From NCBI GenBank assembly GCA_022750155.1, contig JAKIWG010000018.1:1-47366 (forward strand): a stretch of 47,366 nt of DNA. The letters run 5' to 3'. The stretch is from Thermoplasmata archaeon. Its GTDB lineage: Archaea > Thermoplasmatota > Thermoplasmata > Lutacidiplasmatales > UBA184. Each line of letters begins with the position of its first letter. Within the stretch, counting starts at the first letter, position 1. The translations under genes and the position numbers were made by a program. Of the stretch, positions 1 to 47,366 are shown one piece after another. The notes beneath the pieces are model-generated. The model was not told where the DNA came from. It was given only the letters and a program-made list of their open reading frames with translations, and made no database searches.

Positions 1-51
1 GTGGATCGCCATCCGACGGCGAAGGAAGGAAGAAGAGAAGCGGGTGACGCT

Positions 52-1899
52 ATGAATTCGCACCGAACGTGGTGGGCGGCGGTCGCGGTCCTCGCGATCC
101 TGTTGATCACCCCAATCCCCTTCCACGCGTACCCGGCCGGCCCGCGCGGGGTCTCACCGCTCGAGGTCAAAGTACCGTCGGCGAGTCACCTGCAGGTGAC
201 CCTGCACGGGTCGGGCGGCCCGGCCTCGTGCAACGTGACGCTCCCTATGCGGGTCGGTCTCACGCTCGTGCCGTTCAACTCTTCGGTCGGGTTCGGTTCG
301 GGCCCGATCCCATTGAACGTCACTGCCATCCCGGACCTGCTTGGAGGTGTCCCCCCGTACGTGGAAGTATGGAACTTCGGGGACGGATCCCCATCGATTC
401 AGGCGACCGGACCGGTGCACCACACCTACACCTACGCCGGGGTGTTCGAGGTGAGCCTTCAGGCGCAGGATTCGGGCGGTAACAGCTATGGGATTGGCAG
501 CGAGATCCAGGCCTGGGGTAGCGCCGGCCCCGACCCGATCAACATCACGGCCAATCAGAGCCTCGGATTCGTTCCCCTGTCTGTATCGTACCACGCTTCG
601 GTGACCGGAGCGCCGGCGGGTGCGACCTACTCCTGGCTGGGAGCACCCCTTCCGAAATCATTGGGCAACGGGACTACGTTCAACCAGACGTACCGGCAGC
701 CCGGTACGTTCTATCCCTACCTGATGGTGTACTATCCGAACGGGACGATCTTCGCCATTGGCTCCTCTCCCGAGGTCGAGGTAAATCCGCTCCTCAACCT
801 CTCGGTAGCCGCCAGTTCGACCACCGGAGTATCTCCCTTCAATGTGACCTTCTGGGGAAATGTGACGACCATCCCGGGGGCGAACTATTCCGGGCCGTAC
901 CAGATCGACTGGAACTTCATGGACCTGCCCTCGAACGGGACCCCGACGAATGCTACGACCGGGGCGGTCGTCCATCATACGTTCTCGGCGTTCTTCGCCG
1001 AGCTCCCCGTGCAGGCGCAGGTCGTAGCTCCGTCGGGGGTCGTCCTCGCCGCCGGATACGTGGAGATCACCATCGACTGGAACGGGAGTGGCGGCCTCCC
1101 GTTCCCCGTGGTTTCGTTATCGGTTTCCCCATCCAACGGGTCGGCTCCCCTCCAGGTCAATGGGTCGACGTATGCCTTCGGCGGCGTGAGCCCGTACCGG
1201 CTCTCGGTCTACGCCCTCGGTCCACTGACTACCACGGGATACGGCCCATGCGTCCCGGTCGACCAGGTCTCCTCCTGGAACGGGAGCGCCCTCGCCTGGT
1301 CCTATGTGTTCAATCAGTCGGGGAACTTCCTCATCTTCGAACAGATCTCTGATTCCTCGAATACGACGGGGCTCTGGTCCACCGTCTCGGCGGCGGTCTC
1401 GGTTCCGACCGGGGCCCCCGCCCCGCCGTTGTCCGTCCAGGTCTCCCACTCCGTCACCAACGGCAGTGGCAACGCCACGGCCACGTTCTCCGCGACCGTC
1501 TCCGGCGGCGTTCCCCCATACTCGGTACAATGGCGATTCGGGGACGGCTCCTTTGGATCCTCCCGGCCCGGAGACACGATCGATCACCTGTACGGGTACG
1601 TCGGTTCGTACACCCCAACCCTCACGGTTACGGACAGTCGGGGGGCCCGGGTGAGTTCGACGCTCCCGACCATCCTGGTCGCCGCGACCACGACCGGTGT
1701 GACCCCGGGGCAATCTGGCCCCCACTACCTGGTCGGGCCGAACTCTCCGCTCTTGCTCGGGGTCGTCCTGGCGAGCGCGGCCTGCACCGCTGCGGTCATG
1801 GTCGCTGCCCGACGGGCTCGGCGGAGGGAGGGTCTCCTGTGGGTCGAGACCATGGAAACCGAGTGTGGGAAGGGGGAAGTCGGTCCAAGGCTTCCCTGA
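52..1899 (+). CDS. Secreted, C-terminally anchored PKD-domain surface protein
   Basis: The protein is 615 residues if it starts at the ATG at 52. That start puts a clean signal peptide (WWAAVAVLAILLITPIP) at the N-terminus, with GGTGA a few bases upstream; the frame is open to the left edge through a GTG at base 1. After cleavage come about five PKD-like beta-sandwich domains of 80-110 residues. The clearest are near residues 85-145 (WNFGDGSP, then a HTYTYAG strand) and 475-550 (VQWRFGDGSFG, then HLYGYVGSYTPTLTV). The middle domains are more divergent and rich in N-x-S/T glycosylation sites. A C-terminal membrane helix (LLLGVVLASAACTAAVMVAA) is followed by an arginine-rich cytoplasmic tail. 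PKD domains usually mediate adhesion or protein-protein contact outside the cell. The next gene starts 29 nt downstream in the same direction, so co-transcription is likely. The exact ligand is unknown. Confidence 0.85.
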   Translation: MNSHRTWWAAVAVLAILLITPIPFHAYPAGPRGVSPLEVKVPSASHLQVTLHGSGGPASCNVTLPMRVGLTLVPFNSSVGFGSGPIPLNVTAIPDLLGGVPPYVEVWNFGDGSPSIQATGPVHHTYTYAGVFEVSLQAQDSGGNSYGIGSEIQAWGSAGPDPINITANQSLGFVPLSVSYHASVTGAPAGATYSWLGAPLPKSLGNGTTFNQTYRQPGTFYPYLMVYYPNGTIFAIGSSPEVEVNPLLNLSVAASSTTGVSPFNVTFWGNVTTIPGANYSGPYQIDWNFMDLPSNGTPTNATTGAVVHHTFSAFFAELPVQAQVVAPSGVVLAAGYVEITIDWNGSGGLPFPVVSLSVSPSNGSAPLQVNGSTYAFGGVSPYRLSVYALGPLTTTGYGPCVPVDQVSSWNGSALAWSYVFNQSGNFLIFEQISDSSNTTGLWSTVSAAVSVPTGAPAPPLSVQVSHSVTNGSGNATATFSATVSGGVPPYSVQWRFGDGSFGSSRPGDTIDHLYGYVGSYTPTLTVTDSRGARVSSTLPTILVAATTTGVTPGQSGPHYLVGPNSPLLLGVVLASAACTAAVMVAARRARRREGLLWVETMETECGKGEVGPRLP

Positions 1900-1928
1900 G
1901 CCCCCCGCCCAAATGGGCGGGCCGCTCC

Positions 1929-3308
1929 ATGTCGCACCCGCATTTCCACGGAGTAGGCCGAGGCACTCGATTTCGGCATCGCCCCGGACCCCTGGGGCGG
2001 CGAGACGTGTGGTTGGGCGGTGCGCTCCTGTGCCTGTCGCTCACGAGCCTGCCGGGGTTCGCCGGCCACCCGTCCTCCGCCGCCTTCGGAATCTCCCTAT
2101 CCGAAACCCCCCAAAGGGGCCCGGCGCCCCTCTTGGTACAGTTTTCCGCGCAACTCTTCCCGAATTCCACCTCCGCCACATTCACTTGGGTATTCGGAGA
2201 CGGAGGGTCCTTCCAAGAGACCCGTACCGGATTCTCGACTCCCGCGCACGAGTACATCTCGCCCGGGACGTACCTCGCCAAGGTGACGGCAGATTCCGCG
2301 GCGGGAGCGGTCAATGCATCCGTGGTGGTCACCGTCGGGCAGGCCAACCTGACGGTGTCGATCCTCGAAACACCCGCCTCCGGAACCGCGCCCCTTACTG
2401 TGCAGTTTGGCGCCCACGCCTCCGGTGGGTCGGGCACCCTTACCGCGCTGTTGTGGAGCTTTGGAGACGGGGGGGACGGAAGCGGCTCGAACGTGACGTA
2501 TACGTTCCTCCACCCGGGCCGGTTCGTGGTCAGCCTCAACGCCACGGACGAGGACGGCGCCCAATCTCACGCCAACTCGGTCGTGGACGTCCTGGCGTCT
2601 GACCCCTCCCAATCGAGCCATTCCCAGACCTCGGCGGGAGGGGAATCCGGATGGACCGTCCCGTTCGCGGTGGCCGGTGGAGTGGGTGCATCACTGGTGG
2701 GACTCGGAGCTCTACTGCGGCATCGTCAACGGCGAATCCGGGGGTTCGAAGCCAGGACCGTCGGGATGCCTCCTCCCGGCGCGGTGGTAGTTCCCGAAGC
2801 GGTCGATCTCGGCACGTCCGAGCTCCGAACGGAGACCTCCACCCCCGAGCTCCTCAGCCACGCCGACCTCCCCCCGGTGGTACCGCCGGTGGGGAGCCCC
2901 GCGGCACTCGCCTCTCCGCCGCGTAGGGAGCCTGATCCGACGGAGGGCACGGGCGATGAGGACCCGCTGCGACTATCGGAGCGTGTGCTGGTCCATCTAT
3001 TCTGGTTCGGCACCGACGAGGCGACCGGAGTAGGGCGGATCGAGGCCACGCAGCTTGGCCTCGCCCGTGCGATGGGGGTCCGTCAACACACTGTGAGCAA
3101 GGTCCTCTCGCGTCTCGTCGATGGCGGTGCCCTCGAAACGACCACCCGCCACGTCTCCGGTGCCTCTCGCCGAGTCAAGGTGTATTCTCTCACCCCGAGG
3201 GGGAGGAACCTCGCGGTCGGGCTCGGCGCGCTACGCTCTCCGAGGGTCGCGGGCCCTTCGCGCCTTCCGACCCTACCCGTCGCCGACCCCCAGCCCGGCC
3301 CCCGGTAG
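1929..3308 (+). CDS. Membrane protein with external PKD domains and internal winged-helix domain (candidate one-component receptor-regulator)
   Basis: The frame is open far upstream, but the upstream part lies over the previous gene and does not look like protein. The ATG at 1929 gives 459 residues. Residues about 26-50 form a signal or first membrane helix (DVWLGGALLCLSLTSLPGF). Residues about 53-140 and 140-225 are two PKD domains (FTWVFGDGGSF; LLWSFGDGGDG with TYTFLHPGRFVVSLNA). A membrane helix lies at about 241-264, then basic RHRQRR and a Pro/Glu-rich linker. Residues about 348-440 resemble a MarR-type winged helix (LGLARAMGVRQHTVSKVLSRL, a basic wing, VYSLTPRGRNLAVGL). The inferred topology is PKD domains outside and a DNA-binding domain inside, suggesting a membrane-tethered transcription regulator. 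The alternative is that the winged helix only mediates protein contacts. It lies in tandem with the PKD gene upstream. Confidence 0.85.
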   Translation: MSHPHFHGVGRGTRFRHRPGPLGRRDVWLGGALLCLSLTSLPGFAGHPSSAAFGISLSETPQRGPAPLLVQFSAQLFPNSTSATFTWVFGDGGSFQETRTGFSTPAHEYISPGTYLAKVTADSAAGAVNASVVVTVGQANLTVSILETPASGTAPLTVQFGAHASGGSGTLTALLWSFGDGGDGSGSNVTYTFLHPGRFVVSLNATDEDGAQSHANSVVDVLASDPSQSSHSQTSAGGESGWTVPFAVAGGVGASLVGLGALLRHRQRRIRGFEARTVGMPPPGAVVVPEAVDLGTSELRTETSTPELLSHADLPPVVPPVGSPAALASPPRREPDPTEGTGDEDPLRLSERVLVHLFWFGTDEATGVGRIEATQLGLARAMGVRQHTVSKVLSRLVDGGALETTTRHVSGASRRVKVYSLTPRGRNLAVGLGALRSPRVAGPSRLPTLPVADPQPGPR

Positions 3309-3707
3309 CGTGTCGTCACCGGGTCGAGAATCCGACCACGAGCCGGCACGGAGGATCCTCCGCACGACGTTTTGTCAGGGACGAGAGCCCCGACGATAGT
3401 GTGGAGCAGGGGGGCGAACCGATGCGGAGAGCGGGGTCACGGCCTCCCAGTTGCCCCACATGGCTCGGCACAAGCACACGGAATCTCTCACAGTTCCTCC
3501 GAGGGTCAGAGCCGCGTTCTCGAAGAGGGTGCCTGCTCGCCTCACCGGCCCCCGGCGTGGAGATTGGGTTCCTCGACCACGCCGTCCCCTACTGATTCGG
3601 GTGGCCGATCCGAATGGGCTAGACTCACACTTCCTCGATGGAATAGCCACTTTTCGGCGTCGGGGGGGTGGGAGCTAACCTTACAACAGGCACGTTCTGG
3701 GCCCCCC
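3309..3707. other. Non-coding gap between the PKD/winged-helix gene and the next regulator
   Basis: About 400 bases without a convincing gene. A 75-codon open frame (3451-3678) has weak GC bias at third codon positions and no family features, so it is not called. The promoter of the downstream winged-helix gene should lie here, and an AT-richer patch (CTAACCTTACAAC, about 3675-3687) about 27 bases upstream of its ATG is the best TATA candidate. Confidence 0.5.
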
Positions 3708-4193
3708 ATGTCCCCCAAACGTGTGAAGACGACCCGGGCCCCCCGTGGAGCACAGAAATGGGTCCTTGCCGAACTGCGCGGTCTGCAGGCGGGAGCCCAG
3801 CTTTCGACGACGAAGATCGCCAAGCGAATCGCGAAAGCGAGCGGCAGGACGTTTCACAAGAACTCGGTCTACAATGCCCTGAGGCTGCTCGTCCAAAAGG
3901 GCGAGATCAGCGTCGTTCGGAAAGGGGTACAGAAGACCTACCATATCGCAAGCCCCATCCGAGCCGGAACTCGGACTCCATCGACCCCCGTGGCAAGGCC
4001 AGCTCCCTCGGCCCCTGCCGTGCCCTCGGTCCCGCCGGCGGCCGAGATGGAAATGGAATCGGTTGCCCCCGCTCTTCCCCACAAGCTCGCCGTCGGAGAG
4101 GTACTGGTGCTCGAGATCACCGAGCGCGACGTGCTCACGGCGACCAATCAGCATGGACGGGTAGTGGTCGAGCGCCACCCATTGCCGTCGTAG
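3708..4193 (+). CDS. Soluble winged-helix DNA-binding protein
   Basis: The ATG at 3708 gives 161 residues. The N-terminus is basic (MSPKRVKTTRAPRG). Residues about 17-85 look like a winged helix of the MarR/PadR/BlaI type: KWVLAELRGLQ, then LSTTKIAKRIAKASGR, then a recognition helix FHKNSVYNALRLLVQKGEI, then the wing VVRKGVQKTYHIA. A Pro/Ala-rich linker (about 90-125) leads to a small C-terminal segment with VLVLEITERDVLTATNQHGRV, which could be a beta-rich dimerisation or ligand module. It sits downstream of the membrane-bound PKD/winged-helix protein in the same orientation but 400 bp away, so it probably has its own promoter. Its targets are unknown. Confidence 0.8.
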   Translation: MSPKRVKTTRAPRGAQKWVLAELRGLQAGAQLSTTKIAKRIAKASGRTFHKNSVYNALRLLVQKGEISVVRKGVQKTYHIASPIRAGTRTPSTPVARPAPSAPAVPSVPPAAEMEMESVAPALPHKLAVGEVLVLEITERDVLTATNQHGRVVVERHPLPS

Positions 4194-4737
4194 GTCGATC
4201 GAACGGGGTCGGGGGGGCCCCAGTCCCCACGACCCGGTCGAGCGCCGACGGGTTCCTTCGACCGGGTCCGTCCACCCCCAGGAAGGTGGGTCGGACCCTT
4301 ACCAGCTGGCGTGGGGGCCCTCGGCGGACCGGGAACGGTCCCGCCTTCGCTACGGTCGAGAGCCGGGGAGTCGCTGCGCGCCGTGGGCATCCTTTCGGTG
4401 GTGCCCCGAGGGGCGTAGATCCCCACCACAGACCGGACTGTGCCCATGCGATTATTCGACCTCACCCTCGAACCGCAGGTTCACAATCAGCCGACATCTC
4501 CACCCCCATGCCTCTGGCCCAAGCCGGTTCGTCCCGGCCCCCGAGTGCGATTCCCTCGATTCGTTCGTCCGGTCAACGGATCGACCCGGGGTAAGGCTAG
4601 GGGATCGAGCACGCCGGAACCGGGTCCTTGCGTTGGAGGTGGCCGGGTCCCACCGGATGCGTGGCGCGCAAACCGGGTGAAAAACGCCATTTACTATCGG
4701 ATTCGTCTGACCCCGTCGACCCCGGAGGACGCATCCG
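4194..4737. other. Long intergenic region
   Basis: About 540 bases with no supported gene on either strand; the open frames here are compositionally unlike the neighbours. The right end holds the promoter of the next gene: a TATA-like ATTTACTATC at about 4689-4698 and a GGAGGA ribosome-binding site at 4724-4729. Confidence 0.5.
4724..4729 (+). promoter_or_regulatory. Ribosome-binding site GGAGGA
   Basis: A full Shine-Dalgarno match 8 nt before the ATG at 4738. It decides the start over the in-frame ATGs at 4744 and 4756, and shows that this transcript has a leader. Confidence 0.7.
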
Positions 4738-5703
4738 ATGCGAATGGTGCCGCCCATGCGAGAACCCGCTCATCGGACACGGGTCGACGCGGGTACGGTT
4801 CGGCCGAATCCTGAACCGTCTGCGCCTCGTCGTCCACGGAGTCGAGGTCCCTGGCCCGTCGTGTCGATCGCCCTGGTCCTACTACTCCTCCTCGCCACCG
4901 CATCGATGCCCGCACGGGGTGCCTCGCCGGGTCCGCCGTACAAGGGCAGCGTAGTGTACCCGTACGGGGCCGGTGTGACCACCGCCTGTGCCAGGAATGT
5001 GAACCGCGAGCCTGTCTCCCCCATCTGGTACCCGTCGACCGGTCGGGGTTTGTTCGCCGATGTCGCCGTGGCGGTCTCGTGCCCCTCGGCGATCGTCCCC
5101 GGCCATGGCGGGGCATCCACGTCCGAGTGGACGGGGAGTTGGTACCTCGCCGTCCCGGTCCACCTGCCGACCCGCGCCATCGCCCACTCCGTCAACGCGA
5201 CTTGGGCCTTCTCCTGGAGCCACTACGACACCTATTCGGTGACGCGGAACTGCAGCGGGGCCCTCGCGACCGGCGCGGTCTACGGGTACCTCGACTGCAA
5301 TGTGGACGCCTCGGCGTCGTTCTACCTGATCAGCTACCTGTACGACGCTACGTCGGCCGTGTACTACGTCTCGCCGGGATTCTTCCCCAGCTTCTACAAC
5401 TTCTCCTTCGCCTACACGGACACGTCCTGCACCCCGGGGTGCAATCGGTCGAGTTACTCGAGCCCCTCCGGGGGCGTGACGAATGCGACGTCGTCGACCA
5501 CGTTCCAGTACGCCTTGAGCAGTCCGAACGCCTCGCACGTCTGGGAGCTGCTGGTGTTCGCAAGCGCCCACACGTTCGCCAGCGTCTCAACGATGTACCA
5601 GAACTTCGTGTCGGTCGTGCCGATGGCGGGCATCGCAAGGGTCGGGTTCGACATGGCCTCGCACGGGAAAGGGGCCGTCCTTTCCGGCATCGTCGTCCGT
5701 TGA
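4738..5703 (+). CDS. Secreted protein of a local three-member family (member A)
   Basis: The protein has 321 residues. An arginine/proline-rich N-terminus of about 40 residues precedes a signal helix (VVSIALVLLLLLATASMPARG), which is long for a signal peptide. The mature region is beta-rich, glycosylatable and aromatic, with several Cys and no membrane anchor. It shares landmarks with the proteins at 7440 and 10678: a PPY motif just after the signal, an IAHSVNATW strand motif (His150), Cys- and Tyr-rich central loops (YGYLDCN; DTSCTPGCN), a late strand (SHVWELLVFASA) and a short beta strand at the very end (GAVLSGIVVR). I do not recognise a named family. It is probably a surface or exported binding protein; no enzyme motif is visible. 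The downstream hydrolase gene is convergent. Confidence 0.8.
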   Translation: MRMVPPMREPAHRTRVDAGTVRPNPEPSAPRRPRSRGPWPVVSIALVLLLLLATASMPARGASPGPPYKGSVVYPYGAGVTTACARNVNREPVSPIWYPSTGRGLFADVAVAVSCPSAIVPGHGGASTSEWTGSWYLAVPVHLPTRAIAHSVNATWAFSWSHYDTYSVTRNCSGALATGAVYGYLDCNVDASASFYLISYLYDATSAVYYVSPGFFPSFYNFSFAYTDTSCTPGCNRSSYSSPSGGVTNATSSTTFQYALSSPNASHVWELLVFASAHTFASVSTMYQNFVSVVPMAGIARVGFDMASHGKGAVLSGIVVR

Positions 5704-5802
5704 CCCCCAGGGGGACCCTTCGCGCTCCCCGAACCCGGGGATGTGGAGTTTCCGATGGTGGGCCGTGCGTCCCGGGGCCCGTACGGGATGGGAGGAGGTC
5801 CG

Positions 5803-7167
5803 TCAGGCGAACCGGACGACGATCGCCCCGCTCGCCGTCACCGACAAGAGCCCCGACCCCGACGAATAGTAGGCTCCGCCCGCGGTTCGGACGGAGGCCA
5901 CCGAACGGGATCCGCACGGCGTGAACGTGACGTTGTACTTGCCGATCGGGAGCGCGGGAGTGTCCCCGGATCGGTAGGCGTGACCCCCTACGGAGACCGA
6001 GCCGCACGACAGGGGCTCGGTCGCGATCACCACCAGGGGCACCGGGGGGCTGTGGGGTTGCGGGTACGGGAAGGTACCCCAATACGTTCCGCCCGGCCTT
6101 AGGCCGAGGAAGTAGGCGAACATGTCCGAGGCGTTCATGACGCGATAGTCGTGGGGTCCGTTCGGTTCGAAGATGTACCGATAGCTGTACTTCGACGGAT
6201 GGAGGGCGGCGAGCGTGGCCAGGGGGAGGGTGCAGCCGGCCGGCTCTCCCAGGGCGGCGACGACGAGGCAGGTGCGGTTCACGAGCGTGTTGTTCTCCTG
6301 CTGATAGGGCCAGAGGCTCAGGTTGTTCGACGAGAGGATGTCCTGGGCCCCGTTCGCGACGTAGAGTCGCACTCCGCTCAGGTTCTCCGGGTGGAATCGG
6401 AGCGAGGAGAGATGGGCAAAGATCCCGCGCGCGTACGCGGAAGAACCGGGGTACTGGCCTCCCGTCGGGAGGAGCATGTACGGGGTGATCCACGAGACCA
6501 GCGAGGATTGGTTCAGGTAGGCATACGTCTCGAAGAAATCGGAGAAGCTGACGATCGCCCCGAGCCCGTGGAAGAGATGCGGGTGGTCGAGACCGATCTC
6601 GAGGGTCCCGATCGAACCCATGCTCTCCCCGAACAGGTCCACCGCCCCGATGTGGCGGATCGACTGCTCATGGGACAGGGCGTCGAGGATGTCCTGCTCC
6701 TGGGGACCCGTGTAGTTCGAGTTGATGTACCAGCCCGACCCGGTCCGGGTGCACGGGTCGATGAGGATCATGCCGTCATTGACCGCCGCCTGGGCCGTGG
6801 TAGGGACCACGTAGTTGGCGATACCTCCCCAGATCGGGACCGTCTCCCCGGTCAGACCGTGGAGCTCGATCGCGAGGGGGTACGTGCGGCTCGAGTTGAA
6901 GGGCGAGGGCAGGGTCTCCTCGTAGCTGAGATTCCACCCGTCCACGGAGCTACTGTAGTAGATCGTGGTCGTGGTGAAGTTGACATTGGCGCTCGGTAGC
7001 GCCGCGGGGGGAACCGGCCGGTGGTCGGCGGCCCGCAAGGCCAGACCGCCGCTCCCCCCGGAGGTTGCGCCGACGAGGGCCGTCGCGGGGAGCAGGAGGA
7101 GTGCGATCGCCAGGACAAAGCCTACGGAAAGGACACGGGCCCTCCGATGGCCATTCTGGTATCCCAT
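5803..7167 (-). CDS. Secreted alpha/beta hydrolase (esterase/peptidase-like) with a C-terminal beta domain
   Basis: The ATG at 7167 gives 454 residues with a signal peptide (VLSVGFVLAIALLLLPATALVGA); a GTG at 7200 would add 11 residues. Residues about 85-370 form an alpha/beta hydrolase fold. LAIELHGLTG fits an oxyanion-loop strand, GESMGS is the nucleophile elbow with catalytic Ser, and HDYRV near the end of the domain supplies the likely catalytic His. The overall pattern resembles secreted esterases of the PHB-depolymerase/feruloyl-esterase or prolyl-oligopeptidase-like type. The last 80 residues form a PEGA-like beta domain (SVSVGGHAYRSGDT, LPIGKYNVTFTP). The gene is divergent from the secreted-family gene at 7440 and shares a 270-bp promoter region with it. 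The substrate cannot be told from sequence. Confidence 0.85.
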   Translation of the reverse strand: MGYQNGHRRARVLSVGFVLAIALLLLPATALVGATSGGSGGLALRAADHRPVPPAALPSANVNFTTTTIYYSSSVDGWNLSYEETLPSPFNSSRTYPLAIELHGLTGETVPIWGGIANYVVPTTAQAAVNDGMILIDPCTRTGSGWYINSNYTGPQEQDILDALSHEQSIRHIGAVDLFGESMGSIGTLEIGLDHPHLFHGLGAIVSFSDFFETYAYLNQSSLVSWITPYMLLPTGGQYPGSSAYARGIFAHLSSLRFHPENLSGVRLYVANGAQDILSSNNLSLWPYQQENNTLVNRTCLVVAALGEPAGCTLPLATLAALHPSKYSYRYIFEPNGPHDYRVMNASDMFAYFLGLRPGGTYWGTFPYPQPHSPPVPLVVIATEPLSCGSVSVGGHAYRSGDTPALPIGKYNVTFTPCGSRSVASVRTAGGAYYSSGSGLLSVTASGAIVVRFA

Positions 7168-7254
7168 CCCCCTTGGGAGTTGCGCGACCAGGACGTTCAC
7201 CCCAGACTCCCCCGCCGGCGGTCACGCGCCGGGCGGTCCGCACACCGCGTCCTG

Positions 7255-7275
7255 GCCGTTTAACCGTTTACCGTC
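7255..7275 (-). promoter_or_regulatory. Putative promoter of the hydrolase gene
   Basis: On the minus strand this reads GGTAAACGGTTAAACGG, two AT-rich TATA-like cores about 95 bases upstream of the ATG at 7167. This implies a 5' leader of roughly 65 nt. It is the only AT-rich patch on this side of the divergent region. Confidence 0.45.
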
Positions 7276-7352
7276 CCATCCGAGCTCATTCGACTCGCGT
7301 TCGAGGCTCGCGGGACCCGGCCGAAACTCGGAATCGATACTGCGGCGCGGCC

Positions 7353-7364
7353 TTGTAAATACAG
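7353..7364 (+). promoter_or_regulatory. TATA-like promoter of secreted-family member B
   Basis: TTGTAAATACAG is the only AT-rich element in the divergent region on this side. Its centre is about 82 nt before the ATG at 7440, giving a predicted leader of about 55 nt. Family member C has nearly the same geometry. Confidence 0.6.
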
Positions 7365-7439
7365 AAAGTGGATTCCCCCGCGTCCGGGGAGTTCGCGGTC
7401 GAGTCAGCGCACCGCTCCCCCCCGGGGGAAGATCGGACC

Positions 7440-8402
7440 ATGGAAATCACGCGATGGCACAGGGCTCGAAGGTTCCGCGCCGGAGACGGACGCGACCTCT
7501 CATGGGTCACCACCGCGCTCGCGGCCGGTGTCGCACTGGTCATGCTACTCGCGCCCAGCGGTTCGGGGGTCCTGGTTCGACCTTCGACGACCCTGACCGC
7601 ACCGTACCTCCACACCTCGAGCGCATCGGGAAAGGGTACCCAGGTCTACGGGTGCGCGAAGGCGACGGCCCCGCGACCGATCTGGAACCATCTGGTCGGC
7701 CGGATCGCCGAGTTCAACAATGCCTCGTCGAAGGCGTGCGGCAAGTCCGTGGGAGTCGGCGGTTCGAGCCAAGGATACGCCCAGACCGACCTCAGCGCAG
7801 CCATCCGGTTCTCGATCTCCTCGCCTGGGAGCCATTCGGTCACCGCCAGCGTGACCCTCAAGATGTCGACTTGGGACACATTCACCCGAGGCGGTTGCCC
7901 GGCCAAGAACGTCCCCTACCCCGCCAAGCCGAACCAGTACGCCTACGGGATCTGCGAAGCGGCCGTCTACCTCAGTTGGTCGACGAGCGCCTACGTCGTC
8001 GACGAGAACAACATCAGCTGGTATGGGAACACGAGCTTCGCCTACTCACAGAACGACTCGTACTACGAAAACTACTCGGACTGCTACAACTTCGGCTCGC
8101 CGGCGTGCACCAACATCTCCGGCACCTTCTGGGGCACGTCCGGGTCGGGGACCTTCAGTACCAACATGGGTGGGTTCGGCTCCTTCACGACGAACGGGAC
8201 GACCTCCCTGACCATGTGGTCCAACGGGACGCAGATGGTCCGGAACCACCACTACGTGCTGATCGTCAGCGTGGGAATGTCCGTCACCGTGTTCGCCAAC
8301 GACTACAACCTGCTCGGGTTCTGGCCGGGGAATGCGGTCGGGACGATCAACATGGGCACGCTCGGGAATGGGATGACGTTCAACTCGGTGACGATCTCCT
8401 AA
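7440..8402 (+). CDS. Secreted protein of the local three-member family (member B)
   Basis: The ATG at 7440 gives 320 residues; the frame extends up to a GTG at 7368, but that codon lies only a few bases past the predicted TATA box. A basic N-terminus is followed by a signal helix (WVTTALAAGVALVMLLAPSGSG). Landmarks shared with members A and C are LTAPY after the signal, GSHSVTASV (His132), Cys-containing loops and the late segment WSNGTQMVRNHHYVLIVSV. That segment closely matches WNGTVMNSTHKYVLQMF of member C. The protein ends in a short strand (MTFNSVTIS). It is rich in Ser, Thr, Asn and Tyr with many N-x-S/T sites, and has no membrane anchor. It is an exported beta-rich protein of unknown role, divergent from the hydrolase gene. 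Confidence 0.85.
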   Translation: MEITRWHRARRFRAGDGRDLSWVTTALAAGVALVMLLAPSGSGVLVRPSTTLTAPYLHTSSASGKGTQVYGCAKATAPRPIWNHLVGRIAEFNNASSKACGKSVGVGGSSQGYAQTDLSAAIRFSISSPGSHSVTASVTLKMSTWDTFTRGGCPAKNVPYPAKPNQYAYGICEAAVYLSWSTSAYVVDENNISWYGNTSFAYSQNDSYYENYSDCYNFGSPACTNISGTFWGTSGSGTFSTNMGGFGSFTTNGTTSLTMWSNGTQMVRNHHYVLIVSVGMSVTVFANDYNLLGFWPGNAVGTINMGTLGNGMTFNSVTIS

Positions 8403-8512
8403 GGTTCCAGGGCTTCGACGGCGAGGGGCGCTTGGACCCGCGGCGGTCGCGCGTCCCCCGCTCGGGTCACCGGGGAGCGGCCGGAATGCCTGCGTCGGCC
8501 GGGCGGCCAGCG

Positions 8513-8522
8513 AAACTTAACC
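8513..8522 (+). promoter_or_regulatory. TATA-like element, leaderless spacing
   Basis: AAACTTAACC, centre about 32 nt before the ATG at 8550, fits a transcript starting close to the start codon. Confidence 0.55.
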
Positions 8523-8549
8523 ATCGACCGGGACGTGGGGGCCCGCCCC

Positions 8550-9551
8550 ATGGACCCGTTCAGCCACCTCCTGCTCGGTTACCTGCTGGGTTTCGGACTC
8601 TGGGGTCCGGCCGGCCTACAGTACGTGGTCGCCGCCGCCGTCGGCGGTGCCCTACCGGACGCGGATATCGCCCTCTTCCCTCTCTCCCAACGGTTTCCGC
8701 TCCTTCGCCATCGGGGGCTTTCCCATTCTCTCGTGGGCGTCACTCTGCTCGCGGCGGTCGGCTGCTTCGCGATCCCGACCGTCATGTCGTGGGGACTCGG
8801 CGCGGGCTTCTCGAGCGGCTCGCGCCTGGTGTTCTTCGTGGCGCTCGAGGTCGGCGGACTCTCCCACGTCTTCCTCGACTCCCTCGACCATTGGTCCGTG
8901 CCGATCTTGGCCCCGTTCTCTCCTACCTCGTACAAGTTCGACGTCGACCGGATCGTGAACGTCGGCTCGATGGCATTCACGGTCCTCGCCTACGCGCTGC
9001 TCATCTACGAGCGCGGCCGGGTTTCGGTCGAGGTCGGGACCGACACCACCCTGGTGCTCCTCGCGGCCGCCCTCGTGTACTTTTCGATCCGGATCTCCGC
9101 CCGTTGGGTGGCCGGAGCCGCACGGAAGCGCGCGGGGTACTCCGCCGTCATCCCGCAAGGCAACCCGCTTCGGTTCGTGCTCTTCCGCGAGGAGGTTACC
9201 GACCGGTCGCGACGCCTTCAGTTCACTCGCTACCACCTTATCCGGGGGCTCGATTCCCACGCCTCATCGGTCGAGATACCCCTCGGGCCGACGCCATCCA
9301 TCCCCGTGCAGGATGCTCCGGAGGCGCTGGCCAGGAGCTACGCGCCGGCTTTCGACGAGAGTTGGGTGCTTGGGGAAACCCATCCGTTCGCCGTCAGTCG
9401 AGCGGCGGCGGGGGGATTCGACGTCTTCTGGTACTCGCTCGAGATGAGCTTCTGGGGCCGCCACGCGGGCGTCGTGGTCCATGTCGACCGCACGACCGGG
9501 ACCGTCCACGCGCGGAGCCGCTGGAGGAATCCAGCCCGTCCGTTCGATTGA
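8550..9551 (+). CDS. YdjM/DUF457-type membrane-bound metal-dependent hydrolase
   Basis: The ATG at 8550 gives 333 residues. The first 150 residues carry the family pattern: His6 in the opening DPFSH, the GALPDADIALFPL acidic motif (Asp37, Asp39), HRGLSHSL (His54, His59) and a later SHVFLDSLDHWSV segment. The conserved His and Asp residues sit at the ends of hydrophobic helices and are thought to bind metal. Four or five membrane helices occupy residues 10-190. The remaining 140 residues are soluble and not typical of the family, which often stops after the membrane part. Members are annotated as membrane-bound hydrolases, but the substrate is generally unknown. Confidence 0.85.
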   Translation: MDPFSHLLLGYLLGFGLWGPAGLQYVVAAAVGGALPDADIALFPLSQRFPLLRHRGLSHSLVGVTLLAAVGCFAIPTVMSWGLGAGFSSGSRLVFFVALEVGGLSHVFLDSLDHWSVPILAPFSPTSYKFDVDRIVNVGSMAFTVLAYALLIYERGRVSVEVGTDTTLVLLAAALVYFSIRISARWVAGAARKRAGYSAVIPQGNPLRFVLFREEVTDRSRRLQFTRYHLIRGLDSHASSVEIPLGPTPSIPVQDAPEALARSYAPAFDESWVLGETHPFAVSRAAAGGFDVFWYSLEMSFWGRHAGVVVHVDRTTGTVHARSRWRNPARPFD

Positions 9552-9717
9552 ACCCGAGGATTCCGGTCGTTCGGTCTGATAGGTTCGAACGTGCCGACCG
9601 CCGGGTTCGTCCGCCCCGCCCACACGAGTACCCGCGGGGCCGCCAGGGCGCATGCCCCCTCGCCCGCGGGGTCGGCGCGGTCGCCAAGCATTTCCTCTCG
9701 GGCGGCTGCCAGAGGGG

Positions 9718-10119
9718 GTGGCGAGCGCGCGGGCGGCACCCGGGTTCTTCGGACCCCTCCTGCTCGCCCGCGACTTTGAACGGACCCTCCGGTTCTACCG
9801 AGACCTCCTCTCGCTCCCCGTCGAAGGCGCCCACCCCTACGCCAAGTGCATCTCCACCCCCTCGACGTTCTCCGTCGTGGACGGGCGGTGGTGGGGCCAG
9901 GTGAACGGCTCGGAGAACCCGATCCAAGGGGAGAGCTCGGTCGCGGACTCCGTGCTGATGATCCAGGTCGACGATGTCCGCCAGGTCTTCGAGCGGTTGA
10001 TGGGGGCGGGGGTGGTGTTTCTCAGCGTCCCCGTGACGAAACCGGAGATGGGCGTCTGGAGCGTGTTCCTGCGGGACCCGGACGGTCGATCCGTAGTGCT
10101 CACTTCACCGCTCGATTGA
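9718..10119 (+). CDS. VOC-family (glyoxalase/bleomycin-resistance fold) protein
   Basis: About 133 residues if translated from the GTG at 9718; the upstream part of the open frame is low-complexity Arg/Gly/Pro and unlikely to be protein. The VOC fold is seen as a first beta-alpha unit (LLLARDFERTLRFYRDLLSLPVE) and a second one (MIQVDDVRQVFERLMGAGV), ending with the typical FLRDPDGRSVVLTSP, where the family often has a metal-binding Glu. That Glu is not evident here (RSVVLT), so a metal-free or binding role is possible. The start is uncertain because the purine run AGAGGGG abuts the GTG directly. Confidence 0.75.
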   Translation: MASARAAPGFFGPLLLARDFERTLRFYRDLLSLPVEGAHPYAKCISTPSTFSVVDGRWWGQVNGSENPIQGESSVADSVLMIQVDDVRQVFERLMGAGVVFLSVPVTKPEMGVWSVFLRDPDGRSVVLTSPLD

Positions 10120-10224
10120 CACGCGACCGCGGTCCGGACACCGGGACGTCGGACCGGGTCACCGCGAGAGCATATGTGGAGCCCCGCGATGCTCCGGAAC
10201 ACCGGAGGGGTGTTTCGATTGGAG

Positions 10225-10581
10225 ATGCCGAAGGCCACCCCGGCGGCCTCGAAGCGGTTCGAAGAGCTGACCCCGACGGGGTCGAACGTCACTTCGAAGA
10301 AGATGTTCGGACAGCCCGCGGCGTTCCTTGGTGGCAACCTGTTCTTCGGCGTGTTCGGCGGGGACCTGTTCGTTCGGCTTTCCGAGGAGGACGCCTCCCA
10401 GGCCCTGAAGAACCCGGGGTTCAAGCCGTTCGAACCGATGGCCGGACGCCCGATGAGAGGCTACGTGGTCCTCCCGCCGACCGTTCTCTCCGACGCGAAG
10501 CAGGCCCGGAGCTGGATCTCCCGGTCGATGAGCTTCGTGGGCAGCCTGCCGCCGAAGAAGGCGAAGTCCAAGGTCGCGTGA
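10225..10581 (+). CDS. TfoX N-terminal-domain protein
   Basis: The ATG at 10225 gives 118 residues; a start at 10174 would add 17 residues of no clear fold. The TfoX-N pattern is visible: an N-terminal helix with RFEELTP, then TSKKMFGQPAAFLGGNLFFGVFGGDLFVRL, where KKMFG and the paired GNLFFGVFG strands are diagnostic. A helix with EEDASQAL, PFEPMAGRPMRGYVVLP, and the closing helix ARSWISRSMSFVGSLP complete it. Stand-alone TfoX-N proteins are common in archaea and bacteria. Despite the competence-related name, their biochemical role is unknown. The gene stands alone between a VOC gene and a convergent secreted-protein gene. Confidence 0.85.
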   Translation: MPKATPAASKRFEELTPTGSNVTSKKMFGQPAAFLGGNLFFGVFGGDLFVRLSEEDASQALKNPGFKPFEPMAGRPMRGYVVLPPTVLSDAKQARSWISRSMSFVGSLPPKKAKSKVA

Positions 10582-10677
10582 CCGGTACAGCCCCGACCTG
10601 ACCGTCGGGGAGGGCCGGTCGAAAAACGGGTCGGGCCGGCCCCCCGGGGGGAGGGTCGGCCCTCGGAAACGGTCCGC

Positions 10678-11541
10678 TCAGGTGATCGAGATCGAGTAGA
10701 GCTGCTCGTCGTTCCCGTGGGTGGCGGAGTTCAGCTGGGCGTTGGCGCTGCCTCCCGAGAGGGTCGCCCCCGAGACGAGCATCTCCACGCTCGCTCCTCC
10801 GAGGATGAACATCTGCAGGACGTACTTGTGGGTCGAGTTCATGACCGTCCCGTTCCAGTACCAGGCCCAGAAGAACGACCCGCCGAAGCTTCCGGTCGCC
10901 TTGCCGGACGTCGACGTCGTGCAGTTGGTGTACCGGCAGCTGGTGTAGCTCGAAGAGTAGGCGAAGTTTCCGGGCCACGCGCTCGAGGCGACGTGCTTGT
11001 GCGTGGTCTTGTCGAGCAGGAACGCGTAGCCGTAGACGAACGTCTTCGCGAACTGCGTGCAGCCCGAATAGAGAACCCCCGAGCTGCCCGAGCAGGTCCC
11101 CGCGGTCAGATTCTCGCTACCGACCGCGACCGTGTCCCAGAGGACCGTGATGGTGTGGGCGCCGGTCGTGGTGACCTTGATCGGGAGTGCGACCTCGAAC
11201 TTCCCCTCGGACAGGGCGCTGTTGTTCGTGTAGCTCGTGCACCAGCTCGTGGTGGCGTTGTCGCTGAACGCCCCGATCCCGGTGGTCTTGTTGAACGAGG
11301 AGGCCTGGACCCGCGTGAACGTCCCACAACCGGCCGTGCTGCTCGGGTTCGTCAGGGTCACCGTCGCCTTCTTGTACGGGGCCTTCAGGGTGACTGCGGC
11401 GGTCGGCCCGGCGAGCGCGGCCGGGGCGAGGATGAGCAGCACCGCGAAGGAGGCCATCGCGGCGGCCGTTCCTCCGGCGATTACGGTCCTCGGTCGGGAT
11501 ACTCTGTGCGTCCGCGGGTGACGGTCGTCCGTTGGTTCCAT
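10678..11541 (-). CDS. Secreted protein of the local three-member family (member C)
   Basis: The protein has 287 residues and starts at the ATG at 11541, preceded by a purine-rich GGAAGAGAGAG ribosome-binding region. The signal helix is TAAAMASFAVLLILAPAALAG. Family landmarks are LKAPYKK right after cleavage, GAHTITVLWDT (His129), a Cys-rich middle (GTCSGSSGVLYSGC), YGYAFLLD, WNGTVMNSTHKYVLQMFIL and a terminal strand EQLYSISIT. It is the shortest of the three and lacks the long insert present in B. There is no membrane anchor and no catalytic motif. It is an exported beta-rich protein of unknown function, transcribed towards the TfoX-N gene. Confidence 0.85.
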   Translation of the reverse strand: MEPTDDRHPRTHRVSRPRTVIAGGTAAAMASFAVLLILAPAALAGPTAAVTLKAPYKKATVTLTNPSSTAGCGTFTRVQASSFNKTTGIGAFSDNATTSWCTSYTNNSALSEGKFEVALPIKVTTTGAHTITVLWDTVAVGSENLTAGTCSGSSGVLYSGCTQFAKTFVYGYAFLLDKTTHKHVASSAWPGNFAYSSSYTSCRYTNCTTSTSGKATGSFGGSFFWAWYWNGTVMNSTHKYVLQMFILGGASVEMLVSGATLSGGSANAQLNSATHGNDEQLYSISIT

Positions 11542-11619
11542 CTCTCTCTTCCTAGCCTAGGGCGCGACCGAGTCACCCTCCCGCTCGCGACCATAGGCGA
11601 AATGGCCATCGGTTCAGTG

Positions 11620-11629
11620 GTATTTATCC
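11620..11629 (-). promoter_or_regulatory. TATA-like promoter of secreted-family member C
   Basis: On the minus strand AGGATAAATA, centred about 83 nt before the ATG at 11541. It predicts a leader of about 55 nt, almost identical to family member B. Confidence 0.6.
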
Positions 11630-11771
11630 TTCTGAAAGCGGCGGCTTCCGAACCCCCCAGCGGGGCCAACGGTGGGTCCCCTCGGGGGACCGTTTCAGCA
11701 TCCCTCCGTAAGGTTCATGGGCCGCCGCCCAACTCCATCCCCGTCGGAATCTTCCGACAGAAGGAACCAAG

Positions 11772-12146
11772 ATGACGGACCCCAAGCCCGGAGCGATCGT
11801 GCACGCCGAATTCACCTCGACTGACCTCCCCGCCACGCGAAAATTCCTCGAAGGCGTGTTCGGCTGGAAATTCAAGAAGGAGGCGATGGGCGACATGGAG
11901 TACTGGACGTTCGACGCCGGCTCGGGCCCGATGGGCGGCCTGATGAACCCGATGCCCGGGATGAACCCCGGCACGATGAACTACATCCTGGTCGAGTCGA
12001 TCGACGCCGCCGTGAAGAAGATCACCGCCCACGGGGGAAAGATCATGATGCCGAAGCAGGAGATCCCGGGAATCGGCTGGTTCGCCGTGTACGAAGCGCC
12101 CGGTGGCCTCGGGCAAGCCATCTACCAGTCGGCCCAGAAGCGGTAG
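11772..12146 (+). CDS. VOC-family protein
   Basis: The protein has 124 residues and starts at the ATG at 11772, 9 nt after AAGGAA. It is a classical single-chain VOC protein. HAEFTSTDLPATRKFLEGVFGWKF is the first beta-alpha-beta unit, followed by a Met/Gly-rich loop (GPMGGLMNPMPGMNPG). The second unit is ILVESIDAAVKKITAHGGK, then IGWFAVYEAPGGLGQAIYQS. The His near the start and a Glu in VYEAPGG sit where metal ligands occur in the superfamily. Close relatives are usually annotated as glyoxalase/bleomycin-resistance proteins without a proven substrate. It is unlike the VOC gene at 9718 and is not a recent duplicate. Confidence 0.85.
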   Translation: MTDPKPGAIVHAEFTSTDLPATRKFLEGVFGWKFKKEAMGDMEYWTFDAGSGPMGGLMNPMPGMNPGTMNYILVESIDAAVKKITAHGGKIMMPKQEIPGIGWFAVYEAPGGLGQAIYQSAQKR

Positions 12147-12437
12147 AGCCTGTCGATCTCCCGTGACCCGGAGGCCCTACGGGCCGTCCGGCGAGGACTC
12201 GACCCGTCCGCGGAGAATCGCGCCATCCTGTGATCGCCGAACCCGGCGCGGCTCGGGATTCCGAACGATTCGGGTCGACGTCAACGGCCTACTCGTCGAA
12301 ACGTAATCGAGCGGAGGAGTGGCCCGCGCACGGCAAGACCCTGCCGGCCCACATGTCCGGGAGTCTGGGGGTCCGAACCGAGGCCCCCGGGAGCACTCGC
12401 GCACCGCGTCGACCTGCGGGACCCGTGCGCGATCGGC

Positions 12438-12716
12438 CTAGGTTGGGGGGGTGGGCCGATGCTCGCTCGCCGAGATCACGCCGCCGCCGTACAGGTCGGT
12501 CTGGGCGCGGAAGAATCGGACCGGTCCCCCCGGAGCGGGGCGGTCGGCGGGCGGGCTGATGGTGAACCAGCCGTACACCGTTCGGCAACGGGAGAGGGTC
12601 TCCATGTCGAGTCCGACCGACGACCAGACGTCCTGGAACTCGATCCGGCAGTCCGGGTGCCGCATGGTGAACCATTCACGGACGCTCTCGGGAACCTGCG
12701 CTCGCTCCGACTGCAT
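12438..12716 (-). CDS. Small hypothetical protein
   Basis: A 92-codon frame starting at the ATG at 12716. Its third codon positions are strongly G/C, as in the certain genes here, while the overlapping frames on the plus strand are not. Recognisable pieces are an N-terminal helix (VPESVREWFTMRHP), a compact beta-rich core (CRIEFQDVW, CRTVYGWFTIS, GPVRFFRAQTDLYGGGVIS) and a short disordered tail. No family was recognised and no signal or membrane segment is present. It is divergent from the AHSA1-type gene at 12835, about 120 bp away. Confidence 0.6.
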   Translation of the reverse strand: MQSERAQVPESVREWFTMRHPDCRIEFQDVWSSVGLDMETLSRCRTVYGWFTISPPADRPAPGGPVRFFRAQTDLYGGGVISASEHRPTPPT

Positions 12717-12834
12717 GTCGGGGTCATCGCCTTCCGAGCCAAAATGATTCCGGAATCCCCGGGGTGCGGAACCGCCCCTTCTCCCCCAGAGGGCTTATCG
12801 CTGGGCTCCTGGTCGCCCGCTCCGAGCGACCTCC

Positions 12835-13233
12835 ATGAAGACCCGCACCATCCGCCAGACGGTGATACTGCCCGGAACTCCGATCGAGGTCTATCGGGCC
12901 CTGATGACGACCCATGGCCACCGCGCATTCACCGGGGCGGACGCCCGGATCAGCCCGAAGGTCGGGGGCACGTTCATGGCGTGGGGCGGGTACATCCATG
13001 GGACGAACCTCCAGCTCGTTCCCGGAAAGTCCATCGTCCAAACCTGGGTGCCGAGCGAAGAAACGTGGCCCAAGGGTCACGTCTCCAAGGTGCGCTACAC
13101 CCTGTCGACCAGCCCCCGCGGCACGCGGGTCGTCTTCACCCACTCCGGGGTGCCGTCGGAACACGCCGGCCACCTCTCCGGCGGCTGGAAGAAATCGTAC
13201 TGGACGCCGCTCCGAAAGTACCTCTCCGGCTGA
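12835..13233 (+). CDS. AHSA1/SRPBCC-domain protein
   Basis: The protein has 132 residues and starts at the ATG at 12835, with a TATA-like GGCTTATCG about 38 nt upstream. It shows the START-like pattern of AHSA1 proteins: an opening strand RTIRQTVILPGTPIEVYRALMTT, the GGTFMAWGGYIHGTNLQLVPGK hairpin, IVQTWVPSEETWPKG, TLSTSPRGTRVVFTHSGVP and a C-terminal helix (GWKKSYWTPLRKYL). These small hydrophobic-cavity proteins bind lipids or other apolar ligands. Only some members interact with Hsp90, so no precise role is claimed. Confidence 0.85.
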   Translation: MKTRTIRQTVILPGTPIEVYRALMTTHGHRAFTGADARISPKVGGTFMAWGGYIHGTNLQLVPGKSIVQTWVPSEETWPKGHVSKVRYTLSTSPRGTRVVFTHSGVPSEHAGHLSGGWKKSYWTPLRKYLSG

Positions 13234-13328
13234 GGCACGGATTTCGGCCGGGGCCGGCGCGGGGTCGCTCCCGTTCCGAGGAATAGGTTGGCCGGGCCCG
13301 CTCTCGCGGGCCCGGGCTGGGCCGCGTC

Positions 13329-16300
13329 CTACGAGAGGTCCGCCTCGATCGTGCCGCCTCCGCCGAGGGTCAGCGTGGCCGTCCTGGAGGTCGACGAGAC
13401 GATCGACAAGCCGCCATCCGCGCTCCAGGAACTGAGCGCCGCCGGAGCGGTGAGCGTCACCGTGTAGGTCCCCGGGCGCAGCCAGACCGTGTCACCCGAG
13501 TGCAGGACCATCCCGAGGACGGCCAGGCTCCCGTGCGCCGGTGCCGGACCGACGGGGTTCCAGATCACGAAGCTCAGCGGCACCAGCGTCGGCACGAAGA
13601 TCGCCACGAGGTTGCCCGTTCCGCTCGCGAGGGTGATCACCGTCGTCGCGCTCCCGGAAGGACCCGTCAGCGAGGCGGACCCGCTCGCGCCCCAACCGGC
13701 GAACATCCATCCCTTCGCGGGGTTGGCCATGACGACGACCTGACCGGAAGTGATCCGCTTCAGACTCGTCCCGCCTCCGTAGGTCGAACCCTCATTGTAC
13801 GTGACCGTCCCGTCCTTGGGTCCGGGGTGAACCCGGATGTTCAGGGTCGAGGTGGTCGACGTCTTCAGGAAGTTCGCGGTCACCGACCCGTTGCCGAAGA
13901 CGCTCGCATCGGTGAGCGCCGTCACGCTCGAGAACGAGATCGCGCTCCCGTTCGTGGACCACCCGGAGAACGCATAGCCCGGGGCGGCCGCCGCGGCCAT
14001 GGCGTAGGTCCCGAGCACGAGGTTCTGGGTCGACCCCGAGGTCACGGCGACGAATCCGGTGGGGCCCTGCGCGTAGATGGTGCCCGACTTGGCGGGGTTC
14101 ACGTGGAAGGTGACCTGGGCCCCCGACGTGAAGAGGACCTCCAGGATCGCGGTCCCGTTCTCCAGGTTGGCGAGCGTCTGGACCGAGTTGTTCGAGATGA
14201 TCAGCGGCTGGCCGTACAGTATCTGCCAGCTCACCACCCCCGGCCCGGGGGTGATGATGACGGGGTAGGTCCCCGCACGCACCGTGAGCGTGCCGAAGTT
14301 GAACCCGAACGGGCTCGTGCTCGTGACCGACAGCTTCCCGAACGTGGCGGTGCCGACGCCGATCGCGTACAGGTCGACCGTCCCGTTGGTGGTCGTCGGG
14401 GTGTACCAGGCGCCCAGCGTGGCGCTGGAGGTCGCCCCGGTCACGATCAGCTGGGTGTACGGGAACTGGGCCGCGGGCACCGAGACCCCTCCGCCGAAAC
14501 TCCAGTACGAGAAGTTCCAACCGGGCTTCGGGTACGCCTGGATCGAGTAGATCCCCGGCGGGAGCGAGAAGCTCTGGCCGTTCGTCAGCGTCGCCAGGGC
14601 AGCGTCGCTACCCGTCCACAGGAAGTTGGGGTCGAGACCGATCGTCCCCTGTCCGATATCCCGGAACGTGACGGAGGTCAGTTTCGGGTGGGCGGTGAAC
14701 ACCGCCCTCAGGGACCCGGAGCCGGTCAGATGCAGGGTGGTGTAGGGGCTGGTCCCGATGTCCACCGACGCTCCGCCGGTGGCGGTCCAGTGGCTGAACC
14801 CCATGCCGCTCGCAGGGATCGCGTGCACCGAGTAGGTCCCCCGCAGGAGACCGGAGACGCTCGTCGGGCTCGAATCGGCGTGCGACAGGAACATCACCGA
14901 TCCGCCTCCCGAGGACGAGGGTCCGATGGACAGCGTCGAGGCGAGCGCGCCGCAGCTCGGCACCGAGAAGTTCGTCGGCGGGAAGAACCCGCCCCCAAAG
15001 CTCAGCGTCTGCAGGTTGGGGTTGAACTGGTGCCACTTTCCGAAGTCGGAGGCGACCCCGGTGTAGTCTACGGCCCCGAACTCGAAGACGTGGGAGCCGC
15101 AGTAGTAGCTGTAGTACGGGTAGCTGCACCACGCGGAGCCCTCGATCCCCGAGCAGACCCCGTTGCTCGTCTGGTCGACGAGGGGCATGCCGCCCTCGGG
15201 CTGGGTGAACGCCACCTGGACCGGGCGATAGGTGGTCGCCGCGTTGAAGAACGTCGGAGTCGATATCTTCCACGGGGTCAGGCTGTCGTTCGCCCAGGAG
15301 CCGGGGTCGTACGACGGGCACGGCGCGCCAGGGTCGGTCGGCGTCGATACCGGCCCGCCGGAGCAGCCGCCATAGCTGTTGTTCGAGGGGAAGGTCGGGT
15401 TGCCGGCGTGGCCCGTTTCGAAAGCGAACGAGACCGGGTATTCGCCGCCGGGGGTCCACTGCATGGAGGCTTCCGTGTTGCTCTGCGAGTAGGACGGATT
15501 GATCGGGTAGCCTTGGGCGGTGTTGAACATCGTCAGGTTCGAAGCCTGTCCGCTGGTCTTGTCGATGATGGACAGCCGCTCCCCGATGGTGCTCGTCGCG
15601 TATCCGGTCATCTTCACCACGATGTGGTCGCCCTGGGTCATGTTCAGGTACGAGGGGCCCGGGACGCCGTTGATGTAGAGCGGCTCGTAGAAGCAGGGGT
15701 TCTCGAAGCCGGTCGCGGCCTCGATCTGCCACGCCACCGCCGCCCCGATCCACTTGCCGTTTACCGTCCAGTTAGGATACTGGGGGCCAGGGTTGGTGAA
15801 CAGCTGGTCGGGGTAGAACTGGAGCTCCAGGAAGCACTGGTCCATCCAGCCGAACGGGTCGGTCATCGTCATGCCGAACCAGATCGCCGAATAGAGGTCG
15901 GATTGGTTGTGGGTCGCGTCGCGGTCGGTGGGGAGCGTCACGTTCCACGTGACATTCCCGCCGCTTCCTGGAAGGTCGGACTGGAACTGGATGCCGGGCT
16001 CGTCGTGCCCGTAGCATCCGGAGGCGTAGGCGCCTTGGGAGCTCGAGCCCACGTAGTTCTCGAACTGGGGCCAGAGACCCGCACAGAAGCGGTTGTTCCA
16101 GTTGCTCGCGGAGGAACCACCGGAGCCGCCGCCCCCGCCGCCCCATCCTTGGGATGAGGGCCGGAGGACTTCGGACCCCGGCGGGATTCCTGAGGGGCCC
16201 CACGACGCAGGGTGAGGTCCCTTGATCTGGAAGTGGCCGAGCGAGACATGGCTGGGAGGATGCACCATTTGCAACTGTTGCTGGTGCGACGGAAGCGGGT

Positions 16301-16490
16301 GGAATGGCGCCACCGTGGGGCCACTCGAGGCCGCGGGTGCGGGAACTCCCGAGGGGGCTCCCGAGGTAGTGTGGGCGATGTTGAGCCCGTGGGATGACAG
16401 CGCGGGGATCACCCCGACCAGCATCATCGCCGCCAAGCCGAACATCACGACGGAAACCATGCCCCTCTGACTCGCTCGAAACTTCTTCAT
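13329..16490 (-). CDS. Very large secreted protein with about six C-terminal B-type repeats
   Basis: The protein has 1053 residues from the ATG at 16490; a GTG at 16499 would add three residues and sits too close to the GGAG ribosome-binding motif. A signal peptide (GMVSVVMFGLAAMMLVGVIPA) is followed by a Pro/Ser/His/Gly-rich linker to about residue 125, including a glycine run. Residues about 130-540 form a Trp- and Cys-rich globular region (NRFCAGLWPQFENYVG), perhaps carbohydrate-binding or protease-like but not recognised. From about 550 to the end come roughly six 75-90-residue repeats with a GxxFxxW core (GMGFSHWTATGG, GWNFSYWSFGGG, GYAFSGWSTNGS, GWMFAGWGASGS) and a closing strand. They resemble the divergent InlB B-repeat. 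There is no C-terminal anchor, so it is probably released or attached non-covalently. Confidence 0.85.
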   Translation of the reverse strand: MKKFRASQRGMVSVVMFGLAAMMLVGVIPALSSHGLNIAHTTSGAPSGVPAPAASSGPTVAPFHPLPSHQQQLQMVHPPSHVSLGHFQIKGPHPASWGPSGIPPGSEVLRPSSQGWGGGGGGSGGSSASNWNNRFCAGLWPQFENYVGSSSQGAYASGCYGHDEPGIQFQSDLPGSGGNVTWNVTLPTDRDATHNQSDLYSAIWFGMTMTDPFGWMDQCFLELQFYPDQLFTNPGPQYPNWTVNGKWIGAAVAWQIEAATGFENPCFYEPLYINGVPGPSYLNMTQGDHIVVKMTGYATSTIGERLSIIDKTSGQASNLTMFNTAQGYPINPSYSQSNTEASMQWTPGGEYPVSFAFETGHAGNPTFPSNNSYGGCSGGPVSTPTDPGAPCPSYDPGSWANDSLTPWKISTPTFFNAATTYRPVQVAFTQPEGGMPLVDQTSNGVCSGIEGSAWCSYPYYSYYCGSHVFEFGAVDYTGVASDFGKWHQFNPNLQTLSFGGGFFPPTNFSVPSCGALASTLSIGPSSSGGGSVMFLSHADSSPTSVSGLLRGTYSVHAIPASGMGFSHWTATGGASVDIGTSPYTTLHLTGSGSLRAVFTAHPKLTSVTFRDIGQGTIGLDPNFLWTGSDAALATLTNGQSFSLPPGIYSIQAYPKPGWNFSYWSFGGGVSVPAAQFPYTQLIVTGATSSATLGAWYTPTTTNGTVDLYAIGVGTATFGKLSVTSTSPFGFNFGTLTVRAGTYPVIITPGPGVVSWQILYGQPLIISNNSVQTLANLENGTAILEVLFTSGAQVTFHVNPAKSGTIYAQGPTGFVAVTSGSTQNLVLGTYAMAAAAAPGYAFSGWSTNGSAISFSSVTALTDASVFGNGSVTANFLKTSTTSTLNIRVHPGPKDGTVTYNEGSTYGGGTSLKRITSGQVVVMANPAKGWMFAGWGASGSASLTGPSGSATTVITLASGTGNLVAIFVPTLVPLSFVIWNPVGPAPAHGSLAVLGMVLHSGDTVWLRPGTYTVTLTAPAALSSWSADGGLSIVSSTSRTATLTLGGGGTIEADLS

Positions 16491-16555
16491 CTGGGTCACT
16501 CACTCCGTAACTTCGTGCCCGACAGGGGTCGGGCCGCCCCCCATCGACTTCGCCC

Positions 16556-16565
16556 TGTTAAAAGA
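16556..16565 (-). promoter_or_regulatory. TATA-like promoter of the B-repeat protein
   Basis: On the minus strand TCTTTTAACA, about 70 nt before the ATG at 16490. A 5' leader of about 44 nt is predicted, carrying GGAGTGA as a ribosome-binding site. Confidence 0.55.
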
Positions 16566-16939
16566 AATGTTTCGGTTTAGGGCCCCGGATGAGACGGGCC
16601 CGTTCGACCTCCCCGGTCCCTACCCCAGCGCCCGAGCATTGTTCGTCGGGTCGCCGCTCAAGGACCCGGGCACCGCCAGGTGGGGGAGGCGGATTGCCAA
16701 GGCCATCGCGCGGCCCCCGCGGGCAGGTCAAGGGCCCCGATGTTCACTGGCAAGAACCCCCGGAGGGGTCCGAGTGGGCCCGGAAGGGATTCCGAAAACG
16801 AGGGGTAACGGCCGGGAATCGGTCCGCACAGTTCGGGAAACATGGCTCCGTGTTCCGGCAGATATGGGGCGCGTTCCCGCAGGCGATTCTCCTCGAAAAA
16901 GAGGTGCCTCTATGAACGTGTTCCGTGCATGGTTTCTCC
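16566..16939. other. Non-coding gap upstream of the KaiC-like gene
   Basis: About 370 bases without a supported gene. The frames open here have mixed codon composition. A small inverted repeat, GAGG-TG-CCTC at about 16900-16910, lies about 30 bases before the next gene and could be a hairpin or a protein-binding site. Confidence 0.4.
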
Positions 16940-17722
16940 ATGCCGGGTCAACCCGCCCCAAAAACCTCGCCGAACCAGTGGACTGCGATTGCCGATCCGG
17001 CCGACCGCTACTCGACGGGAATCCCGGCATTCGACCGGTTGATCGGTGGCGGGTTCGGTCGCGGGACCTACAACTTGATCCACACTGACGAGACGATCGA
17101 ACCGGCCGATCGCCGACTGTTCATGACCCCGATGTTCCTCAATTTCCTCTACCAGTCCCGTGGGATCATGGCAGTCCTGCCCGCCCGGGAGTCGCCCCAC
17201 GATTTCCGCGCCCATCTCACCCGATGGGTGACCCGGCGACGTTTCGACACCCGGGTGAGGATCGTCGATTACGTGGGCGAGGACTCGGAGGCTCCGTACG
17301 TCGTGCCCCTCAGGATTAGCAATCGGGTGGAGAGTACTCGGAGGACCGACGCGCTCCGGACGAAGCAGATCAAGCAGATGGTCGAAGCCGAACGCGCGGT
17401 CCAGGGAGCTCGGAAGCGTCCGTTCATCGAGATGGTCTCGATCGAGATCCTAGAAACGGTGGCGGGGCCGGAAACCGCCGCTCGTATGCTCCTCCATGGG
17501 ACCAAGCGTGGGCGCATGGTCGGGAACCTCGTCCTCGGATTGCTGAGACCCGGGCTGCACTGCGCCGACGGCGCCCGCAGCATGGCGGACACGGAGCTCG
17601 CGCTCCATCGGGACGAGATCGGGCTCACCGTCCGTGGGATCCGCCCGGCATTCTCGAGTCATCTGGTCGTGGCGGATTTGGCGAAAGGCGTTCCGCACGT
17701 GGCGCTGGTCCCAGCGGCCTGA
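16940..17722 (+). CDS. KaiC/RadA-like protein lacking a Walker A motif
   Basis: The ATG at 16940 gives 260 residues; a GTG at 16925 would add five. The N-terminus matches the entry to a KaiC/RAD55-type RecA domain (YSTGIPAFDRLIGGGFGRGTYNLI). Where the family has a P-loop directly after this strand, this protein has HTDETIEPADRRLFM, with no GxxGxGKT. The rest keeps a RecA-like alternation: a second strand GIMAVLPARESP, then RVRIVDYVGE, and a helix-rich part with many Arg. The late strands (GNLVLGLLRPGLH, SSHLVVADL) fit the end of the fold. It is probably a non-hydrolysing relative acting as a regulator or scaffold, or a strongly diverged ATPase. It stands alone. Confidence 0.65.
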   Translation: MPGQPAPKTSPNQWTAIADPADRYSTGIPAFDRLIGGGFGRGTYNLIHTDETIEPADRRLFMTPMFLNFLYQSRGIMAVLPARESPHDFRAHLTRWVTRRRFDTRVRIVDYVGEDSEAPYVVPLRISNRVESTRRTDALRTKQIKQMVEAERAVQGARKRPFIEMVSIEILETVAGPETAARMLLHGTKRGRMVGNLVLGLLRPGLHCADGARSMADTELALHRDEIGLTVRGIRPAFSSHLVVADLAKGVPHVALVPAA

Positions 17723-18143
17723 TGGTCGGACCTCAGCCTCAGCGCTCCCGGAAACAGCACCAAGCTAAGGTCCATCGTCCTCGCGTAGTCGAAGGGGGGG
17801 GCCCCCCCCGACCTGGATCTGGCCCGCGACCTCGGCGAGCGCGCAGTCAGATTCCACCCGTCGCGACGCCGGGGTCGCCCGCAATCGGTCGGGATGGCTC
17901 CGTTCGATCGAACGGCTCGAAGGGGCGGGGCCCATTGTCGCGGCACCAAGTCGAGTAACCACCCTCGCATCCCCCGGACGTATGAACCGGGGGGTTCGGG
18001 AGAGGTGAGGTCGAATCGGCCCGCGGCCCGACAAATGTCGGAGCGGCCGACCGCGGCGGTCCGACCGACCTACCGACCGGAGCGCAGAGGACACTGCGAC
18101 ACCTGAGGCGAAAGGTCAGCACACACAATCATGAGGTCGCCCC
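17723..18143. other. Intergenic region
   Basis: About 420 bases with no convincing gene on either strand. The open frames contain many rare-codon stretches and low-complexity Arg/Pro/Gly. No repeat or clear TATA element was found, apart from a GAGGT ribosome-binding site just before 18144. Confidence 0.4.
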
Positions 18144-18785
18144 ATGGCGAAGAGTTGGAGAGCAAAGACGACGCGCATCGACAGGCGGACGAACGCAGGC
18201 ACGGCCCGGTATCTCGACGAACACTACCGCCCTTCACCGGGGGTGCGGACGCGTGGCGCCCTCGCCCTCGGGATGGGAGGCGTAGCGGGCACGGCGGTCC
18301 TCGCAGTACTGCTGATGTCGAGTGCCCTCGGTGCGCTCCCGGCCCTCGGCCAATTGGGATCGACCTCGGGGCCTGCGTGGCACCGACAAGCGGTGAACTC
18401 GAACTTCACCGGTACGATCAACTTCACCAGTTCGTCGGTGGTCCACAACGTGACCTACCTGACCGCGACCACCCTTCGCACGTTGACGGGAAACATCTCC
18501 GGCCAATTGCTCGCGGACGAGTGGGGGGCGGTCCAGGCGAATGGTTCGATGTGGGTCAAGGGCATCGCCACGTTCGTCGGATCGATCCTCGGCGGCACGC
18601 CCGGAGTCCTGCAGATGACCTGCCACGCGACGGGGACCTACGGCGGAACGCTCAACGGAAATGTGCTCGCCTTCCACGGCCAAAAGGGACTGCGGGGGAT
18701 CTACGGAAGCGGAAACGTGACCGCGTCATTCACCGGACCGTCGTCGTTCTCCGGATCGTATGCCCTACACCTCTGGGTGCCGTGA
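18144..18785 (+). CDS. Small secreted or N-anchored beta-rich protein
   Basis: The protein has 213 residues and starts at the ATG at 18144, six nt after GAGGT. A basic N-terminal tail of about 40 residues precedes one hydrophobic helix (GVAGTAVLAVLLMSSALGAL), so it is either a signal anchor or a cleaved signal. The exterior part of about 145 residues is beta-rich, with many N-x-S/T sites (FTGTINFTSSSVVHNVTY) and a single Cys. It ends in strands rich in Gly and Ser (YGSGNVTASFTGPSSFSGSY). The repeated two-residue alternation suggests a small beta barrel or sandwich. No family was recognised and it lacks the landmarks of the A/B/C secreted family. It stands alone in a sparsely coding stretch. 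Confidence 0.7.
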   Translation: MAKSWRAKTTRIDRRTNAGTARYLDEHYRPSPGVRTRGALALGMGGVAGTAVLAVLLMSSALGALPALGQLGSTSGPAWHRQAVNSNFTGTINFTSSSVVHNVTYLTATTLRTLTGNISGQLLADEWGAVQANGSMWVKGIATFVGSILGGTPGVLQMTCHATGTYGGTLNGNVLAFHGQKGLRGIYGSGNVTASFTGPSSFSGSYALHLWVP

Positions 18786-19093
18786 GTCGAACGGGAGCTC
18801 GAGTCTGCTCCGGTGCCAACCACTTCCTCTCGACCTCTGCCCATCGCCGACCGGTCCCGGAAGAACCCAGTACTCTCCCCCCTTGTTCTTCGTGACCGAC
18901 CAGCGTGCCGTTGACCGTCGCCGCGGTGGGCGATACGATCCACCGAAGGATCGCGACCATTCGGTTCCTCCGCGACGATCTGCAGCGAGACCGGGGAGGA
19001 AAGCGTTCCGGTTTTGTTCGCGGTTTCGCGTCGATGCGGTCGACTCGTCGGCGCCGATGGCAACGTGCGCACGTTGAAGTAGCATCGCGGCGT
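18786..19093. other. Intergenic region
   Basis: About 300 bases with no supported gene. Long frames on the minus strand here are shadows with atypical codon use. Confidence 0.4.
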
Positions 19094-19144
19094 ATGGTAC
19101 TTGACATGGCGAAGAAGAAAGCCAAGGGCAAGAAGAAGAAGTAA
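19094..19144 (+). CDS. Possible micro-protein with a lysine-rich end
   Basis: A 16-codon frame from the ATG at 19094, or 12 codons from 19106, ending MAKKKAKGKKKK. It could encode a free polybasic peptide that binds RNA, DNA or ribosomes. It could also be the end of a longer frame running back to 18905, whose upstream part is not protein-like. There is no ribosome-binding site. It is called only because a clean stop-terminated polylysine peptide is unusual in a GC-rich intergenic region. Confidence 0.3.
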   Translation: MVLDMAKKKAKGKKKK

Positions 19145-19373
19145 CGGCCGCGACCCGCCCTTGTCGCTCGCCGGCGGGGATTGCTTGCGTGGACCTCTCA
19201 CCCTGTTCGACTGAATGGGGGACGTCGACGGATCCCTGTTCTGCCAGTCCCTCCAACGGTCCAACGCGCTAAGGACGATCCGCGCCCAACGGATGGGAAC
19301 GCGTGCTACGTTGAGTCTCTCGCTCAACCGGCTCCCACGGATACCTCAAGTGCCCACGCGGGCTGGTAGCGGC

Positions 19374-19544
19374 ATGAAACAGATCCATGTGTGGCGCAAC
19401 CACATCCGCATCGCACACCTCGACCTCATCCTCTACCGCCCCGACTCCGAGAGCCTCGCACGCTCCCTCAGCGTGGTCGCGCGCCTCGGATTGGACACGG
19501 GGGAGGCCAACGTAGAAGTCCACGACGGCGTTCGGGCTCGATGA
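19374..19544 (+). CDS. Small hypothetical protein
   Basis: The protein has 56 residues from the ATG at 19374. The codon third positions are almost all G or C, like real genes here. It reads as one beta-alpha unit (HVWRNHIRIAHLDLILYR, then SLARSLSVVARLGLDTG) and a closing strand. Its stop overlaps the start of the next frame by four bases (ATGA), the usual sign of translational coupling. No family was recognised. Confidence 0.55.
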   Translation: MKQIHVWRNHIRIAHLDLILYRPDSESLARSLSVVARLGLDTGEANVEVHDGVRAR

Positions 19545-19789
19545 CCTCCATGAGGATCACGATTCGCCCGACCTGCGAAGTCGACCGAGCGTACCGGGAA
19601 CAGCTCGACCGCCTCCCTTCGGAAACGAGCGGGGGTACCCATCCGTGCTCGCCCGAATCACCGGAGTCGAGAGATTATCCCGCTTCACGACCGGCCGGGA
19701 GGAACTACGTGCTTTGCAATGGACACCTGCGCGATCTGTTCGACGAGCAGGCGCGGGCCCCCTCTCCGGCCGCGACGTCCTCCGCCTAG
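19541..19789 (+). CDS. Small hypothetical protein coupled to its upstream neighbour
   Basis: The protein has 82 residues and starts at 19541 within an ATGA overlap with the 56-residue gene. The beginning (MRITIRPTCEVDRAYREQLDRL) is strand-helix. The middle is Pro/Ser-rich and probably disordered, and a final helix contains LCNGHLRDLFDEQARA. Three Cys are scattered. The codon bias is weaker than in the first gene, so it is less certain. Confidence 0.4.
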   Translation: MTSMRITIRPTCEVDRAYREQLDRLPSETSGGTHPCSPESPESRDYPASRPAGRNYVLCNGHLRDLFDEQARAPSPAATSSA

Positions 19790-19943
19790 GCCGACCCATG
19801 CCGCCGTGGCCGGGGGATGAACCTCAGGACGGGCACCGTTCCGGGGGCAGGCTTCCTGACGAGCATGACCACGGTGGGATCGACCTGGCGACCCCCGGGG
19901 AACCATTCCCCCTGAGATCCCGAATTTCCCAACGAGACGCGCC

Positions 19944-20198
19944 ATGAACGAGAGTACCAGGGAGGTTCGCGCCGCCTCGACCATCGCCGGCATTCCACCC
20001 GGAGTAGTCGAGCGGGTCCTCTCGATCCTGGGCGATTCGAGCCTCCCGGTCCGTCGCCGCAAACTGTTGGACGAACTCGAGGGCCGGGGAACGAGGATCT
20101 CCCTCGCGGGATTGAACCGCGTCCTGCAGCACTGCCAGGAGGCCGGCCTCACCGTCGAAGGCCCGGAAGGGGTACGACGCAGGGCCCCGCCGGTCTAG
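19944..20198 (+). CDS. Small putative winged-helix protein
   Basis: The protein has 84 residues from the ATG at 19944, with strong third-position GC. Residues about 20-75 show three helices and a wing (PPGVVERVLSILGD, RRRKLLDELEGRG, ISLAGLNRVLQHCQEAGL, then VEGPEGVRRRAP). This is the layout of a minimal winged-helix DNA-binding domain. It may regulate the small genes upstream or the GNAT gene facing it. There is no second domain. Confidence 0.6.
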   Translation: MNESTREVRAASTIAGIPPGVVERVLSILGDSSLPVRRRKLLDELEGRGTRISLAGLNRVLQHCQEAGLTVEGPEGVRRRAPPV

Positions 20199-20287
20199 GT
20201 CCGCGCGCGTTCCCGCCTGCGCCCGGATGGCTTCGAGGCGCTCATCGGATCGAACGAACCGTTCCGCGCTCGCACAGGTCCCCGCGG

Positions 20288-21259
20288 CTAGAAGATGTCC
20301 GAGCGATGGCAGGAAAACCGGGGATCATCGAACAACTTTCGGAAGGTCGATGGCAGTGCGGGGGATCCGGTTCCGATCCGCCGGCCCATGAGCGTGAAGT
20401 GGGACGACGGCCACATCGTGTAGCCCCGCCGGGCGAGGAGCCCGCCGGCGTCCCGCGCGAACGTGGTCGCTGTGAACGTCAGCCAGCGGCCGTGCGCCTC
20501 GCGTTCGATCAAGTCGAGCAGCGCGGGCAAATGCTTCTCTTCGCTCGCCACGCCCTCCTGGACCGTCAGGGCTCGGGGTCCCTGCGGAGCGAAGGCATAC
20601 CCCACCGGTCGCGAGCGTTGGAGGATCACATAGTGGTCGCGTGCCGCCCTCCATCCCATGGCGATACGCAGGCGGTGGGAGCCGCGGGGTCGTGGCAGGA
20701 ATCCCACTCGCCCCCGACTTGCCCGGTCGAACAGCGAGTCGAGGAGTCGGCCGTCGGAGGCGCCCGCTCGCCGCAGGGAGTAGCCCCGGGGTCGTGGATG
20801 GGGCCGGGCCGGGAGGCGCCGCACCGCGACGGGAGGGGAGTAGAGGTCGCGGTATCCGAGCCGTTCGTACAGCCGGTGGGCGCCCCAGCTCGGATGGGTC
20901 CACAGCAGAGCCCACTGCACCCCCCTGGATCGCTCCCGGGCGTGGACGGCCCTCAGCACCCTCCCGGCCAGGCCACGACGACCCGCGCCGGGCCGGGTCA
21001 CGACGTCCGTGATGCCGGCGAACAGCTCCGGCCCCTGCTCGGTCGTCAGGGTCCGACGGATTACCGTGACGCGGGAGAGGAGCTCATCTCCGTCGACCGC
21101 GAACAGGGCCACGTACTCCGAAAAGGGTAGTCCCAATCGAGCGGCGCGGCGGATCGCCGACCGGTCGAGCGGCGCGTCGCCATCGGTCGCATCGAGGGCG
21201 GCGACCTGGGGGGTCAGTCGCGTGGGCAGCTCATCGTAGGCGAGGACCTCGACGCTCAT
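20288..21259 (-). CDS. Tandem GNAT-family acetyltransferase
   Basis: The protein has 323 residues and starts at the ATG at 21259. The N-terminal half is a complete GNAT domain: a strand ELFAGITDVVTRPGAGRRG followed by the acetyl-CoA-binding helix (GLAGRVLRAVHARER), and the closing SWGAHRLYERLGYRDLY. The C-terminal half (from about residue 165) has the same order in weaker form, with DHYVILQRSRPVGYAF and LARRGYTM near the end. It lacks the Gly-rich pyrophosphate loop, so only the first half is likely to bind acetyl-CoA. Double GNAT proteins of this type acetylate small amines or protein N-termini; the substrate is unknown. It faces the small winged-helix gene. Confidence 0.85.
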   Translation of the reverse strand: MSVEVLAYDELPTRLTPQVAALDATDGDAPLDRSAIRRAARLGLPFSEYVALFAVDGDELLSRVTVIRRTLTTEQGPELFAGITDVVTRPGAGRRGLAGRVLRAVHARERSRGVQWALLWTHPSWGAHRLYERLGYRDLYSPPVAVRRLPARPHPRPRGYSLRRAGASDGRLLDSLFDRASRGRVGFLPRPRGSHRLRIAMGWRAARDHYVILQRSRPVGYAFAPQGPRALTVQEGVASEEKHLPALLDLIEREAHGRWLTFTATTFARDAGGLLARRGYTMWPSSHFTLMGRRIGTGSPALPSTFRKLFDDPRFSCHRSDIF

Positions 21260-21307
21260 CCGCCTCGGGGAGCACCCCCAACGGTCACCCCACTATCACG
21301 CTGTGGA

Positions 21308-21505
21308 TTGGGAGGCCCCCTGCGGGGCCTGCCGATGCACCCGCGAGGCATGGAGTTCGCGGAGAGGTACGGGGGCCAGACGGAGGCCGACCCCCAGCCG
21401 CTCCGCAAAGCGATCCGGAAGGGTCGGGTCCCGAGTCGGATCGACGTGCGAGGTGGCTGCCCGGCGGTCCGGGTTCGGACCACCACTCGCCCGTGCCCGA
21501 TGTAG
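21308..21505 (+). CDS. Possible small hypothetical protein
   Basis: A 65-codon frame from a TTG at 21308, or 56 codons from the ATG at 21335. Nearly all third positions are G or C. The product is basic with a helix (FAERYGGQTEADPQPLRKAI) and a short Cys-containing tail. It is divergent from the GNAT gene by about 50 bp. The start is unclear and no family was recognised. Confidence 0.35.
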   Translation: MGGPLRGLPMHPRGMEFAERYGGQTEADPQPLRKAIRKGRVPSRIDVRGGCPAVRVRTTTRPCPM

Positions 21506-21531
21506 CAGCTCCTAGGCAGGATCGAAAGCCG

Positions 21532-22113
21532 TTACCTGAAAAACAAGTACCACCACCAGCTGGCCACCAGCACGGCGCCCCAGATCGCGAGGAACGTCAT
21601 CGGCAGGATTTCCGTCAGGGGGGAAGGATTCACCCGGTCCATCCACGAGAGCCCCTTGCGGGGGGAGAACCGCGTCTGGTGCGCGAGATACGGCCTCAAC
21701 AGATCGACGTCGATCGAGAATCCGGAGCGGAGGGTGATCGGGACCTTCCACTCACCCTCGAGGGGAGGGGTCGATTCCTCCAGCCGGATCGCCGCTTCCC
21801 GCCAGAGGCCCTGGGCGTCGTTCGTCCGGTGCAGCAGGACCGCCCAGACCGAGGAGATCAGGATCCCCAGCGCGGCGAGGAAATTGATGAACGCGGGCAG
21901 GACGAGCGGTTGGTTGACAAAATCCGCCAAGACGATGATCAGGCCGGTGATGAGCACCGTCCCGATCGCGGCATAGTAGGTGGTGCGCGTCGAAGAAAGC
22001 TGCCCCTCCTCCGCCGCCAAGCGCTCGTACTTGTCGTGCAACCAACGGCGCGCTTCGGGGGTCAGCGACGGCGGGATCTGCTGCGTCGGGGAGGGGTCTC
22101 CCGTCAGGGGCAC
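21532..22113 (-). CDS. Membrane protein, RipA/8xMP-like layout
   Basis: The protein has 193 residues from the GTG at 22113, with a TATA-like GGCTTACC 27 nt upstream. An amphipathic N-terminal helix (WLHDKYERLAAEEGQL) precedes two membrane helices (YYAAIGTVLITGLIIVLADF and LPAFINFLAALGILISSVWA). A soluble middle has a W-x-K-x-P strand (EGEWKVPITL), and a final membrane helix follows (FLAIWGAVLVASWWWYLFF). This layout is like the small RipA-type octameric membrane proteins found across archaea and bacteria, but the match is by architecture only. The role is unknown. Confidence 0.7.
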   Translation of the reverse strand: MPLTGDPSPTQQIPPSLTPEARRWLHDKYERLAAEEGQLSSTRTTYYAAIGTVLITGLIIVLADFVNQPLVLPAFINFLAALGILISSVWAVLLHRTNDAQGLWREAAIRLEESTPPLEGEWKVPITLRSGFSIDVDLLRPYLAHQTRFSPRKGLSWMDRVNPSPLTEILPMTFLAIWGAVLVASWWWYLFFR

Positions 22114-22135
22114 GCGCTGTGAACCACCGGTCCGG

Positions 22136-22145
22136 GGGTAAGCCT
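22136..22145 (-). promoter_or_regulatory. TATA-like element, leaderless spacing
   Basis: On the minus strand CAGGCTTACC, about 27 nt before the GTG at 22113. Confidence 0.45.
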
Positions 22146-22307
22146 GTCGGTCGGCCGGGTGGGCCAGGGATCGCCTCCGCGACCTCGGAGAGTCGGCCGC
22201 CCGGAGCCGTTTCCCCCTTCGAGGGAATCGACGCGAGTGGACCGATCCTGCCCCGCCGTCGGCAAGGTCCGCGCTCGACCGTCACCCCGTTTCCTCGAAT
22301 CCCAAAC

Positions 22308-22316
22308 CCATAAACG
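22308..22316 (+). promoter_or_regulatory. TATA-like element, leaderless spacing
   Basis: CCATAAACG, centre 27 nt before the ATG at 22339, with no ribosome-binding site in between. Confidence 0.6.
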
Positions 22317-22338
22317 GGGTGTGACCCCCCCGTTCCCC

Positions 22339-22830
22339 ATGGCCACCCTCACCGAGGACATGAAACGGGTCGTCCGCGAACAGCGGCTCGGCTACGTGGC
22401 GAGCATTTCGCCGGACGGGACCCCCAACCTTTCTCCGAAGGGTTCGTTGACGGTCTGGGACGACACCCACCTCGTGTTCGCCGACGTCGAGTCTCCGCGT
22501 ACGATCCGCAACCTGCTCGAGAATCCCAAGACCGAGGTGAACGTCGTCGACCCGTTCCTCCGCAAGGGGTACCGGTTCCGGGGGACGGCGAAGGTCCTCC
22601 GCGCCGGCGGGGAGTACTGGAAGGCCCTCGAGATGTACAAGGGCGAGGGCGCCGACATCCGGCGCATCCGGGCGATCGTGATCATCGAGGTGGCGTACGC
22701 CGCCGCCCTGGTCTCGCCCGTCTACCTGCTCGGCCTGAACGAACAGGACGTGCGGAGGCTCTGGGAAGAGTTCCGCCTCCAGACCCGCGAGAAGACCGTC
22801 CTCGACCTGATCCCTCCCCATGACTTCTGA
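22339..22830 (+). CDS. Pyridoxamine 5'-phosphate oxidase-like flavin-binding protein
   Basis: The protein has 163 residues from the ATG at 22339. It has the split-barrel pattern: RLGYVASISPDGTPNLSPKGSL, then a strand pair (THLVFADVESPRTIRNLLENPKTEVNVV), then YRFRGTAKVLRAGGEYW. The SPKG and SPRT segments sit where FMN phosphate contacts occur in this fold. The C-terminal third is extra (IVIIEVAYAAALVSPVY and a helical tail with LWEEFRLQTREKTVLDL). Such proteins are general FMN or F420 reductases and oxidases, and the true substrate is unknown. The membrane gene at 22894 follows in the same orientation, 63 bp on. Confidence 0.85.
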   Translation: MATLTEDMKRVVREQRLGYVASISPDGTPNLSPKGSLTVWDDTHLVFADVESPRTIRNLLENPKTEVNVVDPFLRKGYRFRGTAKVLRAGGEYWKALEMYKGEGADIRRIRAIVIIEVAYAAALVSPVYLLGLNEQDVRRLWEEFRLQTREKTVLDLIPPHDF

Positions 22831-22893
22831 ACGTACCGAGCGAGGGGGCCGTATGGACGCACGACGAACCACACGTCCGGAGGCGGCCGGGCC

Positions 22894-23343
22894 ATGAGCT
22901 CCCTTCTCGGGACCGGGGCCCCCTCGACCTCGGACATGGTGGCGTTGTTCGAGGTCGGGATCGCGCTGGCGCTCCTCGGGGGGATGTTCCTCGCCCGCCG
23001 GGGCTACATCCGGGCCCACATGATCGTGCAAAGTTCGATGGTGCTCGTGAACATTCCCGTGGTGCTCGCCTGGATGGTGCCTCAGTACCTGGAGTACGTG
23101 CTCCCGGACGTCGGTTCGGAGCTCTCCAACCAGTTCTACTGGGTCCCGACGCTGATGCTCGCGGCGGGGATCGCGGCGGAGTCGCTCGGCATCTACATCC
23201 TGCTCGTGGCCGGAACGAACCTCGTCCCCCAGCGGCTGCGGTTCCGCCGCTACAAGCTCTGGATGCGCACCGAGCTCATCCTCTGGTGGTCGGTCGTCAC
23301 CCTCGGCCTTTCGACGTACTACGTGTGGTACGTTCCGCACTGA
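22894..23343 (+). CDS. DUF420-like small membrane protein
   Basis: The protein has 149 residues from the ATG at 22894. Four membrane helices are visible: MVALFEVGIALALLGGMFLA, IVQSSMVLVNIPVVLAWMVP, WVPTLMLAAGIAAESLGIYI and LILWWSVVTLGLSTYYVWY. Between the first two lies RRGYIRAHMIVQ, matching the R..(R)..H motif of DUF420, a family that often sits near haem-copper oxidase assembly genes. None are nearby here, so the assignment to respiration is only a hint. A His and several Tyr near the membrane faces could bind haem or quinone. The adjoining gene is the flavin-binding protein. Confidence 0.7.
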   Translation: MSSLLGTGAPSTSDMVALFEVGIALALLGGMFLARRGYIRAHMIVQSSMVLVNIPVVLAWMVPQYLEYVLPDVGSELSNQFYWVPTLMLAAGIAAESLGIYILLVAGTNLVPQRLRFRRYKLWMRTELILWWSVVTLGLSTYYVWYVPH

Positions 23344-23477
23344 ACGGCGGCAGAGCGCGCCGATTCGATCCCACCGCCGCGTCCGCTCCGCCACGACGCG
23401 CCTCGCCTGACCCCCCGGGGCTGAAGTCCCTCGGGAGCGACCGAACGGAGACCGGTCCGACTCACTGGTCCGGGGCG

Positions 23478-23488
23478 TTTCAAATACA
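23478..23488 (+). promoter_or_regulatory. TATA-like element
   Basis: TTTCAAATACA, centre about 37 nt before the ATG at 23520. Confidence 0.55.
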
Positions 23489-23519
23489 CCGAGCCCCGGT
23501 CCAACGTCCGCAGGCAGCG

Positions 23520-24623
23520 ATGACCGAAGCGTCTCCAGGGCTCGTCTCGGACGAGGCGGGCCAACTTCGGGCCCCCATCCGTCCGGCCGCGGTCGTCTCC
23601 GCCCCCCCGCCCGCCAGGTTGGCCCGGCTGCGCGGCTGGGCCGGTCGGCACCGCCCCGAGCTCCTGCTGGTCGCCCTCTCGATCACGTTCCCGGAGCTCC
23701 TGACAGGTTCGACGCCGACCCTCGTCCTGTTCGACCCCATTTCCCTCGCCTTCCTCCTCGGCCTCTACGGCGCGGGGGTCCTACTGATCCGGGAGACGTC
23801 CGTGCGACGCGGCGGTGGCTGGCCGATGATCCTCCTGCTGGGCGGCGCCTACGCCTTTGCGGAGGAGGCGATCGGCACGAAGACGTACTTCGACGCGGCA
23901 CTGATCGGCCCCGGCGGCGCGTACGGACACTCGTTCGGTGTCAACTGGCTGTGGGTGTCCCAGTTGACGATCTTCCATGCCGTCTTCAGCATCGCATTGC
24001 CGATCCTCGTGGTCCAGTCGGTGTATCCCCGTACCCCGGGCCTGAGATTCTTCACGGACCGGGGGTACCGTTACCTCGCGGTCGTCTTCGGGCTCACGGT
24101 CCTCGCCATGTTCGCCCTCTTCGGCTGGGGCTGGCACCTCGGCTGGCCCTACATCCTGGGGTCGTTGGCCGCCATCGCGCTGTTCACGGCCTTGGCAGTT
24201 CGCGCCGGCCCCTCCTTTCCGCCGCTCCCTCGGGTGCCGGGAAGCGGGACGGTCCCCGAGGCCGCCGCCGTCGGCGCCCTGTTCGTCTGGTCGTTCTTCA
24301 CGATCAACTGGATCGGACCGTCGTTGCGCCTCCCCCTCCCCGCCCTGATCGTCGGGATGGTGGCGGTCTCGGTGGCGACCCTCGTCTATGCGGTGCCCCG
24401 TCTCTCCGGCCCCGGGCGCGCCGACCGTCGGCTGGCGTTCACCGCCGGGGCGATCTCCTTCCTGGTCGTCCTGAGCTTCGTGACGATGATCGGCGGGAAC
24501 TTCCTCGTCGGCGGGGTGGACGCCCTGCTTGTCCTTTCGTTCGTTCGATGGGCGAGGGGTCTCGACCCGTCCCCCGTTCCCTCGATCCCGCCCGGCGCCT
24601 CCGCGGCCCCCGCGGGCGGCTAG
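23520..24623 (+). CDS. Polytopic membrane protein of unknown function
   Basis: The protein has 367 residues from the ATG at 23520. A disordered, Ala/Pro-rich N-terminal 45 residues precedes nine to ten hydrophobic helices, among them ISLAFLLGLYGAGVLLI, MILLLGGAYAFAEEAIG, TIFHAVFSIALPILVV, LIVGMVAVSVATLVYAV and AGAISFLVVLSFVTMIG. A Glu-Glu pair inside the third helix (FAEEAIG) and a His in the next (IFHAVF) loosely recall the CAAX/Abi intramembrane-protease pattern, but the Arg of that motif and the final His/Asn are not found, so no protease is claimed. The Pro/Ala-rich C-terminal tail is short. It is convergent with the HNH gene, 10 bp apart. Confidence 0.7.
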   Translation: MTEASPGLVSDEAGQLRAPIRPAAVVSAPPPARLARLRGWAGRHRPELLLVALSITFPELLTGSTPTLVLFDPISLAFLLGLYGAGVLLIRETSVRRGGGWPMILLLGGAYAFAEEAIGTKTYFDAALIGPGGAYGHSFGVNWLWVSQLTIFHAVFSIALPILVVQSVYPRTPGLRFFTDRGYRYLAVVFGLTVLAMFALFGWGWHLGWPYILGSLAAIALFTALAVRAGPSFPPLPRVPGSGTVPEAAAVGALFVWSFFTINWIGPSLRLPLPALIVGMVAVSVATLVYAVPRLSGPGRADRRLAFTAGAISFLVVLSFVTMIGGNFLVGGVDALLVLSFVRWARGLDPSPVPSIPPGASAAPAGG

Positions 24624-24633
24624 GCTCGGCCCC

Positions 24634-25089
24634 TCAGGCGGGGAACCAGGCCGGCGGTTCGTCGGGGCGCTCCCGGACCTCGGCCGCACGGCTCATCCGC
24701 CGCACGACCGCCCGCCGGTGCAGGAATTCGGTCGTCTTCCGACGGTGGCAAGGCCGACAGACGGTCTGCAGGTTGTCGTAGTCGAGGGAGGCCCCGCCGA
24801 GGGCCACCTCGACGATGTGGTCGACCTCCAGCTCGCGGACGCGGTGGCGGAGGTGGCAACGTTGGCAGGTGAACCGGTCGCGGTGGAGCACGAACGTGCG
24901 GGCCGCGTCCCAGAAGTACCGGCCCCGGAAGCGCCATTGGCAACGCCGTCCGCAGTACGGGGTCCGCCCGTCGGCCCGCAGGTTCCCGCATTCGACGCAC
25001 CGGTGGGCCCGGCGGGCCTCGGCCTTCAGGCGGGTCCCGTCCGAGAACCAGCCGGCCGAATTCCTGAGGACGCGTTCGGTCGCCGCCAT
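24634..25089 (-). CDS. HNH endonuclease with zinc ribbon
   Basis: The ATG at 25089 gives 151 residues and has a TATA-like GCGTATATGG 37 nt upstream; 16 more codons upstream remain open. The N-terminal 45 residues are basic. A CxxC...CxxxC treble-clef-like zinc site (CVECGNLRADGRTPYCGRRC) is at about 30-52. The HNH domain follows (CQRCHLRHRVRELEVDHIVEVALGGASLD, then YDNLQTVCRPCHRRKT). It has the DH, the Asn and the final His of the beta-beta-alpha-metal fold, plus a second CxxC pair. It is likely a DNA-cleaving enzyme, perhaps part of a mobile element or defence. No partner methylase or intron is adjacent, so the role is open. Confidence 0.85.
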   Translation of the reverse strand: MAATERVLRNSAGWFSDGTRLKAEARRAHRCVECGNLRADGRTPYCGRRCQWRFRGRYFWDAARTFVLHRDRFTCQRCHLRHRVRELEVDHIVEVALGGASLDYDNLQTVCRPCHRRKTTEFLHRRAVVRRMSRAAEVRERPDEPPAWFPA

Positions 25090-25120
25090 CGGGATCGCGC
25101 GGAAACGTTCCGGGCCGCGA

Positions 25121-25130
25121 CCATATACGC
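25121..25130 (-). promoter_or_regulatory. TATA-like element of the HNH gene
   Basis: On the minus strand GCGTATATGG, 37 nt before the ATG at 25089. Confidence 0.5.
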
Positions 25131-25162
25131 GTCGCACTGGACGCGCACGCGCCCGCGCGCCT

Positions 25163-26119
25163 TCAGCGCCTATCGGGCCCGGGGGACGGTCCGTCGGGCG
25201 GTCGTACGGCGCGGCGTAGCCGGCGAGTCGGGGTGCCCGTCCACACGAGGTAACCGGTCACGAGCGCCACCCCCACCGCCACGGCGAGGAGCGCGACGCC
25301 CGGCTCGAATTCGGCCGCGGCGAGGAACCCCGCGGCCGCTCCCGCGGAGGCGAGCACGGGAAGCAGGCCCGAGTAGGCCGGGAACGCGGGCAGCTCCGGC
25401 CGGGTGGCGGAGGCGAGGATCCCGGCGAGTTCGGGCGAGGGGGGAGGTCTCGGGATGAGGGAGCCCATGGGGTGGCGGGGTGCGGCGGGGCGCGGGGCGG
25501 AGCGCAGCCACTCGACGCCGGGGCCTCTCAACAGGCACAGGAGCAGGCCGACCATCGCGAGGATCCCGAGCAGCACGAACACGGCATCCGGGCTCTGGCC
25601 CATCGGGATCTCGGCCGGCACCTGGCCGCGCAGGAGCTGGGAGATCGCGTACCCCTGGTCCGAGTACACGGAGCTGATGGCGGCCAACAGGGCGGAGGAG
25701 CCGTTCCCGATGGAGCCCGAGCCGAGGAGGCGCGACGCCGCGAGGAGGCCCACCGAATCCGTGAGCCCGATGATCACCATCGCCACGCTCGTCCCCGGGA
25801 GGTCCTCGGTGACCCAGACCGCGGCGAGGAACGCGAGGGGCGAGGCCAGGAGCACGCCGGCCCCGACGTCGGCGAGCACGCCGGTCGGTGCGGACCCGTT
25901 GAAGAACCAGAAAAGGCCCGTCGCACCGGCGAGGACCGCCCCCGGGGCGAAGGGGAGGAACCGGCGCCCGAGGAACGCCGAGGCGGGGAGGGAGAGCGCG
26001 GTCAGGAAGAATGCGATCAGGAGACCGACGCTGAGACCGGAGAAGGCGAGGCACGCCGAGGCGACGGCGTAGGCGAACACGGGCACGACGACCGCCGAGC
26101 GCCACGGGTCGAGCTTCAT
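25163..26119 (-). CDS. Membrane protein at the end of the MoxR/DUF58 operon
   Basis: The protein has 318 residues from the ATG at 26119; the DUF58 stop lies inside an ATGA overlap, so translation is coupled. It has about eight hydrophobic helices: four before residue 120 (AVVVPVFAYAVASACLAF, GLLIAFFLTALSLPASAFL, ADVGAGVLLASPLAFLAAVW, SVAMVIIGLTDSVGLLAA), one near 185 (FVLLGILAMVGLLLCLL) and two or three near the end (LPVLASAGAAAGFLAAAEF, LLAVAVGVALVTGYLVW). The loop between them is Pro-rich. No family was recognised. It is the last gene of the operon and is likely an accessory to the MoxR/DUF58 pair, comparable to the membrane members of such systems elsewhere. Confidence 0.75.
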   Translation of the reverse strand: MKLDPWRSAVVVPVFAYAVASACLAFSGLSVGLLIAFFLTALSLPASAFLGRRFLPFAPGAVLAGATGLFWFFNGSAPTGVLADVGAGVLLASPLAFLAAVWVTEDLPGTSVAMVIIGLTDSVGLLAASRLLGSGSIGNGSSALLAAISSVYSDQGYAISQLLRGQVPAEIPMGQSPDAVFVLLGILAMVGLLLCLLRGPGVEWLRSAPRPAAPRHPMGSLIPRPPPSPELAGILASATRPELPAFPAYSGLLPVLASAGAAAGFLAAAEFEPGVALLAVAVGVALVTGYLVWTGTPTRRLRRAVRPPDGPSPGPDRR

Positions 26120-27432
26120 CGGGAGTTCTCCCAGGCCCGGATCCGCTGGTACGTCGCGAGGACCTTCTCCGCCGCGCCTTCCCGGCCGAAGACCGCGACG
26201 GGGAACCCTACGTGCTCGACGGCGTGGATCGCCGCCACCCGCCGGGCGCGCTCCGCCTCGGCGGCCCACGGGAGGGCGACCGAACCGATGGGATCGGACG
26301 GCTCGGGGTAGAAGCTGGCGAGGTCCGGCACGAACAGGTAGAGCCGGTGCCCCCGGGAGGCGAACCGGACGCGGGCCGCGCCGAGCGTCTCCATCGGACC
26401 GGTCAGCGAGGAGAACGCCACGATGTGGGTGTGGACCTTCAGGCGATTGGCGAGCTCGGTGAGCGCCGCGGGCAGGTTGAAACCGGCCGACCGGGCGGAG
26501 GTGAGGGCGAGGTTGTCGGTCAGCCGCTTCATCTGGCGGGGCCCCCGGCCCGGAGCGAGGAACTGGAACGTCCCGCCGGCGTAGGTGAGGAGCCCGACGC
26601 GATCCTCGCCCTGGCGGGCGATCATCTGGGCCACGATCGTCGCGGCCTCCACGCTCTTGTCCAGGGCGCTCTCCCCCCAGAGGCCGGCGTGCATCGACGG
26701 GTCGAGGTCGAGGAGAAGCAGGTAGTCCTGCCGGCTCTCCTGCTCGAACTCGCGCACGTAGAGCTGCTGGAGCGTCGAGCGCTTCCACGCGATGTGCCGG
26801 ATGTCGTCATCGGGCTGGTACGGGCGCAGCGAGCGGAACTCCGTCCCGAATCCCTTGCGACGGAGGATGAGCCGCCCGGGGGCCCGGTTCGGGAGCGTCG
26901 GTCCGACCGGGAACGGCCGCACGCCGAGGCTGGGCGGGAGGATCGTGGCCGGCGTTGCCGTGGGCAGCACGACGGTCGCCCGCGCGAAGCCGAGCGGGTC
27001 GTGGGCCGACACGACCGTCGGGCCGAGCAGGAATCCGCCGCGGATCCCGGGCCGGAACACGTAGGCGAGCCGGTGGGTGGCGCCCGCCGGCCACCAGGTG
27101 CGGATCCGCGTCGACCCCTCGCGGAGGTCGAAGGAGTCCGGCAGGACGTCGTACAGCTCGCCCCAGAACCCGCGCCGGCCCTGGTAGGTGACGGTCACGG
27201 TGACGACCATCTCGAGCCCGACGGGCATGCGCTTGAACAGCGGGGAGCGTTCGACCCGGAACGATTCCGGGGAGAGGGCGGCCACCGACCGGTGGAAGAC
27301 GACCACCTGCGTGGCGACGAACGCGAAGGCGACGAGGGCGAGCAGGACGAGGAGCGGGTTGAGCGTGGTCAAGGCCACGAACAGGGCGGCGAGCGTGTCG
27401 CCGATGGCGGCCCATCCGCGGCGGGTGATCAC
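26116..27432 (-). CDS. DUF58-domain protein with N-terminal membrane anchor
   Basis: The protein has 438 residues from the GTG at 27432. Two close membrane helices (GDTLAALFVALTTLNPLLVLLALVAFAFVATQVVV) are followed by an immunoglobulin-like beta part. The diagnostic DUF58 core comes next: GTEFRSLRPYQPDDDIRHIAWK, then LYVREFEQE, and DYLLLLDLDPSM, a VWA-like strand with D-x-D and S for metal binding. The VWA-type remainder has LDKSVEAATIVAQMIARQ and HIVAFSSLTG. DUF58 proteins act with MoxR AAA ATPases, probably as VWA-like adaptors in metal insertion or complex assembly. It follows the moxR gene by 25 bp and overlaps the membrane gene. Confidence 0.9.
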   Translation of the reverse strand: MITRRGWAAIGDTLAALFVALTTLNPLLVLLALVAFAFVATQVVVFHRSVAALSPESFRVERSPLFKRMPVGLEMVVTVTVTYQGRRGFWGELYDVLPDSFDLREGSTRIRTWWPAGATHRLAYVFRPGIRGGFLLGPTVVSAHDPLGFARATVVLPTATPATILPPSLGVRPFPVGPTLPNRAPGRLILRRKGFGTEFRSLRPYQPDDDIRHIAWKRSTLQQLYVREFEQESRQDYLLLLDLDPSMHAGLWGESALDKSVEAATIVAQMIARQGEDRVGLLTYAGGTFQFLAPGRGPRQMKRLTDNLALTSARSAGFNLPAALTELANRLKVHTHIVAFSSLTGPMETLGAARVRFASRGHRLYLFVPDLASFYPEPSDPIGSVALPWAAEAERARRVAAIHAVEHVGFPVAVFGREGAAEKVLATYQRIRAWENSR

Positions 27433-27457
27433 GCGTGGCCTCGGTCCCCGGAACGGC

Positions 27458-28495
27458 CTAGCGGGGCACGGCGATCTTGTTGAGCTTGTCCGTGATGATC
27501 TCGCGCAGGACGCCCTCGACGCCCCGCCGGTCGGTGCTGTACTGCTGGGCGAGCACCTCCGGATGGAGGAGCAGGCGGTGGTTCAGCACCCAGAAGGCGA
27601 GCGACTTGACGTCCTCGGGGATGACGTAGGCGCGGCCGGAGAACAGCGCAGCGACCTTCGCCGACCGCAGGAACTGGACGCCCGCCCTCGGGGAGGCCCC
27701 CACGAGGATGCGCGGGTCGTCGCGCGTGCTGCGGATGACCCCGGAGAGGTACTCGATCACGTCGTCGCGCGCCTCCACCCGGCTGGCGGCGGCGTGCAAC
27801 CGGGCGATCGCCCCGGCTTCGACGACCGGCGGCCGTTCGGGGATCTCGGGCATCGCCCCGTGGGTCCGCAGGATCGTGACCTCGGCGTCCGGGGAGGGAT
27901 AGTCCATCAGGATCCGGAACAGGAGCCGGTCGAGTTCGGCCTCCGGGAGCGGGTAGGTCCCCTCCTGCTCGATCGGATTCTGCGTCGCGATGACGATGAA
28001 CGGGCGCGGGAGCGGGTAGGTGATCCCGTCGACCGTCACCTGGCGCTCCTGCATCGCCTCCAACAGGGCCGACTGGACCTTCGGCGGGGCCCGGTTGATC
28101 TCGTCGGCGAGGACGACGTTGGCGAACACCGGTCCGCGCCGGTACTCGAACGCCTGGGTCGCCGGGTTGAGGATGACGGTCCCGATGATGTCCGAGGGGA
28201 GCATGTCCGGCGTGAACTGGATCCGCTTGAAGGAGAGCGCGAGGCTGCTCGCAAAGCGGCGGACCAGGTACGTCTTGGCGAGGCCCGGCACCCCTTCCAG
28301 GAGGACGTGTCCCTCGGCCACGAGGGCGATCGACAGCAATCGGACGACGGGCTCGTAGCCCATGACCTCCTGGCCGATCGAACCCTGGAGGGCTCCGAGG
28401 AGCTGGGCGGCCGCCTCGGCGTCGGGGCTGAGCGGGGGGGCCGGCGTCGCGGACGCCGGGCCCGGCGAGGACGGGGCGGGGACGACGGAGGCCAT
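27458..28495 (-). CDS. MoxR-family AAA+ ATPase
   Basis: The protein has 345 residues from the ATG at 28495. After a disordered Pro/Ala N-terminus of about 30 residues comes the AAA core: VLLEGVPGLAKT (Walker A), RIQFTPDMLPSDIIG, VVLADEINRAPPKVQSALLEAMQE (Walker B and the MoxR signature), and IATQNPIEQEGTYPLPEAELDR (sensor 1 and arginine-finger region). The lid ends with SPRAGVQFLRSAKVAALFSGR and an helical tail. MoxR ATPases chaperone metal-cofactor insertion or multi-subunit assembly together with DUF58/VWA partners. It is third in a five-gene operon. Confidence 0.93.
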   Translation of the reverse strand: MASVVPAPSSPGPASATPAPPLSPDAEAAAQLLGALQGSIGQEVMGYEPVVRLLSIALVAEGHVLLEGVPGLAKTYLVRRFASSLALSFKRIQFTPDMLPSDIIGTVILNPATQAFEYRRGPVFANVVLADEINRAPPKVQSALLEAMQERQVTVDGITYPLPRPFIVIATQNPIEQEGTYPLPEAELDRLLFRILMDYPSPDAEVTILRTHGAMPEIPERPPVVEAGAIARLHAAASRVEARDDVIEYLSGVIRSTRDDPRILVGASPRAGVQFLRSAKVAALFSGRAYVIPEDVKSLAFWVLNHRLLLHPEVLAQQYSTDRRGVEGVLREIITDKLNKIAVPR

Positions 28496-28550
28496 CAGCG
28501 CCCCTTCGGAGTCGGTCGGGCCGAGGCGTTCGTCCGGGAACGGGGTCCGT

Positions 28551-29084
28551 TCATTGCTTCTGCTCCATCCATGCGATCATGTGTCGAGTGGCATCGAGAC
28601 GGTCGTGCACCCGCCCCTCGAACAGGGCCCGGTCCTCCTGGGGGGTCCGCCAGAACGCCCAGCGGATCCGGATCGGGGCCTCCCAGAGGAGGGCCTGCTG
28701 GTACGCCTCCCGAAGCTGCGCGGCGAGCCGCCTCAGCTCGGCGGCCCGCGCGATCCCCGTGCGGGCCCGGCCCCACGCGGTCAGGGGCAGTTGTCCGAGC
28801 GGTCGTCCGAACCGGGTCTTCACGCTCGCCTCGTACTGCTCGTACGCCGTCGCGACGACCCGGCTCACCCGGCCCCCGGAGAGGGCGTAGTAGGTCTTGG
28901 AGACCGGGTCGGAGTCCGGGGCGCTCCAGGTCGCGCGGGTGCCGAGCGAAGCCGGGGCGCCGAGCGGGTTCCAGTACAGCCAGACCCCCAACACGGCGGC
29001 CGTCAACAGGAAGGGGAGGCCGAACGTCGGGTTCGTCAAGAGCCCGGCGAGCTCCGGTGGCACGGGGAACGGGAGGACGGGCAT
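28551..29084 (-). CDS. Single-pass membrane protein of the MoxR operon
   Basis: The ATG at 29084 gives 177 residues and is 8 nt after GGAGGGG; a GTG at 29090 overlaps the previous stop (GTGA) but is too close to the ribosome-binding site. One N-terminal helix (GLPFLLTAAVLGVWLYWNP) is followed by a long soluble, mostly helical part rich in Arg, Ala and Tyr (VVATAYEQYEASVKTRFG, AAELRRLAAQLREAYQQALL). It ends near a Met-rich helix. No family was recognised by residue pattern, but its place between a DUF4129 and a moxR gene is typical of small membrane partners of these systems. Confidence 0.7.
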   Translation of the reverse strand: MPVLPFPVPPELAGLLTNPTFGLPFLLTAAVLGVWLYWNPLGAPASLGTRATWSAPDSDPVSKTYYALSGGRVSRVVATAYEQYEASVKTRFGRPLGQLPLTAWGRARTGIARAAELRRLAAQLREAYQQALLWEAPIRIRWAFWRTPQEDRALFEGRVHDRLDATRHMIAWMEQKQ

Positions 29085-29086
29085 CG

Positions 29087-29563
29087 TCACGTCCCCTCCG
29101 CCCGCGCGGCCGGCGGCACCGGGTCGACCTCGGCCGCCCCCTCGGGAACCCGCATCAGCAGTTCGGTGTACAGCCGCCACATCGGGCGCTGCGAATAGAT
29201 GCTCATCATCAGACCCTGGAGGTCCTGGGCCGAGCGTCGGCCCCCGCGTCCGTACCGGACCGGTTCGTATAGCCGATGGAGGCGGACGAACATCTCCGGC
29301 AGGTTCCCCATCTCCGGTTGCATCCCCCGGACCAGGATCTCGGCGTGGGTCCAGTCCGGGTCGAACGCCACGCCGTATGCTCGTTCGAGGTCCTCGAGCG
29401 CCCTCGGGTATGCGTAGAGTACCGCCCCGTCGTAGTCGCCGCGCATGAGGAGGCGCCGGACCTCGGTGACGACGGGGACCTCGAGCGTGCGCACCTGGTC
29501 GACGAGCAGGGGCCGGACGGGACGCCAGTTCTTGAGCGCCGACCGGAGGGCCTCCCGGACCAA
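29087..29563 (-). CDS. DUF4129-like protein of the MoxR operon
   Basis: The protein has 158 residues from a TTG at 29563, just behind a perfect GGAGGTGA ribosome-binding site, which decides the start. The sequence is soluble and helical: EVRRLLMRGDYDGAVLYAYPRAL, then ERAYGVAFDPDWTHAEILVRG, then MFVRLHRLYEPVRYG. The DxTHxE-type segment followed by a helix ending in Y-E-x-x-R-Y-G is the DUF4129 pattern. Usually this domain follows two membrane helices; here it is free-standing, with the helix carried by the next gene. A TATA-like element lies 58 nt upstream. It is the first gene of the operon. Confidence 0.75.
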   Translation of the reverse strand: MVREALRSALKNWRPVRPLLVDQVRTLEVPVVTEVRRLLMRGDYDGAVLYAYPRALEDLERAYGVAFDPDWTHAEILVRGMQPEMGNLPEMFVRLHRLYEPVRYGRGGRRSAQDLQGLMMSIYSQRPMWRLYTELLMRVPEGAAEVDPVPPAARAEGT

Positions 29564-29615
29564 CCCGTCACCTCCCGTCGCGGCGTTCGGCCGGACGGCC
29601 TCGGTAGTCCGGGTG

Positions 29616-29627
29616 CCGTATAAGGCC
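29616..29627 (-). promoter_or_regulatory. Promoter of the five-gene MoxR operon
   Basis: On the minus strand GGCCTTATACGG, centre 58 nt before the TTG at 29563. It predicts a short leader of about 30 nt, which holds the GGAGGTGA ribosome-binding site. Confidence 0.55.
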
Positions 29628-29665
29628 CTCCGAGTCGGCCGGGACGACGCGGCGAGCCGGACCCG

Positions 29666-32191
29666 TCACGGGGTCGCCACCGCGGTGCGACGCCGAAGGT
29701 ACCACGCGTAGACCACCGATGCGCCCAGCAGCATCCCCGGCGCGGCGAGGAGGAAGACGAGGGACTCGGAGGTCGTCGGCAGGAGCCCGAACGGCTTCAC
29801 GATCTTCGTCGCGGGTTGGGTGCACCCGGGGGGGACGCACGCGAGCGGAGTGAGGTCGATCGTCAGGCTCACACGGGGGTGCGTCGGGTCGAGGGCGACG
29901 AACGACTCGTTCGCGGCGTATCCGGCCGCCGAGGCGAGGACCCCGAACCCCCCGGGCGGCCTCACGTTCGAGAAGTTCGCCCAGCCCTGGGCGTCGGTCG
30001 ACCGGGTGTAGCTGTCTCCGACCTCGACGGTCGCGTTGTCGATCGGCCGGTGCGTGAGGATATCGAGGACCTGCACGGTCACGTTGTAACCCTGGTCCGG
30101 CGTCAGGTTGAGGACGACGACCGTGGTCGACACCCACGGGTGGAAGACCGGAGCGATCGTGCGGTTCGAGGTGTACCCGGGGGCCTGGGCGCTCACGGTG
30201 TAGTTCCCGATGGACAGGAACACCGAGAATTGGCCGGTCTGGTTCACCACGAAGCCCACCGGGCCCCCCGGCGAACCGGGGTCGACCGGGACGATCCGGC
30301 CGGTGGCGGTCGGCACGGCCCGCAGGCCGCCTGCGAGCCGCACCTCGACGCGGAGGATCCCCGCGGCCTGCAGCGTGAGATTGACCCAGATGATCCCCGT
30401 GTACGGAAGGGTGGTGACGAACTCGGGGGAGGAGTACCCCGCCTTGAACACCCCGAACGTCAGGCGGCCGGCCGTGGTCGACACCGCGGATTGGTTGAGG
30501 TACCCCAAGGCGGAGGTGTTGCCGAGGATCACGCTGTCGTCCATCGTGATCGCGACCGCGCCGAGCGGGGAGTGGGGGTTCGCGAGGCTTTCCCCGAAGG
30601 TACGCAGCCGCAGCGACGGGAGTGGGGTGAGGTTGACCCGGAGCGGAGGCGGGACCGGGCCGGTCCGGTTGACCGTGTAATTGGCGGTCACGTTGACGAC
30701 GCTCCCCCCCGAGTGGTAGTCGACCGCGGTGACCTTCACGGCCTCCACCGTCAGGGGCACGTGGGTCAGCACGTCCATCCCGGCGCGGTCGGTGACCCCC
30801 GACTTCGGCCCGCACGCCCCGGTCAGCGAGACCGACGCGTTCGCGATGGGCGTGTGGCTGGTGTTGTCCGACACCACGACGACCAGGGTCCCGTTCCCAT
30901 TGCACCCGGTCCCGTTGCCGGAGAAGTTGCCGACCTGGTCGTTCCCCCAGACATTGCACCCGACCCCCGTGTCCGGGTTCGGGTCGAGGAACCACAGGTC
31001 CGGGGGCGGGCCGTAGAAGGCGCTGCTGCCCCCGGCGAGGAACAGGCCCGGGCATCCGTTCGCGCTCAGCCACGTCGCCGCGGCGGCGTAGCGGGGGAAC
31101 GGGTCGGAGAACCCCTGGATGTAGGTCCACAGGTGCGTGAGCGGCTCGAAGACGAACGTGCTGTTGTACGAGGCGAACGCCGACGTGGTCGGTCCGAACC
31201 CCCCGAACATCACGGTGGCGTTGGCGTAGGGGCTCCACAGGAAATCCGAACCGCCTCCGGGGGCGGGCACCTGCGAACCGATCGGGGGCGTGAGCGTCTC
31301 CCAGACGCCGCGGGTCAGGTTGAGGGCGACGACGGCGTTCGTGCACGCGGCGTTGCACCCGCCGAACATCAGGAACTCTCCCTGGATCGGGTCGAACGCC
31401 ATCGCCGAACCGAACATCGGGGTCGGCGCCCGCTGGGTGAGGACCTCCGTCCAGTCGAACGTCGTCAGGTTCAGTAGCCAGGTGTCATTCCAGGTGACCG
31501 ATCCGGTGGAGCCTCCCGAGACGAAGTCGGGATCCCATCCTCCTTCGAGCAACCCGACCCGGGCCTGGGGGTCGATCGCGAATGCCGCGCTCTCCCGCGC
31601 GGGGGGGGCGATGCGGTGGGTCACGTTCTCCCAGCTGCGGTTTCCGTACCAGAAGACCCAGGTGGAGTTGTCCGAGCGGCCCGACAATGGGTCGGTGGTG
31701 CCGCCGAACAGCACCGCGAGGCGACCGGAGGCGTCGTCGGCGAACGACATGTTGGCCCGCGGCGAGGGGGCGATCGGGGTCGTGATGTTCTTCCACCGGC
31801 CGGTGACCTGACTGACCTGGAGCGTGAGATTGTTCAGACCGGCGGCCCCGCGGCCCCCGAAGAGGACGATCGTCTTGTAGAGCGAATCAGAGACCATCGC
31901 CGCCCCCTCTCCGGCGACCAGATTCGGGTTCACGCCCGTGACCTGGAAGACCCCCATCCCGTCCCAGTCGAGGCTGGGGACCGCGTTCGGCGTCACGACC
32001 CCGGTCACCCGGAGCGTATGCATGGCGCCGCCGTCCGGGAGCGATGTGGCCGAGGGCCGAGGCGCGGTGTGGCGGGGCGGGGCACTGCCCGAGGGGCCAG
32101 CGGGCAGGGGTATCGCCAGGAGGAGGGCGAGGAGGAGCACGCCGGCGAGGGCGGCGGCCGGGCGGCTCCGCAGGCTCCGGGGAACGGGCAT
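29666..32191 (-). CDS. Kelch-repeat and carboxypeptidase-regulatory-like surface protein
   Basis: The protein has 841 residues from the ATG at 32191. It starts with a signal peptide (AALAGVLLLALLLAIPLPAG). Residues about 90-400 form a Kelch beta propeller, seen in five or six VLFGG, LMFGG, VMFGG and FLAGG blade motifs. From about 435 to 800 come four beta-sandwich domains of the carboxypeptidase-regulatory-like type (TPIANASVSLTGACG, HRPIDNATVEVGDSYTR and related strands) with many N-x-S/T sites. A C-terminal helix (LVFLLAAPGMLLGASVVYAWYL) plus a basic RRR tail anchors it. It is a surface binding protein, perhaps for sugars or other cell-wall material. Its stop is 100 bp upstream of the MoxR operon start. 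Confidence 0.9.
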   Translation of the reverse strand: MPVPRSLRSRPAAALAGVLLLALLLAIPLPAGPSGSAPPRHTAPRPSATSLPDGGAMHTLRVTGVVTPNAVPSLDWDGMGVFQVTGVNPNLVAGEGAAMVSDSLYKTIVLFGGRGAAGLNNLTLQVSQVTGRWKNITTPIAPSPRANMSFADDASGRLAVLFGGTTDPLSGRSDNSTWVFWYGNRSWENVTHRIAPPARESAAFAIDPQARVGLLEGGWDPDFVSGGSTGSVTWNDTWLLNLTTFDWTEVLTQRAPTPMFGSAMAFDPIQGEFLMFGGCNAACTNAVVALNLTRGVWETLTPPIGSQVPAPGGGSDFLWSPYANATVMFGGFGPTTSAFASYNSTFVFEPLTHLWTYIQGFSDPFPRYAAAATWLSANGCPGLFLAGGSSAFYGPPPDLWFLDPNPDTGVGCNVWGNDQVGNFSGNGTGCNGNGTLVVVVSDNTSHTPIANASVSLTGACGPKSGVTDRAGMDVLTHVPLTVEAVKVTAVDYHSGGSVVNVTANYTVNRTGPVPPPLRVNLTPLPSLRLRTFGESLANPHSPLGAVAITMDDSVILGNTSALGYLNQSAVSTTAGRLTFGVFKAGYSSPEFVTTLPYTGIIWVNLTLQAAGILRVEVRLAGGLRAVPTATGRIVPVDPGSPGGPVGFVVNQTGQFSVFLSIGNYTVSAQAPGYTSNRTIAPVFHPWVSTTVVVLNLTPDQGYNVTVQVLDILTHRPIDNATVEVGDSYTRSTDAQGWANFSNVRPPGGFGVLASAAGYAANESFVALDPTHPRVSLTIDLTPLACVPPGCTQPATKIVKPFGLLPTTSESLVFLLAAPGMLLGASVVYAWYLRRRTAVATP

Positions 32192-32217
32192 GGGGGGTCT
32201 GCGAGACCGTGCGCCTC

Positions 32218-32226
32218 TGATAATCC
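32218..32226 (-). promoter_or_regulatory. TATA-like element of the Kelch gene
   Basis: On the minus strand GGATTATCA, 31 nt before the ATG at 32191. No ribosome-binding site lies in between, unlike at several other secreted-protein genes here. Confidence 0.5.
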
Positions 32227-32299
32227 TGTCCCTCGAAAACCCCGCCGGCCCCCCGGTCGAATCGTTGAGACTGGGCCCCTTCCCCGGACCGCCGGGGAC

Positions 32300-33289
32300 T
32301 CACGGGTCCGGCAGAGGCGGCGGCGGGGGTGGAGGAGGCGGCGCCCGGGTCTCCCGCCCGCCGATCGTCGGCTCGGTCATCAGTTGCATGTAGACGTCCT
32401 CGAGGGCCGAGCCGGCCCCCGCGTAGCTCAGGACCGGCGCGACCCCCTGGCAGAGCTGCAGGATCCGGATCCGGCTCTCGTCGCGCCCGTCGAACGAGAG
32501 TCGGTACCTCCGTTCGTTCATCGATTCGAACCGGTGCACGAGCGCGGTCAACGGGCTGAGCTGATCGGGGCGGACCGGTTCGGCGAATTCCACCTCGACC
32601 TGCCGGACCGTCAGGCGGGCGGAGAGGTGCTCGACGCTGTCCCGCAGGACCACTTTCCCCTGGTTGAGGAAGATCACCTCGTCGCAGAGCTCGGTGACCT
32701 CGTTCAGCAGGTGCGAGCTCATCAGGATCAGGTGGTCCTTCTTCAGCTGGAGCAGCAGCGTCCGGATCCGGACGCGCTCGGCCGGGTCGAGACCGCTCGT
32801 GGGTTCGTCGAGGAGCAGGATCGGGGGGTCCGCGACGAGCGTCGCGGCGATCACCACCCGCTGGCGTTGACCCTTGGAGAGCCGGCCCACCTTCTGGTCG
32901 AGGGGAGGGAGCTCGAGGGCCTCCTGGAGGTGGGCGATACGGTCCCGGAGGTCCGCGCTCCCCACCCCCCGGAACCCCCCCGCGTACTCGATCACTTCCC
33001 GCCCGGTGAACTGGGGGTACGGCTCGGGGGTCTCGATCAGGGCCCCCACGCGCTCCAGGGCCCGCTTCCGGTCGACCTGCGGGTCGAACCCGTCGATCGC
33101 CACCCGGCCCCCCGAAGGCCGGAGGAGCCCGACGAGGAGCTTCAGCGTCGTGGTCTTGCCGGCCCCGTTCGGGCCGAGATACCCGACGCTTCGGGATCCC
33201 TGCAGGTCGAAGGAGACGTCGTCGAGCGCCCGGCGTCCGGAGAACGACTTGACGAGGTGCTCGACCTCCAACCGGGCGCCGCCGGTCAT
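32300..33289 (-). CDS. ABC transporter ATP-binding protein
   Basis: The protein has 329 residues from the ATG at 33289, whose ATGA overlaps the permease stop. All ABC motifs are present: YLGPNGAGKTTTLK (Walker A, about residues 38-50), Q-loop region IETPEPYPQFTG, signature LSKGQRQRV, Walker B PILLLDEPTSGLDP and the H-loop SSH. The C-terminal 100 residues (VRQVEVEFAEPV and following) are the accessory domain typical of ABC-2 exporters and end with a run of about nine Pro (APPPPPPPPPLPDP). It powers the export of an unknown substrate with the permease directly upstream. Confidence 0.93.
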   Translation of the reverse strand: MTGGARLEVEHLVKSFSGRRALDDVSFDLQGSRSVGYLGPNGAGKTTTLKLLVGLLRPSGGRVAIDGFDPQVDRKRALERVGALIETPEPYPQFTGREVIEYAGGFRGVGSADLRDRIAHLQEALELPPLDQKVGRLSKGQRQRVVIAATLVADPPILLLDEPTSGLDPAERVRIRTLLLQLKKDHLILMSSHLLNEVTELCDEVIFLNQGKVVLRDSVEHLSARLTVRQVEVEFAEPVRPDQLSPLTALVHRFESMNERRYRLSFDGRDESRIRILQLCQGVAPVLSYAGAGSALEDVYMQLMTEPTIGGRETRAPPPPPPPPPLPDP

Positions 33290-34122
33290 CCGGAGACCTC
33301 TTTGTGGGAGAACAGGGCGAGCGCGCCGCCGACCCCTGCGACGAAGTAGCCCACCATGATCCCCGCGCCCTGGGCGAGGGACGGAGTGTAGATGGTCAGG
33401 GTGAGGGTGGCGTTCCCCCTTCCGGCCCCGACCTCGGTGATATGGGGGCTCGTCACGAACGCCTGGGAGATCGCCCCTTCCGCATAGCTCAGCAGGAACC
33501 ACGACTCGATGTGCGCGGATTCGAGGGCGAGGTTGGCGATCGGGAAGACGAGGTAGAGGAGCAGGACGATGACGATGATCCCGATGGTGGGCCGACGGAA
33601 CGCCGCGCTCAGGAGGAAAACGAGGCCGAGGAACGCGAGTTGGAGGAGCAGCACGAGGCCGTAGGCGACCGCCGTGGCGCCGACGACGCCGCCGAACAGG
33701 AGCGCCCCTAGGGCGACGATCGTGAAGAAGAAGATCGAGACCGCCCCGGCCGAGACGAGGAACGCGGCGAGGAAGCGGCCGAGGAGGAGCGTCGAGCGCC
33801 GGACCGGCTGCACGAGGGAGAAGTACCCCGCGGGGGTACCGAACTCCGCGGAGATCGCGTCCCCTCCCAGCAGGGCGGCGCTGAGCACGGCCAGGGTCCC
33901 CGAGTACCCGGTCCATGCGGCGAGGAACTCCGGGAGCGTTCCCCACTCGGCACGGACTCCCGCGCTTCCGACATCGAGCAGGTAGGCCGAGGCGATCAAG
34001 GAGGCCAGCGCGCAGAGCCCCACGATCCCGTAGAACCGGTACGTGCGTACGTAGGAGCGGACCTCGAACCGCGCGGCCACGAGGAATTGGTCGAGGTCCT
34101 CCGGAGCCCTTGCACCGGCCAT
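33286..34122 (-). CDS. ABC-2-type transporter permease
   Basis: The protein has 278 residues from the ATG at 34122; a GTG one codon upstream is possible. About six membrane helices are present (YGIVGLCALASLIASAYLL, GYSGTLAVLSAALLGGD, FLAAFLVSAGAVSIFFFTIV, YGLVLLLQLAFLGLVFLLS, IGIIVIVLLLYLVFPIANLA and GIMVGYFVAGVGGALALF). AISAEFGTPAGYFSLVQPVRRSTLLLGRF after the second helix is the usual ABC-2 cytoplasmic motif. A TATA-like GGAATAAGCC lies 25 nt before the ATG. It pairs with the ATPase downstream by a four-base overlap. Confidence 0.9.
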   Translation of the reverse strand: MAGARAPEDLDQFLVAARFEVRSYVRTYRFYGIVGLCALASLIASAYLLDVGSAGVRAEWGTLPEFLAAWTGYSGTLAVLSAALLGGDAISAEFGTPAGYFSLVQPVRRSTLLLGRFLAAFLVSAGAVSIFFFTIVALGALLFGGVVGATAVAYGLVLLLQLAFLGLVFLLSAAFRRPTIGIIVIVLLLYLVFPIANLALESAHIESWFLLSYAEGAISQAFVTSPHITEVGAGRGNATLTLTIYTPSLAQGAGIMVGYFVAGVGGALALFSHKEVSG

Positions 34123-34142
34123 CACCGGCCGAGGCCTCCAGG

Positions 34143-34152
34143 GGCTTATTCC
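34143..34152 (-). promoter_or_regulatory. Promoter of the ABC transporter operon
   Basis: On the minus strand GGAATAAGCC, 25 nt before the ATG at 34122, with leaderless spacing. Confidence 0.6.
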
Positions 34153-34186
34153 TCCTCGCGTCCAGGGGACCCCCCGCCCCGCGCTG

Positions 34187-34195
34187 TTTTTACTC
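34187..34195 (+). promoter_or_regulatory. Promoter of the HisC-like aminotransferase gene
   Basis: TTTTTACTC, 24 nt before the GTG at 34215. It is part of a 90-bp divergent region with the ABC operon promoter. Confidence 0.6.
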
Positions 34196-34214
34196 TGCGT
34201 GCCCCCGCGAAGTC

Positions 34215-35186
34215 GTGACGTTTCCGCTGGCCCAATGGATCGAGGGTCACGAGGACGTCCCGCACCACCTCGGCCGGAGCGGGATGGTCGGTTCGCTCAC
34301 CACGACCCCCGCCGTGATCGCATCCTCGGGCCCGGGGGAGGAGGCCGAACTTCGACGCCGATTGGCGCGACGGATGGGCGTCGCCCCCGAGCGGCTGTTC
34401 CTGACCACCGGGGCCACGGAGGCGAACTTCGACGCCCTCGTCTACCTGCTCCGGGAGTCGAACCGACGGATCGCCCGCGCGCCCCGGGTCCGTACCCCGG
34501 TCCCCGAGTACCCCCCGCTATGGGAGACGGCGGCCGCGATCGGGTTCCGGCGCGTCGGCCCCACCGATCCCGCCGAGGTCACGGTCTGCTCCCAGCCGAA
34601 CAACCCGTGCGGGACCCGTGCGGGAGAGGGCGGGCTCGATCGGATCCGCAAGGGCGCCGCCACCCTCGTCGTCGACGAGACGTTCCGCGAGTTCACCGCG
34701 GCCCCCTCCCTGGCCCGGGCCGGCGGGCGGGGCGTGTGGGTCACGGGCTCCTTCACGAAGGTCTACGGCGCGGACCCGGTCCGCGTCGGATACGTCGTCG
34801 CTCCCCCGGAAGAGGCCGCGAGGTTCGGGGCGTTCGCCGAGTACGCGATGCACGAGATCGCCACCGCCTCCGTCGGCGCGGCCCTCGCGATCCTCGACCA
34901 TCGCCGCGATATCCTCCGGGAATCCCGCGGACTGTTCCGTCAGAACCTCTCGGCCTTACGTCACCGGGTGCGGGGGGTCCCTGCCCTCGCCGCCCCGGTG
35001 TGGTTCGACCGGGGGGACGGCGTGCTTCCTGGGGACACCCTCGCCCGACGTGCGCTCGACTCCGGGGTCCTGGTCTGCAGCGGCTCCTTCTTCGGCGACG
35101 CGACGGGGGTCCGCGTGACCCTCACTCGCCGGAGCTTCCCGGACGACCTCCAGGCGTACCTCTCGGTCCGCGACCTCTTCCTGTGA
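34215..35186 (+). CDS. PLP-dependent class I/II aminotransferase (HisC/CobD-like)
   Basis: The protein has 323 residues from the GTG at 34215, fixed by the TATA element; the codons upstream are not protein-like. The fold type I order is present: GATEANFDALVYLL, PEYPPLWETAA, SQPNNPCGTR (PLP-binding Asn), VVDETFREF (the Asp contacting the pyridine N) and TGSFTKVYGADPVRVGY, where the Lys of SFTKVYG forms the Schiff base. The length is short for histidinol-phosphate aminotransferase and closer to the threonine-phosphate decarboxylase type (CobD). The opening FPLAQWIEGHEDVPHHLG is family-like. The substrate cannot be assigned. It stands alone, divergent from the ABC operon. Confidence 0.88.
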   Translation: MTFPLAQWIEGHEDVPHHLGRSGMVGSLTTTPAVIASSGPGEEAELRRRLARRMGVAPERLFLTTGATEANFDALVYLLRESNRRIARAPRVRTPVPEYPPLWETAAAIGFRRVGPTDPAEVTVCSQPNNPCGTRAGEGGLDRIRKGAATLVVDETFREFTAAPSLARAGGRGVWVTGSFTKVYGADPVRVGYVVAPPEEAARFGAFAEYAMHEIATASVGAALAILDHRRDILRESRGLFRQNLSALRHRVRGVPALAAPVWFDRGDGVLPGDTLARRALDSGVLVCSGSFFGDATGVRVTLTRRSFPDDLQAYLSVRDLFL

Positions 35187-35204
35187 AGGATCGCGAGGCC
35201 TCGG

Positions 35205-35465
35205 TCAGGTGCGTTCGGATGCGGGCGGCGTGATCCCCCGGCGGACGATGGCGAAGCGCCCCGGCGGCGGGGGCCGGAGCGATCCCCCGGAGCCGGTCTG
35301 CTCGCGCAGGAACGTCTGGGCGAACCGCTTGGCGCGGTCCGGGTCGGCCTGGTGGACCAGGAGGAACCCCCGGGCCAGCTCCGTCAGCACGGCGCGCTCG
35401 GGCACGATCTCGGAGATCGTCCCCTCCGGGGCCGCATCGAAGCGACGCTCCCGAGTGCCGCGCAT
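35205..35465 (-). CDS. Small hypothetical protein
   Basis: The protein has 86 residues from the ATG at 35465, with a TATA-like GGTTAAAGCG 31 nt upstream; 39 more codons are open but lie past the promoter. An N-terminal strand pair (EGTISEIVPERAVLTELA) and a helix (DRAKRFAQTFLREQTG) are visible, then a Pro-rich stretch and a closing strand (GRFAIVRRGI). No family was recognised. It is convergent with the HisC-like aminotransferase gene. Confidence 0.6.
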   Translation of the reverse strand: MRGTRERRFDAAPEGTISEIVPERAVLTELARGFLLVHQADPDRAKRFAQTFLREQTGSGGSLRPPPPGRFAIVRRGITPPASERT

Positions 35466-35490
35466 CGCACCCGGCGAGCCGGCGCTCCCC

Positions 35491-35500
35491 CGCTTTAACC
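35491..35500 (-). promoter_or_regulatory. TATA-like element of the 86-residue gene
   Basis: On the minus strand GGTTAAAGCG, centre about 31 nt before the ATG at 35465. Confidence 0.55.
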
Positions 35501-35587
35501 CGTCGCCTCCACCGGCCGAACCCTCCCTGCCGGCCGGGCCCGAACCCTTTTGCGCTCCGCCTGCGTGACGTGGGTCGAGCACCCCCC

Positions 35588-36982
35588 ATGAGCCAGAGCA
35601 CCCCGCGCCCCACCAGCGAGCCCCCCGCCGGCCAGGATGCCGGGGCCCCGAAGCGCGGGGTCCGGATCGTCACCCCCATCCCCGGTCCGAAAGCGAAGCA
35701 GATCGTCGAGGCGGACACCCGCTACCTGATGACCAGTACGAAGACCTCGCCGGTCGCGGCAGAGAGCGCGAGCGGGGTCTGGATCACCGATGTCGACGGG
35801 AACCGGATCCTCGATTTCACGAGCGGGGTGGGGGTGGTGAACACCGGCCACTGTCACCCCGAGGTGGTACGGGCCGTCCAGGAGCAGGCCGGAAAGCTCA
35901 TGCATTTCGCCGGGACCGACTTCTACTACCGGAACCAGACCGAACTTGCGGAACGCCTCACCCGGATCACGCCCGGGGAGTTCGACAAGAAGGTCTTCTT
36001 CACGAACAGCGGTACCGAGAGCGCGGAAGCCGCCCTCAAGCTCGCCCGGTGGAACCGGCAGCGCCCGCTCACGATCGGTCTGTTGGGCGGTTTCCACGGC
36101 CGCTCGATGGGCTCGCTCACCATGACCGCGTCCAAACCGGTGCAGCGCGCCCGGTTCCTCGCCTACTCGGGGGGTGGCCAGCACATCCCGGCGCCGAACT
36201 GCTTCCGCTGCCCGTACAAGCTCCAGTACCCGAGCTGCGACCTGTACTGCGCGAAGATCCTCAAGGAGCTCTACTTCGAGACGTCCATCCCGCCCACCGA
36301 CGTGGCGGCGTTCATCGCGGAGCCGGTGATGGGCGAGGGCGGCTACATCGTCCCGCCCAAGGGCTGGCACCAGGAGATCAAGAAGATCCTCGACGAACAC
36401 GACATCCTGTTCATCGACGACGAGGTCCAGGCCGGGTTCGGCCGGACGGGCAAATGGTTCGCCATCGAGCACCACGGGGTCGTCCCGGACATCGTGACGA
36501 CGGCCAAGGCGATCGGCAGCGGCCTCCCCATCGGGGCGGTCATCTTCCGCAAGAGCCTCGACTATACCTACCAGGGGGCGCACTCGAACACCTTCGGGGG
36601 CAACCTCGTCGCCGTCGCCGCGGCCCTCGCGACGCTGAACGTGATGGAGCGCGAACACCTGCTCGAGAACGCGCGCGTCCAGGGCGAGCACCTGAAGAAG
36701 CGGCTGACCGAGCTCCAGGGCAAGTACGAGGAGATCGGCGACGTCCGCGGACTCGGGCTCATGGTCGCGACGGAGTTCGTCAAGAGCCGCTCGGACCGGA
36801 CCCCCCACGTCCAGCTCAAGGACCGCATCCTCGAGGAAGCGTACCGACGCGGACTCCTGTTGCTCCCGTGCGGGAAGTCGTCGATCCGCTACATCCCGCC
36901 GCTGATCATCACGCGCGACCAGGTCGACGAGGGCGTCGAGATCCTCGACGCCTCCATCGCCGCGGCGCGCCGCGCGGGATGA
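35588..36982 (+). CDS. Class III PLP-dependent aminotransferase (GABA-aminotransferase/amino-acid racemase type)
   Basis: The protein has 464 residues from the ATG at 35588; a GTG at 35570 would add six. It is a complete class III enzyme: [25 protein letters not shown], then [29 protein letters not shown], the [12 protein letters not shown] strand, [16 protein letters not shown] and [15 protein letters not shown] with the PLP Lys. The insert [18 protein letters not shown] with a second Cys pair is characteristic of archaeal enzymes related to the broad-specificity amino-acid racemases of Thermococcales as well as GABA transaminases, so both activities are possible. Its ATGA stop overlaps the zinc dehydrogenase start, so they form an operon. 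Confidence 0.9.
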
Positions 36983-38016
36983 AGTTCGCCCGTCTCGCCG
37001 GGCCCGGACGACTCGGCATCGCCGACGCTCCCGATCCCGTGGCCGGGCCCGGGGAGGTGGTCGTGCGCCTCGCCGCGTGCGGCGTCTGCGGCACCGACCT
37101 CGAGAAGCTGAAGGGGAACTACCAGAGCGCCGGTCGGATCGGCCACGAACCGGTCGGGACCCTCCAGGCCGTCGGGGCGGGGGTGCCCTCGCTCTCCGTG
37201 GGCGAGCGCGTGTGGGTGCACCACCATGTCCCGTGCTACGCGTGCCGGGTCTGCGAGCGCGGGGAGTACACGTTCTGCGCCTCGTACTCCAAGAGCAACA
37301 TCGACCCCGGCGGGTTTGCCGAGATGTTCCGGGTCCCATCGGAGCACGTCGCCCGCGGCGCGGTCCAGCGCCTCGACGACTCGCTCTCCTGGGAGGTCGG
37401 CAGCCTCCTCGAGCCCGCCGGATGCGGACTCACGGCGATCCGCCGCGTGGGCTTCCACCACGGCGACTCGGTCTTCGTCATCGGTCTAGGTCCGGTCGGG
37501 ATCCTATACGCGCGCCTCGCCCGGGCCCTCGGGGCCGGATGGGTGGGCGGCTCGGACCTCTCGGCCCGCCGCCGGTCCGCGGCCGAGGGCTCCGGGGTCG
37601 ACCACGCCGTAGACGCCCACGACCCGGAGGAGGCCGAGCGCCGCGTGTCGTCCGCCACGGGCTCCGAAGGCGCGGACCTCGTCGTCGTCGCCACGGGAGC
37701 GCCGGCCGCCGTCACGCTCGGGGCGCGCCTGGTCCGACGCGGGGGCACCCTCAACCTGTTCGGCCTGCCGGAGGCCGGCAGCCGGCTCGACGTCGACCTC
37801 CAGCAGCTCTACCTTCGCGGGGTCCGCGTGGTCCCCTCCTACGCCACCACCGAGCGGGACATCGGGGACGTGCAGAGGCTCCTCGTCGCCCGGCGACTGG
37901 ACCTTTCCGACCTCGTCACCCACCGATACCCGGTGACCGAGGTGGTCAAGGCGTTCGAGATGGCGGCCCGTCCGAGCGACGCGTTGAAGGTCGTGGTCAC
38001 CGGCCCGGCGTACTAG
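36979..38016 (+). CDS. Zinc-dependent medium-chain dehydrogenase
   Basis: The protein has 345 residues from the ATG at 36979. ACGVCGTD (Cys37) with GHE (His56, Glu57) are the catalytic zinc ligands. Cys86, Cys89, Cys92 and Cys100 (PCYACRVCERGEYTFC) form the structural zinc lobe. The cofactor fold has GLGPVGILYARLARALGA, and an Asp at the end of the following strand (GGSDLS) favours NAD+. It ends in SDALKVVVTG. It resembles sorbitol/threonine-type dehydrogenases, but the substrate is open. The gene is coupled to the class III aminotransferase or racemase, suggesting that amino-acid-derived carbonyl and hydroxy compounds are handled together. Its stop shares four bases with the convergent nucleotidyltransferase stop. 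Confidence 0.9.
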   Translation: MKFARLAGPGRLGIADAPDPVAGPGEVVVRLAACGVCGTDLEKLKGNYQSAGRIGHEPVGTLQAVGAGVPSLSVGERVWVHHHVPCYACRVCERGEYTFCASYSKSNIDPGGFAEMFRVPSEHVARGAVQRLDDSLSWEVGSLLEPAGCGLTAIRRVGFHHGDSVFVIGLGPVGILYARLARALGAGWVGGSDLSARRRSAAEGSGVDHAVDAHDPEEAERRVSSATGSEGADLVVVATGAPAAVTLGARLVRRGGTLNLFGLPEAGSRLDVDLQQLYLRGVRVVPSYATTERDIGDVQRLLVARRLDLSDLVTHRYPVTEVVKAFEMAARPSDALKVVVTGPAY

Positions 38017-38987
38017 GGCGCCGGGGTCGTCCCCAGGACCTGGTTCTCGGTCCGTACTCCGCCCGCCACTTCCATTCCCGGCCCGACGATGGAGCCGACG
38101 ACCCGGCCGCCGGCGTGGACGGTCACTCCATCCATCAGCACGGAGTTCTCGACGTGCGCCCCCGAATGGAGGACGACCCCGTCCCCGAGGCAGGAGTACG
38201 GACCGATCTCGGCCCCTTCCGCGCGCACGTCATGCCCCACGGCCACCGGTCCGTGGCCGGAGGCTCCGGGGGGCCGCCGTCCCGGGCCACCCCGTCCCGC
38301 GTCGAACAGGAGGCGCTGCGCGTGGAGCAATCGCTCCGGCGTGCCGGCGTCCTCCCAGTACCCCCGGGAGCGGAACCCGTAGATCCCGTGCGAGAGGAGT
38401 CCGGGGACGATCTCGGTCTCGAAGCTCAACGCCCGGCCCCGGGGGATCCGGTCGAGGACGGATCGGTGCCATACCTGGACCCCCGCATTGATCCAGTGGG
38501 AGGGGGCGTCCTTGGGCTGGGGTTTCTCGACGAATCCCACGATCCGGTCGTCCGGCCCCAGCGCCGCGACGCCGTACGGGCGCGTGTCGTCGACCTCGGT
38601 GAGGGTCATCGCGCCGACCCCCCCGCTACGACGGTGCAGGTCGAGGAGCGCCCGGACGTCGACCTGGGCGATCACGTCCGAGTTCATGAGCAGGAACGGG
38701 TCGGACATGTCGTCGCCCGCGTTCCGCATCCCCCCGCCGGTGCCGAGCGGGGTCTTCTCCTCGACGAACTGGACCCGGACGGCGGGCATGTGGCCGCGGA
38801 CGTAGCGCTCGATGACCTCGGCCTTGTACCCCGTCGCGAGGACGACCTCGTCCACCTCCGGCGGGAGCAGGTCGAGGACGTGGTAGAGCATCGGCTTGCC
38901 CGCGATCGGGATGAGCTGCTTGGGGATCGAGTAGGTGATCGGTCGAAGCCGGGTCCCGAACCCACCGATGAGGACGAGCGCTTTCAT
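38013..38987 (-). CDS. Sugar-phosphate nucleotidyltransferase
   Basis: The protein has 324 residues from the ATG at 38987. The nucleotidyltransferase signature GGFGTRLRPITYSIPKQLIPIAGKPML opens the protein, followed by GTGGGMRN (nucleotide loop), LMNSDVIAQVDV (metal-binding Asp) and VGFVEKPQPKDAPSHWINAGV. From about residue 245 a left-handed beta-helix like that of mannose-1-phosphate guanylyltransferases follows (SCLGDGVVLHSGAHVENSVLM). It activates a sugar phosphate with GTP, UTP or dTTP for glycan synthesis; the exact sugar is not clear. A TATA-like GGGATTAAGG lies about 38 nt upstream. Confidence 0.9.
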   Translation of the reverse strand: MKALVLIGGFGTRLRPITYSIPKQLIPIAGKPMLYHVLDLLPPEVDEVVLATGYKAEVIERYVRGHMPAVRVQFVEEKTPLGTGGGMRNAGDDMSDPFLLMNSDVIAQVDVRALLDLHRRSGGVGAMTLTEVDDTRPYGVAALGPDDRIVGFVEKPQPKDAPSHWINAGVQVWHRSVLDRIPRGRALSFETEIVPGLLSHGIYGFRSRGYWEDAGTPERLLHAQRLLFDAGRGGPGRRPPGASGHGPVAVGHDVRAEGAEIGPYSCLGDGVVLHSGAHVENSVLMDGVTVHAGGRVVGSIVGPGMEVAGGVRTENQVLGTTPAP

Positions 38988-39066
38988 GGACCGCCGGGCG
39001 CCGCCCCATCGTCAGGAGGGCCTTAATCCCTCGCGGGGGGAGCGGGCCGGAACGGGTCGGAGACGT

Positions 39067-40269
39067 TCAGAGCCCCGGGGGGGCCCGTCCGAGGCCGGCC
39101 GACGCGGAGTACTCCCGCTCGGTCAACCGCTTCAGGAGCGCGGCGGGACTCCCCCAGACGGTCAGTCGTCGTACCGAGCCCGAGGCCTTTCCCGTGCCGA
39201 CGGCCACGATCATCCCCTTCTCCCGATAGACGAAGCGCTCCATCGGCTCGCCTCGCCATCGATGGACGACGTTCGCCGCCGCGACCGACGCCTCGGCGAG
39301 GGCGGCCTGGGCGGTGGCCGGCACCAGCATGTGGGTCCGAGGGTCCTCGAACTCCGCCACGTCCCCGACGGCGAACACCCCCGGCCGGTCCGGGAGCTCG
39401 AGGTTCTCGTTCACTTTCAATCGACCGGCCTTTCCATGCGCTCCGGGTACCGCCCGGACCAGCGGGGGGGCCTGGACGCCCGCGCACCAGACCGCCACGT
39501 GGAACCCCCGGTTCGTGCCGTCCTGCAGGGCGAGGTGGTCCGACTCGACCCGAGTGACGTTGACCCCTTCCGAGAGGTCGACACCCGCCTCCTTCAGAAG
39601 CTCGCGCGCGTGCTGCACGAGCCCGTCGGGAAGGCCGGCCAGGAACGGTACCGCGCCGGCGACCAGGGTCACGTGGGGGGCCCGGGCGCCGGGGCCGGCC
39701 ACGCGGCGCCAATCGGTGGTGGCGATCTCGGCGGCGACCTCGGTCCCGGTCGAACCGCCCCCGACGACCACGACCTCGGGGCGCTGCCCCTTCGGCCACC
39801 CGGCGGAGGCGGTCTCTTTCGCCTTCAGCTCCGCGGCGAGGCGGAGGGCCCCGGTGTACCGGTAGACCTGGTGCGTGTGTTCGGGCGCCCCCGGGACTCC
39901 GTAATAGGCGATCGTGCTCCCGAGGCAGATCGCGAGGTACCGGAACGTGAGCTCCCCGTCGCCGAGGTGTACGCGATGGGCGTCCAGGTCCAGCCGCTCT
40001 ACCGACGAGCTCCGGAACTCCACCCCGGACGATCGCAGGACCCGGTCGATCGGGATCGCGAGGCGACGTCCCGCACCCTGTGCCCTAGCGAGCTTGCCGA
40101 CTTCGTAGAGCTCGGTCCGTAGCACGTGGACCGGATGGCGGTCGACGAGGACGACGGGCAACCCGCCCTGGGCGCGGCGCGACACCTCCCGGGCGAGGCG
40201 CACCCCGGCATACCCCGCGCCGAGGACCACGAGCGGGCCCTCGGAAGCGGAGGCAGCACCGGCGGCCAT
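39067..40269 (-). CDS. Type II NADH dehydrogenase-like FAD oxidoreductase
   Basis: The protein has 400 residues from the ATG at 40269. The first dinucleotide motif (VVLGAGYAGVRLA, about 14-26) binds FAD and the second (VVVVGGGSTGTEVAAEIA, about 165) binds NAD(P)H. VPGAPEHTHQV, AVWCAGVQAPPLVR and the late GVFAVGDVAEFEDP with Asp are typical of NDH-2-type enzymes. There is no C-terminal membrane helix; a short amphipathic end may attach to the membrane. It is expected to oxidise NADH and reduce quinone or a related acceptor. Sulfide:quinone reductase is less likely because the redox Cys pairs are absent. A TATA-like element lies 27 nt upstream. Confidence 0.85.
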   Translation of the reverse strand: MAAGAASASEGPLVVLGAGYAGVRLAREVSRRAQGGLPVVLVDRHPVHVLRTELYEVGKLARAQGAGRRLAIPIDRVLRSSGVEFRSSSVERLDLDAHRVHLGDGELTFRYLAICLGSTIAYYGVPGAPEHTHQVYRYTGALRLAAELKAKETASAGWPKGQRPEVVVVGGGSTGTEVAAEIATTDWRRVAGPGARAPHVTLVAGAVPFLAGLPDGLVQHARELLKEAGVDLSEGVNVTRVESDHLALQDGTNRGFHVAVWCAGVQAPPLVRAVPGAHGKAGRLKVNENLELPDRPGVFAVGDVAEFEDPRTHMLVPATAQAALAEASVAAANVVHRWRGEPMERFVYREKGMIVAVGTGKASGSVRRLTVWGSPAALLKRLTEREYSASAGLGRAPPGL

Positions 40270-40290
40270 GCCGCGTCGAGCGGGAGCTAG

Positions 40291-40300
40291 CGTAAGACGT
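40291..40300 (-). promoter_or_regulatory. Promoter of the NDH-2-like gene
   Basis: On the minus strand ACGTCTTACG, centre 27 nt before the ATG at 40269, with leaderless spacing. Confidence 0.55.
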
Positions 40301-40339
40301 ACGACCGCCGCCCGGGAGCCCGCCGAGAGGACCCGCCCC

Positions 40340-40363
40340 GTACCTACCTTCTGGTCTAGGTAC
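40340..40363. repeat. Inverted repeat in the divergent promoter region
   Basis: GTACCTA at 40340-40346 and TAGGTAC at 40357-40363 are perfect 7-base arms around a 10-base spacer. It lies between the NDH-2-like gene and the toxin-antitoxin pair, where a regulator such as an antitoxin could bind, or an RNA hairpin could form. Confidence 0.4.
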
Positions 40364-40574
40364 TACTCCGGCCGCCGTGGACGTCCGACCGGGCGAAGGC
40401 TCAGGATCTGAGCCCGCCGAGGGACCCGGAACCGCCTCGCCGTACAGGATTCACCCGCCTCGAGGGGCGACGGGGGAATGCCAGCCAAGGGAGGGCAACG
40501 TCGAAGAGTTCGATTCCCTGCCGGTCGGGGCCGGCCGGCTCGTCCATTCCGCCGGAACCCTGGCCCGGAGCAAC

Positions 40575-40583
40575 GGTTAACTC
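40575..40583 (+). promoter_or_regulatory. Promoter of the toxin-antitoxin pair
   Basis: GGTTAACTC, centre 28 nt before the ATG at 40607. It lies 212 bases to the right of the inverted repeat. Confidence 0.55.
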
Positions 40584-40606
40584 CATAGCGCGCCATAGCA
40601 GCTTCG

Positions 40607-40822
40607 ATGGTCGCTCGGGACCCGACCACATCCATCCAGTTGCACGAAAGTACACGGCACTTCCTCGACGCGCTCAAGGCTTCGGGGCAGAGCTACGAGG
40701 ACCTGATCCTCGAGATGGCGGAGGAGCACTTCCCCCCCAGGCTGGTGCGTCAATTGAAGATCCGATTCTCCGTCCTGCGGGGCCCGAGCTCGGACGAAGT
40801 CTTCCAACGGGCCGGCCTTTGA
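40607..40822 (+). CDS. Antitoxin-like small protein
   Basis: The protein has 71 residues from the ATG at 40607. TTSIQLHESTRHFLDALKASGQSYEDLILEMAEEH is a ribbon-helix-helix-like strand followed by two helices, with a helical tail KIRFSVLRGPSSDEVFQRAGL. The size, order and four-base overlap (TTGA) with the next gene fit an antitoxin that binds DNA and the toxin. No signal is present. Confidence 0.75.
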   Translation: MVARDPTTSIQLHESTRHFLDALKASGQSYEDLILEMAEEHFPPRLVRQLKIRFSVLRGPSSDEVFQRAGL

Positions 40823-41154
40823 GCTACGCGGTCCGGTTCCTCGAACCGGCGGCGAAAGAGTTCCATCGCATCCCTCGAAGGCTCCGCCAGCAGTTCAAAG
40901 AGTTGGTGCCGTACCTCGAGGCGAACCCCTATCGCTCCTACCCGTTCCTCCCCGTGAAAGATGTCGGTAGGGTCCCCGGCATCTGGAGGTTTCCCTTGGG
41001 ACCTTATCGCGTGTTCTTCAAGGTGGACGGTTCAACCGTTTGGATCGGGAAGTTCTGGCTTCGTCCACCAGCCTACGGCAAGACGCACATCCGAGAGCTC
41101 CGAAGGACCTTCGGACGAACCCCCGCTACGGGAGACCGCGAGCCAAGGCGATGA
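40819..41154 (+). CDS. RelE/ParE-type toxin
   Basis: The protein has 111 residues from a TTG at 40819 overlapping the antitoxin stop. The RelE fold order is clear: YAVRFLEPAAKEFHRIPRRLRQQFKELVPYLE, then YPFLPVKDVGRVPGIWRFPLGPYRVFFKVDG and VWIGKFWLRP. The GIWR and YRVFF strands carry the usual basic active-site residues for mRNA cleavage on the ribosome (RelE) or gyrase poisoning (ParE). The additional C-terminal IRELRRTFGRTPATG is somewhat longer than typical. The tRNA-Cys gene lies 130 bp further on, on the other strand. Confidence 0.85.
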   Translation: MSYAVRFLEPAAKEFHRIPRRLRQQFKELVPYLEANPYRSYPFLPVKDVGRVPGIWRFPLGPYRVFFKVDGSTVWIGKFWLRPPAYGKTHIRELRRTFGRTPATGDREPRR

Positions 41155-41286
41155 TCTCGAGGACCGCTCAGCCCGACCGGATGGCGGATCGAGAGTTCGC
41201 CGTTTCGACGGACCGCCGGAGGTTCGATTCCCTCGCGGCGAGCGGGCGCCGGGACCGATTCTGACGTCGACGGAACGGGTTACTCA

Positions 41287-41359
41287 AGCCAAGGGAGGGA
41301 ATCGAACCCCCAGGAAACGGATCTGCAGTCCGTCGCATTAACCATTCTGCCACCTTGGC
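41287..41359 (-). tRNA. tRNA-Cys (GCA)
   Basis: Read on the minus strand, the cloverleaf closes. The acceptor stem is GCCAAGG with CCTTGGC, and the anticodon stem is ACGGA with TCCGT around CTGCAGA, so the anticodon is GCA. The T-arm contains GGTTCGATTCC. The discriminator is U73, as usual for tRNA-Cys, and the CCA end is not encoded. No intron is present. Confidence 0.93.
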
Positions 41360-41409
41360 GCGGGCGCGGGGAGGCATGACCCCCTTAAAACGCGGGGGTC
41401 GAACTCTCC

Positions 41410-42090
41410 TCAGATCGGGCGGAACCCACGCCCTGCGCGGCGTGCCAGCGTCATCAGCGCGAGCCGCAGGCGCTGCGGGGCAGGCAGCGAACGGCCGGCC
41501 GCTCGACACTGCCCCCGTCGAAGGCACTCGAGGACCTCTTCGACCCCCGTGGTACCCTCGGGGAACTCGGTGAAGGCCGTCCCGATATCGTTGAGCTCGT
41601 GCGCGTCGCTTCCCCCGGTCTCCGAAATGCGACGGCGGGCCGCGACGAGCTCGGCCTTCGCGTTCGCGACCTCCCCGTTGTGGCCGTTCATCGCCTCGAT
41701 CCCCGCGACTCGGGCCGTCTCGGCGAGATGCCGCCCGACCCCATGCGCCCACCGGAACGGGTGGGATAGCACGGGCACCGCGCGGCGGGCCTCGGCCCAC
41801 TCGAGGGTCTCGGCAAGGGGGCGATGGATGGGAGGGGACTCGGACACGCCATACAGCAGGAGGTGACCTTCTCGCGTCGAGACCTCGACCGCGGGCAGGA
41901 AGGTGTACCTGGGGTAGCGCGCGGCGATCTCCTTCAGGTGGGGGTGTCCGGCGACCGTGTTGTGGTCGGTGAGCGCGAACCCTTTCAGGCCGGCGACCCC
42001 TAGTTGCTCGACGACGGACGCGATCCGGATCCGCCCGTCGGGGGAGAACCGGGTATGAACGTGGAGGTCGAACCGTTCGTGCTCGCTCAT
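41410..42090 (-). CDS. PHP-domain phosphoesterase
   Basis: The protein has 226 residues from the ATG at 42090, overlapping the metG stop by four bases. PHP motifs are clear: DLHVHTRFSPDG at the start, FALTDHNTVAGH, FLPAVEVSTREGHLLLYGV, PVLSHPFRWAHGVG, GIEAMNGHNG and ETGGSDAHELNDIG, supplying the His/Asp/Glu metal ligands. The tail is basic and Pro/Arg-rich. PHP enzymes hydrolyse phosphate monoesters and diesters or exonucleolytic products; the substrate is open. The link with metG suggests tRNA or nucleotide housekeeping but may only be co-transcription. Confidence 0.88.
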   Translation of the reverse strand: MSEHERFDLHVHTRFSPDGRIRIASVVEQLGVAGLKGFALTDHNTVAGHPHLKEIAARYPRYTFLPAVEVSTREGHLLLYGVSESPPIHRPLAETLEWAEARRAVPVLSHPFRWAHGVGRHLAETARVAGIEAMNGHNGEVANAKAELVAARRRISETGGSDAHELNDIGTAFTEFPEGTTGVEEVLECLRRGQCRAAGRSLPAPQRLRLALMTLARRAGRGFRPI

Positions 42091-44357
42091 CGGACCCGGG
42101 TGCCCGGGGGGAGGGCGGGATCCGGCGCCAGGAGCCCGCCGCCATCGAACGCCACGATCTCCCCGGTCTCCGCCCCCGCGGCCGAGAGTCGGACGACGAC
42201 CGATGTGCCGGGGGGGTAGGACCCGGTAACTTTCAGCGACCGACCCCCCACGTCCACCGCGATCGGCTCGCCCTCCGAACCCGGCGTGACCCGACCGACG
42301 ACCATCGGGGACCGCTCGAACTCCTCGTAACGGATCGTACGGTGCGGAGGCGGAGGCCCCGCGATCGGCGCGCCCGGGGCCGCGCTCTCCGGGGGAGTGA
42401 GGAGGACGGCGCGCTCCCCCGAATCGGCGGCGAGCACCATCCCCTGGGAGGTCATCTTCCGGATCGTCCGGGGCTCCAGGTTGGCGAGGAGGGCGATGCG
42501 TCGCCCCTGGAGCTCCTCCGGGCGGTAGAACGGCCGGATCCCCGCGACCACGGTCCTCGTGCCGAGCTCGCCGGCATCGAGCGTGAGGACGTAGAGCTTG
42601 TCCGCGTTGGGATGGGGGACCACCTGCGAGACGACCGCACATCGGATGTCGAGGGGGATCGGAGCCACGGCTGCGGGAGGGGACGCAGCCGCCGGAGGGG
42701 CGACGCTCGGCACCGGCACGGCGGTCGGCTCGCGCCTCGGAAACAGGGGTCGGACCTCGCCCAACGTGGTGCCGGGGGTCGGGGGATTCAAGGCATCGTC
42801 CCAGCCCCCGGGGGCGATCGTGCCCGCCTCGCCCAGCATCCGGGCCACGGCCTCGGAGGAGAACGGGATCACCGGGGAGAGCCAGATCGACGCGGCATGG
42901 ACGAGCCACAGGGTCTCGTAGATGATCCGCAGCCGGTCCGCTTCCTCCGCCTGCCAGGGATGCCCCTCGTGGAACCGTCGGTTCCCCTCGCGGACCTCGG
43001 TGAGCGCGAGCTCGAGGGCTTCCTTCAGATGGACGGCCTCGTATTCCGCATCGATCCGACGGTGGGCCTCGGTGAGCCGCCGTCCGACCTCCGAGGTCAG
43101 GGCGTCCCAGCCCGGCGGGGGGGCCGGGACCTTGCCGTCGTAGCGCTCGCGGGTCAGTACCAGGAGGCGCTGGACAAGGTTGCCGTACTGGTTCGCCAGG
43201 ATGTCGTCGGTCACCTGGTGGAACTCGTCCCAGTCGAACACGGTGTCGTGGTTCTGGGGTGCCAGGAGCGCCGCGTAGAACCGGATCACATCCGGCGCGT
43301 AGTGCTCGAGCAGCGACGGGATGAACGCGTCGGCGTCGCCCGGGCGCGACTTGGCGATCTTGCGCCCGTCGATCAGGAACCATTCGTTCGCCGGGACGTC
43401 GTACGGGAGGTGGAGCCCCCCGTGGCCGAGGAGCATGCCGGGCCAGACGAGGGTGTGGAAGAAGATGTTGTCCTTCCCGAGGAAGTAGTACTGGGCGACC
43501 GGCTCCCCGGGGTCCCAGAACTTTCGCCAGGCCTCCGGCTCCCCGGATCGCACCGCCCACTCCCGCGATGCGGAGAGGTACCCCACGACGGCGTCGAACC
43601 AGACGTAGAACCGCTTGGACGCGTATCCCTCGAGAGGGATCGGCACGCCCCAGTCGAGGTCGCGGGTGATGGGCGTCGGTCGCAGTCCCCCGGCGAGGAA
43701 GTTCTTCGTCGTCCCGAGGACGTTCGCCCGCCAATGGGCCTTGTCCGAGAGGAACTCCTCGATCTTCGGCTGGAGCTTGTCGAGCTGGAGGAAGAAGTGC
43801 TCCGAGGGCCGGAACTCGGCCGGGGTCCCGCACAGCGAGCACTTCGGGCCGATCAGCTGCCGGACCTCCAGGACCCGGCCGCAGTTGTCGCACTCGTCCC
43901 CGCGAGCCGTGGCGAAGTGGCAGTTCGGGCACTCGCCGACCAGGTAACGGTCGGGAAGGAAGCGCGCGTGCTTCGGGCAGAACGGGTTTTCCTCCGTCCG
44001 GCGCAGGACGAACCCGTTCTCGAGGAGGGCGAGGAACATCTCCTGGACGGTCTTCTGGTGGATCAGCGTGTGGGTGCTCGTGAACACGTCGTAGGTGCAC
44101 CCCAGCCGGTGGAACGCCGACCGATTGACCTCGTCGTAGCGACGCGCCACGGACTCCGGGGTCGCCCCCTCCTTCTCGGCCGTGACCAGGATGGGCGTGC
44201 CGTGCATGTCGGAGCCCGACACCATGAGCACTTCGTCGCCCTTCAACCGGTGATAGCGGGCGAACAGGTCGGCCGGCAGGTAGGCCCCGGCCAGGTGGCC
44301 GATGTGGAACGGCCCGTTCGCGTAGGGCCAGGCCACGCCGATGAAGATCCGCGCCAA
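42087..44357 (-). CDS. metG: Methionyl-tRNA synthetase with C-terminal tRNA-binding domain
   Basis: The protein has 756 residues from a TTG at 44357, chosen by a GGAGGG ribosome-binding site about 9 nt before it. Class I motifs: HIGH in FHIGHLAG near residue 20, and KIAKS (GRKIAKSRPG, about residue 333) in place of KMSKS. The zinc-knuckle insertion has Cys pairs (CPNC, CDNC and CSLC). After the anticodon-binding helices and a Pro/Ala linker, residues about 555-645 are a Trbp111/EMAPII-type tRNA-binding domain (VVPHPNADKLYVLTLDAGE). The last 110 residues (EEFERSPMVVGRVTPG and following) form an additional small beta domain not usual in MetRS. It charges tRNA-Met. Operon with the PHP gene. Confidence 0.95.
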   Translation of the reverse strand: MARIFIGVAWPYANGPFHIGHLAGAYLPADLFARYHRLKGDEVLMVSGSDMHGTPILVTAEKEGATPESVARRYDEVNRSAFHRLGCTYDVFTSTHTLIHQKTVQEMFLALLENGFVLRRTEENPFCPKHARFLPDRYLVGECPNCHFATARGDECDNCGRVLEVRQLIGPKCSLCGTPAEFRPSEHFFLQLDKLQPKIEEFLSDKAHWRANVLGTTKNFLAGGLRPTPITRDLDWGVPIPLEGYASKRFYVWFDAVVGYLSASREWAVRSGEPEAWRKFWDPGEPVAQYYFLGKDNIFFHTLVWPGMLLGHGGLHLPYDVPANEWFLIDGRKIAKSRPGDADAFIPSLLEHYAPDVIRFYAALLAPQNHDTVFDWDEFHQVTDDILANQYGNLVQRLLVLTRERYDGKVPAPPPGWDALTSEVGRRLTEAHRRIDAEYEAVHLKEALELALTEVREGNRRFHEGHPWQAEEADRLRIIYETLWLVHAASIWLSPVIPFSSEAVARMLGEAGTIAPGGWDDALNPPTPGTTLGEVRPLFPRREPTAVPVPSVAPPAAASPPAAVAPIPLDIRCAVVSQVVPHPNADKLYVLTLDAGELGTRTVVAGIRPFYRPEELQGRRIALLANLEPRTIRKMTSQGMVLAADSGERAVLLTPPESAAPGAPIAGPPPPHRTIRYEEFERSPMVVGRVTPGSEGEPIAVDVGGRSLKVTGSYPPGTSVVVRLSAAGAETGEIVAFDGGGLLAPDPALPPGTRVR

Positions 44358-44453
44358 TTCCGCCGCCCTCCGAGAAGGAAAGGAGCGGGGGCGACCCTAT
44401 ACGTTTGCTGACGGCCCGGTCGGTCCCCCCGTCCGGGCCGACCCGCTCGCCGA

Positions 44454-44463
44454 GGGTTTATGC
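44454..44463 (+). promoter_or_regulatory. Promoter of thyX
   Basis: GGGTTTATGC, centre 29 nt before the ATG at 44487. The ATG at 44460 lies inside this element and is therefore not the likely start. Confidence 0.6.
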
Positions 44464-44486
44464 CCGACCACGATTCCCCCGGACCG

Positions 44487-45956
44487 ATGGCCGAGGAATC
44501 CTCCCCGATGACCCGGCCGTCCGTGCCCGCCGCCGACCGGGAGATCGGGGTGAAACACCCGGTCCTCTCCCACGGCTACGTCGTGCTCGTCGACTACATG
44601 GGCAACGACGCGGCGATCGTCCAGGCGGCGAGGGTTTCCTACGGGCAGGGGACGAAGAGCGTCCGGGACGACCGGGGGCTGGTTCGCTACCTCATGCGCC
44701 ATCGCCATACGACGCCCTTCGAGATGGTCGAGTTCAAGTTCCTCGTCCGACTTCCCATCTACGTCGCCCGTCAGTGGATCCGCCATCGGACCGCGTGCCT
44801 CGCGGAGGGAACGCGCGTCCACCTCGTGCCCCCGTCGCGGGGACGACCCGAAGGGGGGGCTCACCCAGGGGTCTCGATCGAGGATCTCTGGAGGAGCGGT
44901 CGAGAGGCTCGCGGTCCCTCCGCGGGGACCGGGTCTTCGACCGAGAGCGTCCGACTCCGGCACCTCGACGAGACCGCCCGCCGGTTCGATGGCACCCCGC
45001 TCGTCGAAGCCTATCGGAACGGTGTGAAACCGGTGGTGCGGATGGTACTCGCCGACGGAAAGTCCATCGAGTGCACCCCGGAGCACCGGTTCCTGTTCGG
45101 CGATGGCTGGCATTCGCTTCGCGAGGGCGCGGGCGTGGCGCTCGAGGGAGCGACCGTTCACTGGCGGTCCGAGAGCTTGCCGATCGCCGTCAACGGCGTC
45201 GACGAGCCGGACCCGGCAGACCCCGCGGCGGCGATCGTCCGACCCCGGTTCGTACCCATCGACCGTTTCGAGTACGTCGGGCCCAAAATGACCTACGACC
45301 TCGAGGTGGGGGGGCCGGACCACAACTTCGTGGCGAACGGGATCGTGACCCACAACTCGGTCAACGAGTATTCGGCGCGCTACTCGATCGTGCCCGATGA
45401 GTTCGCACTCCCGGAACCCGGGGAGATCCGGACCCAATCCACGCGGAATCGCCAGTCGGGGGACGACCCGGCTCCCGCCCCGGCCGCGCAGCAGTTCCGG
45501 GACGATGTCGAGCGGATCAGCCGGTCCGCTTACGAGGCTTACACCAAGGCGCTCGGGGCCGGGATCGCCCGCGAAACGGCGCGGATCGTGCTGCCCATCG
45601 GCTACTACACCCAATGGTACTGGAAGATCAATCTCCAGAACCTGTTCCACTTCCTCTCCCTCCGGCTCGACCCCCACGCCCAAGAGGAGATCCGTCGGTA
45701 CGCGGTCGAGCTCGCGGCCCTCGCGCGCACGGTGGCCCCGGTCGCGATCGAGGCGTTCGAGGAGTTCCAGTTGGAGGGGCTCTCCCTCAGCCGACGCGAG
45801 CAGCGTGCGGTGCGGGAGCTTCTGGGCGGGGCCACACCCTCCGACGCCTGCGCGACCGCCGGGTTGCCGCTCGCGCGGGAGGACGGACGACCCATGACGA
45901 GCGGGGAAGGGGTCGAGTTCCTCGAGAAGCTCGAGCGCCTCCGCGCTTCGTCGTGA
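44487..45956 (+). CDS. thyX: Flavin-dependent thymidylate synthase interrupted by a mini-intein
   Basis: The precursor has 489 residues from the ATG at 44487; a start at 44460 would add nine. The N-extein (residues 1-103) and C-extein (291-489) join to a 302-residue ThyX with the signature RHRTA-SVNEYS, which is RHRX7S once the intein is removed. Other ThyX features are LVDYMGNDAAIVQAARVSY, then TTPFEMVEFKF, RQWIRHR and QFRDDVERISRSAYEAYTKAL, and an FAD-contacting IGYYTQWYWKINLQNLFHFL. It methylates dUMP to dTMP with FADH2 and methylenetetrahydrofolate. Splicing is needed to form the signature. It is divergent from metG. Confidence 0.95.
   Translation: MAEESSPMTRPSVPAADREIGVKHPVLSHGYVVLVDYMGNDAAIVQAARVSYGQGTKSVRDDRGLVRYLMRHRHTTPFEMVEFKFLVRLPIYVARQWIRHRTACLAEGTRVHLVPPSRGRPEGGAHPGVSIEDLWRSGREARGPSAGTGSSTESVRLRHLDETARRFDGTPLVEAYRNGVKPVVRMVLADGKSIECTPEHRFLFGDGWHSLREGAGVALEGATVHWRSESLPIAVNGVDEPDPADPAAAIVRPRFVPIDRFEYVGPKMTYDLEVGGPDHNFVANGIVTHNSVNEYSARYSIVPDEFALPEPGEIRTQSTRNRQSGDDPAPAPAAQQFRDDVERISRSAYEAYTKALGAGIARETARIVLPIGYYTQWYWKINLQNLFHFLSLRLDPHAQEEIRRYAVELAALARTVAPVAIEAFEEFQLEGLSLSRREQRAVRELLGGATPSDACATAGLPLAREDGRPMTSGEGVEFLEKLERLRASS
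44796..45356 (+). other. Mini-intein inside thyX
   Basis: 187 residues (104-290 of the precursor) in frame. Block A is CLAEGTRVHLV, starting with the nucleophile Cys. Block B is GKSIECTPEHRFLF with the TxxH motif, and the end YDLEVGGPDHNFVANG-IVTHN supplies blocks F and G with penultimate His and Asn. The first residue after is Ser. No LAGLIDADG or other homing-endonuclease domain is found, so it is a mini-intein, probably fixed and splicing itself. It sits in the middle of the RHRX7S active-site motif, a conserved insertion point. Confidence 0.9.
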
Positions 45957-46002
45957 CCGGAAACCTCCAACCCCCGGTCGACGTGGGGAGTTTTCGACCG
46001 GA

Positions 46003-47202
46003 CTAGAACCGGGGCGAGTCGCCGCCCTCGAGCGTGAATCCCGGTCTCGGCAGGAACGGCGGTTCCATGCCGTGGAACCGGCCGGGCCACGCCGGACCGA
46101 GGATCTCTCGGGATTCGTCCTCGGCGGGTCGGTCGATGAGCACATCGGCGAGGCGCCGCGCCACCCCGCCCGCCCGCATGACCCCGAACCCGTTGAACCC
46201 GGTCGCCACGAACAGGGAGGGCGCCTCAGGGACCGGACCGACGAGCGGGTGGCGGTCCAGGGTGGAGGTGCACACCCCCGCCCACGAGGAGACGACTTCA
46301 CTTTCGGCCCAACCGGGAAACCGATGGGCGATCGCCTCGGCCATGCGCCCGACGAACGCGGGGTCTCCCCCCGGCACGAACCGCTCCGGGTCTGCCTCGG
46401 TCTTCTCCGTACCGTCCCCGCCGAGGATCCGGCCCCGCTCCTCCGGCCTCAGGTACACGTCGACGTCGATGTCGTGGACGGTGGGGAACGGCTCTTCTGA
46501 GGGCGACGACGGCCGAAGGAGCAGGGCCTGGGTCCGGTAGGGTGTGAGCGGCATCGGATGGCCGATGGCCGCGAGGATCGCCTTCGACCAGGCGCCCGCC
46601 GCGACGATGAGCGATCTCGCCCGCACGTCGCCGGTCGCTGTCGTCAGGCGCCAACGGGAGTCGGACCACTGGAGCGACTCCATCGGCTGGCCGAAGTCGA
46701 AGATCGCCCCCGCCTGGCGGGCGCTCTCGGCGTAGATCGTGGTCACGGTGCTCGGGGTCACGCACGCGTCGTGGCGACCGTAGAGCGCCCCGACGACGTC
46801 CTCGAAGCGGCCGGAGGGGACCCATCGGGAGAGGTCGGTGGGCGAGGCCTCCTCGACCTCCACTCCCCACGAGTGGAGCCGGTCGCGCGCCTCGTCGAGG
46901 ACCGGGACCGCCTGAGGGTTCGTCGTGAACCGCACGAAGCCGTTCTGCCGGTACGCCCCCGGGTCCCATCGGCGGCACAGCTCGGCGTACTCCCGGTGGC
47001 TCTCGCGGGTCACCTCCACGTCCCACCGATCCCAGAGCTGCTCGGTGACGACCCCGGCGGCCCGCCCGCTGGCACCGGCGGCGGGCGTCCTCGGGTCGAA
47101 GACGACGGTCCGCTGGGCGCCCCGACGGTGGAGATGGTGGGCGAGCGCGCACCCGACGATCCCCGCCCCGAGGATCAGTACGTCGGTCTGGGTGCTGCTC
47201 AC
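46003..47202 (-). CDS. DAO-family FAD-dependent amine/amino-acid oxidase
   Basis: The protein has 399 residues from the GTG at 47202, fixed by a TATA-like element 25 nt upstream. DVLILGAGIVGCALAHHLHRRGA binds the FAD ADP part. GASGRAAGVVTEQLW is the region around the FAD that is often bound covalently in relatives, but no Cys or His linkage is evident here. GFVRFTTNP and ARSLIVAAGAWSKAI are typical strands, and the late ATGFNGFGVMRAGGVARRLADVLI closes the FAD fold. Sarcosine oxidase, glycine/D-amino-acid oxidase and dimethylglycine dehydrogenase relatives share this layout. It follows the xerA gene in the same direction. Confidence 0.88.
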   Translation of the reverse strand: MSSTQTDVLILGAGIVGCALAHHLHRRGAQRTVVFDPRTPAAGASGRAAGVVTEQLWDRWDVEVTRESHREYAELCRRWDPGAYRQNGFVRFTTNPQAVPVLDEARDRLHSWGVEVEEASPTDLSRWVPSGRFEDVVGALYGRHDACVTPSTVTTIYAESARQAGAIFDFGQPMESLQWSDSRWRLTTATGDVRARSLIVAAGAWSKAILAAIGHPMPLTPYRTQALLLRPSSPSEEPFPTVHDIDVDVYLRPEERGRILGGDGTEKTEADPERFVPGGDPAFVGRMAEAIAHRFPGWAESEVVSSWAGVCTSTLDRHPLVGPVPEAPSLFVATGFNGFGVMRAGGVARRLADVLIDRPAEDESREILGPAWPGRFHGMEPPFLPRPGFTLEGGDSPRF

Positions 47203-47222
47203 AGTCGGGGGATGCCGGCCCG

Positions 47223-47231
47223 ATTAATATT
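47223..47231 (-). promoter_or_regulatory. Promoter of the DAO-family gene, overlapping the xerA stop
   Basis: On the minus strand AATATTAAT, centre 25 nt before the GTG at 47202. The element includes the TAA stop of the upstream recombinase gene. Confidence 0.6.
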
Positions 47232-47366
47232 GCGGCTTGGCCCGAGTGTAGGCGTCGCGCAGGGCCGTGGTGTCGACGTGCGTGTAGATCTGCGTCGTCG
47301 CGACCGAGGCGTGGCCGAGGAGCTTCTGGATGTACCGGATGTCGCAGCCCCGGCTCAGGAGCGCCG
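47224..47366 (-). CDS. xerA: Tyrosine recombinase XerA-like, C-terminal part
   Basis: The last 46 residues of a gene cut by the right edge. [31 protein letters not shown] is the final part of the catalytic domain. LGH holds a catalytic His and IYTHV holds the nucleophile Tyr that makes the covalent 3'-phosphotyrosine link. The last residues ([13 protein letters not shown]) are a helix that in Xer proteins packs into the neighbouring subunit. This matches the archaeal chromosome-dimer recombinase XerA, but a phage or element integrase cannot be excluded without the N-terminal part. Confidence 0.8.

What the first reader, a model, noticed from the sequence alone, without database searches (positions are those of the whole stretch)
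4738..11541. Three diverged members of one secreted protein family that I do not recognise
The genes at 4738 (A), 7440 (B) and 10678 (C) encode exported proteins of 287-321 residues. All have a signal, then a P-x-Y motif (PPYKG, TAPYL, KAPYKK). At residue 129-150 there is an (A/S)H(S/T)(V/I) strand motif: AHSVNATW in A, SHSVTASV in B and AHTITVLW in C. B and C share a late strand pair, WSNGTQMVRNHHYVL and WNGTVMNSTHKYVL, with Tyr and Cys loops in the middle, and all three end in a short beta strand. B and C also have similar promoter geometry. No catalytic motif or anchor is seen. A small local expansion of a secreted family suggests diversification of surface or exported binders.
Basis: partly seen in the sequence, partly recalled or inferred. 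Interest (0 to 1): 0.8.

Follow-up and report, generated by a model that had tools for sequence, protein, structure and literature searches.

The report
Large orphan archaeal secreted-protein family
Three neighbouring genes of a high-GC archaeon belong to an unnamed family of probably exported, cysteine-stapled proteins that runs to about thirty copies in a few related genomes and was hardly found outside one archaeal family; what the proteins bind or build is not known.

Summary
A, B and C are homologous: a profile built without them finds them at E 2e-36, 8e-69 and 1e-62; 0 of 600 shuffled controls score below E 1. They are not a small local expansion. The genome holds at least 31 matches, single or in short clusters. 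A, B and C each pair with their own orthologue on one contig of a sister genome, so they diverged before those species split. No Pfam, NCBIfam, PDB or PADLOC family matches convincingly. Confident matches lay only in one archaeal family. All eight placed genomes with five or more copies fall on one side of a supported branch of a MetG tree. Three cysteine pairs are lost together and glycosylation sequons are twice expectation; B and C are predicted all-beta. B and C share a TATA-like box at -84/-85, seen in a minority of relatives, mostly B's own branch. B and C show ordinary constraint, so no arms race is shown. Most likely: secreted beta-sandwich binders (inferred); coat or matrix proteins are the main rival.

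The parts
4738..5703 (+). Family member A (321 aa): N-terminal hydrophobic segment, PPY motif, Cys-containing mature part; the start could also be the ATG at 4756
   Evidence: found by a profile built without it at E 2.1e-36; orthologue L098:3309-4304
7440..8402 (+). Family member B (320 aa); predicted all-beta mature part
   Evidence: orthologue L098:8419-9456
10678..11541 (-). Family member C (287 aa); predicted all-beta; three inferred disulfides C72-C101, C150-C161, C202-C207
   Evidence: orthologue L098:5128-6066
7356..7361 (+). TAAATA box of B, 84 bases before its ATG
11621..11626 (-). TAAATA box of C, 85 bases before its ATG

Best explanation
A, B and C are three old paralogues of a lineage-restricted family of exported proteins. 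Each is made with an N-terminal export signal, folds outside the cell into a beta-sandwich, is held by up to three disulfides and is probably N-glycosylated. The most likely job is binding: a set of lectin-like or adhesin-like sandwiches, each paralogue holding a different ligand (soil polysaccharide, glycoprotein or neighbour surface). Shown: homology, copy number, clade distribution, cysteine covariation, sequon excess, low charge and, for a minority of members, a shared TATA box position. Predicted: the all-beta nature of B and C. Inferred: export, disulfides, glycosylation, the sandwich topology, and binding as the function.
For: Homology of the three. At least 31 matches in the own genome, equal to the number scored. 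Three cysteine pairs kept or lost together: 109/1/0/3, 89/2/2/20 and 85/0/1/27 (both / first only / second only / neither) of 113. N-x-S/T sequons 702 against 323 expected by shuffling. D+E+K+R 9.0% against 23.7% in cytosol-like window proteins and 11.8% in other exported or membrane ones; F+W+Y 12.2% against 7.8% and 10.4%. Models all-beta: B mean pLDDT 68.1, pTM 0.67; C 75.6, 0.69. The weak Foldseek matches are beta-rich proteins of many kinds, among them carbohydrate-binding modules, lectins and phage tail proteins. Near-invariant G88 (112 of 113) and D177 (108 of 113) but no conserved polar triad.
Against: No match reaches a TM-score that fixes the fold: the best of the 50 rows shown per search is 0.39 by target length; virus capsids and pore-forming toxins stand in the same lists, one capsid (7vrp_J) at E 8.2e-4, level with the best carbohydrate-binding module. 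The two models share all their alignment rows and are not independent. Positions in predicted strands vary slightly more than loop positions (entropy 2.84 against 2.51), not the classic picture of variable binding loops on a fixed frame. B and C are under ordinary constraint. The sequon excess is not corrected for shared ancestry. 92 of 113 members have no exact TAAATA near the start. No ligand, expression or localisation data exist.
Confidence: 0.45

Rival explanations
1. Coat or matrix proteins: the paralogues assemble, or decorate an S-layer or extracellular matrix, and differ by growth condition rather than by ligand.
For: Low charge, Ser/Thr/Asn/Gly-rich, sequon-rich mature parts; TATA-like boxes in a subset; B and C under ordinary constraint; no catalytic motif recognised.
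Against: About thirty strongly diverged copies would be unusual for a coat subunit; no anchor or assembly domain recognised; 55 of 78 genomes of the genus have no match at E up to 1e-3.
Confidence: 0.3
2. Secreted antagonism or predation factors, working like the Bdellovibrio secreted protein Bd1399.
For: Bd1399 (8okh) is the top PDB match of both models, E 4.4e-6 for C and 1.2e-4 for B. It is a signal-peptide, elongated beta-sandwich protein with two conserved disulfides and is linked to predation (passages of PMC10792529).
Against: TM-scores only 0.14-0.29; no match to PF14273 (DUF4360) in the own genome at E up to 1; no recurrent neighbour gene that I would take for an immunity partner (clusters not annotated, judged by eye).
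Confidence: 0.1
3. Secreted inhibitors or scaffolds for the acid peptidases that such archaea export, or pore formers.
For: Lutacidiplasmatales, a possible relative, are reported to have extracellular S53, thermopsin and A4 peptidases (PMC9287336, passages); alpha-hemolysin-type folds appear among the weak matches of C.
Against: No Pfam match at E up to 5 for A, B and C; among 22 members only three single stray hits, none to an inhibitor or toxin family.
Confidence: 0.08

Closest known systems
Bd1399 / DUF4360 (PF14273), Bdellovibrio secreted protein, PDB 8okh
   Same: All-beta, described as an elongated beta-sandwich with a putative signal peptide and conserved disulfides, one near the N-terminus; top Foldseek PDB hit of both models.
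   Different: No sequence match in the own genome at E up to 1; TM-score at most 0.29; three inferred cysteine pairs instead of two disulfides; mature part of roughly 240-270 residues against 166 in the crystal chain.
Carbohydrate-binding modules and lectins (TmCBM61, TmCBM27, legume and Emp47-type lectins)
   Same: All-beta; recurrent among the weak Foldseek matches.
   Different: No sequence match; TM-scores at most 0.31 in the rows shown; no sugar-binding site recognised.
Thermopsin and A4 acid peptidases of Thermoplasmatota
   Same: Reported as extracellular proteins of acid-soil Thermoplasmatota (PMC9287336, passages).
   Different: No Pfam match; no conserved set of catalytic residues seen.

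Membership tests
DUF4360 (PF14273) | Profile match over the curated cut-off (27 bits) | tested here: not met
   0 matches in the own genome at E up to 1; A, B and C no Pfam hit at E up to 5
DUF4360 (PF14273) | Elongated beta-sandwich with conserved disulfides | tested here: inconclusive
   Top PDB hit 8okh for both models, but TM-score at most 0.29
Carbohydrate-binding modules / lectins | Sequence profile match in Pfam | tested here: not met
Carbohydrate-binding modules / lectins | Jelly-roll fold | tested here: inconclusive
   All-beta models; weak matches only
Carbohydrate-binding modules / lectins | Sugar binding | not testable with these tools
   needs a binding assay
Thermopsin / A4 peptidases | Pfam match and catalytic residues | tested here: not met
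   A, B and C no Pfam hit at E up to 5; 22 members, no such hit at E up to 0.5; the most conserved columns are mainly Cys, Gly, Pro, aromatic and one Asp

The most novel reading that the evidence does not exclude
A new fold family of archaeal surface binders: an ancient repertoire of about thirty paralogues per genome, some of them driven by one promoter plan with a leader of roughly 60 bases, that these archaea use as a recognition set towards polymers or neighbouring cells.
Probability: 0.2. Interest if true: 0.75.

Novelty: new variant of a known kind. Interest (0 to 1): 0.5.

Why it matters
Over one percent of the genes of some uncultivated archaea (my estimate: 31 in 2.13 Mb at about one gene per kilobase) goes into a family that the libraries searched here do not contain. 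The orthologue sets, cysteine pairs and models make its fold and ligands directly testable.

Tried and rejected
Recent tandem origin of A, B and C: rejected by the tree. Viral or defence origin: no relative found in viral contigs (asked only with query A2 of the B subfamily); PADLOC and PHROGs gave only weak hits, the best a CARF model at E 0.026 for B and a phage tail family at E 0.07 for C. Positive selection: not shown for B and C. A recurrent neighbour as partner: the largest cluster holds 32 of 328 neighbour genes and mixes PKD, Kelch-like and phosphoesterase-like exported proteins joined by single linkage; its enrichment over the genome was not measured. PKD-TM-HTH regulators: 6 matches in the own genome, two within about 2 kb of a member; by my own rough estimate not significant.

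The organism's order was not determined. Lutacidiplasmatales is a guess from GC content and from my recollection that the nearest named genome comes from soil.

Full report
WHAT IS THERE. A (4738-5703, +), B (7440-8402, +) and C (10678-11541, minus strand) are open reading frames of 321, 320 and 287 residues. BLASTP links B-C (E 4e-5) and A-C (2e-4), not A-B (0.18). Searching the own genome with each one alone links all three to other paralogues: C finds 14 places at E 1.1e-6 or better, itself included; B finds 8 at 2.7e-33 or better, itself included; A finds one other at 2.6e-10 and a B-type one at 5e-6. A profile built from 19 relatives without A, B and C gives them E 2.1e-36, 7.8e-69 and 1.2e-62; 0 of 600 shuffled copies scored below E 1 (best 1.3).

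SIZE AND SPREAD. With profile A1 (22 sequences) the own genome (2.13 Mb, 93.7% complete) has 30 matches: 25 at E below 1e-35, three weaker, and two short pieces at contig ends, one of them at E 0.024. With profile A3 (87 sequences) it has 31, which equals the number of candidates scored, so the figure is a lower bound. In the genus 23 of 78 genomes (own included) match at E up to 1e-3. Counts: own 31, G065 31 (also at the cap), G090 29, G074 27 (both of 31 scored candidates), G077 12, G081 8, G061 7, G075 5, G025 5, and 14 others with 1-4; one of these, G100, rests on a single match at 8.8e-4. In a sample of the phylum 4 of 389 genomes match: own, G061 of the same genus, G382 of the same family but another genus, and G037 of the same order with a weak N-terminal match (2e-4, 56 positions) that I do not count; that search scored only 6 candidates per genome. 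An earlier search of 60 relatives found 0 of 24 outside the genus. A scan of viral contigs with A2 found none; a scan of named genomes with A2 found two loci, both in one genome.

EVOLUTION. 116 distinct matches were collected from the fetched loci; three under 200 residues were dropped, leaving 113 for the tree. In that tree (quick method, SH-aLRT only, 46 of 110 inner branches under 80) A, B and C each pair with one G065 gene on contig C7, with support 100, 100 and 96 and identities of 49, 63 and 70%. C7 carries several of the same neighbours, partly rearranged. So the three were separate before the two species split, and the window cluster is kept, not recent. Other members are close tandem copies, for example three in a row on contig C9. 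Labels of G000 and G065 are interleaved (25 and 27 changes against shuffled means of 25.1 and 27.9), as expected if most copies predate the split. On a MetG tree of 67 genomes all 8 placed genomes with five or more copies fall on one side of a branch with SH-aLRT 98, together 17 genomes of which 7 have none; the other 50 have at most 3 (the root is at the midpoint, for drawing only). MetG was found in 69 of 78 genomes; G006 and G035 were left out for short matches, and G090 (29 copies) lacked it. Between G000 and G065, pN/pS (uncorrected proportions, pS 0.41-0.60) is 0.61 for A, 0.40 for B and 0.37 for C; the other 18 reciprocal pairs range from 0.13 to 0.98, the last a poorly aligned repeat protein and the next highest 0.56, so A is among the least constrained.

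ANATOMY. In 113 rows, six cysteine columns form three pairs that are kept or lost together: C72-C101 (109 both, 1 single, 3 neither), C150-C161 (89, 4, 20) and C202-C207 (85, 1, 27). These are inferred disulfides; columns 150/161 and 202/207 also go together across pairs, because a set of divergent rows lacks both. Sequons N-x-S/T number 702 against 323 by shuffling; this does not correct for shared ancestry. Charged residues are 9.0%, against 23.7% in cytosol-like and 11.8% in other exported or membrane window proteins as sorted by hydropathy. Most conserved besides Cys are G88, D177, P55, Y/F56 and Y240. No Pfam family at E up to 5 and no NCBIfam family below E 0.1 for A, B and C; 0 PDB sequences at E up to 5 with profile A1; three single-member stray Pfam hits among 22 members, the best at E 0.021.

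FOLD. AlphaFold2 with only seven sequences gives all-beta models: B pLDDT 68.1, pTM 0.67; C 75.6, 0.69. Both used the same seven rows, so they are not independent. Foldseek against PDB ranks Bd1399 (8okh) first for both, E 1.2e-4 (B) and 4.4e-6 (C), but with TM-scores of 0.14-0.29 and rmsd over 11 A. In the 50 rows shown per search, carbohydrate-binding modules, lectins, ephrin receptors, virus capsids and pore-forming toxins follow; for C one capsid and TmCBM61 stand level at E 8.2e-4. Viral models matched include phage tail and fibre proteins and capsids, again weakly. I read this as 'all-beta, probably a sandwich, relation open'. Bd1399 is described as a secreted elongated beta-sandwich with two conserved disulfides (PMC10792529, passages only).

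PROMOTERS. TAAATA lies 84 bases before the start of B and 85 before C. Of 113 members, 21 have TAAATA within 200 bases upstream of the homology-defined start (or 60 bases into it), 15 of these at -81 to -88, all in G000 or G065; 92 have none. Twelve of the 15 lie in B's own 19-row branch of the tree, so shared ancestry explains much of the agreement; C, its orthologue and L102 are the other three, and in L002 and L095 the box is 69 bases before the profile start, which is 84 before their first ATG. By a crude gene caller of mine, 19 of 61 family genes against 4 of 233 other genes carry TAAATA (Fisher p 4e-11, not corrected for relatedness). Called starts are rough and genes with under 200 bases upstream were skipped. 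So the shared geometry is real for B, C and some kin, not for the whole family.

INTERPRETATION. The proteins look exported, disulfide-stapled and all-beta, with no catalytic site recognised. A retained set of diverged paralogues fits a ligand-binding repertoire best; a coat or matrix is the main alternative.

LITERATURE. Searches (listings only) and passages of PMC9287336 and PMC10792529 showed no description of this family. [quoted passage not shown] whether this genome belongs to that order I did not establish. If it does, this family would be an exception to that trend.

CHANGED ON CHECKING. The promoter claim was narrowed (12 of 15 boxes in one branch), 'mostly beta-sandwiches' for the Foldseek lists was withdrawn, and the capsid match level with TmCBM61 was added.

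Noticed in passing
44460-45956 (+): Thymidylate synthase ThyX (Thy1) interrupted by an intein-like splicing domain: PF02511 E 7e-52 in two stretches, PF14890 E 1.4e-7 but below its curated cut-off.
   Followed up: partly
2007-3305 (+): Protein with two PKD domains, a hydrophobic segment and a winged-helix (HTH_Crp/MarR-like, below cut-off) end, apparently a one-component transmembrane regulator; similar genes lie near family members in L140, L099 and L108, but only 6 matches occur in the own genome and the association is not significant by my rough estimate.
   Followed up: partly
13332-16460 (-): 1043-residue exported-looking protein with a divergent InlB B-repeat match and 79% identity to its sister-genome orthologue over 622 residues.
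   Followed up: no
L138:5129-6571, L139:1721-3064, L103:8781-10136, L114:1891-4500: Proteins with an ENHAxDN-type motif (ENRAFDN in L103), recalled as typical of the phosphoesterase (PF04185) family and not tested here, next to family members in three genomes.
   Followed up: no
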